A DNA stretch of 38,175 nt from a virus, in IMG/VR virus record IMGVR_UViG_3300034066_001244, positions 1 through 38,175 of that record, one strand, 5' to 3'. The stretch's first letter is position 1. The number at the start of each line of letters is the position of its first letter. Position numbers and translations under genes: made by a program. The notes below the pieces were generated by a model that was given only the letters and a program-made list of their open reading frames with translations, searched no databases and was not told the origin of the DNA. This document shows, one piece after another, positions 1 to 38,175 of the stretch.

Positions 1-2
1 AG

Positions 3-389
3 CTCGTTCAAAGAGGAAATGATTTTATTGGTAAGGCACAAATTCTTTCTACACCAATGGGTAAAATTGCAGAGTCACTTCTCAAAGAAGGAGTAACTCT
101 TGGCGTTTCTTCCCGTGGTATTGGATCAGTAAGACCAACAAAAGAAGGATACAATGAAGTTGGCGAAGACTTTATGCTTGCAACTGCTGCTGATATTGTT
201 GCCGATCCATCTGCACCTGATGCTTTTGTTCAGGGAATTATGGAAGGAAAGGAGTGGGTATGGGATGGAGGAATGCTTCGCGAAAAAATCGCAGAGCAAA
301 CTCAAAAAAGAATTAATACTCTTGTTGACGAAAAACTACTTGAAGAGTATAAGCTGAGTTTATTCAATGAGTTTTTAAACTCATTGTAA
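3..389 (+). CDS. 21: Prohead core protease gp21, C-terminal part (5' end outside window)
   Basis: This is the end of the T4-type prohead protease, which matures the head by cutting scaffold, major capsid protein and internal proteins after (I/L)-x-E sites. The frame is open from base 3, so the gene begins upstream of the window and only about 128 residues are seen. The segment GVSSRG, about 40 residues into the fragment, looks like the region holding the family's catalytic serine. The catalytic histidine must lie upstream. It is followed by gp22 and gp23, the expected substrates, in the usual T4-like order. The first ATG at 57 is internal to the gene and is not its start. Identification rests on the serine motif and gene order. 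Confidence 0.88.
   Translation, partial: LVQRGNDFIGKAQILSTPMGKIAESLLKEGVTLGVSSRGIGSVRPTKEGYNEVGEDFMLATAADIVADPSAPDAFVQGIMEGKEWVWDGGMLREKIAEQTQKRINTLVDEKLLEEYKLSLFNEFLNSL
365..386 (+). terminator. Perfect hairpin over the stop codon of gp21
   Basis: A 10-bp inverted repeat (CAATGAGTTT and its complement) surrounds the end of gene 21, with only two T in the centre. No clean T-run follows, so it may be a weak terminator or an mRNA 3' stabiliser. It lies just upstream of the gp22 late promoter. Confidence 0.35.
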
Positions 390-399
390 TTTATTTAAT

Positions 400-407
400 T
401 ATAAATA
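400..407 (+). promoter_or_regulatory. Late promoter TATAAATA for gp22
   Basis: This is an exact match to the T4 late promoter box TATAAATA, recognised in T4 by gp55 with the gp45 clamp. It sits 38 bases before the gp22 start. A ribosome-binding site CGGAGAG at 434-440 lies just before the ATG at 446. Both gp55 and gp45 are encoded in this window. Confidence 0.75.
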
Positions 408-445
408 AATATAGTTTATAACGTAAGGTTAAACGGAGAGTTCAA

Positions 446-1597
446 ATGTCTCGTGGAGATTTACAAGAAATGGAAGTAGGCACTAAGCAATCCAAAACCG
501 CTGTCAATGCTGGCGCTAAGGCAGGGGATACGATGCCAAGTCTATCTGGTGCAACACCAGGTCAAACTGCGGGTTGGGAAGATCTTGGAGGTCCTGATCC
601 CTCTAATTATCGTTCAACTGATGATTCAGCAAAACTGAAAACACCTGGTGGGTCACTTAAGCAAGTTAAGGATGTTGTTAATAAGGGTGCTAAGTCTGCC
701 GAAGCAATGAATGGTGTTAAGGAGGATGAGGAGTTTGAGTATGATGAAGACGAAGAACTCTTAGAAGCCGCTAAAGACGAAGACGAAGACAAAGAGGAAG
801 AAGAAGGCGGTAAAAAAGGTAAAGATGAAGAAGAGGATGAAGAGGAAGAGGACGAAGAGGAAGTGAAGGAAGAGTTTGATATCGAAGAGGATGTCAATGC
901 TCTTTTAGAAGGCGAAGATCTTTCTGAGGAATTCCAAGAGAAAGCACGCATTATCTTTGAATCTGCTCTTCGCTCTAAGGTTTCTGATATTCAAGAAGCA
1001 CTGGAGGAGCAATACACTGCTGCTCTTGCAGAAGAAGTAGAAGAAATTAAGTCAGAACTTTCAGAGCGTGTCGATGCATACCTAGAGTATGTTGCCGGCG
1101 AGTGGATGGAAGAAAATGCACTCGTTATCGAAAACGGTCTTAAGACTGAGATGACCGAATCATTCCTACAAGGAATGAAGGGTCTTTTTGAAGAACATTA
1201 TGTATCAATCCCTGAAGATAAATATGATGTGCTAGAGAGCATGGTAGAAAAACTTGATGAAATGGAGACAAAACTCAACGAGCAAATTGAGAAAAACGTT
1301 TCCCTTAACAAGCGTCTCGCAGAGTCGGTTGCTGATGGAATCTTTGAACAAGTCGCTGATGGTCTTGCAGACACTCAGAAAGACAAGCTCGCTTCACTTG
1401 CCGAAAGTGTTGAGTTTGAAAGTGAAGAAGAATATCGTGAAAAACTGGAGACTTTGAAGGAATCATATTTTCCTTCACGAGGAGTTTCTCCATTAACTAA
1501 ATCTGATACTCTCTCTGAAGGTGTAAGTGTTGCTTATGAGTCACACTCGCCAGCAATGGCTGCTTATCTGAAGAGTCTCTCAGCATTTAGTAAATAA
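446..1597 (+). CDS. 22: Prohead core scaffold protein gp22
   Basis: This is the main scaffolding protein of the T4-type prohead, assembled inside the shell and degraded by gp21. The 383-residue protein has a very acidic stretch (about residues 93-150, runs of D and E) followed by a long region with coiled-coil character, as expected for the core. Short L/I-x-E sites, candidate gp21 cut points, are frequent. It lies between gp21 and gp23. The ATG at 446 has a good ribosome-binding site and its own late promoter. The acidic run makes a poly-serine shadow ORF on the other strand. Identification is mainly by position and composition. Confidence 0.85.
   Translation: MSRGDLQEMEVGTKQSKTAVNAGAKAGDTMPSLSGATPGQTAGWEDLGGPDPSNYRSTDDSAKLKTPGGSLKQVKDVVNKGAKSAEAMNGVKEDEEFEYDEDEELLEAAKDEDEDKEEEEGGKKGKDEEEDEEEEDEEEVKEEFDIEEDVNALLEGEDLSEEFQEKARIIFESALRSKVSDIQEALEEQYTAALAEEVEEIKSELSERVDAYLEYVAGEWMEENALVIENGLKTEMTESFLQGMKGLFEEHYVSIPEDKYDVLESMVEKLDEMETKLNEQIEKNVSLNKRLAESVADGIFEQVADGLADTQKDKLASLAESVEFESEEEYREKLETLKESYFPSRGVSPLTKSDTLSEGVSVAYESHSPAMAAYLKSLSAFSK
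1589..1596 (+). promoter_or_regulatory. Candidate late promoter AGTAAATA for gp23
   Basis: The end of gene 22 reads AGTAAATA, a variant of the T4 late box, overlapping the gp22 stop codon and 58 bases before gp23. A 7-bp inverted repeat (TTGAATT / AATTCAA, 1599-1618) lies where transcription would begin. The match is weaker than at gp22 and could be chance in AT-rich DNA. Confidence 0.4.
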
Positions 1598-1654
1598 TTG
1601 AATTTAATATAATTCAAACCCCAAAAACAAACACTTAGAAAAAGGTAAAAGCAA

Positions 1655-3082
1655 ATGTTCCATTCCGAGCATCTGCAGGAAAAGTGGGCACCTCTACTGG
1701 ACTATCAAGGTCTAGATTCGATCAAAGATTCTCATCGTAGAGCTGTAACTGCTGTCCTGCTCGAAAACCAAGAAAAATTCCTAAGAGAGCAATCTGCTTT
1801 CGATAACGGTTCCATGGGTATGCTCATGGAGACCCCAACCAACAGCGGTAATGCTGCTGGTGGATTTGGTGGTTTCAGTGGTAGTGCCGCTGCTGCTGGT
1901 CCTACCGCAGGTTTCGATCCCGTACTGATCTCACTGATCCGTCGTTCGATGCCTAACCTGATCGCCTACGACGTTGCAGGCGTTCAACCAATGAGTGGTC
2001 CTACTGGACTCATCTTCGCAATGCGTTCACGCTACACCAGTCAGAGTGGTAATGAAACCTTCTTCAATGAAGTAGATTCGGCATTCTCTGGTCAGGATTC
2101 ATCCTTCGCACTTGCTGGATTTGGTAGCACTGCTGCTGGTATTGGTACTACCACCCAGAGCGGTTCTAACCCTTCAGTTCTGAACGCTGCTTCAGTTGCT
2201 GCTGCTGACTACAATGTTGGTCAGGGTATGGTAACTGGTGATTCAGAAAATCTAGGCGAATCTGGTCACGATTTCAACCAGATGGCATTCTCGATCGAGA
2301 AAGTCACCGTTACTGCAAAGTCACGCGCTCTGAAGGCAGAGTATTCACTTGAGCTTGCTCAAGACCTTAAGGCAATCCACGGTCTGAATGCTGAAGCGGA
2401 ACTCGCAAACATTCTCTCAACAGAGATTCTTGCTGAAATCAACCGCGAAGTTATTCGTACCATCTATATGACTGCTGAGAAGGGTGCTTCTCAGAACGTT
2501 GCCACCGCTGGTGTATTCGACCTCGATGTTGACTCCAATGGTCGTTGGTCAGTTGAGAAGTTCAAGGGTCTTCTGTTCCAGATTGAGCGTGATGCTAACG
2601 CTATCGCTCAAAGAACTCGTCGTGGAAAGGGCAACATCATCCTCTGCTCAGCAGACGTTGCTTCCGCTCTAACCATGGCTGGCGTTCTGGATTACACCCC
2701 AGCACTCAACGCTAACCTAACCGTTGATGACACCGGCAACACCTTTGCTGGTACTCTGATGGGCAAATTCCGTGTCTATATTGACCCATATGCTGCTAAC
2801 CTAACTGCAGGTAACGCTGCTCCAACAGGTGGTAACCAGTACTACGTTGTTGGTTATAAGGGTTCTTCACCTTATGACGCTGGACTCTTCTATTGTCCTT
2901 ATGTTCCTCTCCAAATGGTTCGTGCCGTTGGTGAGAACAGCTTCCAACCCAAGATCGGCTTTAAGACCCGTTATGGTCTCGTTGCAAACCCATTTGCAGA
3001 AGGACTTACTCAGGGTCTCGGAGCACTCAAGACCAACTCTAACCGTTATTACAGAAGAGTTGCAGTCAAAAATCTTATGTGA
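1655..3082 (+). CDS. 23: Major capsid protein gp23
   Basis: This is the T4-type major capsid protein of 475 residues, the usual size in cyanomyoviruses. The N-terminus is a pro-sequence. A likely gp21 cut site is L-M-E at about residues 56-58 (MGMLME followed by TPTN), ahead of a glycine/alanine-rich stretch. Further on, segments such as PNLIAYDVAGVQPMSGPTG and FKTRYGLVANPFAEG are typical of cyanophage gp23. The gene has a higher G+C third-position feel than its neighbours, as expected for the most highly expressed gene. A strong terminator follows directly. Confidence 0.95.
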   Translation: MFHSEHLQEKWAPLLDYQGLDSIKDSHRRAVTAVLLENQEKFLREQSAFDNGSMGMLMETPTNSGNAAGGFGGFSGSAAAAGPTAGFDPVLISLIRRSMPNLIAYDVAGVQPMSGPTGLIFAMRSRYTSQSGNETFFNEVDSAFSGQDSSFALAGFGSTAAGIGTTTQSGSNPSVLNAASVAAADYNVGQGMVTGDSENLGESGHDFNQMAFSIEKVTVTAKSRALKAEYSLELAQDLKAIHGLNAEAELANILSTEILAEINREVIRTIYMTAEKGASQNVATAGVFDLDVDSNGRWSVEKFKGLLFQIERDANAIAQRTRRGKGNIILCSADVASALTMAGVLDYTPALNANLTVDDTGNTFAGTLMGKFRVYIDPYAANLTAGNAAPTGGNQYYVVGYKGSSPYDAGLFYCPYVPLQMVRAVGENSFQPKIGFKTRYGLVANPFAEGLTQGLGALKTNSNRYYRRVAVKNLM

Positions 3083-3103
3083 TCCATTTCACATAAAATA
3101 TCT

Positions 3104-3129
3104 AGAGGGTCTTCGGACCCTCTTTTTTT
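3104..3129 (+). terminator. Strong intrinsic terminator after gp23
   Basis: An 8-bp stem (AGAGGGTC / GACCCTCT) with a stable TTCG tetraloop is followed by seven T. A second small inverted repeat (ATGTGA / TCACAT, 3078-3093) lies just upstream over the gp23 stop. Together they should insulate the capsid transcript. Confidence 0.9.
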
Positions 3130-3130
3130 A

Positions 3131-3138
3131 TCTAAATA
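3131..3138 (+). promoter_or_regulatory. Late promoter TCTAAATA for gp3
   Basis: TCTAAATA follows the gp23 terminator within two bases and lies 14 bases before the gp3 start. The following ACTTAAAAA continues a leader also seen before the gene at 26431. No Shine-Dalgarno sequence is evident. Confidence 0.6.
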
Positions 3139-3151
3139 CTTAAAAAAAAAT

Positions 3152-3700
3152 ATGACTAGAGGGCAAATAGATAACAGAAACTTTTTATCCCCCACAGGAT
3201 TTAAGTTTACATTAACAAGAACTCCCAAAGTTGCTTTTTTCTGCAACCAAGCAAATATTCCTGATTTAAATCTTGGTGTTGCAATTCAACCTTCATATAC
3301 AAAAATGTTACCAACTCCGGGGGACATTATTGAGTTTGGCGACTTAACACTAAGATTTTTAGTTGATGAAAATCTTGAAAACTATATGGAAATACAAAAT
3401 TGGATGCGTGGTTTGGGATTTCCAGAGGAACTTCAACAGTTTGATGATTTAGAAAAATCGGGAGTCTCTAGAGGAAATTATGCTAAGGATCGCCAAAACA
3501 TTTATTCTGATGGAACTTTACAAGTTTTAACTAGTAGTCAAATACCAAACTTTCAAATAAGATTCCAAGATCTATTTCCATATTCACTATCAACAATGAT
3601 TTTTGATGCCACTGATACTGACATTCAATACTTTACGGCAGACGTGAGTTTCAAGTATACTATATACAACATTTATGATTTGCAAGGAAATAAATTATGA
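3152..3700 (+). CDS. 3: Tail completion and sheath stabiliser protein, gp3-like
   Basis: The 182-residue protein occupies the gp3 position used in cyanomyoviruses (23, 3, uvsY, uvsW). In T4, gp3 caps the tail tube end and helps join tail to head. The sequence has a tail-tube-like flavour: a short N-terminal segment, a beta-rich body and the segment FGDLTLRFLVDENLENY. It is preceded by a late promoter, fitting a morphogenesis role, and overlaps uvsY by four bases (ATGA). Assignment rests largely on gene order; a gp19-like paralogue is the alternative. Confidence 0.7.
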   Translation: MTRGQIDNRNFLSPTGFKFTLTRTPKVAFFCNQANIPDLNLGVAIQPSYTKMLPTPGDIIEFGDLTLRFLVDENLENYMEIQNWMRGLGFPEELQQFDDLEKSGVSRGNYAKDRQNIYSDGTLQVLTSSQIPNFQIRFQDLFPYSLSTMIFDATDTDIQYFTADVSFKYTIYNIYDLQGNKL

Positions 3701-4134
3701 GTATTGATTTGGATACTATCCAAAAAATGTGGGAAACGGATTCAAAAATAGATATTGATAATCTGCATATAGAATCTTTAAATATTCCAATTTTACATTC
3801 AAAATATTTTGACCTATACAATACAATCAATCTATTAAAAAAGAAAGCAGAGCAACAGAAGAAAAAAATAAGACATGAAAGGTATGAATACTTTACTGGA
3901 AAAGCAGACCCTGACGTTTACCTAGAAAATCCATTTCCAAAAAAGATTCGTGATAAAGAAACTCTTCAAGGATACTTAGATTCTGACGAAAAACTATCTC
4001 AAGTTGTTTTAAAAATAGAATACTATGAAACAATGTTGAGTTATATTGACAGCATTCTGAAAATGATTTCAAATAGAACTTATCAAATTAAAAACTCTAT
4101 AGACTTTCTGCGTTTTCAGTCCGGATTAGGGTAA
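3697..4134 (+). CDS. uvsY: Recombination mediator UvsY
   Basis: UvsY loads the UvsX recombinase onto single-stranded DNA coated with gp32. The 145-residue length matches the family, and the protein is helical and lysine-rich, with a basic KKKAEQQKKKIRHERYEYF block at about residues 48-66 that would suit DNA binding. It starts inside the end of gp3 (ATGA overlap) and precedes uvsW, as in other T4-like phages. UvsX, its partner, is encoded at 22008. Confidence 0.85.
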   Translation: MSIDLDTIQKMWETDSKIDIDNLHIESLNIPILHSKYFDLYNTINLLKKKAEQQKKKIRHERYEYFTGKADPDVYLENPFPKKIRDKETLQGYLDSDEKLSQVVLKIEYYETMLSYIDSILKMISNRTYQIKNSIDFLRFQSGLG

Positions 4135-4167
4135 ATAAATATTCATAGCAATTATGATGCTATGAGT
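4130..4167 (+). promoter_or_regulatory. Late promoter and start-codon hairpin of uvsW
   Basis: GGTAAATAAATA at 4130-4141 resembles a late promoter. It is followed by a hairpin, CATAGCA (4144-4150) pairing with TGCTATG (4158-4164), so the ATG at 4162-4164 is inside the 3' arm. A transcript from the late promoter would start at about 4143-4147, at or within the 5' arm, whereas read-through RNA would fold and hide the start. This matches what is known of T4 uvsW, which is made late. Confidence 0.55.
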
Positions 4168-5628
4168 GACGTAATCATTGAAAAGAAGAATGAGGTTTAC
4201 ATTAAACTACACTGTGAACCTCATATTTTATACGAACTTCAACCATATTTTACATTTGAGGTTGAATCTGCAAAATTCATGTCCCAGTATAGAAGCAGAC
4301 ACTGGGACGGCAAGATTCGCTTGTTAAGTTCCCATACTGGAGAAATTTATACTGGTTTGTTGGACAAAATTATCGACAAACTAAAACTCCATAATTATAC
4401 GTATGAATTTAAAGAAAATAAATTTTATGGTTTACCTTTTGAGATAAACGAAAATATATCCTTCGAAGGCGTGAAGGATTATATGTCGTCTATTTGTACC
4501 CATTCTCCACGTCAGTATCAAATAGAGGGAGTATACGATGCTCTACGACATAACCGAAAATTATTGATATCACCCACAGCCTCAGGAAAATCCTTGATGA
4601 TTTATTCCCTTGTAAGGTATTACGTAGATAAAGGACAAAAAATTCTTCTAGTTGTTCCAACGACATCTTTGGTAGAGCAGATGTACAAGGATTTTGAAGA
4701 TTATGGTTGGAATGTTGATTCATACTGTCACAGGATTTATTCTGGTAGAGAGAAAACAAATGAACATCAAGTAACGATTACAACTTGGCAATCTGTGTAT
4801 AAACTAGAACGTTCATTCTTTGAAGACTATGGGGTAGTTATAGGAGATGAGGCACACTTGTTTAAGAGTAAGTCACTTATTGATATTATGTCCAAACTTC
4901 ATCATGCAAAATATCGTTTTGGATTTACTGGAACTTTAGATGGAACTCAAACACACAAATGGGTTCTTGAAGGATTATTTGGACCTTCATATAAGGTTAC
5001 TAGAACTTATGAGTTGATGCAACAAGGACACATTTCTCAATTGGATATTCAGTGTCTTGTACTCAAACACCCACCCCAAAAGTTTGAAACCTATGAAGAT
5101 GAAATTCAATATTTAATCTCCCAAGAACAAAGAAATAAATTTATTACTAATCTCTCTCTTGACTTAAAAGGTAATACTCTTGTTTTATTTTCAAGAGTAG
5201 AAGCACACGGAGCAATACTCTACGAAAAGATAAATAATACTAAGCGAGGTGATCGTAAAGTATTTTTTATTCATGGAGGAGTGGACACTGAAGAAAGAGA
5301 ATTGGTAAGAGAAATTACAGAAAGAGAGAACAATGCAATTATTGTAGCCTCTTATGGTACTTTTTCTACAGGCATTAATATTAAAAATCTTCATAACGTT
5401 ATTTTCGCATCTCCAAGCAAATCACGTATTAGAAATCTTCAATCTATTGGGCGAGTTCTTAGAAAAGGAAAGAACAAAGTAAAAGCAGTTCTTTACGATA
5501 TTGCTGATGATTGCACTCATAACTCTAGAAAGAATTATACTTTAAATCACCTCATAGAAAGAATTAAAATTTATAACGAAGAAAACTTTAATTATGAAAT
5601 AATCACAATACAACTTAAGAAAAAATGA
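4162..5628 (+). CDS. uvsW: ATP-dependent helicase UvsW
   Basis: UvsW is a superfamily 2 helicase that unwinds R-loops and branched DNA and moves T4 replication from origin-primed to recombination-primed initiation. The 488 residues show Walker A SPTASGKS at 137-144, DEAH at 229-232, motif III FTGT, and motif VI QSIGRVLRKGK near residue 430. An N-terminal domain of about 110 residues precedes the helicase core, as in T4. The start codon is buried in a hairpin (see the regulatory entry). It overlaps the next gene by four bases. Confidence 0.95.
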   Translation: MSDVIIEKKNEVYIKLHCEPHILYELQPYFTFEVESAKFMSQYRSRHWDGKIRLLSSHTGEIYTGLLDKIIDKLKLHNYTYEFKENKFYGLPFEINENISFEGVKDYMSSICTHSPRQYQIEGVYDALRHNRKLLISPTASGKSLMIYSLVRYYVDKGQKILLVVPTTSLVEQMYKDFEDYGWNVDSYCHRIYSGREKTNEHQVTITTWQSVYKLERSFFEDYGVVIGDEAHLFKSKSLIDIMSKLHHAKYRFGFTGTLDGTQTHKWVLEGLFGPSYKVTRTYELMQQGHISQLDIQCLVLKHPPQKFETYEDEIQYLISQEQRNKFITNLSLDLKGNTLVLFSRVEAHGAILYEKINNTKRGDRKVFFIHGGVDTEERELVREITERENNAIIVASYGTFSTGINIKNLHNVIFASPSKSRIRNLQSIGRVLRKGKNKVKAVLYDIADDCTHNSRKNYTLNHLIERIKIYNEENFNYEIITIQLKKK

Positions 5629-6017
5629 TAGAAGATGATTTTTACTGCACTCTCAAATTAAAAACAGGTGAAGAAATCTTTGCTAAAGTAGCAGCTTCTG
5701 AAGAAGAAGATAGAACTATTCTGATCATTTCTAATCCCATTACTGTTAACGAAATTAAGAGTAGAACGGGAATTGTTGGGTATAAAATAGAACCTTGGTT
5801 AAAAACAACTAAAGAAGATATGTTTATCATTAATCTTGAAGATGTATTAACCCTTTCGGAATCTTCTGATATTGAAATGATTATGATGTATCAATGTTAT
5901 GTTAGACAGTCAAATAGAGAAAGGAACAATGAACCAAAATTAAATCGTAGAATGGGATACATTGCCAATGTTAATGATGCCAAAGAGCTCTTAGAGAAGC
6001 TCTATAAAAATAGCTAA
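5625..6017 (+). CDS. Sm-like small beta-barrel protein of unknown function
   Basis: This 130-residue protein is not one I can name. The N-terminus (CTLKLKTGEEIFAKV, then a run ending LIISNPITV) resembles the strand pattern of Sm/Hfq-like folds. A second half reads IEPWLKTTKEDMFIINLEDVLTL at 55-77. The same pattern recurs in the 83-residue protein at 18724 (LEPFL to KILTL), so the two look like paralogues. It is translationally coupled to uvsW by an ATGA overlap and lies just before the sigma factor promoter. A role in RNA or in a protein complex is a guess from fold resemblance only. Confidence 0.7.
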   Translation: MIEDDFYCTLKLKTGEEIFAKVAASEEEDRTILIISNPITVNEIKSRTGIVGYKIEPWLKTTKEDMFIINLEDVLTLSESSDIEMIMMYQCYVRQSNRERNNEPKLNRRMGYIANVNDAKELLEKLYKNS

Positions 6018-6068
6018 TTATAATCTTATCAACCTCGACAAAGGTAATTGTATCAACTTTCAAATGCC

Positions 6069-6097
6069 TTGTCAAGTATTTAGATAAATGGTATAAT
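6069..6097 (+). promoter_or_regulatory. Host-type promoter for gp55
   Basis: TTGTCA (6069-6074), a 17-base spacer and TATAAT (6092-6097) form a near-consensus sigma-70-type promoter 25 bases before the gp55 ATG. The 105-base gap holds nothing else that I recognise. It would let the late sigma factor and the 47-46 recombination genes be expressed before late transcription. Confidence 0.75.
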
Positions 6098-6122
6098 CTA
6101 TACATAATAATGATAAAAACTT

Positions 6123-6620
6123 ATGATAACCACAGCAGTCATGACCAAAAGAAAGAGGTCAGAGCATTACGTCAATAACAAAGAGTTTCTTGCTGCCCTA
6201 ATTAAATATCGCGAAGATAAAGAAATTGCAGTCCTACAGAACAAACCAAAACCTCCCATTCCTCGTTACATTGGAGAGTGTTTCTTAAAGATTGCTAATC
6301 ACTTATCATTTAAACCAAACTTTGTCAACTATATGTTCAAAGAGGATATGATTTCTGATGGTATTGAGAATTGTGTTCAGTATATTCACAATTTCAATCC
6401 AGAGAAGTCTCAAAATCCTTTTGCATATTTCACTCAAATCATTCATTACGCATTCCTTCGCCGTATTCAAAGAGAAAAGCGTCAACTGGAAATCAAAAAC
6501 AAAATTCTTGAACGGTCTGGATTTTCTGAAGTGTTTGGAGACGACAACACAGTTGACGGAAGTAATTATTCGGACTATAATAGCATTAAGGATAATATCC
6601 ACTCTAAGCTTCGTTATTGA
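6123..6620 (+). CDS. 55: Late-transcription sigma factor gp55
   Basis: gp55 replaces the host sigma factor on RNA polymerase and directs it to TATAAATA-type late promoters, many of which are present in this window. The 165-residue protein contains a sigma region 2-like helix block (NFNPEKSQNPFAYFTQIIHYAFLRRI, about residues 90-115, in two parts of a continuous motif). The first ATG at 6123 gives MITTAVMTKRKRS; an internal ATG at 6141 is an equally possible start. The gene ends directly against gp47 with no gap. Its order relative to uvsW and gp47 is typical. Confidence 0.9.
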   Translation: MITTAVMTKRKRSEHYVNNKEFLAALIKYREDKEIAVLQNKPKPPIPRYIGECFLKIANHLSFKPNFVNYMFKEDMISDGIENCVQYIHNFNPEKSQNPFAYFTQIIHYAFLRRIQREKRQLEIKNKILERSGFSEVFGDDNTVDGSNYSDYNSIKDNIHSKLRY

Positions 6621-7655
6621 ATGAAAGTCGCTATCATTACAGACACTCACTATGGTGCAAGAAAGGGTTCAAAACTTTTTCACGATTATTTTGAACTTTT
6701 TTACAAAAATGTGTTTTTCCCGACGCTAGAACAGTACGGGATTGATACTATTATACACATGGGTGATGCTTTTGATAGCAGGAAATCAATTGATTATCAA
6801 AGTTTAGAATGGGCAAAACGAGTTGTATTTGAGCCTCTTAAAAAATATAAGGTTCATATGATTGTTGGTAATCACGATAGTTACTATAAGAATACAAATA
6901 ATACAAACTCTCCTCAACTTTTATTAAAGGATTATCCAAATATTCAAACATATTCTTCTCCGACAGAAATAAAGGTTGGAAATCTTGAAGTTCTTCTTCT
7001 CCCCTGGATTTGTATGGAAAATGAAGAGCAGTCACTTAAAATGATTGAAAAAACAAAAGCAAAAATTACTATGGGACATCTTGAACTTCAAGGTTTTAGT
7101 CCTCATAGGGGATTCGTTATGGATCATGGTTTGGAAAGTAATTTATTTGATAAATTTGAACTTGTTTTTTCGGGTCACTATCATACACGATCTAATAACG
7201 GAACAGTGTTCTACACAGGAAATCCTTATGAGATTTATTGGACCGATGTAAATGATACTCGCGGATTCACTATTTTTGACACGGAAACGTTAGAACACAC
7301 TTCAATTAATAATCCTTATAAAATGTTTTACAACATTTATTATGAGGATACTAATTATCAAACATTTGATACTCGCGAATATGAAAACAAAATTGTAAAA
7401 GTCATTGTTCGCAAAAAATCAGACACAAAAAAGTTTGAAAAATTTATTGATAAACTTCATTCCTCAAATATTGCAGAACTCAAAATTATTGAAAACTTTG
7501 ATATTCAAAAACCTCAAGATTTTGAAGCATTTGAAAGTGAAGATACTATTTCTATCCTGAATAGATATATTGAGGAGGCAGAAATTAATCTTGATAAACC
7601 AATCATTCAAAAAATAATGCAAGAAATTTATCAAGAAGCATGTGAATTAGTTTAA
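6621..7655 (+). CDS. 47: Recombination endonuclease subunit gp47 (Mre11-like)
   Basis: gp47 is the Mre11-family nuclease of the gp46/47 complex, which resects DNA ends for recombination-dependent replication. The metallophosphatase motifs are all visible: DTHYGAR near residue 8, MGDAFDS near 48, GNHDSYY near 83, MGHLEL near 150 and SGHYHTR near 184. The length of 344 residues is normal. Its ATG follows immediately after the TGA of gp55. A small DUF3110-like gene separates it from gp46. Confidence 0.95.
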   Translation: MKVAIITDTHYGARKGSKLFHDYFELFYKNVFFPTLEQYGIDTIIHMGDAFDSRKSIDYQSLEWAKRVVFEPLKKYKVHMIVGNHDSYYKNTNNTNSPQLLLKDYPNIQTYSSPTEIKVGNLEVLLLPWICMENEEQSLKMIEKTKAKITMGHLELQGFSPHRGFVMDHGLESNLFDKFELVFSGHYHTRSNNGTVFYTGNPYEIYWTDVNDTRGFTIFDTETLEHTSINNPYKMFYNIYYEDTNYQTFDTREYENKIVKVIVRKKSDTKKFEKFIDKLHSSNIAELKIIENFDIQKPQDFEAFESEDTISILNRYIEEAEINLDKPIIQKIMQEIYQEACELV

Positions 7656-7928
7656 ATGTTTATTCTAACAATTAATGGTAGAGAAACCGAGGGAGCATAT
7701 TCTGTAATTAATGATGAAGGAGATCATATTTTGTATCTCTTTCAAGAAGAAGATGATGCAGTTCGTTATGCCATGATGTTGGAAGAAGATGATTACCCAG
7801 AAATGCATGTAATTGAAATTGAAGATGAAGTAATGGTAAAAACTTGCGAAATGCATGGATATCAGTATACTGTTATTACTCCCAATGATATTGTAATTCC
7901 CCCAAACACTGAACATGATTTTATTTAA
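7656..7928 (+). CDS. DUF3110-like protein of cyanobacterial type
   Basis: The 90-residue protein reads LYLFQEEDDAVRYAMMLEED in its middle, followed by a short basic-poor C-terminus. I recognise this as close to DUF3110, a family of small proteins from cyanobacteria and plastids with unknown function. It begins right after the gp47 stop and overlaps gp46 by 14 bases, so it is co-translated with the two nuclease subunits. Its presence points to a cyanobacterial host. A function in end-resection is not shown. The recognition is from memory of the family pattern. Confidence 0.75.
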   Translation: MFILTINGRETEGAYSVINDEGDHILYLFQEEDDAVRYAMMLEEDDYPEMHVIEIEDEVMVKTCEMHGYQYTVITPNDIVIPPNTEHDFI

Positions 7929-9627
7929 GACTATTCGTTGGAAAAACTTTTTGAGTACAGGAACGCAGTACACTGAAGTTGACTTTACAAAAAATAAAAC
8001 AAATCTCATTGTAGGTACAAATGGAGCAGGAAAAAGCACTGTTCTAGACGCACTGACTTTTTCTTTGTTTGGAAAACCATTTCGTAAGATTAATAAACCT
8101 CAACTTGTTAATTCTGTAAATGAAAAAGACTGTAGGGTTGAGGTGGAATTTACTATTGGAAATACTGAGTGGAAAGTTGTAAGAGGAATTAAGCCAGCGA
8201 TTTTTGAGATTTGGAGAAATAATAGTGCTCTAGATCAATCTTCGGCTGCTTTGGATCAACAAAAGTGGTTGGAACAAAATGTTCTTAAAATGAACTATAA
8301 GTCCTTTACCCAAATTGTAATTTTGGGTTCTAGTACTTTTGTTCCTTTTATGCAACTTTCTGCAGCTCACCGTAGAGAGGTGATCGAAGATCTTCTTGAC
8401 ATTAAAATCTTTTCATCTATGAATACGGTGATCAAGGAAAAGATTCGCCAAATAAAAGAAGAAATTAAAGTTTTTGAATTGAAGAAAGAATCTCTTCTTG
8501 ATAAAGTCAAGATGCAGCAAAGTTTTATTGAGGAACTTGAAAATAGGGGAAAGAAAGATATTGATGATAAACACGTTTCTATCATGTCTTTGTCTGAGGA
8601 AATCGGTCATTTGATGGAAGATAATTCTTCTTTAGAAGAACCTCTTTATGGGCATATTAGAGAGCAAGATAAACTGGTGGGATATGCAGATAAACTTCGT
8701 AAGTTGGGAAACCTAAAGGGCAAAATCTCTCAAAAGGTATCAACAATTACTAAAGAGCATAAGTTCTTCACAGAGAATACGGTATGCCCTACCTGCACAC
8801 AGTCTATCGAAGAGACCTTCAGAATAAATAGAATTAACGACGCTCAATCTAAAGCAAAGGAGTTGCAATCTGGATATAAAGAACTAGAGGAGGCAATTAA
8901 AGAGGAAGAAGAACGAGAGCGTCAATTCAATACTCTGTCTAAGGAGATTTCAAAACTAACGAATGGCATTTCTCAAAATAATATTAAGATTAACGGATTA
9001 CGGAGACAAATCCAAAATCTTGAAAAGGAAATTCAAGTTCTTACCGAGAACCTTGCAAACCGAAATTCTGAACATGAGAAGTTAGAATCCTTCAAAGACA
9101 ATCTAAAAACTACATACGACGAACTAGCTTCCAAAAAAGACACAATCAACTATTACGATTTTTCGTATAGTTTGCTCAAAGACGGTGGAGTAAAGTCCAA
9201 AATCATTAAGAAGTATCTACCGCTGATAAATCAGCAAGTCAACCGTTATCTTCAGATGATGGATTTCTATATTAACTTCACACTTGATGAGGAATTTAAC
9301 GAAACCGTCCAGTCGCCTATTCACGAAGATTTTTCATATGCTTCTTTTAGTGAAGGAGAAAAACAAAGAATCGATTTAGCACTTCTTTTTACTTGGAGAG
9401 AAGTTGCGAGAATGAAAAACTCTGTCAACACTAACTTAATGATTCTTGATGAAATTTTTGATAGTTCTTTGGATTCTACTGGAACTGAAGAGTTTCTTAA
9501 AATTATTCGTTATGTAATCAAAGACGCAAATATTTTTGTAATCTCACACAAGACTGGTATGGAGGACAAATTTGAAAGTGTCATAAACTTTGAGAAAGTC
9601 AAAGGTTTTTCGCATATGGTGGTCTGA
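7915..9627 (+). CDS. 46: Recombination endonuclease subunit gp46 (Rad50-like)
   Basis: gp46 is the SMC/Rad50-type ATPase partner of gp47. Walker A GTNGAGKST lies at about 34-42. The zinc-hook CPTC is at 291-294, between two long coiled-coil arms. The ABC signature FSEGEKQRIDLAL and Walker B LMILDEIFDSSLD are near the C-terminus. The 570 residues fit the family. The ATG overlaps the previous gene's end by 14 bases. A terminator hairpin lies about 130 bases downstream. Confidence 0.95.
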   Translation: MILFKTIRWKNFLSTGTQYTEVDFTKNKTNLIVGTNGAGKSTVLDALTFSLFGKPFRKINKPQLVNSVNEKDCRVEVEFTIGNTEWKVVRGIKPAIFEIWRNNSALDQSSAALDQQKWLEQNVLKMNYKSFTQIVILGSSTFVPFMQLSAAHRREVIEDLLDIKIFSSMNTVIKEKIRQIKEEIKVFELKKESLLDKVKMQQSFIEELENRGKKDIDDKHVSIMSLSEEIGHLMEDNSSLEEPLYGHIREQDKLVGYADKLRKLGNLKGKISQKVSTITKEHKFFTENTVCPTCTQSIEETFRINRINDAQSKAKELQSGYKELEEAIKEEEERERQFNTLSKEISKLTNGISQNNIKINGLRRQIQNLEKEIQVLTENLANRNSEHEKLESFKDNLKTTYDELASKKDTINYYDFSYSLLKDGGVKSKIIKKYLPLINQQVNRYLQMMDFYINFTLDEEFNETVQSPIHEDFSYASFSEGEKQRIDLALLFTWREVARMKNSVNTNLMILDEIFDSSLDSTGTEEFLKIIRYVIKDANIFVISHKTGMEDKFESVINFEKVKGFSHMVV

Positions 9628-9641
9628 ATCACTCAAGAACA

Positions 9642-9908
9642 ATGCAAGTCCCAAACTGGAAGCATCATTCCAAGAAAGAACAAAAACGAAAACTTAAACC
9701 GCAAGCACTTCGGCAAGCAAAAGCACGACTCGCCCAGTTCAAAAAGCGTCACACGGGTCGCCCAAAAGGCGACCTTTCGTTTTATGATGGTCTCATACGA
9801 AACGAATCCTATGGCAGTCTCTCACGAAATCAAATCCCAACTTGCCAAACTGCTTGCTACAGAAGATCTGGTGGTGGAGCACAAAAAGGTCTCTACTGCT
9901 TGCTTTAA
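9642..9908 (+). CDS. Small very basic ORF, doubtful
   Basis: This frame begins 15 bases after gp46 and could encode 88 residues. The first 35 or so are rich in lysine and arginine (KPQALRQAKARLAQFKKR) and look protein-like. The remainder crosses a strong terminator hairpin and then runs out of frame through the first 98 bases of the vWA gene. It may be a real small gene that has lost its original stop codon, or chance. No ribosome-binding site is clear. Confidence 0.3.
   Translation: MQVPNWKHHSKKEQKRKLKPQALRQAKARLAQFKKRHTGRPKGDLSFYDGLIRNESYGSLSRNQIPTCQTACYRRSGGGAQKGLYCLL
9757..9780 (+). terminator. Intrinsic terminator after gp46
   Basis: A perfect 7-bp GC-rich stem (GGTCGCC / GGCGACC) with a CAAAA loop is followed by TTTCGTTTT. 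It ends the 55-47-46 transcript. The -10 box of the next gene begins right after the T tail. Confidence 0.8.
9783..9788 (+). promoter_or_regulatory. Candidate -10 box TATGAT of the vWA gene
   Basis: TATGAT lies directly downstream of the terminator and 22 bases before the ATG at 9811. No good -35 element is visible 17 bases upstream. The terminator-then-promoter arrangement matches that before the AAA+ ATPase gene at 12750. Confidence 0.4.
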
Positions 9909-11997
9909 TGTCCATACTCGCGTTCTGACTCTGCCTTTGTGGGAAAAAGCAAGCAGTCTCGTGTATGACCTTCTGGTGGGTCACGAGGTTGGTCATGCTC
10001 TCTTTACTCCAGATGAGGATTGGACCGAGACTGTAAAGGTTCCTCTACAGTTTGTGAATGTTGTTGAGGATGCTCGTATTGAAAAACTGATGAAACGCAA
10101 GTACGCTGGACTTGCAAAGACTTTCTTTAATGCTTATAAAGAACTGAACGAAGAAGATTTTTTCAAACTTGAAGAAGAGGATATTTCTACTTTCAATCTT
10201 GCAGACCGTGCAAACCTTTATTTTAAGATTGGTAATTTTATTACTCTGGATTTCAAACCAGAAGAGCAAGAAATTATTAATCTGATTGGTGCTTGTGAAA
10301 GTTTTGCAGATGCGCTAATTGCTGCAGAAGAACTTTATAAGTATTGTAAGAAAGAAAAAGAGAAACGCCAAAAGGTTGCTGACTTTGATTCCCATGAGAT
10401 TAAAGGAAATTCTCAGTCTCCTGCAAGTGATTTTGTGGAGAGTAATGACTCCTCCTCCGAACAAGAAGGTGAGAGTGATAACTCTTCCAATCAGGAGTCA
10501 TCTGAGTCCTATGGTGGAACCGCTCAAGGTGATGAAACTCCAGTAAAATCTGAAAAAACTCAAGATGAACCTAAAGTTCGCACTGCGGAATCTTTAGAGG
10601 ATAATATTCGTGACCTTGTTGGTAATAATCTGGATGAAAATGTTTATATTGAGGTTCCTCAAGTAAATCTTAGTACTATTGTTGGTAAAAACTTTGAAGT
10701 TCACAAAGATATTGATGATTCATTTACTCATCAGCAAAAAATTCATAATGAACATGCTGAGAGACAAAATTATACTCCAGCAAACCTTTATAAAGAATCT
10801 GATATTGACTTCAAAAAGTTCAAGTCTTCTGCACAGAAGGAAGTTAATTATCTAGTGAAAGAGTTTGAGTGTCGCAAGGCAGCTGATCAGTATGCTCGCG
10901 CATCAACTGCTCGCACTGGTGTTCTTGATACTTCGCGTCTTCATACCTACAAATATAACGAAGATCTCTTTAAAAAAGTCTCTGTGATTCCTGATGGTAA
11001 GAATCATGGTCTGGTATTTGTTCTGGACTGGAGTGGTTCTATGTGTGATGTGATGCTTGATACTTGCAAACAACTTTTTAATCTTGTTTGGTTCTGCAAG
11101 AAAGTTTCCATTCCTTTTGAGGTTTATGCTTTCACTAATGAATGGCGTCGTGGTGAGTATGATTATGAAAATGATCGTTATCTTGCCGCAGACCGCACTC
11201 CCCACTATCAGAAGAAAGATGGACTTTTAGTTGTTGATGAAACTTTTGCTATGATGAATATTCTTACTAGTAAAGTTTCTGGTAAAGAACTGGAACACCA
11301 AATGCTTAACATTTGGCGTCTTGCTTATTGTTTTGGTAGAACTTATAGTTCTCCTTATACTTACTCAAATCGTCTTGCTCTATCTGGAACTCCTCTGAAT
11401 GAAGCACTAATTGCTCTTCATCAAATTCTTCCTAAGTTTCAAAAGGAGAATAAACTGCAGAAAGTTCAGTGTATTGTTCTGACTGATGGTGAAGCAAATC
11501 AACTCGTTCATCATAAAGAAGTCAAACGTCAGTGGGAAAAGAAACCATTTCTTGGAACTGGATATATTAATCCCATGAGCACATTTCTCCGTGACCGCAA
11601 ACTTGGAACTACCTATCAACTTAGATATTGTTATCATGAGTTTACTGATGTTCTTCTCAGGAATCTGAAAGATAAGTTCACTTCTATAAACTTTATTGGT
11701 ATTCGTGTTCTTGAAAGTCGCCATTTTAGTCGGTTTGTTCAAATGTATCACTCCCAACTTGATAAGCAGTATGAGAAAATCCAAAGTGATTGGAAGAAAC
11801 TGAAGAGTTTCACTATTACCAACTCTGGTTATGATGCATACTTTGGAATGTCTGCATCTGCACTTGCTCAAGATACTGAGTTTGATGTTCATGAATGTGC
11901 AACTAAAGCACAAATCAAATCTGCTTTTGTCAAGTCTCTGAAGACTAAAAAACTAAATAAAAAAGTATTAGGAGAATTTATTTCTTTGGTAGCATGA
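9811..11997 (+). CDS. von Willebrand A protein with HExxH motif (CobT-like)
   Basis: This is a protein of about 728 residues. Near the N-terminus HEVGHAL (58-62 for HEVGH) followed about 30 residues later by NVVEDARIE has the layout of a zinc metallopeptidase. A low-complexity S/E/D/Q-rich linker sits at about 205-260. The C-terminal half is a vWA domain with the MIDAS motif DWSGS at 406-410, a SGTPL threonine and LTDGE. CobT and other MoxR partners have this vWA layout, and a CobS/MoxR-like ATPase follows at 12750, so the two probably act together. I chose the ATG at 9811 because the -10 box overlaps the upstream ATG at 9784. The substrate is unknown. Confidence 0.85.
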   Translation: MAVSHEIKSQLAKLLATEDLVVEHKKVSTACFNVHTRVLTLPLWEKASSLVYDLLVGHEVGHALFTPDEDWTETVKVPLQFVNVVEDARIEKLMKRKYAGLAKTFFNAYKELNEEDFFKLEEEDISTFNLADRANLYFKIGNFITLDFKPEEQEIINLIGACESFADALIAAEELYKYCKKEKEKRQKVADFDSHEIKGNSQSPASDFVESNDSSSEQEGESDNSSNQESSESYGGTAQGDETPVKSEKTQDEPKVRTAESLEDNIRDLVGNNLDENVYIEVPQVNLSTIVGKNFEVHKDIDDSFTHQQKIHNEHAERQNYTPANLYKESDIDFKKFKSSAQKEVNYLVKEFECRKAADQYARASTARTGVLDTSRLHTYKYNEDLFKKVSVIPDGKNHGLVFVLDWSGSMCDVMLDTCKQLFNLVWFCKKVSIPFEVYAFTNEWRRGEYDYENDRYLAADRTPHYQKKDGLLVVDETFAMMNILTSKVSGKELEHQMLNIWRLAYCFGRTYSSPYTYSNRLALSGTPLNEALIALHQILPKFQKENKLQKVQCIVLTDGEANQLVHHKEVKRQWEKKPFLGTGYINPMSTFLRDRKLGTTYQLRYCYHEFTDVLLRNLKDKFTSINFIGIRVLESRHFSRFVQMYHSQLDKQYEKIQSDWKKLKSFTITNSGYDAYFGMSASALAQDTEFDVHECATKAQIKSAFVKSLKTKKLNKKVLGEFISLVA
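11952..11959 (+). promoter_or_regulatory. Candidate late promoter ACTAAATA inside the vWA gene end
   Basis: ACTAAATA followed by AAAAAAGTATT resembles the late leaders before the genes at 26431 and 38027. It lies 35 bases before the start of the internal-protein-like gene at 11994, which would need late expression if packaged. The match is inside coding sequence, so chance is possible. Confidence 0.35.
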
Positions 11998-12512
11998 AAA
12001 CATTCCAAGAATTTATAGCAGAGTGCTGCTCAATCCAAGAAACTTCTCTGAATAGAGTTCGCTCAAAATCAGAGAAGGGTGGTATGGCAATCATGTCTGC
12101 TCAAAGAGGTGATAAGTCAAAAACAGAAAACAAAGCACGTTCAAAACAACTAGAAAAAGATATTAGAGGTGCTGGTCTTCCCGGACCTACTAAAGTATCT
12201 GGACGTTATACTGAGAACCCAGGAACACCCCAAGAGAAAAAAGTTGGCGAGAAATCACACGTAATTTCTTCTGGTAAGAAAGGTAAAAGGGCATTCAAGA
12301 AAGCAGTCACTAAGCTTGGTAAAAAGTACAATCAAGATTCTGTTCTGATTCAAAAGAAACCAAAAGGTGGCGCTCAACTGGTTGGTACTAATAAGTCTTG
12401 GCCAGGTGAGGGTAAACGTGTTAAAGTTGGTAAAATGAACCCAGGCAGGACTGGAGAATTTGATACTAAAGTCAAGAACAAAACATTTACTTATGAAGAG
12501 TATGAAAACTAA
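11994..12512 (+). CDS. Candidate capsid-packaged internal protein
   Basis: The 172-residue basic protein begins MKTFQEFIAE, nearly identical to the capsid-targeting sequence of T4 internal proteins IPI-IPIII (MKTYQEFIAE). Residues I-A-E at 8-10 form a consensus gp21 cut site. The body has a segment (about 48-120) with NKARSKQLEKDI, GEKSHVI and LGKKYNQDSVLI that recalls DUF3293-like proteins, a tentative match. The gene overlaps the vWA gene by four bases (ATGA) and precedes the small gene at 12502. In T4, internal proteins are packaged, cleaved and injected, and IPI* blocks a restriction enzyme. A similar role here is inference. Confidence 0.75.
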   Translation: MKTFQEFIAECCSIQETSLNRVRSKSEKGGMAIMSAQRGDKSKTENKARSKQLEKDIRGAGLPGPTKVSGRYTENPGTPQEKKVGEKSHVISSGKKGKRAFKKAVTKLGKKYNQDSVLIQKKPKGGAQLVGTNKSWPGEGKRVKVGKMNPGRTGEFDTKVKNKTFTYEEYEN

Positions 12513-12687
12513 ATTTCCATTTGAGCACGTCGTAAAATACGACACTAAAGAAGTATGGATTAAATGTAGTAGTAGTACAACTGCTATGGGTATCCCTGCA
12601 CTTGTAGAAAAGTATTATCCGGGATATGTGGGTCATATTGCTAGTTCTGATTACCTTGAAGAACTCAGGAACCAGTTGGTAAACTGA
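12502..12687 (+). CDS. Small protein of unknown function
   Basis: A 61-residue protein that I do not recognise, reading KFPFEHVVKYDTKEVWIKC at its start. The ATG at 12502 overlaps the previous gene by 11 bases; an ATG at 12493 is an alternative start three codons upstream. It ends five bases before a terminator. The overlap and intact frame up to the terminator suggest a true gene translated with its upstream neighbour. Confidence 0.55.
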   Translation: MKTKFPFEHVVKYDTKEVWIKCSSSTTAMGIPALVEKYYPGYVGHIASSDYLEELRNQLVN

Positions 12688-12692
12688 CCACG

Positions 12693-12716
12693 GGGGGTCC
12701 TTTTGACTCCCTTTTT
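12693..12716 (+). terminator. Intrinsic terminator before the AAA+ ATPase gene
   Basis: GGGGGTC (12693-12699) pairs with GACTCCC (12705-12711) across a CTTTT loop with one G-T pair, followed by five T. The stem contains TTGACT, which also occurs as a -35 element elsewhere in the window. Confidence 0.8.
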
Positions 12717-12720
12717 CGTT

Positions 12721-12726
12721 TATAAT
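12721..12726 (+). promoter_or_regulatory. TATAAT -10 box of the AAA+ ATPase gene
   Basis: A perfect TATAAT lies 24 bases before the ATG at 12750, just after the terminator. The TTGACT within the terminator is only 12 bases upstream, too close for a standard -35, so the -35 is unclear. Confidence 0.55.
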
Positions 12727-12749
12727 GACTAGGTTGAAACAAAACAAAC

Positions 12750-13868
12750 ATGACACTCTCTTCCGACTACATCCGCACTTCTCTTCAAGCACTCTATGGT
12801 AACAATGTTACTGGCGCAGATATTCGTGCGTGGTGTGTTCTGAATGATTCTAACTACCAGACTGTGACTAAAAAACTAGATCAATTTAAAGTTGGTCGTG
12901 GTAAGTGGAATCTTGAAGTAACTCAACAAAAAGTAGAAGAAATCGAACGTACTTTCCAAGCACCTGCTGTGGTTCCTCCTGTAGAGCAAAACCTTATTCC
13001 TGATAAAGATGATACCTTCGTCAAGTTTGGTAACTTTGGTGATATTAAAAAAATTATTCAGTCCCGTATCTTTTATCCTGCGTTCATTACGGGTCTTTCG
13101 GGTAACGGTAAAACGTTCTCGGTGGAGCAGGCGTGTTCTCAACTTAAGCGTGAACTGATTCGTGTCAACATTACCATTGAGACTGATGAGGATGATTTGA
13201 TCGGTGGTTTCCGTCTTGTGAATGGAGAGACTGTTTGGCACAATGGTCCTGTGGTGGAAGCACTTGAGCGTGGCGCTGTGTTGCTTCTGGATGAGATTGA
13301 CCTTGCATCTAATAAGATTCTGTGTCTCCAGTCTATTCTGGAAGGTAAGGGGGTTTTTCTGAAAAAGATTGGACGTTACGTTAAACCTGCCGCTGGTTTC
13401 AATGTAGTAGCTACTGCCAACACCAAGGGTAAGGGTTCTGATGACGGACGCTTCATCGGCACAAACGTTCTCAACGAAGCATTCCTTGAGCGTTTCCCTG
13501 TGACCCTTGAGCAGTCCTATCCCGCTCCCAGCACCGAGCAGAAGATCCTGGAAGGCGTCTCTCTAGACCTTGGCGTGGAAGACCGCGATTTCTGCAAGCG
13601 CCTTGTGGACTGGGCAGACATCATTCGCAAGACCTTCTACGATGGTGGCATTGAAGAAATCATCAGTACCCGTCGCCTAGTTCACATTATCCGCGCTTAC
13701 AGCATCTTCCAAGATAAGGCAAAGGCAATCCAAGTGTGTGTGAACCGATTTGATGACGAAACCAAGCAAGCATTCCTTGAACTTTATGATAAGGTGGACG
13801 CTGATTTCCAAATGCCTCCTCAACCTGAACTGACTGTAGAATACGTTGACTATCCTCCTCAAATTTGA
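12750..13868 (+). CDS. cobS: CobS/MoxR-like AAA+ ATPase
   Basis: Cyanomyoviruses commonly carry this gene annotated cobS, after the ATPase subunit of aerobic cobaltochelatase. The 372-residue protein has Walker A GLSGNGKT at 115-122, Walker B VLLLDEID at 177-184 and a sensor-1 ATANT at 221-225. About 100 N-terminal residues form a separate domain. MoxR-type ATPases remodel targets together with vWA proteins, and such a partner lies at 9811. No cobalamin chelatase catalytic subunit is present here, so a chelatase function is not supported by this window. It has its own host-type promoter. Confidence 0.9.
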   Translation: MTLSSDYIRTSLQALYGNNVTGADIRAWCVLNDSNYQTVTKKLDQFKVGRGKWNLEVTQQKVEEIERTFQAPAVVPPVEQNLIPDKDDTFVKFGNFGDIKKIIQSRIFYPAFITGLSGNGKTFSVEQACSQLKRELIRVNITIETDEDDLIGGFRLVNGETVWHNGPVVEALERGAVLLLDEIDLASNKILCLQSILEGKGVFLKKIGRYVKPAAGFNVVATANTKGKGSDDGRFIGTNVLNEAFLERFPVTLEQSYPAPSTEQKILEGVSLDLGVEDRDFCKRLVDWADIIRKTFYDGGIEEIISTRRLVHIIRAYSIFQDKAKAIQVCVNRFDDETKQAFLELYDKVDADFQMPPQPELTVEYVDYPPQI

Positions 13869-13874
13869 TAGAAT
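13846..13874 (+). promoter_or_regulatory. Promoter TTGACT-17-TAGAAT for the clamp operon
   Basis: TTGACT (13846-13851), exactly 17 bases, and TAGAAT (13869-13874) lie over the end of the ATPase gene. The same two hexamers with the same spacing recur before the gp43 operon at 18674. Transcription would start at about 13881 and run into the DUF3310-like and gp45 genes. Confidence 0.7.
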
Positions 13875-13879
13875 GTTGT

Positions 13880-13906
13880 GAGGTAAAAAGTGCCTCTTCT
13901 TTTTTT
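13880..13906 (+). terminator. Short terminator hairpin after the AAA+ ATPase
   Basis: GAGGT and GCCTC form a 5-bp stem (one G-T pair) followed by a long T-rich run. It should end the ATPase transcript. It begins at about the start site of the overlapping promoter, so RNA from that promoter is probably not stopped by it. Confidence 0.55.
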
Positions 13907-13933
13907 ATGTTTGATTCAAATTTTACTATTACT

Positions 13934-14257
13934 ATGCCTGAAAACACAAACACAAACACAAACACAAACACAAATGCTAATGGTTTCTGGAAATACAACG
14001 AAGACAAAATCCTGAAACAACTTGAACAATATATTGCTGGTACTTATGGTCAGCATTATGTTGATAGGACTGGCGGTGGAACTGAACAAACCCTTGATAA
14101 GATTAAACATAATCGTCGTGAAGGTTTCTGTGCTGGTAACATCACTAAGTACACTGATCGTTATGATACAAAAGGAACTCCTCGTGCCGACTTGTTCAAA
14201 GTATTGCACTACACTATTCTTTTGATTAATCATCTCAATCTCGTTGAAAACAAGTAA
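13934..14257 (+). CDS. DUF3310-like protein with Asn-Thr repeat
   Basis: A 107-residue protein. After a run of Asn-Thr pairs (residues 4-13) comes a domain with FCAGNITKYTDRYDTKG and DLFKVLHY, which resembles DUF3310. DUF3310 is a small phage domain also linked to T7 gp1.7, a nucleotide kinase. I chose the ATG at 13934; ATGs upstream at 13907 and the frame from 13865 cross the terminator. It is the first gene of the replication transcript that goes on to gp45. Function is not established here. Confidence 0.7.
   Translation: MPENTNTNTNTNTNANGFWKYNEDKILKQLEQYIAGTYGQHYVDRTGGGTEQTLDKIKHNRREGFCAGNITKYTDRYDTKGTPRADLFKVLHYTILLINHLNLVENK
13944..13974 (+). repeat. ACAAAC hexanucleotide repeat
   Basis: About five tandem copies of a six-base ACAAAC unit encode the Asn-Thr pairs near the start of the DUF3310-like protein. 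Slippage by whole units would keep the frame, so length may vary between strains without breaking the gene. Confidence 0.85.
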
Positions 14258-14274
14258 AACTCAAACCTCAAATT

Positions 14275-14940
14275 ATGAAACTCTCTGATAAAACTCTGAC
14301 TCTTCTAAAGAACTTCTCTTCTATTAATCAGTCTATTCTGTTTAAGGAAGGTAGTTCTCTTCGTACTATTTCTGTAATGAAGAATATTCTTGCAGAGGCG
14401 ACGATTGAAGAAGAACTCCCTAAAGATTTTGGTATCTATGATTTGAACCAGTTTCTGAACGGACTTAACCTCCATCAAAATGCCGAACTTGACTTTGAAA
14501 ACGATAATTATGTTGTTATTCGTGAAGGAAGGTCACGCTCAAAATATTTCTTTGCGGATCCTAATGTAATCGTCACTCCTCCCGACAAATCTATTTCACT
14601 TCCTTCAGAAGATGTTTGTTTCGTTCTTGATACCAAGGAACTTGATAAACTCCTTAAAGCTGCTGCTGTGTATCAACTTCCTGACCTGTCTGTGGTTGGT
14701 GAAGCAGGTGTGGTAAAACTGGTGGTTCGTGATAAAAAGAACGATACATCCAATGACTTCTCCGTGATTGTTGGCGAAACTGACGAGGTATTCACCTTTA
14801 ATTTTAAAGTTGAGAACATTAAGATTATTCCTGGTTCATATGAGGTTGTGATTTCTTCTAAACTTTTGTCACGGTTTAAGAATACTGGGTTCGATGTGAC
14901 CTATTATATTGCTATGGAACCTGATTCTACTTTTGGTTGA
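14275..14940 (+). CDS. 45: DNA polymerase sliding clamp gp45
   Basis: gp45 is the trimeric clamp that holds gp43 on DNA and, in T4, also activates gp55-directed late transcription. The 221-residue length fits the family, and the sequence begins with a helix (MKLSDKTLTLLKNFSSINQS) as in T4 gp45. It is followed in order by gp44 and gp62, the loader, with two other genes interposed. It overlaps the next ATG by one base. Confidence 0.93.
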   Translation: MKLSDKTLTLLKNFSSINQSILFKEGSSLRTISVMKNILAEATIEEELPKDFGIYDLNQFLNGLNLHQNAELDFENDNYVVIREGRSRSKYFFADPNVIVTPPDKSISLPSEDVCFVLDTKELDKLLKAAAVYQLPDLSVVGEAGVVKLVVRDKKNDTSNDFSVIVGETDEVFTFNFKVENIKIIPGSYEVVISSKLLSRFKNTGFDVTYYIAMEPDSTFG

Positions 14941-15452
14941 TGAACATCTTCGTTACTTCTCCTTGGCCCGCTGAGAGTGCCATTTGCCTTCCAGACAAAC
15001 ACGTTGTCAAAATGCCTCTAGAGTGCTGTCAGATGCTCTCTATCGTGGCTTCCGAGAAGTGGGGTTATGGGTACGGCACTCTCCCCAAGGCAGATGGAAC
15101 CCCTTACAAGACCGAGAAAGGAGCATTCCGCAATCATCCCTGCACCAAGTGGGCAATGGAGAGTATCCATAATGCCTACTGGTTAATTAAGTGGGGACTG
15201 AACTTGTCTGACGAATACTGCCTGCGGTATAATAAAACTCACTCTTGTTATAAAACTCTTGTGGAGGCATATTACTTGTTTCCAAAGGGTAAGATTACAG
15301 AAGTGACTCCATTTGCTCGTGCTATGCCCGAGGAGTGGAAGTTTGACGACACTATTGATACATTTGAAGCATACAGGAAATATATCGCATCCAAACCTTG
15401 GGTTGCTGATAATTACCTTCGTATGCCCGAACGAAAACCTGATTGGATTTAA
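14940..15452 (+). CDS. Pyr_excise-like protein (possible pyrimidine-dimer glycosylase)
   Basis: The 170-residue protein starts MNIFVTSPWPAESA and contains KHVVKMPLECCQML, HPCTKWAMES and DEYCLRYNKTH. This set recalls a phage family grouped with T4 endonuclease V (Pyr_excise), which removes UV-induced thymine dimers. Similarity to DenV itself is low by eye, so enzymatic activity is uncertain. The ATG at 14940 overlaps the TGA of gp45; a TTG at 14937 is less likely. A repair gene would suit a phage of sunlit water. It separates gp45 from gp44. Confidence 0.55.
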   Translation: MNIFVTSPWPAESAICLPDKHVVKMPLECCQMLSIVASEKWGYGYGTLPKADGTPYKTEKGAFRNHPCTKWAMESIHNAYWLIKWGLNLSDEYCLRYNKTHSCYKTLVEAYYLFPKGKITEVTPFARAMPEEWKFDDTIDTFEAYRKYIASKPWVADNYLRMPERKPDWI

Positions 15453-15454
15453 TT

Positions 15455-16399
15455 ATGGCAAGTGAATTTCTTCTCACCGAAAAATACCGTCCTCAAGTAA
15501 TTGATGACTGTATTCTTCCTGACGATACTAAAAAAACATTTAAGGAGTTTGTAGGGAAGGGTGAGATCCCAAATCTCCTTCTTGCTGGACCTCCTGGTAT
15601 TGGTAAAACGACTATTGCAAAAGCACTATGCAATGAACTGGGCGCAGATTATTATGTCATCAACGGATCCGACGAAGGACGTTTCCTGGATACTGTACGG
15701 AACCAAGCGAAGAACTTTGCTTCGACCGTCTCACTTACGGGATCTTCTAAACACAAAGTCATCATCATCGATGAGGCAGATAACACAGGCAACGACGTAC
15801 AACTCCTACTACGGGCAAATATTGAGGCATTTTATAACAACTGCCGATTCATCTTCACCTGCAACTACAAGAACAAAATTATTGAACCTCTCCATTCCCG
15901 ATGTGCCGTCATCGACTTCACAATCAAAGGGAAGCAAAGAGTTCAACTTGCAGGAAGTTTCTTTCAACGACTTCAAACAATCTTGGATAAGGAAAAGATT
16001 GAGTATGATCAAAAAGTCGTTGCGGAACTTGTTTCGAAACACTTCCCTGACTTCAGGCGAGTCCTCAATGAAATTCAGCGATACTCTACTGGAGGTAAAA
16101 TTGACGCGGGAATTCTTGCATCTTTCTCAGACATCTCTGTAAATGAACTCATCAAAAACCTTAAAGAAAAGAACTTCACCGAAGTACGCAAGTGGGTGGT
16201 CTCCAACTTGGACAACGATGCTTCTAGTTTACTTCGTAGGGTGTATGACGCCTGTTATGATTGCCTTAGTTCCCAATCTATCCCTGCTGCCGTTCTTGTT
16301 ATTGCTAAGTATCAATACCAATGTGCGTTCGTGGCTGATCAGGAAATTAACCTCTTAGCAGCATTAACTGAATTGATGTGTGAGGTTGAGTTCAAATGA
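15455..16399 (+). CDS. 44: Clamp loader large subunit gp44
   Basis: gp44 is the AAA+ ATPase of the T4-type clamp loader that opens gp45 and places it on primer ends. Walker A GPPGIGKT is at 45-52, Walker B IIIDEAD near 108-114, and the arginine-finger SRC motif in LHSRCAVIDF is near 150. The 314-residue length is right. I chose the ATG at 15455 over a TTG at 15443 that lies inside the previous gene. It overlaps the methylase gene by four bases. Confidence 0.95.
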   Translation: MASEFLLTEKYRPQVIDDCILPDDTKKTFKEFVGKGEIPNLLLAGPPGIGKTTIAKALCNELGADYYVINGSDEGRFLDTVRNQAKNFASTVSLTGSSKHKVIIIDEADNTGNDVQLLLRANIEAFYNNCRFIFTCNYKNKIIEPLHSRCAVIDFTIKGKQRVQLAGSFFQRLQTILDKEKIEYDQKVVAELVSKHFPDFRRVLNEIQRYSTGGKIDAGILASFSDISVNELIKNLKEKNFTEVRKWVVSNLDNDASSLLRRVYDACYDCLSSQSIPAAVLVIAKYQYQCAFVADQEINLLAALTELMCEVEFK

Positions 16400-17244
16400 A
16401 ATCTCTTAAAACCCCTCTTCGTTATCCGGGCGGTAAGTCCCGTGCCTGCATCAAGATGGATCCTTACTTTCCAGATCTTCGCAATTATGATGAGTTTCGT
16501 GAACCATTTCTTGGTGGTGGAAGTGTTGCAATTTATATTACTAAAAAATATCCTTACCTAGATATTTGGGTAAATGATCTTTATGAACCTCTAGTGAACT
16601 TCTGGCAACAACTCCAGATGTTTGGAACTGATATTAAAGATAAACTTGTAGATCTTAAGACGACAAACAATACTCCAGTCTTGGCAAAAGAACTTTTTCT
16701 TAAAGCAAAGGAGCAAGTTAATAATAAAGATTTGTCAAGTATTGATCGTGCTGTGGCTTTTTATGTTATTAATAAGTGTAGTTTTAGTGGTCTCACAGAG
16801 AGTTCATCATTTTCCCAGCAAGCATCCAACTCCAACTTCAGTTTGCGCGGGATCGAAAAACTGCCTGCATATTCTTCGTTGATTTCAAAGTGGCGTATAA
16901 CTAATTATTCCTACGATTACCTTATGGATGGAAATAATGGTACCTTTATGTATCTCGATCCTCCTTATGACATTAAGGATAATCTCTATGGGAACAAAGG
17001 ATCGATGCACAAAGGATTTGATCACGATAAGTTTGCTACTGATTGCGATTCCAACGATATGGATATGTTGGTAAGTTATAATTCAGATCAACTTGTCAAG
17101 GATCGCTTCAAGGACTGGAATGCTGCTGAGTTTGATTTGACTTATACCATGCGTTCAGTTGGTGAATATATGCGTGAGCAAAAACAACGTAAAGAACTGC
17201 TGCTATTTAATTATGGAATTGAAGGACTGGTTAAACTCGATTAA
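16396..17244 (+). CDS. dam: DNA adenine methylase (Dam family)
   Basis: This is a 282-residue N6-adenine methyltransferase of the D12/Dam class. LRYPGGKSR at 8-16 followed by FLGGGSVA binds S-adenosylmethionine, and DPPY at 188-191 is the catalytic motif. The target is probably GATC, as for T4 Dam, but the sequence cannot prove it. The gene is inserted between the two clamp-loader subunits, overlapping gp44 by four bases and gp62 by 32, so it is embedded in the operon rather than a recent loose insertion. Methylation could protect phage DNA or mark replication timing. Confidence 0.93.
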   Translation: MKSLKTPLRYPGGKSRACIKMDPYFPDLRNYDEFREPFLGGGSVAIYITKKYPYLDIWVNDLYEPLVNFWQQLQMFGTDIKDKLVDLKTTNNTPVLAKELFLKAKEQVNNKDLSSIDRAVAFYVINKCSFSGLTESSSFSQQASNSNFSLRGIEKLPAYSSLISKWRITNYSYDYLMDGNNGTFMYLDPPYDIKDNLYGNKGSMHKGFDHDKFATDCDSNDMDMLVSYNSDQLVKDRFKDWNAAEFDLTYTMRSVGEYMREQKQRKELLLFNYGIEGLVKLD

Positions 17245-17581
17245 TTTTACAAAAGAAAACCTATCAGAAGATATTAGTTCATATCCTCCTTATATTATTA
17301 ATAAATGTTTATCCGGGCATATTGATACTATTCTTTTTGCAAATGAAATGAATATGCATCATCGACTGGACAAAGATATGCAATATTTGTTTTATCTAAA
17401 TAGTCTAAGGAAAAAGAAGAGATTTTCTCCCTGGATCCGTAAGGATAAAATCAAAGATCTAGAATGCGTTAAGCAATACTATGGTTATAGTAATGAAAAG
17501 GCATCTCAAGCTTTGAAGATTCTAAATAAAGAACAACTTAATTTTATTAAACAACGACTTGAAATTGGAGGAACAAAATGA
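17213..17581 (+). CDS. 62: Clamp loader small subunit gp62
   Basis: gp62 completes the clamp loader with four gp44 subunits. The ATG at 17213 gives 122 residues beginning MELKDWLNSINFTKENL, which matches the start and size of cyanophage gp62. Longer frames from 17159 run inside the methylase gene. The segment PPYIINKCLSGHIDTILFAN is typical of the family. It overlaps both neighbours, the methylase and regA. Confidence 0.85.
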   Translation: MELKDWLNSINFTKENLSEDISSYPPYIINKCLSGHIDTILFANEMNMHHRLDKDMQYLFYLNSLRKKKRFSPWIRKDKIKDLECVKQYYGYSNEKASQALKILNKEQLNFIKQRLEIGGTK

Positions 17582-18024
17582 CTACTGCTCATCAAACAGT
17601 AGAACCTGAAGTCCATTGGTCTTCGGACCAAATGGTAGAGGTAATTCTTAATGAACCTGATGACTTCCTCAAGGTTCGTGAAACTTTGACTCGTATCGGA
17701 GTTGCTTCGCGTAAGGAGAAAAAACTCTATCAATCTTGCCATATTCTTCATAAGCAAGGTAGATATTATATTGTTCACTTTAAGGAATTGTTTGCTCTAG
17801 ATGGCAAACACGCTAACTTAACAGTAAATGACGTTCAGCGCCGTAATCGTATCGCTAGACTTCTTGCTGACTGGGGACTCATCACTGTAGTTAATCAGGA
17901 TAAAGTTGCGGACATTGCCCCATTGAATCAAATTAAAGTTCTTTCTTATAAAGATAAAGGTGATTGGATTCTTGAGCAAAAGTATAATATTGGTAAGAAA
18001 GGAAAAAGTCAGGAAACCGAATAA
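17578..18024 (+). CDS. regA: Translational repressor RegA
   Basis: RegA binds the start regions of many early mRNAs and shuts off their translation. The 148-residue protein matches T4 RegA through DDFLKVRETLTRIGVA, KKLYQSCHILHKQGRYYIVHF and the later ARLLADWGLI. The first 18 residues extend beyond the T4 N-terminus. The ATG at 17578 overlaps the gp62 stop by four bases. Position between gp62 and gp43 is conserved with T4. Confidence 0.95.
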   Translation: MTTAHQTVEPEVHWSSDQMVEVILNEPDDFLKVRETLTRIGVASRKEKKLYQSCHILHKQGRYYIVHFKELFALDGKHANLTVNDVQRRNRIARLLADWGLITVVNQDKVADIAPLNQIKVLSYKDKGDWILEQKYNIGKKGKSQETE

Positions 18025-18075
18025 ATAAGTATGAGACTCTTTTCGTGCGGTCTCTACAAAAGTCGGAACACCCTA

Positions 18076-18111
18076 AAGAGAAGTTCGGTTTTTACCGTTC
18101 TTCTCTTTTTT
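18076..18111 (+). terminator. Intrinsic terminator between regA and hsp20
   Basis: AGAGAAG and CGGT pair with ACCG and CTTCTCT across a two-base mismatch, followed by six T. A separate small hairpin (GAGAC / GTCTC, 18033-18054) lies upstream in the same 161-base gap. Confidence 0.8.
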
Positions 18112-18119
18112 GATTTATG

Positions 18120-18127
18120 GTTAAATA
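18120..18127 (+). promoter_or_regulatory. Candidate late promoter GTTAAATA for hsp20
   Basis: GTTAAATA lies after the terminator and 59 bases before the Hsp20 ATG. It is a one-base variant of the late box. The Hsp20 ribosome-binding site AAAGGAG (18171-18177) follows and fixes the ATG at 18186. Confidence 0.4.
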
Positions 18128-18185
18128 GTAATGGATGCCGAAAGGGTCCACAAAACATAAACTCGCTTTTAAAGGAGCTACCATA

Positions 18186-18626
18186 ATGACTAACCTTGCA
18201 ACTTCTAGGTTTACATCTGCGGATATTCCTGCCTTAATGGAAAAAATTACCCGCAATAGCATTGGAATGGATGAATACTTTGATCGCTTGTTTCATCTAC
18301 ACGAAACAACTTCTAATTATCCTCCATACAACCTTGTCCAAGTCAGTAATGTGGAATCAAGACTTGAACTTGCACTTGCAGGATTTAAAAAGAAAGAAGT
18401 CTATGTTTATACGCAAGATGGAAAACTTTTCATTGAGGGGCAAAAGGAAGATAAAGAAACTGATACCAACTACGTCCATAAGGGATTGGCTCAACGATCT
18501 TTCAAAAGAGCGTGGACACTTGCAGACGATACGGAAGTCGCAGATGTGTTATTTGAAGATGGACTCCTCTCTATCAACTTGAAAAAGATTGTTCCTGATC
18601 ACCATAAGAGAAAGGACTATCTATAA
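18186..18626 (+). CDS. hsp20: Small heat shock protein Hsp20
   Basis: An alpha-crystallin-type chaperone, a common cyanomyovirus gene, here of 146 residues. The alpha-crystallin domain spans about 45-140. It includes ELALAGFKKKEVYVYTQDGKL and the closing DGLLSINL before the C-terminal KKIVPDHHKR. I chose the ATG at 18186 for its strong AAAGGAG site 9 bases upstream; an in-frame ATG at 18135 lacks one. It sits between regA and gp43 in its own transcription unit bounded by terminators. Confidence 0.92.
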   Translation: MTNLATSRFTSADIPALMEKITRNSIGMDEYFDRLFHLHETTSNYPPYNLVQVSNVESRLELALAGFKKKEVYVYTQDGKLFIEGQKEDKETDTNYVHKGLAQRSFKRAWTLADDTEVADVLFEDGLLSINLKKIVPDHHKRKDYL

Positions 18627-18649
18627 ATATATTTGAATATCGTCGGCGC

Positions 18650-18690
18650 GAGGAGCACCTGGCAAAATCCAGGTTGACTCCTCCTTTTTT
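18650..18690 (+). terminator. Strong terminator after hsp20
   Basis: GAGGAG and CCTGG pair with CCAGG and CTCCTC around a CAAAAT loop and a small internal loop, followed by seven T. Its 3' arm contains the -35 box of the next promoter. Confidence 0.9.
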
Positions 18691-18702
18691 TATTGGTAGA
18701 AT
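18674..18702 (+). promoter_or_regulatory. Promoter TTGACT-17-TAGAAT for the gp43 operon
   Basis: TTGACT (18674-18679) lies within the terminator stem and TAGAAT (18697-18702) lies 17 bases later, 22 bases before the ATG at 18724. Sequence and spacing equal those at 13846. Terminator and promoter therefore share bases. Confidence 0.75.
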
Positions 18703-18723
18703 AATGAGAGGTATGAGACTGAA

Positions 18724-18975
18724 ATGACTAAAATACTGGTGTTAGCAAATAATCTTATTTTGATTAGTAAGATTGAAGAAGTTACTTCAGAACTTGGAGA
18801 ACCTGATTGTAAACTTACAAAACCTTTTGTGGTTAAGGGAGATCAAACTTTAGAACCCTTTCTTTGTGGTTATACAAAGCAGTCTACTTTTATGATTAGT
18901 TCGGATAAGATTTTAACACTTGCCGATCCAACTCCGACTCTACTTGAAAAATATGAGGATCTGATTAAAGAATGA
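18724..18975 (+). CDS. Small Sm-like protein, paralogue of the gene at 5625
   Basis: An 83-residue protein, first gene of the gp43 transcript and overlapping gp43 by four bases. The sequence LEPFLCGYTKQSTFMISSDKI at 43 onward aligns by eye with IEPWLKTTKEDMFIINLEDV of the protein at 5625, and both continue into (V/I)LTL. The N-terminal strands also alternate like an Sm or Hfq barrel. Function unknown; the shared pattern and its place ahead of the polymerase suggest a small RNA- or protein-binding factor. Confidence 0.7.
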   Translation: MTKILVLANNLILISKIEEVTSELGEPDCKLTKPFVVKGDQTLEPFLCGYTKQSTFMISSDKILTLADPTPTLLEKYEDLIKE

Positions 18976-21467
18976 GATTTTACACTAATGTTCAGTTGAT
19001 TGGAAATCAGTTTTTGGTTCGTGGAGTAGAAAATGACAAAAGATTTGAAACAAGAGATGAGTTCTTCCCAACTCTTTATGTAAAAACTAAAAAAGACTCC
19101 AAATATAGAACATTAAGTGGAGAGGCAGTAGAATCAATTAATCCAGGCACAGTTAAAGATTGTCGTGAGTTCTATAAAAAATACGATGAAATTGATGGAT
19201 TTGAGATCTATGGAAATGATCGATATATCTATCAATACATTTCAGAAAAGTACCCAGAGAATGAAATCAAGTTTGATATTAGTAAAATTAAACTTGTAAC
19301 TCTGGATATTGAGGTTGCATCAGAGCAAGGATTCCCTGATGTAGAATCTTGTTCTGAAGAAATTCTTGCAATTACAATTCAAGATTATACTACTAAGGAA
19401 ATTATTACTTGGGGAGTCAAACCATTTAATAACAAACAGAGTAATGTAACTTATAATTACTGTCCAAGTGAATATGAACTTCTCAATAATTTTATTAATT
19501 ATTGGATGGTTGATGTTCCTGATGTGGTGACCGGTTGGAATATTCAGTTATATGATATTCCTTACATCTGCAAAAGATTGAACCGTGTTCTTGGTGAGAA
19601 ACTAATGAAGCGTTTCTCCAACTGGGGACTTGTAACTGAAGGAGAAATTTATATCAATGGACGTAAGCATACGTCATTTGATGTCGGCGGAATGACTCAA
19701 CTTGATTATCTTGATCTTTATAAGAAGTTTACTTATAAAGCACAGGAATCATATCGTCTCGATTACATTGCCGAAGTAGAACTAGGTCAGAAGAAACTTG
19801 ATCACTCAGAGTTTGATACATTCAAAGATTTTTATACTCAAGGTTGGCAAAAATTTATTGAGTATAACATTGTTGACGTAGAACTTGTTGACCGTTTGGA
19901 GGACAAGATGAAGTTGATTGAACTTGCTCTTACGATGGCATATGACGCAAAAGTGAATTATGCTGATGTGTTCTATCAAGTTCGTATGTGGGATAACATT
20001 ATCTATAATTATCTCAAAAAAAGAAATATTGTTATTCCTCCAAGAAGTAAAACTCAAAAGAATGAGAAATATGCAGGTGCTTATGTAAAAGAACCAAAAC
20101 CAGGTAAGTATGATTGGGTGGTGAACTTTGACTTGAACAGTCTATATCCTCACTTGATTATGCAATACAACATCTCGCCAGAAACTCTTATGGAAGAGAG
20201 GCACCCAACTGTTACTGTAGATAAAATTCTAAATCAGGACATTAGTTTTGAAATGTACAGTGATTATGCTGTTTGTGCTAATGGTGCAATGTTCCGTAAA
20301 GATGTTCGCGGATTTCTTCCAGAACTGATGGAAAAGATGTATCAAGACCGAGTAATCTTCAAAAAGAAGATGATTGATGCAAAGAAGCAATATGAGAAAA
20401 CCAAGAATAAAGAACTTGTAAAAGAGATTGCTCGTTGCAACAATATTCAGATGGCAAAAAAGATTTCTCTTAACTCTGCTTATGGTGCCATTGGTAATCA
20501 GTATTTTCGATATTACAAACTTGAAAATGCGGAAGCAATCACTTTAAGTGGTCAAGTTTCAATCCGTTGGATTGAAGAAAAAATGAATTCTTATTTAAAT
20601 AAAATTCTCAAGACAAATGATGTTGATTACGTTATTGCTTCGGATACTGATTCTATCTATCTTAATATGGGTCCTTTGGTTGAGACTGTATACAAAGGAA
20701 GAGAGAAAACTACTGAAAGCGTTGTTTCGTTCCTTGATAAGGTCGCTTCTTTGGAACTTGAAAAATATATTGAAGGTTCTTACCAAGAACTGGCAGAGTA
20801 TGTAAATGCGTATGACCAGAAGATGCAGATGAAGAGAGAAAACATTGCTGACCGTGGAATCTGGACTGCTAAGAAAAGATACATTCTCAATGTATGGGAT
20901 AGTGAAGGTGTTCGTTATGAAGAGCCTAAACTGAAAATGATGGGCATTGAAGCGGTCAAATCTTCCACACCTGCACCTTGTCGAAAAATGATTAAGGATG
21001 CACTTAAATTGATGATGAGTGGAACTGAAGATGAAGTGATTGAGTTTATTGATAAATGTCGCCGCGAATTTAGGACACTTCCACCAGAATCTATCTCTTT
21101 TCCACGGTCAGCTTCTGATGTTCAAAAATATTCATCTTCTTCAAACATTTATGCCCCAAAAACTCCTATTCATGTTCGTGGAGCACTATTGTTCAATTAT
21201 TTTATCAAACAAAATAAACTCACTAACAAGTACTCTTTAATTCAAAATGGCGAAAAAATTAAATTTATTTATTTGAAAAAACCAAATCATATTCATGAGA
21301 ATGTAATTTCATTCATTCAAGAATTTCCCAAGGAACTTAATCTTGACAGATACATAGATTATGACTTACAATTTGAGAAAGCATTTCTAGAACCACTCAA
21401 AATTATTCTTGATGCAATTGGGTGGAATGTAGAAAAAACTGTAAACCTTGATTCATTTTTCTGCTAA
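18972..21467 (+). CDS. 43: DNA polymerase gp43 (family B)
   Basis: This is the replicative polymerase with 3'-5' exonuclease. Exonuclease motifs: LDIEVASE (ExoI), GWNIQLYDIP (ExoII), YNIVDVELVD (ExoIII). Polymerase motifs: DLNSLYPHLI (A), KKISLNSAYGAIGNQ (B), ASDTDSIYLN (C). The C-terminus LDSFFC resembles a clamp-binding peptide, as at the end of T4 gp43. The 831 residues are uninterrupted, without an intron or split. It is the second gene of its operon, and the next ATG overlaps its stop by one base. Confidence 0.97.
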   Translation: MRFYTNVQLIGNQFLVRGVENDKRFETRDEFFPTLYVKTKKDSKYRTLSGEAVESINPGTVKDCREFYKKYDEIDGFEIYGNDRYIYQYISEKYPENEIKFDISKIKLVTLDIEVASEQGFPDVESCSEEILAITIQDYTTKEIITWGVKPFNNKQSNVTYNYCPSEYELLNNFINYWMVDVPDVVTGWNIQLYDIPYICKRLNRVLGEKLMKRFSNWGLVTEGEIYINGRKHTSFDVGGMTQLDYLDLYKKFTYKAQESYRLDYIAEVELGQKKLDHSEFDTFKDFYTQGWQKFIEYNIVDVELVDRLEDKMKLIELALTMAYDAKVNYADVFYQVRMWDNIIYNYLKKRNIVIPPRSKTQKNEKYAGAYVKEPKPGKYDWVVNFDLNSLYPHLIMQYNISPETLMEERHPTVTVDKILNQDISFEMYSDYAVCANGAMFRKDVRGFLPELMEKMYQDRVIFKKKMIDAKKQYEKTKNKELVKEIARCNNIQMAKKISLNSAYGAIGNQYFRYYKLENAEAITLSGQVSIRWIEEKMNSYLNKILKTNDVDYVIASDTDSIYLNMGPLVETVYKGREKTTESVVSFLDKVASLELEKYIEGSYQELAEYVNAYDQKMQMKRENIADRGIWTAKKRYILNVWDSEGVRYEEPKLKMMGIEAVKSSTPAPCRKMIKDALKLMMSGTEDEVIEFIDKCRREFRTLPPESISFPRSASDVQKYSSSSNIYAPKTPIHVRGALLFNYFIKQNKLTNKYSLIQNGEKIKFIYLKKPNHIHENVISFIQEFPKELNLDRYIDYDLQFEKAFLEPLKIILDAIGWNVEKTVNLDSFFC

Positions 21468-22006
21468 TGAAAAAACTATGTAGAATTTTTAACAGACTGA
21501 CAGCGTGGATGGTAAAAGATACTGATGTAATGGTCAGGAATAGTGATGGGTGGGCAGATGATGTTTTCTATCAAATTAAGATGGCAACCCCATCTCCAGA
21601 AACTAAAACCATTTCTTATATTGATAAAGACACAAATATTATGAGTCCATTTCCAGAAGTATCTGGAACTACTACTATTGGTGGAATTAGTACTGATATT
21701 GTTGCTGATATTGTTGATGGTATTAGTAACTGGGTAAATGATATGGACGTTTATATCCGAATACAGAAAGTGAGCCGTAATGGTGATCCTATTGGAAAGG
21801 CACTTCTTATGTGTTTTACTAATCCTAGTATAGGGTGCCCTTGGTTTTCTATTCAGAGAAGTGATGATAGTTTGTACTATTTTGAAAAATCACTTTATGA
21901 AAATCAGGGTGTTGGTGTTCTGGATGCCTTCGATGATGAAACATCTCTTACTATCACTAGACAAGGTGATACTGACGTAAAAAACTGGAAAATTGATATT
22001 GGTTGA
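21467..22006 (+). CDS. Protein of unknown function between gp43 and UvsX
   Basis: A 179-residue protein I do not recognise. It begins [14 protein letters not shown], then has [12 protein letters not shown], an extended middle rich in I, V, D and T and several strand-like stretches (YIRIQKV, ALLMCF). There is no signal peptide beyond a short basic start and no clear membrane segment. The ATG overlaps the gp43 stop by one base, and the stop is one base before uvsX, so it is translated with the replication proteins. It may be a local accessory insertion. Confidence 0.7.
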
Positions 22007-22007
22007 T

Positions 22008-23015
22008 ATGGACTTTCTTAAAGATATTGTAAAAGAAATTGGCGGCGAGTATACACAACTTGCTGCAGACATTGATGAAACTGAGACTTATGTTGACACG
22101 GGTTCATACATTTTTAATGCACTGGTTTCAGGTAGCATATTTGGCGGTGTATCTGGGAATAAGATTACTGCTATTGCTGGAGAGTCTAGTACTGGAAAAA
22201 CTTTCTTCAGCCTCGCCGTTGTTAAGAATTTTCTCAATAATAATCCCAATGGTTATTGTCTCTACTTTGATACTGAGGCTGCTATTACCAAATCTCTATT
22301 AGAATCTCGTGGAATTGATACTACTCGTTTGGTTGTTGTTAATGTTGTTACTGTCGAAGAGTTTCGTGGAAAGGCGCTCAAAGCAGTAGACCTGTATATG
22401 AAAAAACCTGAGGGAGAGCGCAGCCCTTGTATGTTTGTGCTAGACTCTTTGGGTATGCTTTCGACTAGTAAAGAGATTAATGATGCTCTGAATGATAAAG
22501 AAGTTCGGGACATGACCAAATCACAATTGATTAAAGGTGCATTTCGTATGCTTACTCTAAAACTTGGTCAAGCAAATATTCCAATGATCGTTACTAACCA
22601 CACTTATGATGTTATCGGATCTTACGTACCAACTAAAGAAATGGGTGGAGGCAGCGGACTCAAGTACGCAGCGTCTTCAATCATTTATCTCAGCAAAAAG
22701 AAAGAAAAGGATGGAACGGAAGTGGTCGGAAATATTATCAAGGCTAAGACTGCTAAATCGCGTTTGAGTAAGGAGAATAAAGATGTTGAAGTCCGTTTGT
22801 ATTATGATGATCGCGGTCTTGATCGTTACTATGGTCTTCTGGAACTTGGTGAGATTGGTGGACTCTGGAAGAATGTAGCAGGGCGTTATGAGATTGATGG
22901 TAAGAAAATTTATGCTAAGCAGATTCTAAAGGAACCTGAAGAATATTTTACCGAAGAGGTAATGCAAAAGTTGGACGAAATCGCACGTAAGGAATTTAGT
23001 TATGGAGAAAGTTGA
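22008..23015 (+). CDS. uvsX: Strand-exchange recombinase UvsX (RecA-like)
   Basis: UvsX carries out homologous strand exchange in T4-like phages with UvsY as mediator. Walker A GESSTGKT lies near residues 60-67, Walker [11 protein letters not shown] near 145, and the lysine-rich [13 protein letters not shown] region follows. The 335 residues fit the family. The ATG at 22008 follows the previous stop by one base; an alternative at 21993 lies in the previous gene. It overlaps gp41 by 14 bases. Confidence 0.95.
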
Positions 23016-24378
23016 GTTTCTAATTCTTAGAAACCTGATACATAATGAAAAATATATCCGAAAAGTAATACCATTTATTAAATCTGAATATTTTGAAGAT
23101 ACTAACCAAAGAGTTGTGTTTGAAGAAATACTTTCTTTTGTTCAAGAATATAACCAACCAGCAACAAAAGAAGTTCTTTGTATTGAGATTGAAAAAAGAT
23201 CTGATATCAATGAACAATCTTTCAAAGAAATTGCTCAAATAATTTCTTGCTTAGAAGATGTTACCACAGAGTTTAATTGGTTGGTTGATACCACAGAAAA
23301 ATGGTGTCGTGACCGTGCCATTTATTTGGCACTTATGGAATCTATTCATATTGCTGATGGAAATGGTGAAAAGAAGAATCGTGACAGCATTCCTTCTATT
23401 CTTTCTGATGCTCTTGCTGTAAGTTTTGATAATCATGTAGGTCACGATTATCTTCAAGATTATGAACAAAGATACGAATCATATCATAAAAAGGAGGATA
23501 AAATTGAATTTGATCTTGAGTACTTTAATAAAATCACGAAAGGTGGTCTTCCTAGCAAAACTCTTAACGTCGCTCTTGCTGGTACGGGTGTCGGGAAATC
23601 TCTATTCATGTGCCATGTGGCTAGCTCCGTCTTGCTCCAAGGACGGAACGTTCTGTACATTACGCTGGAAATGGCAGAAGAACGCATTGCTGAAAGAATT
23701 GACGCAAACCTCCTGAACGTCCCTATTCAAGATATTGGAAATCTTCCGAAGCAAATGTTTGCGAATAAGGTCACAAATCTTGCAAAGAAAACTCAAGGAA
23801 CTCTAATTATCAAAGAATACCCAACTGCATCTGCACACTCTGGTCATTTCAAGGCACTTCTTAATGAACTTGCACTTAAGAAATCATTTAGACCTGATAT
23901 TATCTTTATTGATTATCTTAATATCTGTTCTTCTTCCAGGTTTAAAGGTGGCAGTAATGTAAATTCTTACACTCTAGTAAAGTCTATTGCCGAAGAACTC
24001 CGTGGTCTTGCTGTGGAATTCAATGTTCCTATTGTTAGTGCTACACAGACTACTCGTTCTGGTTATGGTTCCTCTGATGTTGAACTAACTGATACTTCAG
24101 AATCATTTGGTCTTCCTGCAACTGCTGACTTAATGTTTGCACTAATTTCTACAGAAGAACTTGAAGGTCTTGGGCAGATTCTTGTAAAACAACTTAAGAA
24201 TCGTTATAATGACCCAACCATTCATAAACGTTTTGTAGTTGGTATTGATCGTGCAAAGATGCGTCTTTATGATTGCGAACAATCTGCTCAACAAGATATT
24301 CTTGACAATGGAAAGGATGAAGAGTATGATTATGAAGAAAAGAAACCTAAAAAAACATTTGAGGGATTTAAATTCTGA
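23002..24378 (+). CDS. 41: Replicative helicase gp41 (DnaB-like)
   Basis: gp41 unwinds the fork and works with primase gp61. It has a helical N-terminal domain, Walker A GTGVGKS at about 194-200 and Walker [11 protein letters not shown] near 300. The 458-residue length is standard. The C-terminus carries an acidic tail with basic end. It starts within the end of uvsX and is followed by a MazG-like gene one base after its stop. Confidence 0.95.
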
Positions 24379-24379
24379 T

Positions 24380-24784
24380 ATGACTATTGATCTTAATAAG
24401 TATGTTGAGTTTGTCAATACAACAACCTCGAAACAAAGTAAAGAACACACTTCATTCATTGATCGTTTAATGGAACTTCGTCAAGAAGAGTTTCCCACTG
24501 AACGAATTCTTACTGCTGCTGTGGGGATGTCTGCTGAAGCTGGTGAGTTCACTGAGATTGTAAAGAAAATTATCTTTCAGGGTAAACCAGTAAACCAAGA
24601 AAATCTTTTTCATTTGAAGCGTGAACTTGGAGACATTATGTGGTATGTTTCTCAGGCGTGTCTTGGTTTGGATATCTCACTTGAAGAAATTATTCAGATG
24701 AACTTTGAGAAACTGAGTGCTCGTTATCCTGAAGGTGCTTTTGATGTTTATCGTTCTGAAAATCGTGTGGAGGGAGACCTGTGA
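24380..24784 (+). CDS. mazG: MazG-like nucleotide pyrophosphohydrolase
   Basis: A 134-residue all-alpha NTP-pyrophosphatase-like protein. The metal-binding pattern ExxE...ExxD is visible as EAGEFTE near 53-59 and ELGD near 83-86. The family hydrolyses NTPs or related nucleotides such as (p)ppGpp or dCTP. Cyanophage MazG has been proposed to adjust host nucleotide signalling, but this copy differs in length and start from the best-known cyanophage version. The ATG at 24380 is one base after gp41; longer frames run through gp41. It overlaps the next gene by four bases. Confidence 0.8.
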   Translation: MTIDLNKYVEFVNTTTSKQSKEHTSFIDRLMELRQEEFPTERILTAAVGMSAEAGEFTEIVKKIIFQGKPVNQENLFHLKRELGDIMWYVSQACLGLDISLEEIIQMNFEKLSARYPEGAFDVYRSENRVEGDL

Positions 24785-24966
24785 GTAAAGAAAAACAAAT
24801 AACACTTAAACTTAATGTTCGTTCAGCAGCAGCAGTTCGCCAAGTTCTATTTGATGCTCAGAAAGGATATACCTATGATGAAGTAAGTGTTCCTCCTCGT
24901 GTAACTGATATTCGTAGAGTGATTCAACAAATTGATGATAATATCGGTGCTGCTCTTGGTGCTTGA
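24781..24966 (+). CDS. Small protein of unknown function
   Basis: A 61-residue protein starting at GTG within the mazG stop (GTGA overlap). It reads ITLKLNVRSAAAVRQVLFDA and ends in an alanine-rich tail, probably two short strands and helices. It closes the replication transcript; a terminator follows at once. No family recognised. Confidence 0.6.
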   Translation: MSKEKQITLKLNVRSAAAVRQVLFDAQKGYTYDEVSVPPRVTDIRRVIQQIDDNIGAALGA

Positions 24967-24971
24967 CTTTT

Positions 24972-24993
24972 AACTCCTTCGGGAGTTTTTTTT
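24972..24993 (+). terminator. Terminator with TTCG loop closing the replication block
   Basis: AACTCC and GGAGTT form a 6-bp stem with a TTCG tetraloop followed by a run of T. A late promoter follows directly, marking the switch from middle to late genes. Confidence 0.85.
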
Positions 24994-24994
24994 G

Positions 24995-25002
24995 TATAAA
25001 TA
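24995..25002 (+). promoter_or_regulatory. Late promoter TATAAATA of the two-repeat basic protein gene
   Basis: An exact TATAAATA lies 23 bases before the ATG at 25025. The leader that follows, ACTAAAAAGTATTTGTAAAA, recurs almost base for base before the paralogous gene at 38027. Confidence 0.75.
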
Positions 25003-25024
25003 ACTAAAAAGTATTTGTAAAAAA

Positions 25025-25966
25025 ATGGATACCAAAAAATTCCTAGGATTGATGGAAGCATATTCTGAGGTTTATTCTCCTCAAAGAGAATTTGAACTTT
25101 GGGTAAATGAACTCGTGGAAGAGGGTTATGACCTCTCCGAATACACTTGGGATGAAATGTATGATATTTATGAAGCAGAAGGTTCCTATGGTGCCACTCC
25201 AAAGGCATATAGCGCAGCAAGAGATACCAAAATGACTGCAAAGAGAAAGCCTTTCCTTAAAAAGATGTTAAGCAGAACTAACCCTGCTAATAGAACTTCC
25301 TCATCATCTGACAGAAAAGGACTAACCGCTGACGATAGAGAAAGAGCAAGAGCAGGTTCTGCTCATGGTGTAGGTACTCGTCAAGACCACGATTACCCTT
25401 CTCAAGGTCCTGGTGGTGTAACTAAGAACCCCAAGAAACTCCGTAAGCAAAAAGCAATGGGTGAGAGTTACGATATCTTTGACGTAGTTCTTGAGTTCCT
25501 CTGTGCAGAAGGATATGCAGAAACTCTGGAAGAAGCGGAGTGGATGATGGCTAATGCACTAGATGCTGAAGATATTGAAGAAATCTTGGAAGCAGAAGGT
25601 TCTTATGGTCAGACACCTAAAGCAAGAACAGCAATGGGTAAACTTGAAGTTTCTAGAAGAACTAAACCTGTAGGTGAGTATAGTCAAAGAGGTGAAAAAA
25701 CTAGGAAAGTGAAGGCAGCAGAGAAGCACAACCGTAGAATGGATAGTGGTCCTGATGTAGGAAATCGTGGTAAGAGATCCACCTCTCCTAGATGGTCTGG
25801 TTATCTGGGAGCAACTGGTAGAGGTAAGATGGATCAAGATTCTAGAGATTACGCAAGAGATAGGGATGTGGAATATGGTGCCGGTGAGAATAAGCCTGGT
25901 TCTGGTTCAGTAACCAGAAATCCTAAGAAACTCCGTAAGCAAAAAGCAATGGGTGAGCACGACTGA
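25025..25966 (+). CDS. Two-repeat basic protein, candidate packaged head protein
   Basis: A 313-residue protein with an internal duplication. Each half has an acidic helical EGY segment (33-50 and 162-190), then AEGSYG (51-56 and 190-195), a basic S/R/K-rich stretch, and finally NPKKLRKQKAMGE (135-147 and 299-311). The N-terminus MDTKKFLGLMEA ends in L-M-E at 9-11, like the gp21 site seen in gp23 here. The start and leader are shared with the gene at 38027. The two KAMGE ends may also be protease sites. I infer a scaffold or packaged protein cut into basic fragments; family function is unknown. Confidence 0.75.
   Translation: MDTKKFLGLMEAYSEVYSPQREFELWVNELVEEGYDLSEYTWDEMYDIYEAEGSYGATPKAYSAARDTKMTAKRKPFLKKMLSRTNPANRTSSSSDRKGLTADDRERARAGSAHGVGTRQDHDYPSQGPGGVTKNPKKLRKQKAMGESYDIFDVVLEFLCAEGYAETLEEAEWMMANALDAEDIEEILEAEGSYGQTPKARTAMGKLEVSRRTKPVGEYSQRGEKTRKVKAAEKHNRRMDSGPDVGNRGKRSTSPRWSGYLGATGRGKMDQDSRDYARDRDVEYGAGENKPGSGSVTRNPKKLRKQKAMGEHD
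25433..25461 (+). repeat. KKLRKQKAMG repeat, copy 1
   Basis: The first of three identical 29-base copies. It starts AAGAAACTCC and ends AGCAATGGG. It encodes KKLRKQKAMG in the first half of the gene at 25025. Confidence 0.9.
25925..25953 (+). repeat. KKLRKQKAMG repeat, copy 2
   Basis: The second 29-base copy, identical to the one at 25433 and near the end of the same gene. The upstream AATCCT is shared with copy 3. Confidence 0.9.
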
Positions 25967-25989
25967 TAAATAAATCGGAAGGTTGCTCT

Positions 25990-26019
25990 AACCCCTTGAC
26001 TTTTTAGTTGAGGGGTTTT
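25990..26019 (+). terminator. Long-stem terminator between the basic protein and HNH genes
   Basis: AACCCCTTGACT pairs with AGTTGAGGGGTT over 12 bp (two G-T pairs) around a TTTT loop. It carries a TTGACT -35 box in its 5' arm. Confidence 0.8.
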
Positions 26020-26048
26020 ATAATATAAATAGCTCTAAATTAAGAGCT
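25996..26048 (+). promoter_or_regulatory. Overlapping host-type and late promoters plus start-site hairpin of the HNH gene
   Basis: TTGACT (25996-26001), 17 bases, TATAAT (26019-26024) form a host-type promoter. TATAAATA (26024-26031) is a late promoter sharing a base with it. AGCTCT (26031-26036) pairs with AGAGCT (26043-26048), which lies four bases before the ATG. RNA from the host-type promoter should start near 26031 and fold; late RNA should start near 26037, just past the 5' arm. Confidence 0.6.
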
Positions 26049-26051
26049 CAT

Positions 26052-26336
26052 ATGATACGTTCTTCTAATCCATCTAAAAATGCTTTAAGACAACGTAAGT
26101 GGAGAAAAGAAACTAAAAAACTTTTAGTTGAACAAAAGGGTGGATGCTGCTCTAAATGTGGTTACGATAAATGTATCGGAGCACTTGATTTTCATCATCC
26201 TACTGGTGAAGAAAAACTTGACAGATCATTACTGTTGAATGTAAGATCAATAGATAAGGTTTTGAAAGATGTAGAACCATTAGTTCTTTTATGTGCAAAC
26301 TGTCATAGAGAAGAACATTATAACTCGGGGAATTAG
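26052..26336 (+). CDS. HNH homing endonuclease
   Basis: A free-standing 94-residue HNH nuclease. CSKCG (about 34-38), LDFHH (51-55), then LLCANCHREEH (78-88) give the HNH core with two CxxC-type zinc pairs. Such genes spread by cutting alleles that lack them. It lies between the basic protein gene and tRNA-Ala. Its last ten bases are the first ten of the tRNA, and its TAG stop is made of tRNA positions 8-10. Expression appears controlled by the hairpin upstream. Confidence 0.9.
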   Translation: MIRSSNPSKNALRQRKWRKETKKLLVEQKGGCCSKCGYDKCIGALDFHHPTGEEKLDRSLLLNVRSIDKVLKDVEPLVLLCANCHREEHYNSGN

Positions 26337-26400
26337 CTCAGTTTGGTAGAGCGCCTGCTTTGCAAGCAGGATGTCAGCGGTTCGAGTCCGCTATTCTCCA
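26327..26400 (+). tRNA. tRNA-Ala (TGC anticodon)
   Basis: A 74-base cloverleaf folds well: acceptor GGGGAAT with ATTCTCC (one G-T pair), a D arm with GCTC/GAGC, anticodon stem CCTGC/GCAGG with loop TTTGCAA, and a T arm AGCGG/CCGCT with TTCGAGT. The anticodon is TGC. The CCA end is not encoded. It shares ten bases with the HNH gene upstream. Confidence 0.95.
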
Positions 26401-26402
26401 TT

Positions 26403-26423
26403 TCTAAATACTTAAAAAGTATT
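26403..26423 (+). promoter_or_regulatory. Late promoter with leader hairpin for the gene at 26431
   Basis: TCTAAATA (26403-26410) is a late box. AATACTT (26407-26413) and AAGTATT (26417-26423) form a 7-bp hairpin with a 3-base loop overlapping it. Late RNA would start near 26416 and lose the 5' arm. The same AATACTTAAAAAGTATT layout is echoed at other late genes. Confidence 0.55.
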
Positions 26424-26430
26424 AATATAA

Positions 26431-27336
26431 ATGGCTAGAAATACCGACCTAGCGGATGTTAATGAAATATATGTTGCATTTGTTTTGAATGGAAATAAAT
26501 TTCCAGATTCCGCATCAGAGTCTCAATATAATAAAAAATTGGCAATGCTTACTGCAGAACAGGGTGAGCAGCAGATTGGTAGAGCAATTGTTATGGTGGA
26601 AGAATTTTTGAAATGGGCAAAGTCAAATGGATTTGATGGTATTGAAGAAACTTATTGGACTGCTCGCCCAGGATTTTCTTTTAAAGCAGTTGTTGGTGTT
26701 GATGTTAACCAAAGGAAAAATCCAACTGATGTTTTGGTAAAATTTAGGAAAGGGGGATTTCTTGGACTATCTGCAAAATCTACTTCTGGAAAGGGTGATA
26801 TTGGATTTAAAAATCCGGGAGTAGGAACAATTGATTCTGATCTTGGATTGGGACTTAATGATATTAATAAAAAATCCCAGGATAAAATAATTAAAAGTTT
26901 TAAATTGCCAGCAGCTGCTCAAGCAAGAAAGACTGCAATTCGTGCAAATAAAGCATTGCAAAAAGAAACAGATTCTTTGGGTAGTATGGTGCTGAGTGAA
27001 TGTAGAGATATTTTGCTTAAAAAATTAAATACAATGGATCAGGCAAAAAGAAGAGACTATATAATTAAAAGTTGGATAGATGCAAGTCAAGAACTTTATC
27101 CTCCATATGTAAAAGTTACTGGTAGAGGAACAAAGGCTCCATATTCTGCATCAGTAGAAGATCCTCTTAATAATCCAAAATTAAAAGCAATTTTGGATGA
27201 TAGAATTAGTTTTGAAAGTGTTGGTAATGACTCTGTTGGAGTTAAAGCTGGATCTAAAAAAATTTTAAAAATGAGATTTAAATATGAATCCGAAAAACTT
27301 GCAAGTAGTTTAAAGATGTCTGGGGATCCCTGGTAA
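26431..27336 (+). CDS. Protein of unknown function, possible PD-(D/E)XK-like nuclease
   Basis: A 301-residue protein. Residues around 90-112 read NPTDVLVKF, then FLGLSAKST, which resembles the D...(E/D)xK arrangement of PD-(D/E)XK nucleases with serine in place of the usual acidic residue. The middle is helical and lysine-rich (AAAQARKTAIRANKAL). Nothing else recognised. It has its own late promoter and sits in the accessory late region beside the tRNA. The nuclease idea is tentative. Confidence 0.6.
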   Translation: MARNTDLADVNEIYVAFVLNGNKFPDSASESQYNKKLAMLTAEQGEQQIGRAIVMVEEFLKWAKSNGFDGIEETYWTARPGFSFKAVVGVDVNQRKNPTDVLVKFRKGGFLGLSAKSTSGKGDIGFKNPGVGTIDSDLGLGLNDINKKSQDKIIKSFKLPAAAQARKTAIRANKALQKETDSLGSMVLSECRDILLKKLNTMDQAKRRDYIIKSWIDASQELYPPYVKVTGRGTKAPYSASVEDPLNNPKLKAILDDRISFESVGNDSVGVKAGSKKILKMRFKYESEKLASSLKMSGDPW

Positions 27337-27342
27337 TAAATA
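27335..27342 (+). promoter_or_regulatory. Candidate late promoter AATAAATA for the nucleotidyltransferase gene
   Basis: AATAAATA overlaps the stop of the previous gene and is 20 bases before the ATG at 27363. Leader AT-rich, no ribosome-binding site. Confidence 0.4.
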
Positions 27343-27362
27343 AGAGTATAATAATAACTAAT

Positions 27363-28652
27363 ATGAAAAGTTTTCTCAATTTTCTTACTGAAGCAAAAGA
27401 ATCGCAAGCAGCAATGCAAGCGAAGAAACTTGGATATACTGGAGACGGTCACGGCGGATGGTTGGATCGTTCCGGTAAAGTTGTTGCGAGAACAGAAAAA
27501 GGAAAACTTAAGTATATTGATGGACGCCAACCAAAAGGTGCAGAAGAACCTGCAGCAGGAAGACAACCCACTAGTGCTGCTCCAACTGCACAACCAACTC
27601 AAGCAGCACAAGCACCTGCACCACAACCTCAAGCAGCACCAGGACAAGCACCAGAAGAGCAACCTGCAGAAGAACTGCCACCACTCACTGTTGTATTTGG
27701 TCGCTTCAATCCGCCAACAGTAGGACACGAAAAACTTCTTAAGTCTGCAAAAAGGATTTCTGCTGGTGGAGATATTAAAATTTATCCTTCAAGATCTCAA
27801 GATCCAAAGAAAAATCCTTTAGATCCTAATACTAAAGTTTCTTATATGAAGAAAATGTTTCCCGAATTTGAGGAGAACATTATCAATGATGAAGATATGA
27901 AAACCATTTTCAACGTTCTTGTCACTGCAAATGAAGATGGATACACTAATGTTAATATTGTAGTTGGATCTGATCGTCAAGCAGAGTTTGAAAATCTGGC
28001 ACAAAAGTATAATGGAGATCTTTACAACTTTGATTTAATTCGTGTAGTTTCTGCAGGTGTAAGAGATGCAGATGCTGAAGGTGTTGAGGGAATGTCAGCA
28101 TCTAAAATGAGAAAGGCAGTTATTGATGATGACTTCAAATCATTCCGCAGTGGAACTCCAAAGACACTTGATGATGGACAAACCCAAGCACTCTTTAATG
28201 CAGTCCGTCAAGGAATGGGAGTAAAGAAAGCAAAAGTCAAGAAAGAAAGTTTTGCTTTATGGGAAATTGCTCCAAAGTGTGATATGGAAAATCTTCGTGA
28301 AAATTATGTAAGAGGAAAGATTTTTAGAATCGGAGATAGAGTTCAAAACTTAAATACTGGATTAATTGGCGAAGTAATGCGTAGAGGAACAAATCATTTA
28401 ATCTGCGTGACTGAAGAAGGTTATATGTTTAAGTCTTGGATTAAAGATTTGATGGAATATACTGAAGTAAAGATGGATAGAATGTTTAGAACTCCTGGAA
28501 AACCTAATACTCTTGCAGGAACAACTGGATATCTTAAGTATGCAGTTAAGCAGACTCCAGGTTCTACTTCAGGAAAAGAAAATCTTCAACCTGGTGGTAA
28601 TGCATTCTTGAATTTCATAAATAAGTATAGAAAAAGTAAAGTAAGTGCTTAA
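27363..28652 (+). CDS. Nucleotidyltransferase with capsid-targeting-like leader
   Basis: A 429-residue multi-domain protein. Residues 1-11 (MKSFLNFLTEA) resemble the T4 capsid-targeting peptide, with L-T-E at 8-10 as a gp21 site. A small GDGHGGWLDRSGKVVA motif follows (27-42), then a P/Q/A-rich linker (57-107). The core has GRFNPPTVGH (113-122) and GMSASKMR (243-250), the HxGH and S-x-x-R signatures of the cytidylyl/NMN-adenylyltransferase superfamily. The C-terminal 315-365 segment (FRIGDRVQNLNTGLIGEV) looks like a small KOW-like barrel. Substrate unknown. Confidence 0.8.
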   Translation: MKSFLNFLTEAKESQAAMQAKKLGYTGDGHGGWLDRSGKVVARTEKGKLKYIDGRQPKGAEEPAAGRQPTSAAPTAQPTQAAQAPAPQPQAAPGQAPEEQPAEELPPLTVVFGRFNPPTVGHEKLLKSAKRISAGGDIKIYPSRSQDPKKNPLDPNTKVSYMKKMFPEFEENIINDEDMKTIFNVLVTANEDGYTNVNIVVGSDRQAEFENLAQKYNGDLYNFDLIRVVSAGVRDADAEGVEGMSASKMRKAVIDDDFKSFRSGTPKTLDDGQTQALFNAVRQGMGVKKAKVKKESFALWEIAPKCDMENLRENYVRGKIFRIGDRVQNLNTGLIGEVMRRGTNHLICVTEEGYMFKSWIKDLMEYTEVKMDRMFRTPGKPNTLAGTTGYLKYAVKQTPGSTSGKENLQPGGNAFLNFINKYRKSKVSA

Positions 28653-28657
28653 TTAAG

Positions 28658-30694
28658 ATGTCTATTAACCCACTGAATGATATTTCAAAGGTTTATTTGG
28701 AGCAGGTTGCATCTGTTGAAGAAGGTGTAAGACCAGGAAATGTTGAAACTCCTCTCGATAAAGCAGCGTTCAAAAAGCGCAGAAGAAGTCTTGCTGGAAA
28801 AGAGAAAAGTGCTGAAGCAAGAGCAAGAGGGCACAGAGGTAAAGAATGGTATAACAGTGGTAGAACATATTCTCCAGATGAAGCAAAGAGAATGCGTTCA
28901 AAACTGGATGATGAAGAAAGAAGTACAAGACATCGTAGTGCTGTAGACCCTGAGGGTGATGATAGTAACTACTCTGCAGACAAGACGAAGAATCCTAAGA
29001 AACTCCGTAAGCAAAAAGCAATGGGAGAATCTGCAGTTCCCGGAAAACCTGCAGAAAGAGTTGGTGCTCTAACCGATATTGATGTTCCCCAATCTGAGCG
29101 CGATGCTGCAAGAGAGAGATTACTTGCAAAAGCAAAGGCAATGAGAGCAAAGAAAGGAATAAAGGAAGAAGATCGTAAGGTTGGTGGTGGAGTTAAAAAG
29201 GGCGGTGGATATGAAAGGGGATATGAAGCAATGAAAAGGGAAATCGAAAAGTTGGATAAAGGTGAAGAACCAGCTACTCGTCGTCGTTATAAAGAAATGA
29301 GAAATGAGGCATTAGATCCTGTAGGTAAAGAGGATAAGGATATTGATAATGATGGTGATAGTGATAAGAGTGATAAGTATCTCTTGAATCGTAGAAAGGT
29401 TCGTGGCGCTGCGATTTCAAAGAAGAGTGTAAAAGAAGGATACTCAAACTGGAGAGAAGATCTTTCTGAAATTTTAGAAGTAGTTTCTAAAGATAAAGGT
29501 GATGACAAGATTATTGAAAAAACAGTAAAGAATAAAATCAAGATCAACCCAAATATGGGTGAGGCAGTTGAAAATCTTGGTGGTACTCTTCTTGAAATGG
29601 TAGAGGTTGATGAAGTTGATTACATTGTAGAGAGTGTTTATGATGAACTTCTTGAGGAAGGATATGAAGAGGATGATATTGAAGAAGCTCTTGAGTTTGC
29701 ACTGACTGAAGCAAAAGTAACCTTTGGTCACGATACTGATAAACCATATCAACACCAAAAGAAAACTGGATCTGGTAATTTAGTTAAAGCGGTCGGAAGA
29801 CTTGCCAGACAAAAACTTGCTTCTAAAGTTCGCGATGCTAAGAAATCGGCATCTGCTGCAATCGTAAGGGGAGCAAGAAAAGTTGCTAAAGGTGCATTAG
29901 GTGTTGCTCGTAAAATAGAAAGTGGAGATACAAAACCAAGTCCAGCACAAACCAAAACTAGATCTGCATCGACTTATCGTGGTGCTGGGGCAGGTCAAAA
30001 AGAAAGAGTAAGTAGTGGTTCTTACACTCCACCTACCAAAAAGAAAGCAGAAAAACCTGCTGATCCTTGGAAGGGAAGTTCTACAGTTCCTCAAAAACCA
30101 AAACCAAAACCAAAAGCAGAAAAACCTGCTGATCCTTGGAAGGGAAGTTCTACAGTTCCTCAAAAACCAAAACCAAAAGCAGAAAAACCTTCTGATGGTA
30201 GTGTAACAACCCCACCAAAAGCAAAAGAAAAGACCCCACCAAAAGCAAAAGCAAAGACTACTAAAGTAAGTGGTGAAACTGCTAAGGCACCTGCAAAGAA
30301 AAAAAGAAAAAGTAAGTTAGATGATCTTCTTGCTAGCGTAAGAAGTGAGCAAGTGCAAATTGTCGAAAAGACTTTAACTGCTGCCGAGACTAAACAAAAA
30401 GAGAGAATTGTAAAGTCGATGAAAGATAAATCATCAGATTTTGAAAAGAGATACCCTGGTCGTGGTAAAGAAGTGATGTATGCCACTGCCACCAAAATGG
30501 CAAAGAAAATTGCAGAGCAGGCAATGGAAATTCAACCAAAAACGCAGCAGCAGTCTGGTCAGCAGAATGTTATGCAAAGGAAGGCATCGCAACAAAAAGA
30601 TAAGCAAAAACAGCAAGAAGTTCAAATTCTTCAAAGAAAACTTCAAGCATTGAGATCTGCTCCTAGGGGTGTAGATACTGATATTACAGCTTGA
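28658..30694 (+). CDS. Long basic multi-module protein, possibly packaged
   Basis: A 678-residue, very basic protein with modules seen in the gene at 25025. NPKKLRKQKAMGE is at 112-124. A canonical EF-hand/dockerin loop D-I-D-N-D-G-D-S-D-K-S-D is at 228-239. An acidic EGY helix lies at 320-352, then a K/R/A-rich stretch and K/P repeats (463-535). A C-terminal domain at 570-625 reads LTAAETKQKERIVKSM. The N-terminus MSINPLNDISKVYLE lacks the MKTF-type pattern, so targeting is less clear. It begins six bases after the previous gene. Function unknown; a DNA-binding or condensing head protein is a guess. Confidence 0.75.
   Translation: MSINPLNDISKVYLEQVASVEEGVRPGNVETPLDKAAFKKRRRSLAGKEKSAEARARGHRGKEWYNSGRTYSPDEAKRMRSKLDDEERSTRHRSAVDPEGDDSNYSADKTKNPKKLRKQKAMGESAVPGKPAERVGALTDIDVPQSERDAARERLLAKAKAMRAKKGIKEEDRKVGGGVKKGGGYERGYEAMKREIEKLDKGEEPATRRRYKEMRNEALDPVGKEDKDIDNDGDSDKSDKYLLNRRKVRGAAISKKSVKEGYSNWREDLSEILEVVSKDKGDDKIIEKTVKNKIKINPNMGEAVENLGGTLLEMVEVDEVDYIVESVYDELLEEGYEEDDIEEALEFALTEAKVTFGHDTDKPYQHQKKTGSGNLVKAVGRLARQKLASKVRDAKKSASAAIVRGARKVAKGALGVARKIESGDTKPSPAQTKTRSASTYRGAGAGQKERVSSGSYTPPTKKKAEKPADPWKGSSTVPQKPKPKPKAEKPADPWKGSSTVPQKPKPKAEKPSDGSVTTPPKAKEKTPPKAKAKTTKVSGETAKAPAKKKRKSKLDDLLASVRSEQVQIVEKTLTAAETKQKERIVKSMKDKSSDFEKRYPGRGKEVMYATATKMAKKIAEQAMEIQPKTQQQSGQQNVMQRKASQQKDKQKQQEVQILQRKLQALRSAPRGVDTDITA
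28997..29025 (+). repeat. KKLRKQKAMG repeat, copy 3
   Basis: The third identical 29-base copy, in a different gene (28658) 3 kb from copy 2. Each copy uses the same codons throughout. Confidence 0.9.
30044..30182 (+). repeat. Tandem 69-base repeat in the K/P-rich region
   Basis: AAAGCAGAAAAACCTGCTGA begins two near-identical 69-base units (30044 and 30113), each encoding KAEKPADPWKGSSTVPQKP. A truncated third start lies at 30176, 63 bases after the second. Such in-frame units vary by slippage or recombination. Confidence 0.9.
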
Positions 30695-30697
30695 ATT

Positions 30698-30705
30698 CCT
30701 AAATA
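30698..30705 (+). promoter_or_regulatory. Late promoter CCTAAATA for the 57-residue gene
   Basis: CCTAAATA lies 29 bases before the ATG at 30735, just after the previous stop. A perfect AGGAGG ribosome-binding site lies between them at 30724-30729. Confidence 0.55.
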
Positions 30706-30734
30706 GAGAAGGATATCTTTTATAGGAGGTCATT

Positions 30735-30908
30735 ATGGGAGTATTAGTAGAAGTTGTAAAACCACTTCTTATAGCAGCACTTAATTCCTGTCATACAAAA
30801 AGACTTGTATGCGAACTTCTTGATCGTTATGTGAATACAACTGATAATGATATTGATAATTTACTTGCTGGAACTGTAAGAACCGCACTTCTCAGAGATT
30901 GTAAGTAA
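30735..30908 (+). CDS. Small protein of 57 residues with strong ribosome-binding site
   Basis: The frame ATG (30735) to TAA (30908) encodes MGVLVEVVKPLLIAALNSCH followed by a more polar, helical C-terminal half (NTTDNDIDNLLAGTVRTALL). An exact AGGAGG sits five bases from the ATG, the best in the window. The hydrophobic start could be an amphipathic or short membrane helix. A terminator follows. No family recognised; it is too short for many gene finders. Confidence 0.75.
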   Translation: MGVLVEVVKPLLIAALNSCHTKRLVCELLDRYVNTTDNDIDNLLAGTVRTALLRDCK

Positions 30909-30931
30909 TTTAATAAACAAAATATTTTTTA

Positions 30932-30962
30932 AGAGACTCTTTTTTAGGGTCTCTATTTTTTA
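30932..30962 (+). terminator. Terminator after the small gene
   Basis: AGAGACTC pairs with GGGTCTCT over 8 bp (one G-T pair), loop of seven T plus A, followed by ATTTTTT. The next late promoter overlaps its tail. Confidence 0.8.
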
Positions 30963-30968
30963 TAAATA
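30961..30968 (+). promoter_or_regulatory. Late promoter TATAAATA of the structural gene at 31001
   Basis: An exact TATAAATA, 32 bases before the ATG, directly after the terminator T tail. Confidence 0.75.
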
Positions 30969-31000
30969 ATTTTTAGCAAATAACTTTTACGGAAAAGAAC

Positions 31001-31765
31001 ATGGCACTCTGGGGAAACGATGACAACAAAGGATCTGGTGGTACAGTATCTTTAAATTATAGTACTCTTGAAGTCACTGGAACTGGAACTACTTTTGGGC
31101 AAGTTGGTGCTGCAGCAACTGGAGATGTGATTAGATTTGGTACTCGCGGTGATGGTGGAACCTATTTTGGAGATGCTGTAATTGTGGGTATTGCTAGCAC
31201 AACTTCTCTTACTATCGATTCCACTGCAGGATTGAGTGGTGCCACTATTTCAGGAGCACAATTCTATATCAGTGAACTTCCAAAATATACAGTTCTTGAT
31301 AGCACTTACAGCAATGCTAATGATAGTGCTCCTTCAATCTCTACACTAACAATTACAGGAACTGCTACTACCAATTCCGTTGTTGGGGTTCTTACCGTTT
31401 CTGTAGTACCTCCAAGTGGATTACTTGCAGGAGACTTCTTAGCAAATGGTGGTAACAATATTGTTATTTCTTCCTTAGGGACCTCAACCATTACTCTTGG
31501 ATCTGCAATTTCTGTAGGGATTGAAACTGGTAATATTCTTACCTTCAGGAGATATGTCAATGGATATGATAAACAAGTTTATGGTATCTCAACAACTTCT
31601 GAATATCTTCCTGCAGAATACGGAGGGTTTGCTCACCAGGGTTGGGTTGGTGTAACTACATATGTTGATTGTCAGGGCAATTTTAGAGTTAAAACAGAAA
31701 CTCTTGTTGCAATGTCTGGTATTAGCACTGGTGCTAACGGAATTCTTTATCCAACTGCACAGTGA
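31001..31765 (+). CDS. Probable virion structural protein
   Basis: A 254-residue beta-rich protein starting MALWGNDDNKGSGGTVSLNY, rich in G, T, S and V. Strands and repeats such as VTGTGTTFGQVGAA and TITGTATTNSVVG alternate. The C-terminal HQGWVGVTTYVDCQGNFRVK is a pattern I associate with cyanomyovirus virion proteins found by proteomics. It is transcribed from an exact late promoter. Exact location in the particle is unknown. Confidence 0.7.
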   Translation: MALWGNDDNKGSGGTVSLNYSTLEVTGTGTTFGQVGAAATGDVIRFGTRGDGGTYFGDAVIVGIASTTSLTIDSTAGLSGATISGAQFYISELPKYTVLDSTYSNANDSAPSISTLTITGTATTNSVVGVLTVSVVPPSGLLAGDFLANGGNNIVISSLGTSTITLGSAISVGIETGNILTFRRYVNGYDKQVYGISTTSEYLPAEYGGFAHQGWVGVTTYVDCQGNFRVKTETLVAMSGISTGANGILYPTAQ

Positions 31766-31772
31766 TTAATTT

Positions 31773-32165
31773 ATGATCTTTAATGAATTGAATGAGGATA
31801 ATTTCCTTATTTTTGCTATTAAAAATTATGAAAATCCTCAAGCAGTTACTAAAGAGGATTTTGAAAAAGACTTAAACTATTTTAAGTATATTAAGAGATT
31901 ATTGAAAAGGTATAAAAGAGAAGGTGAACTTAAAACTCATCTTCTCTTGAACCATTTTATTATTCTCTATAATATTTTTGGAGAAGCAGCAACTCCTATG
32001 TTATTTTTTAAGATTGAAAAAGAATTGTGGTCAGCATTAAAATCTTTCATTATTTTTTTGAATAGACTACCTGAATATCCAAAATCCGGTATTCATAATA
32101 TTCAAGTTGATCTTTATTGTTTAGAGGAACTTAACAAGATCTATAATGGAAAAGAAAAAACTTGA
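31773..32165 (+). CDS. Conserved phage protein of unknown function
   Basis: A 130-residue helical protein reading FNELNEDNFLIFAIKNYENP and later LLNHFIILYNIFGEAATPML. I recall close relatives in many cyanomyoviruses and other T4-like phages, without a function. The ATG is seven bases after the previous stop, so it is probably co-transcribed with the structural gene. It overlaps the next gene by 20 bases. Confidence 0.75.
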   Translation: MIFNELNEDNFLIFAIKNYENPQAVTKEDFEKDLNYFKYIKRLLKRYKREGELKTHLLLNHFIILYNIFGEAATPMLFFKIEKELWSALKSFIIFLNRLPEYPKSGIHNIQVDLYCLEELNKIYNGKEKT

Positions 32166-32358
32166 TTGGATTATCTCTATAGTTAGAGAGGAAATGATGA
32201 CTGCAAATCTTCCTGGTAAAGGAGGTGGTGTTGGGAGTGAAACTGATCCAACAGGAAAAGAAGGTCCTGCTGGTTTTGATCCTATAATGGGACTAAAAAG
32301 AAGAAAAGGTCCACAGATTAAACTTCCACCTGGTTCTCGTAAAAGGTGGATGAAATAA
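32146..32358 (+). CDS. Small conserved late protein
   Basis: A 70-residue protein with an amphipathic start MEKKKLDWIISIVREEMM, a glycine-rich middle and a basic C-terminus (KLPPGSRKRWMK). Its pattern recurs in cyanomyoviruses beside the gene upstream. The frame overlaps that gene by 20 bases. Function unknown. Confidence 0.7.
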   Translation: MEKKKLDWIISIVREEMMTANLPGKGGGVGSETDPTGKEGPAGFDPIMGLKRRKGPQIKLPPGSRKRWMK

Positions 32359-32376
32359 ATAATAACAAAACTACTT

Positions 32377-32414
32377 GAGTTATTTGTTTTTAGTAGTGCG
32401 AAAAACAATAACTC
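32377..32414 (+). promoter_or_regulatory. Long hairpin upstream of the coiled-coil membrane protein
   Basis: GAGTTAT, one bulged T, TGTTTTT pair with AAAAACA, ATAACTC over 14 bp around a 9-base loop. It ends 11 bases before the ATG at 32426 and leaves the GAGAG ribosome-binding site free. It may be a terminator without a T-run, an mRNA stabiliser or a regulator. Confidence 0.5.
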
Positions 32415-32425
32415 ACAAAAGAGAG

Positions 32426-32836
32426 ATGTTCAATTCAAATACTTCTACAGACACTAAAATTGCTGTTTTGGAAGAGAGACTTTCTTCATATGAACTTTTT
32501 GCAAAAAAAATTGATGAAGCAATTCAAATTATGGGAAGGACCAATCAAAATATCAGTAAAATGCTTGCTGTCCATGAAGAAAGGATCGAACAATGCCACA
32601 AATCGGATGAGAATATTGGTAAATTGATAGAAGAATTAAAAATCGAAAATAAAACTTCCCATGATGCAGTAATTGCAAGAATAGAAAAGGTAGAAACTAA
32701 ACTAGAGGAATTTGTAAAATATCGTTGGATAGTTATTGGTGTTTTTGCTGTTATTTCTTTTGCAATGTCTCAATCTCATATGGTTGTAGATATTTTGACT
32801 CCAGATGCTCAGCAAGTTCAAGTAAAAAATAAATAA
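32426..32836 (+). CDS. Coiled-coil protein with C-terminal membrane segment
   Basis: A 136-residue protein with a coiled-coil-like region (about 10-95, TKIAVLEERLSSYELFAKKI onward) and one hydrophobic segment WIVIGVFAVISFAM near 100-115. The arrangement resembles XhlA/hemolysin-type proteins and some lysis accessory proteins. Tail-anchored membrane location is likely. Start at 32426 chosen for its GAGAG site; the longer frame from 32375 crosses the hairpin. Lysis function is only a possibility. Confidence 0.7.
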   Translation: MFNSNTSTDTKIAVLEERLSSYELFAKKIDEAIQIMGRTNQNISKMLAVHEERIEQCHKSDENIGKLIEELKIENKTSHDAVIARIEKVETKLEEFVKYRWIVIGVFAVISFAMSQSHMVVDILTPDAQQVQVKNK

Positions 32837-32843
32837 TTAAGTG

Positions 32844-32860
32844 TTGGCATAGAGTGCCAA
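32844..32860 (+). terminator. Small hairpin in the gap before the primase gene
   Basis: TTGGCA and TGCCAA form a 6-bp stem without a T-run. The rest of this 166-base gap holds another inverted repeat (GTTATAA / TTATAAC, 32914-32939) and the primase promoter. Confidence 0.35.
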
Positions 32861-32950
32861 TGAAAACCAAAAATAAAACATCCGTGTATTCTCTCCAAAA
32901 AATAACAAATTCAGTTATAAAGTGGACAGGTCTTATAACTGCTTTGTGTA

Positions 32951-32978
32951 TTGACAAAACGAGGTAGTCTGGTAGACT
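32951..32978 (+). promoter_or_regulatory. Host-type promoter for primase and ribonucleotide reductase
   Basis: A consensus TTGACA (32951-32956) is followed after 16 bases by TAGACT (32973-32978). The -10 lies in a small palindrome, AGTCT-GGT-AGACT (32966-32978). The ATG of the primase gene is 24 bases further on. It would drive the 61-nrdA-nrdB set early. Confidence 0.65.
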
Positions 32979-33002
32979 GGATATACACTTTAAAGATTGG
33001 TT

Positions 33003-33971
33003 ATGGATTTTGTTGATGTAAAGTACATCAATTTGATATCTACGCGGTTTCAGAAATTTAAAAAGGTAAAACACAATCTTTATAATTTTCGTTGCCCTAT
33101 TTGCGGAGATTCTCAAAAGAACAAAAATAAAGCGAGAGGATATTTGTATCAAGTAAAAAACAATACAAATTTTAAGTGCCATAACTGTGGTATAAATGTT
33201 TCTTTTAATAACTTTCTAAAACAAATAGACCCTGTTGTTTATAAACAATATGCGTTTGAAAAGTTTAAAGAAGGACATACTGGAAAATCTTTTACGGTGG
33301 AGGAACCAAAGTTTAAATTTGAAGCACCAAAGTTTAAACCAAAGTTAGACTTACCAAAAGCATCATCAAATCCTGACGCAAAAAAATATCTTGAAAATAG
33401 AAAATTAAATCCAGATAACTATTATTACACCAAAAAATTTAAGGGATGGACCAACTCTCTCCAACAAACATTCGACAGCACAGATAAAGATGAACCAAGG
33501 ATTATTATTCCCTTGTTTTATCAAAATACGTTAGTCGGATTTCAAGGAAGAGCACTTGGTCCTAGTAAAGTAAAATATATTACAGTAATGCTGAACGATG
33601 ACGCACCAAAAATCTATGGTCTTGATCAAGTCCAAAAAACTGAAATTGTTTACATCACAGAAGGACCCTTTGATTCAACTTTCATTCGTAACGCAATTGC
33701 TTTGTGTGGAGCTGATGGTGATCTTGATAAGTGGAATATTCGTAAGCGTGTTTGGATATATGATAACGAACCACGTAATTCAGAAATCGTTAGTAGAATC
33801 TCAAAGCGTATTGATGAAGGAGAAGAAGTTGTAATTTGGCCTTCTACAATATCCGAAAAGGATATTAACGATATGATTTTATCTGGACTCAATGTTCAGA
33901 ATGTGATAGAATTAAATACTTACTCTGGATTAGAAGCAAAACTTAAATTTACTACCTGGAAGAAAATATGA
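33003..33971 (+). CDS. 61: DNA primase gp61
   Basis: gp61 makes RNA primers for lagging-strand synthesis with the gp41 helicase. The N-terminal zinc finger has CPIC (near 33-36) and CHNC (near 60-63). A TOPRIM core shows YITEGPFDS and WIYDNEP. The ATG at 33003 gives 322 residues; a TTG at 32997 is less likely. It overlaps nrdA by four bases. Position away from gp41 is usual in cyanomyoviruses. Confidence 0.92.
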   Translation: MDFVDVKYINLISTRFQKFKKVKHNLYNFRCPICGDSQKNKNKARGYLYQVKNNTNFKCHNCGINVSFNNFLKQIDPVVYKQYAFEKFKEGHTGKSFTVEEPKFKFEAPKFKPKLDLPKASSNPDAKKYLENRKLNPDNYYYTKKFKGWTNSLQQTFDSTDKDEPRIIIPLFYQNTLVGFQGRALGPSKVKYITVMLNDDAPKIYGLDQVQKTEIVYITEGPFDSTFIRNAIALCGADGDLDKWNIRKRVWIYDNEPRNSEIVSRISKRIDEGEEVVIWPSTISEKDINDMILSGLNVQNVIELNTYSGLEAKLKFTTWKKI

Positions 33972-36265
33972 GCAACGGTCTAAAAGTTCAAAAGAGAAAT
34001 GGATCTATTGAGAGTATTGATCTCGATAAGATGCACGTAATGGTTGAAGAAGCATGTAAAGGTCTTGCGGGGGTTTCCGCAAGTCAAGTTGAGATGAAGT
34101 CTGGTATTCAGTTTTATGATGGTATTACTACAGCAGAGATTCAAGAAATTCTGATTCGTAGTGCTAGTGATCTGATTGATTTGGATCATCCTAACTATCA
34201 GTTTGTTGCCGCCCGTCTTCTTCTCTTTTCGGTAAGGAAGCAACTTTATGGAAAGATGAAAGATCTTCCAACACTTGAGCAGCATATCATTAACTGCGTA
34301 TCTACAGAAGTTTATGATAATGACATCTACAATAAGTATTCTCAAGAAGAGATTATTAGGGCAGATTCATTTATTGATCATGATCGTGATTTCTTATTCA
34401 CTTATGCAGGACTTCGCCAAGTAGTTGATAAGTATCTTGTCCAAGACCGTAGTTCTGGTGGAGTATATGAGACTCCTCAGTTCATGTATATGATGATTGC
34501 TTTGACTATTTTTGCAGAGTATCCAAAAGAAACCAGAATGTCATTTGTCAAGAGGTATTATGACGCAATCTCAAAGCACAAAATCAACATTCCAACCCCC
34601 ATCATGGCAGGAGTGCGAACGCCACTTCGACAATTTGCTAGTTGTGTTCTTGTTGATGTTGATGACACCCTCGATTCTATCTTTAGCAGTGATATGGCTA
34701 TTGGTAGATACGTTGCACAGAGGGCGGGAATCGGCATCAACGCTGGCCGAATCCGTGGCATCAACAGTAAAATCAGAGGGGGAGAAGTTCAACACACGGG
34801 TGTTGTACCATTTCTCAAGAAGTTTGAAGCAACTGTCCGATGTTGCACGCAGAATGGCATACGAGGTGGATCCGCGACAGTCCACTTCCCAATCTGGCAC
34901 CAAGAAATAGAGGATATTCTTGTACTTAAGAATAACAAGGGAACGGAAGACAATCGTGTTCGTAAACTTGATTATTCCATTCAAATCAGCAAGTTGTTCT
35001 ATGAAAGATTTATTCAAGACGGTGAGATCACGCTTTTCTCTCCGCACGATGTCCCTGGACTTTATGATAGCTTTGGACTCCCTGAGTTTGATGCTCTCTA
35101 CGTACAATATGAAGAAGATACGTCCATTAAGAAAAAAACTATTAAAGCACAAGAACTCATCCTTAATCTTCTTAAAGAACGTGCGGAAACGGGTCGCATC
35201 TATATTATGAATATAGATCATTGCAATTCTCATAGTTCTTTTAAGGACAAAGTTGAGATGAGCAATCTGTGTCAGGAAATTACTCTTCCAACATATCCAA
35301 TTCAACATATTGATGATACTAGTGGGGAAATTGCACTTTGTATTCTTTCTGCAATTAATGTGGGTAAAGTAAAGTCGGATGAAGAACTTGAAGAACTATG
35401 CGATCTTTCGGTTCGTGGTTTGGATGAATTGATCGATTACCAAAAATACCCCGTAGCAGCGGCGGAGATCGCTACTAAGGCACGTCGTTCTCTTGGCATA
35501 GGATTTATTGGTCTAGCGCACTATTTGGCAAAACTTGGATTCAATTATGATTCCCAAGAGGCATGGGATGCTATCCATGGACTATCGGAATCTTTTCAAT
35601 ATTACCTTTTGAAGGCATCCAATCAACTTGCAAAAGAAAAGGGATATTGTGAATACTTTGGTCGTACAAAGTATTCTGACGGCATTCTTCCTATTGATAC
35701 TTATAAAAAAGATGTAGACGAAATTTCATCTATCCAACTTCAACATGACTGGGAATCTCTTAGAGCGTCTATCTTGGAACATGGTCTCAGGCACTCAACA
35801 TTGTCCGCACAGATGCCATCGGAGAGCAGTTCCGTTGTGTCAAACGCAACTAATGGAATCGAACCACCTAGAGGATATCTGTCCGTTAAGAAAAGTAAAA
35901 AAGGACCACTCAAACAGATTGTTCCTCAGTATCATACACTTAAGAACAATTATACTCTTCTTTGGGATATGCCTAGCAATATTGGTTATATCAACGTTGT
36001 TGCTGTTATGCAGAAGTTTTTTGATCAAGCGATTTCTGGAAACTGGTCGTATAATCCCGAAAATTATGCCAATAATGAAGTTCCTGTGTCAGTAATGGCA
36101 AATGACTTTTTGACTACATACAAATACGGGTGGAAAACTTCTTACTATCAAAACACTTATGATATTAAGACTGATGAGGTAGTAGAAGAAAAACCTAATC
36201 TTCAAGATTTGCTAAGTGAGTTAAGTTCAGTAGAGGAGGGAGAGTGTGAATCCTGTGCAGTTTAA
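33968..36265 (+). CDS. nrdA: Ribonucleotide reductase large subunit NrdA (class Ia)
   Basis: NrdA reduces ribonucleoside diphosphates to the deoxy forms, supplying dNTPs. The 765 residues include an ATP-cone-like N-terminus (RNGSIESIDLDKMHVMVEEA) and the active-site cysteine and NLCQEI motif. PSESSSVVSNATNGIEPP and a C-terminal CESCAV redox tail follow. It resembles the E. coli enzyme closely by eye. No intron interrupts it. The last 20 bases overlap nrdB. Confidence 0.97.
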   Translation: MSNGLKVQKRNGSIESIDLDKMHVMVEEACKGLAGVSASQVEMKSGIQFYDGITTAEIQEILIRSASDLIDLDHPNYQFVAARLLLFSVRKQLYGKMKDLPTLEQHIINCVSTEVYDNDIYNKYSQEEIIRADSFIDHDRDFLFTYAGLRQVVDKYLVQDRSSGGVYETPQFMYMMIALTIFAEYPKETRMSFVKRYYDAISKHKINIPTPIMAGVRTPLRQFASCVLVDVDDTLDSIFSSDMAIGRYVAQRAGIGINAGRIRGINSKIRGGEVQHTGVVPFLKKFEATVRCCTQNGIRGGSATVHFPIWHQEIEDILVLKNNKGTEDNRVRKLDYSIQISKLFYERFIQDGEITLFSPHDVPGLYDSFGLPEFDALYVQYEEDTSIKKKTIKAQELILNLLKERAETGRIYIMNIDHCNSHSSFKDKVEMSNLCQEITLPTYPIQHIDDTSGEIALCILSAINVGKVKSDEELEELCDLSVRGLDELIDYQKYPVAAAEIATKARRSLGIGFIGLAHYLAKLGFNYDSQEAWDAIHGLSESFQYYLLKASNQLAKEKGYCEYFGRTKYSDGILPIDTYKKDVDEISSIQLQHDWESLRASILEHGLRHSTLSAQMPSESSSVVSNATNGIEPPRGYLSVKKSKKGPLKQIVPQYHTLKNNYTLLWDMPSNIGYINVVAVMQKFFDQAISGNWSYNPENYANNEVPVSVMANDFLTTYKYGWKTSYYQNTYDIKTDEVVEEKPNLQDLLSELSSVEEGECESCAV

Positions 36266-37436
36266 AATTTCTTCAACGGAAGAACCTCAAACAAATATCA
36301 AAGGAATGACTGTTTTTAATACTGAAAAGGTTGATACTAAAAAACAACCAATGTTTTTTGGAAAACCTCTTGGAGTTCAGAGATATGATTCATACAAATA
36401 CCCAATCTTCGATAAACTGACTACTCAGCAACTTGGATACTTCTGGAGACCTGAAGAGGTGTCTCTCCAGAAGGATCGCGGAGATTATCAAACTCTTCGT
36501 CCAGAGCAAAAGCACATTTATACTTCTAATTTAAAGTATCAAATTATGCTAGATTCTGTTCAGGGGCGTGGTCCTGGTATGGCTTTCATTCCTTATTGTT
36601 CCTTACCAGAACTTGAGGCATGTATGGAGGTGTGGGGATTTATGGAAATGATCCATAGTCGCTCATACACTTATATCATCAAAAACATTTATTCTGATCC
36701 TTCTGAGGTATTTGATACTATTATTGGAGATGATCGCATTCTGGAGCGTGCTAAGAGCGTTACAGAGTCATATGATGACTTTATTCAATCGGCACAGCAA
36801 TATGGTGTATCTGATGCTTGGATGCACAATCTTGAAGGAGTTTCATACGCAAAGGAAACAATCAACGATGTTAAACGAAAACTGTACAGAGCAGTCGCAA
36901 ACGTTAATATTCTTGAAGGTATTCGCTTCTACGTTAGTTTTGCTTGTAGTTTCGCCTTTGGTGAACTTAAGCTTATGGAAGGATCCGCTAAAATCATCTC
37001 TCTCATTGCAAGAGACGAAAATCAACACTTAGCACTTACTCAGAATATTCTGAATAAGTGGAGAGAGGGTGATGATCCAGAAATGCAAAAGATTATGAAG
37101 GAAGAAGAAGAGTGGACTTATAAAATGTTTGATCGTGCTGTAAATGAAGAAAAGAAATGGGCAGATTATCTGTTCAAAGATGGCAGTATGATTGGACTGA
37201 ATGATAAACTTCTTCAACAATACGTTGAATGGGTGGCAAATAGAAGACTTAAAGCAATTGGACTAAAACCCCAATATGATATTTCAGCAAACAATAATCC
37301 ACTTCCTTGGACTCAGCACTGGATCTCTTCTAAAGGTCTCCAGGTAGCACCCCAGGAAACGGAAATCGAAAGTTATGTAATCGGTGGAATCAAACAAGAT
37401 GTGAAAAAAGACACATTTAGTGGATTTAAATTATGA
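36246..37436 (+). CDS. nrdB: Ribonucleotide reductase small subunit NrdB
   Basis: NrdB generates the tyrosyl radical for NrdA. The 396-residue protein has the metal ligands and radical tyrosine in EVWGFMEMIHSRSYTYIIKN, a pattern matching E. coli NrdB around Tyr122. The start is GTG at 36246, with the strong site AGGAGGGAGA just before it inside nrdA. There is no intron, unlike T4 nrdB. Length and motifs are complete. Confidence 0.96.
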   Translation: MNPVQFKISSTEEPQTNIKGMTVFNTEKVDTKKQPMFFGKPLGVQRYDSYKYPIFDKLTTQQLGYFWRPEEVSLQKDRGDYQTLRPEQKHIYTSNLKYQIMLDSVQGRGPGMAFIPYCSLPELEACMEVWGFMEMIHSRSYTYIIKNIYSDPSEVFDTIIGDDRILERAKSVTESYDDFIQSAQQYGVSDAWMHNLEGVSYAKETINDVKRKLYRAVANVNILEGIRFYVSFACSFAFGELKLMEGSAKIISLIARDENQHLALTQNILNKWREGDDPEMQKIMKEEEEWTYKMFDRAVNEEKKWADYLFKDGSMIGLNDKLLQQYVEWVANRRLKAIGLKPQYDISANNNPLPWTQHWISSKGLQVAPQETEIESYVIGGIKQDVKKDTFSGFKL

Positions 37437-37492
37437 TTTAAGACTGAAGTTGAATGTTGTATAAATAAATATAACTCCACTTCAGTCTTAAA
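37437..37492 (+). promoter_or_regulatory. Late promoter inside a 14-bp inverted repeat, upstream of the GIY-YIG gene
   Basis: TTTAAGACTGAAGT (37437-37450) is the exact reverse complement of ACTTCAGTCTTAAA (37479-37492), which ends at the ATG of the endonuclease. TATAAATA (37460-37467) lies in the loop. Read-through RNA from nrdB can form a 14-bp hairpin closing the start region; late RNA begins near 37473 and lacks the 5' arm. T4 I-TevI is regulated in this way. Confidence 0.7.
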
Positions 37493-38011
37493 ATGAATAA
37501 CTATATTCTTTACTATTACTTAAGGGAGGACTTTAGTTCTCCCTTTTATGTTGGTTATGGAAAACCAAGAAGAATACACGCAAAACATTTGAGAAGTAAT
37601 GGAGCAAATCTATTACCATCAAGAGAAAGAAGGTGGATTGTAAAATCTGGATTAACTAAAGAAGAAGCAATAGAACTTGAAATAAAACACATAGCACTTT
37701 GGAAAAGAGAGTGTGATGGTGGAGTTCTATTAAATCAAAATCTTGGTGGAGAAGGAAAACCAGGAGGACAAAAAACGAAAGGATTTGGTGGTAAAAAGCA
37801 CAGTGAAGAAAGTAAAAAGAAAACCTCATTAAAAGTTGCTGGTAAAAACAATCCAAAAGCAAAAAAATATATCTTCATTTCTCCAGATGGTAAAAAGCAT
37901 ATTGTAGAAGGTGGTGTTAAGAAGTTCTGTAAAGAAATAGGAATAACTTATGATGCGGTTTTAGGAAAGAAGAGTAAGAATACAAAAGGTTGGACTATCA
38001 TAAATACCTAA
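37493..38011 (+). CDS. GIY-YIG-like homing endonuclease
   Basis: A 172-residue protein. The N-terminal YILYYYL (4-10) and FYVGYGKPRRIHAKH (18-32) form a variant GIY-YIG core (YYY/YVG). Downstream HSEESKKKTSLK and GVKKFCKEIGITYDAVLG are NUMOD-type DNA-binding elements of seg-like free-standing endonucleases. It is inserted between nrdB and the cargo-like gene at 38027, and its stop overlaps that gene's late leader. Whether it is active cannot be told. Late expression is suggested by the hairpin. Confidence 0.85.
   Translation: MNNYILYYYLREDFSSPFYVGYGKPRRIHAKHLRSNGANLLPSRERRWIVKSGLTKEEAIELEIKHIALWKRECDGGVLLNQNLGGEGKPGGQKTKGFGGKKHSEESKKKTSLKVAGKNNPKAKKYIFISPDGKKHIVEGGVKKFCKEIGITYDAVLGKKSKNTKGWTIINT
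37999..38006 (+). promoter_or_regulatory. Late promoter CATAAATA for the gene at 38027
   Basis: CATAAATA lies inside the end of the endonuclease gene and is followed by the leader CTAAAAAAGTATTTGTAAAA, which closely matches the leader before the gene at 25025 (starting at 25003). AATAC and GTATT can form a short hairpin. Confidence 0.6.
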
Positions 38012-38026
38012 AAAAGTATTTGTAAA

Positions 38027-38175
38027 ATGGACGCACAAGATTTTCGTAGTCTTCAAGAAGCATATATGGAAGTTTATTCTATTGATGAAGGACTTGGTTC
38101 CGCAATCAAAAGAGTATTTGGTGGTAAGAAATCAGAACCAGAAGCACCAAAACCAGAAAGTAGAGGTGCTGAACT
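38027..38175 (+). CDS. Start of a paralogue of the gene at 25025 (runs off the window)
   Basis: Forty-nine codons are seen. The start MDAQDFRSLQEAYMEVYS matches MDTKKFLGLMEAYSEVYS of the gene at 25025, and residues L-Q-E at 9-11 again form a candidate gp21 cut site. The following GLGSAIKRVFGGKKSEPEAP is basic then K/E/P-rich. The gene continues beyond the window. The shared leader and start suggest a common packaged-protein family. Confidence 0.7.
   Translation, partial: MDAQDFRSLQEAYMEVYSIDEGLGSAIKRVFGGKKSEPEAPKPESRGAE

Follow-up and report, generated by a model that had tools for sequence, protein, structure and literature searches.

A probable late-only translational switch of the T4 type before an HNH endonuclease gene of a T4-like cyanophage

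A free-standing HNH endonuclease gene of a T4-like cyanophage is probably controlled by a T4-type late-only translational switch, in which a late promoter lies inside a hairpin over the ribosome-binding site; we put the probability of this reading at roughly 0.78. RNA presumed to come from upstream replication genes would pass a weak terminator stem and enter the HNH gene, and this read-through RNA, carrying both AGCTCT and AGAGCT, would cover the HNH start region with a fold that excludes ribosomes. Later in infection, the phage late sigma factor (gp55 type) would fire TATAAATA at 26024-26031 and give an RNA that begins near 26037 without the 5' arm, so that the HNH start would be open. The promoter, the hairpin, their conserved register, and the recurrence of the arrangement before other homing endonucleases are all apparent from sequence and comparison, and from them we infer where the RNA ends lie, how the RNA folds in the cell, and how HNH protein is affected.

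The window, the whole 38,175-base stretch of an IMG/VR virus record, carries T4-like replication genes on its + strand, including those for a sliding clamp, clamp loader, RegA-like repressor, DNA polymerase, UvsX, helicase, and MazG, with nrdA and nrdB later. The clamp, clamp-loader, polymerase, UvsX, and helicase genes lie upstream of the HNH gene on the same strand, and the nearest annotated relatives around the HNH region are Synechococcus myoviruses (Kyanoviridae). The 26052-26336 product, whose ATG occupies 26052-26054, matched the Pfam HNH model only below the cut-off, and its C..C/HH/C..CH residues were invariant in A1; judged by these motif residues and its family match, it is an HNH homing-type endonuclease. 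The only Rfam match was the tRNA. The preceding ORF (25025-25966) contains a repeated segment, AAGAAACTCCGTAAGCAAAAAGCAATGGGTGAG, at 25428-25466 and 25922-25957 and matches in part larger proteins of S-CREM1 and S-SZBM1.

Table 1. Features of the window that bear on the proposed switch.
Feature	Coordinates	Strand	Evidence or remark
12-bp terminator-like stem (two G-U pairs, TTTT loop, poor T tract)	25990-26017	+	Fold; 3' of ORF 25025-25966
Sigma-70-like promoter, TTGACT-17-TATAAT, 11/12	25996-26024	+	Predicted start 26031; probably incidental
Late promoter, T4-type, TATAAATA	26024-26031	+	Predicted start ~26037; kept before HNH in relatives
6-bp hairpin AGCTCT/AGAGCT with a loop of 6, stopping 3 bases short of the HNH ATG	26031-26048	+	5' arm absent from predicted late RNA
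HNH (homing-type) endonuclease gene, free-standing, 94 aa	26052-26336	+	PHROG family phrog_3106, E=1.3e-28
tRNA-Ala(TGC)	26327-26400	+	Bases 8-10 (TAG, 26334-26336) are the HNH stop codon
14-bp arms 37437-37450/37479-37492 around TATAAATA 37460-37467	37437-37492	+	Stem ends at ATG 37493
Homing endonuclease, GIY-YIG/NUMOD type, directly 3' of nrdB	37493-38011	+	phrog_314 homing endonuclease, E=4.7e-11

The initial annotation had proposed that two overlapping promoters choose between an RNA with the hairpin and one without it, and its letters and coordinates for both promoters, the hairpin, the GAG, and the HNH ATG all proved correct. TTGACT (25996-26001) is followed after a 17-base spacer by TATAAT (26019-26024), which shares T26024 with TATAAATA, and the AGCTCT arm (26031-26036), AAATTA loop (26037-26042), and AGAGCT arm (26043-26048) follow. 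The start positions were inferred from usual promoter spacings, with which those proposed earlier (26031 for sigma-70 and about 26037 for the late sigma factor) agree; T4 late promoters precede the RNA start by roughly one turn of the helix (PMC2988020). The predicted cost of opening the start region, taken as -14 to +12, was 8.5-10.7 kcal/mol in read-through RNA, 8.0 kcal/mol in RNA from 26031, and 4.2 kcal/mol in late RNA. Because masking is predicted in read-through RNA and in RNA from 26031 alike, the proposed six-base shift is physically sensible.

If a sigma-70 start at 26031 competed with the late start at 26037, this shift alone would set whether the hairpin is present. The 11/12 sigma-70 match with its optimal spacing of 17 and the predicted retention of the hairpin in RNA from 26031 fit such a competition, and a genuine start at 26031 is conceivable because cyanophages lack MotA and AsiA, and the middle genes of MotA-less T4-like phages have been suggested to carry early and late promoters that overlap (PMC2984593). 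We nevertheless consider the competition of two starts unlikely. First, the sigma-70 pair was ruled out as a conserved element: the best matches before the HNH genes of L002, L003, S-RIM2, S-WAM2, and S-H38 were 9, 7, 7, 9, and 7/12, compared to 11 in the window, and the late promoter and hairpin persist in these relatives. Second, the TTGACT has another explanation, being part of the terminator stem, as the initial annotation stated; this -35 element falls in the 5' arm, and the two arms occupy 25990-26001 and 26006-26017. Third, a sigma-70/late-promoter overlap of this kind was found at only 2 of 102 late promoters, and no second copy of the overlap turned up in viral_contigs with an exact-match 20-base probe (GGGGTTTTATAATATAAATA). 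Finally, the hairpin is present on read-through RNA anyway. Thus, of the proposed choice between two promoters, the late promoter and hairpin stand, in a conserved register that matches the T4 switches, and sigma-70 as the conserved alternative start is not supported. Since a sigma-70 start is neither needed nor conserved, we view the switch as one between read-through RNA and late RNA, and upstream read-through is the more likely source of the hairpin-bearing RNA.

Sigma-70 matches of at least 11/12 are uncommon in the window and not unique (6, versus 0-4 in 15 shuffles), and weaker matches were not enriched there (60 versus 52.9). The window has six copies of TATAAATA, all on the + strand, compared to 2.4 expected on both strands. 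Terminator-like stems abut TATAAATA late promoters at three window sites (24972-25002, 30932-30968, and 25990-26031), the two further stems lying at 24972-24987 and 30932-30954.

The GAG at 26044-26046, the only Shine-Dalgarno-like letters in the hairpin, had been assigned the role of ribosome-binding element. This role is not conserved in relatives: the gap between GAG and ATG is 5 nt in the window, ~3 nt in L002, ~10 nt in L003, and ~12 nt in S-RIM2. Because this distance is not conserved, the entire start region is better taken to be the masked element.

In isolation, the hairpin of the window is weak, and 36 of 200 shuffles matched its 4.3 kcal/mol difference in sequestration, as would be expected of an ordinary late promoter beside a chance inverted repeat and no switch. 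By our sequence comparisons, it is only through conservation that the combination of late promoter and hairpin exceeds chance. The HNH proteins of L002, S-RIM2, and L003 are 83%, 81%, and 76% identical to that of the window, and in all three (T/G)ATAAATAGCTC...GAGC precedes the HNH start with late promoter and GCTC...GAGC hairpin in the same register. The pattern ATAAATAGCTC-n-GAGC occurs once in the L002 contig, once in the L003 contig, and once in the whole 175,777-base S-RIM2 genome, always before the HNH gene. The late promoter was kept before the HNH genes of L002, L003 (as GATAAATA), S-RIM2, S-WAM2, and S-H38. Masking in L002 is predicted to use another pairing partner with the same outcome, as the start region there pairs best with upstream sequence (TTGGCTCTT with AAGAGCCAA, enclosing a 9-bp hairpin). 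The AGCTC hairpin was rejected as a widespread element per se: a pattern scan of viral_contigs returned 58 stretches, of which most were unrelated sequences, a number that, roughly estimated, does not exceed chance expectation for a collection of that size, and therefore only HNH-linked matches were used.

In more distant HNH genes (S-WAM2, S-H38, and IMG/VR loci), the design is kept with changed stems. The late promoter itself sits in the 5' arm (GGTATAA/TTATACC) of the S-WAM2 stem, GTTTGGTATAA/TTATACCAGAT, and of the S-H38 stem, CTTTGGTATAA/TTATACCAAAG; in IMG/VR HNH genes, GATTAAC/GTTAATC or GGTAGAA/TTCTACC stems directly follow TATAAATA. Shuffles as good as the natural sequence numbered 0 of 200 for L227, L237, L260, L020, and S-H38, 2 of 200 for L002, 4 of 200 for S-RIM2, and 0-1 of 200 for several IMG/VR HNH genes, and the switch energy was not unusual relative to 200 shuffles for other IMG/VR HNH genes (L206, L223, L224, and L225). 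Counting against a switch, the late RNAs of L003 and S-RIM2 still cost 8.6-9.5 kcal/mol to open. A further HNH gene, S-H38 L113 (an ORF starting MPRESKEER), has a late promoter and then a GTATACAA/TTGTATAC hairpin that is partly retained in late RNA.

These comparisons also bear on whether the palindrome is instead a DNA operator at which the endonuclease represses its own late promoter. The operator bound by I-TevI overlaps that enzyme's own late promoter (PMC2988022), the window palindrome adjoins a late promoter, and wobble-pair counts (6 G-U and 8 A-C), which do not tell a hairpin in RNA apart from a palindrome in DNA, are compatible with DNA symmetry. The stems, however, differ wholly among HNH subfamilies yet stay at the same place with respect to the predicted start and the ATG, and the best fold in L002 joins the start region to another upstream sequence, making an operator very improbable.

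The same design recurs after nrdB. The GIY-YIG assignment of the 37493-38011 product comes from its residue pattern, and its NUMOD3 match was below the cut-off. The late-promoter hairpin before this gene is stronger than the HNH version in the same window. Nearly all of 80 IMG/VR relatives of the gene keep TATAAATA inside the long hairpin, and 6 of the 14 stem pairs changed on both sides among 27 distinct sequences, a level that none of 500 shuffles reached. One S-H38 GIY-YIG gene has the late-promoter motif without a hairpin, and the rule is therefore not universal. With this stronger, covarying instance, the conserved register in HNH relatives, and different stems at the same place, a chance inverted repeat is distinctly improbable as an account of the window hairpin.

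Among 102 genes with a late promoter, drawn from the window and four cyanophages, switch energies were higher for the 8 endonuclease genes than for the 94 others (p=1e-4, an optimistic value because the phages are related but were treated as independent). The same measure recovers the known T4 switches of e (11.8-14.6) and segB (10.8). At 4134-4164 of the window, there is AATAAATA together with a CATAGC/GCTATG hairpin that covers the ATG of a UvsW-like gene (ORF 4162-5628); this gene was rejected as an additional switch gene, as the hairpin is absent in four other cyanophages.

The 3' end of the HNH gene overlaps a tRNA. Of 68 distinct HNH loci, 26 had an overlap of ~10 nt (26327-26336 in the window), the partner being tRNA-Ala, -Asn, or -Thr, and TATAAATA lay upstream of 24 of the 26 HNH genes with the overlap but only 4 of the 42 without it, counts that are not independent by descent. 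With the HNH stop codon inside the tRNA, ribosomes and RNase P would compete for the same RNA: RNase P cleavage would cut the stop codon away, and the tRNA would lie in the path of the ribosomes. Because of this conflict, delayed HNH translation could protect tRNA maturation. That the cyanophage switch serves mainly to protect tRNA production, with tRNA matured early and endonuclease made from late RNA, is a possible though doubtful extension; simple compaction of the genome may account for the overlap itself, because CpeT before tRNA-Asp in S-WAM2 and other pre-tRNA genes of cyanophages end likewise. If the overlap is the cause, it gives a concrete and testable reason for late-only delay.

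The switch is of a known kind, of which the cyanophage is a new member. The literature searched, whose coverage excluded most subscription journals, yielded no account of a switch like this in cyanophages. T4-style delay of homing endonucleases appears to extend to cyanobacterial viruses, in both the HNH and GIY-YIG-like families, and the several unrelated stems point to repeated selection for late-only expression.

Three groups of known systems resemble the window. In middle genes of RB49, S-PM2, and Syn9, sigma-70-like and NATAAATA boxes lie near each other (PMC2984593), as in the window, but those overlaps were proposed for middle timing and have no hairpin, and the sigma-70 part in the window is not conserved. 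Inhibitory structures of the same sort precede T4 e, soc, and 49, where a late promoter lies in the 5' arm of a start-masking hairpin (PMC3014915); these are the phage's own late genes rather than homing endonucleases, and the e hairpin, unlike that of the window HNH gene, masks a strong Shine-Dalgarno sequence. The third group comprises T4 I-TevI/II/III and segB and Aeh1 mobE, which like the window combine a homing endonuclease, a hairpin in the ribosome-binding region, and late RNA without the 5' arm; for I-TevI, segB, and mobE, the start is masked on early or middle read-through RNA and the late-promoter RNA lacks the 5' arm (PMC2988022). Like the window HNH gene, segB lies among tRNA genes, and mobE also encodes an HNH enzyme. 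Compared to these endonuclease switches, the window HNH gene has a cyanobacterial host, unrelated stems, no intron, no strong Shine-Dalgarno sequence in the 3' arm, and a gene end that overlaps a tRNA. The delay of I-TevI protects splicing of the td intron, a parallel to the tRNA protection proposed here for cyanophages.
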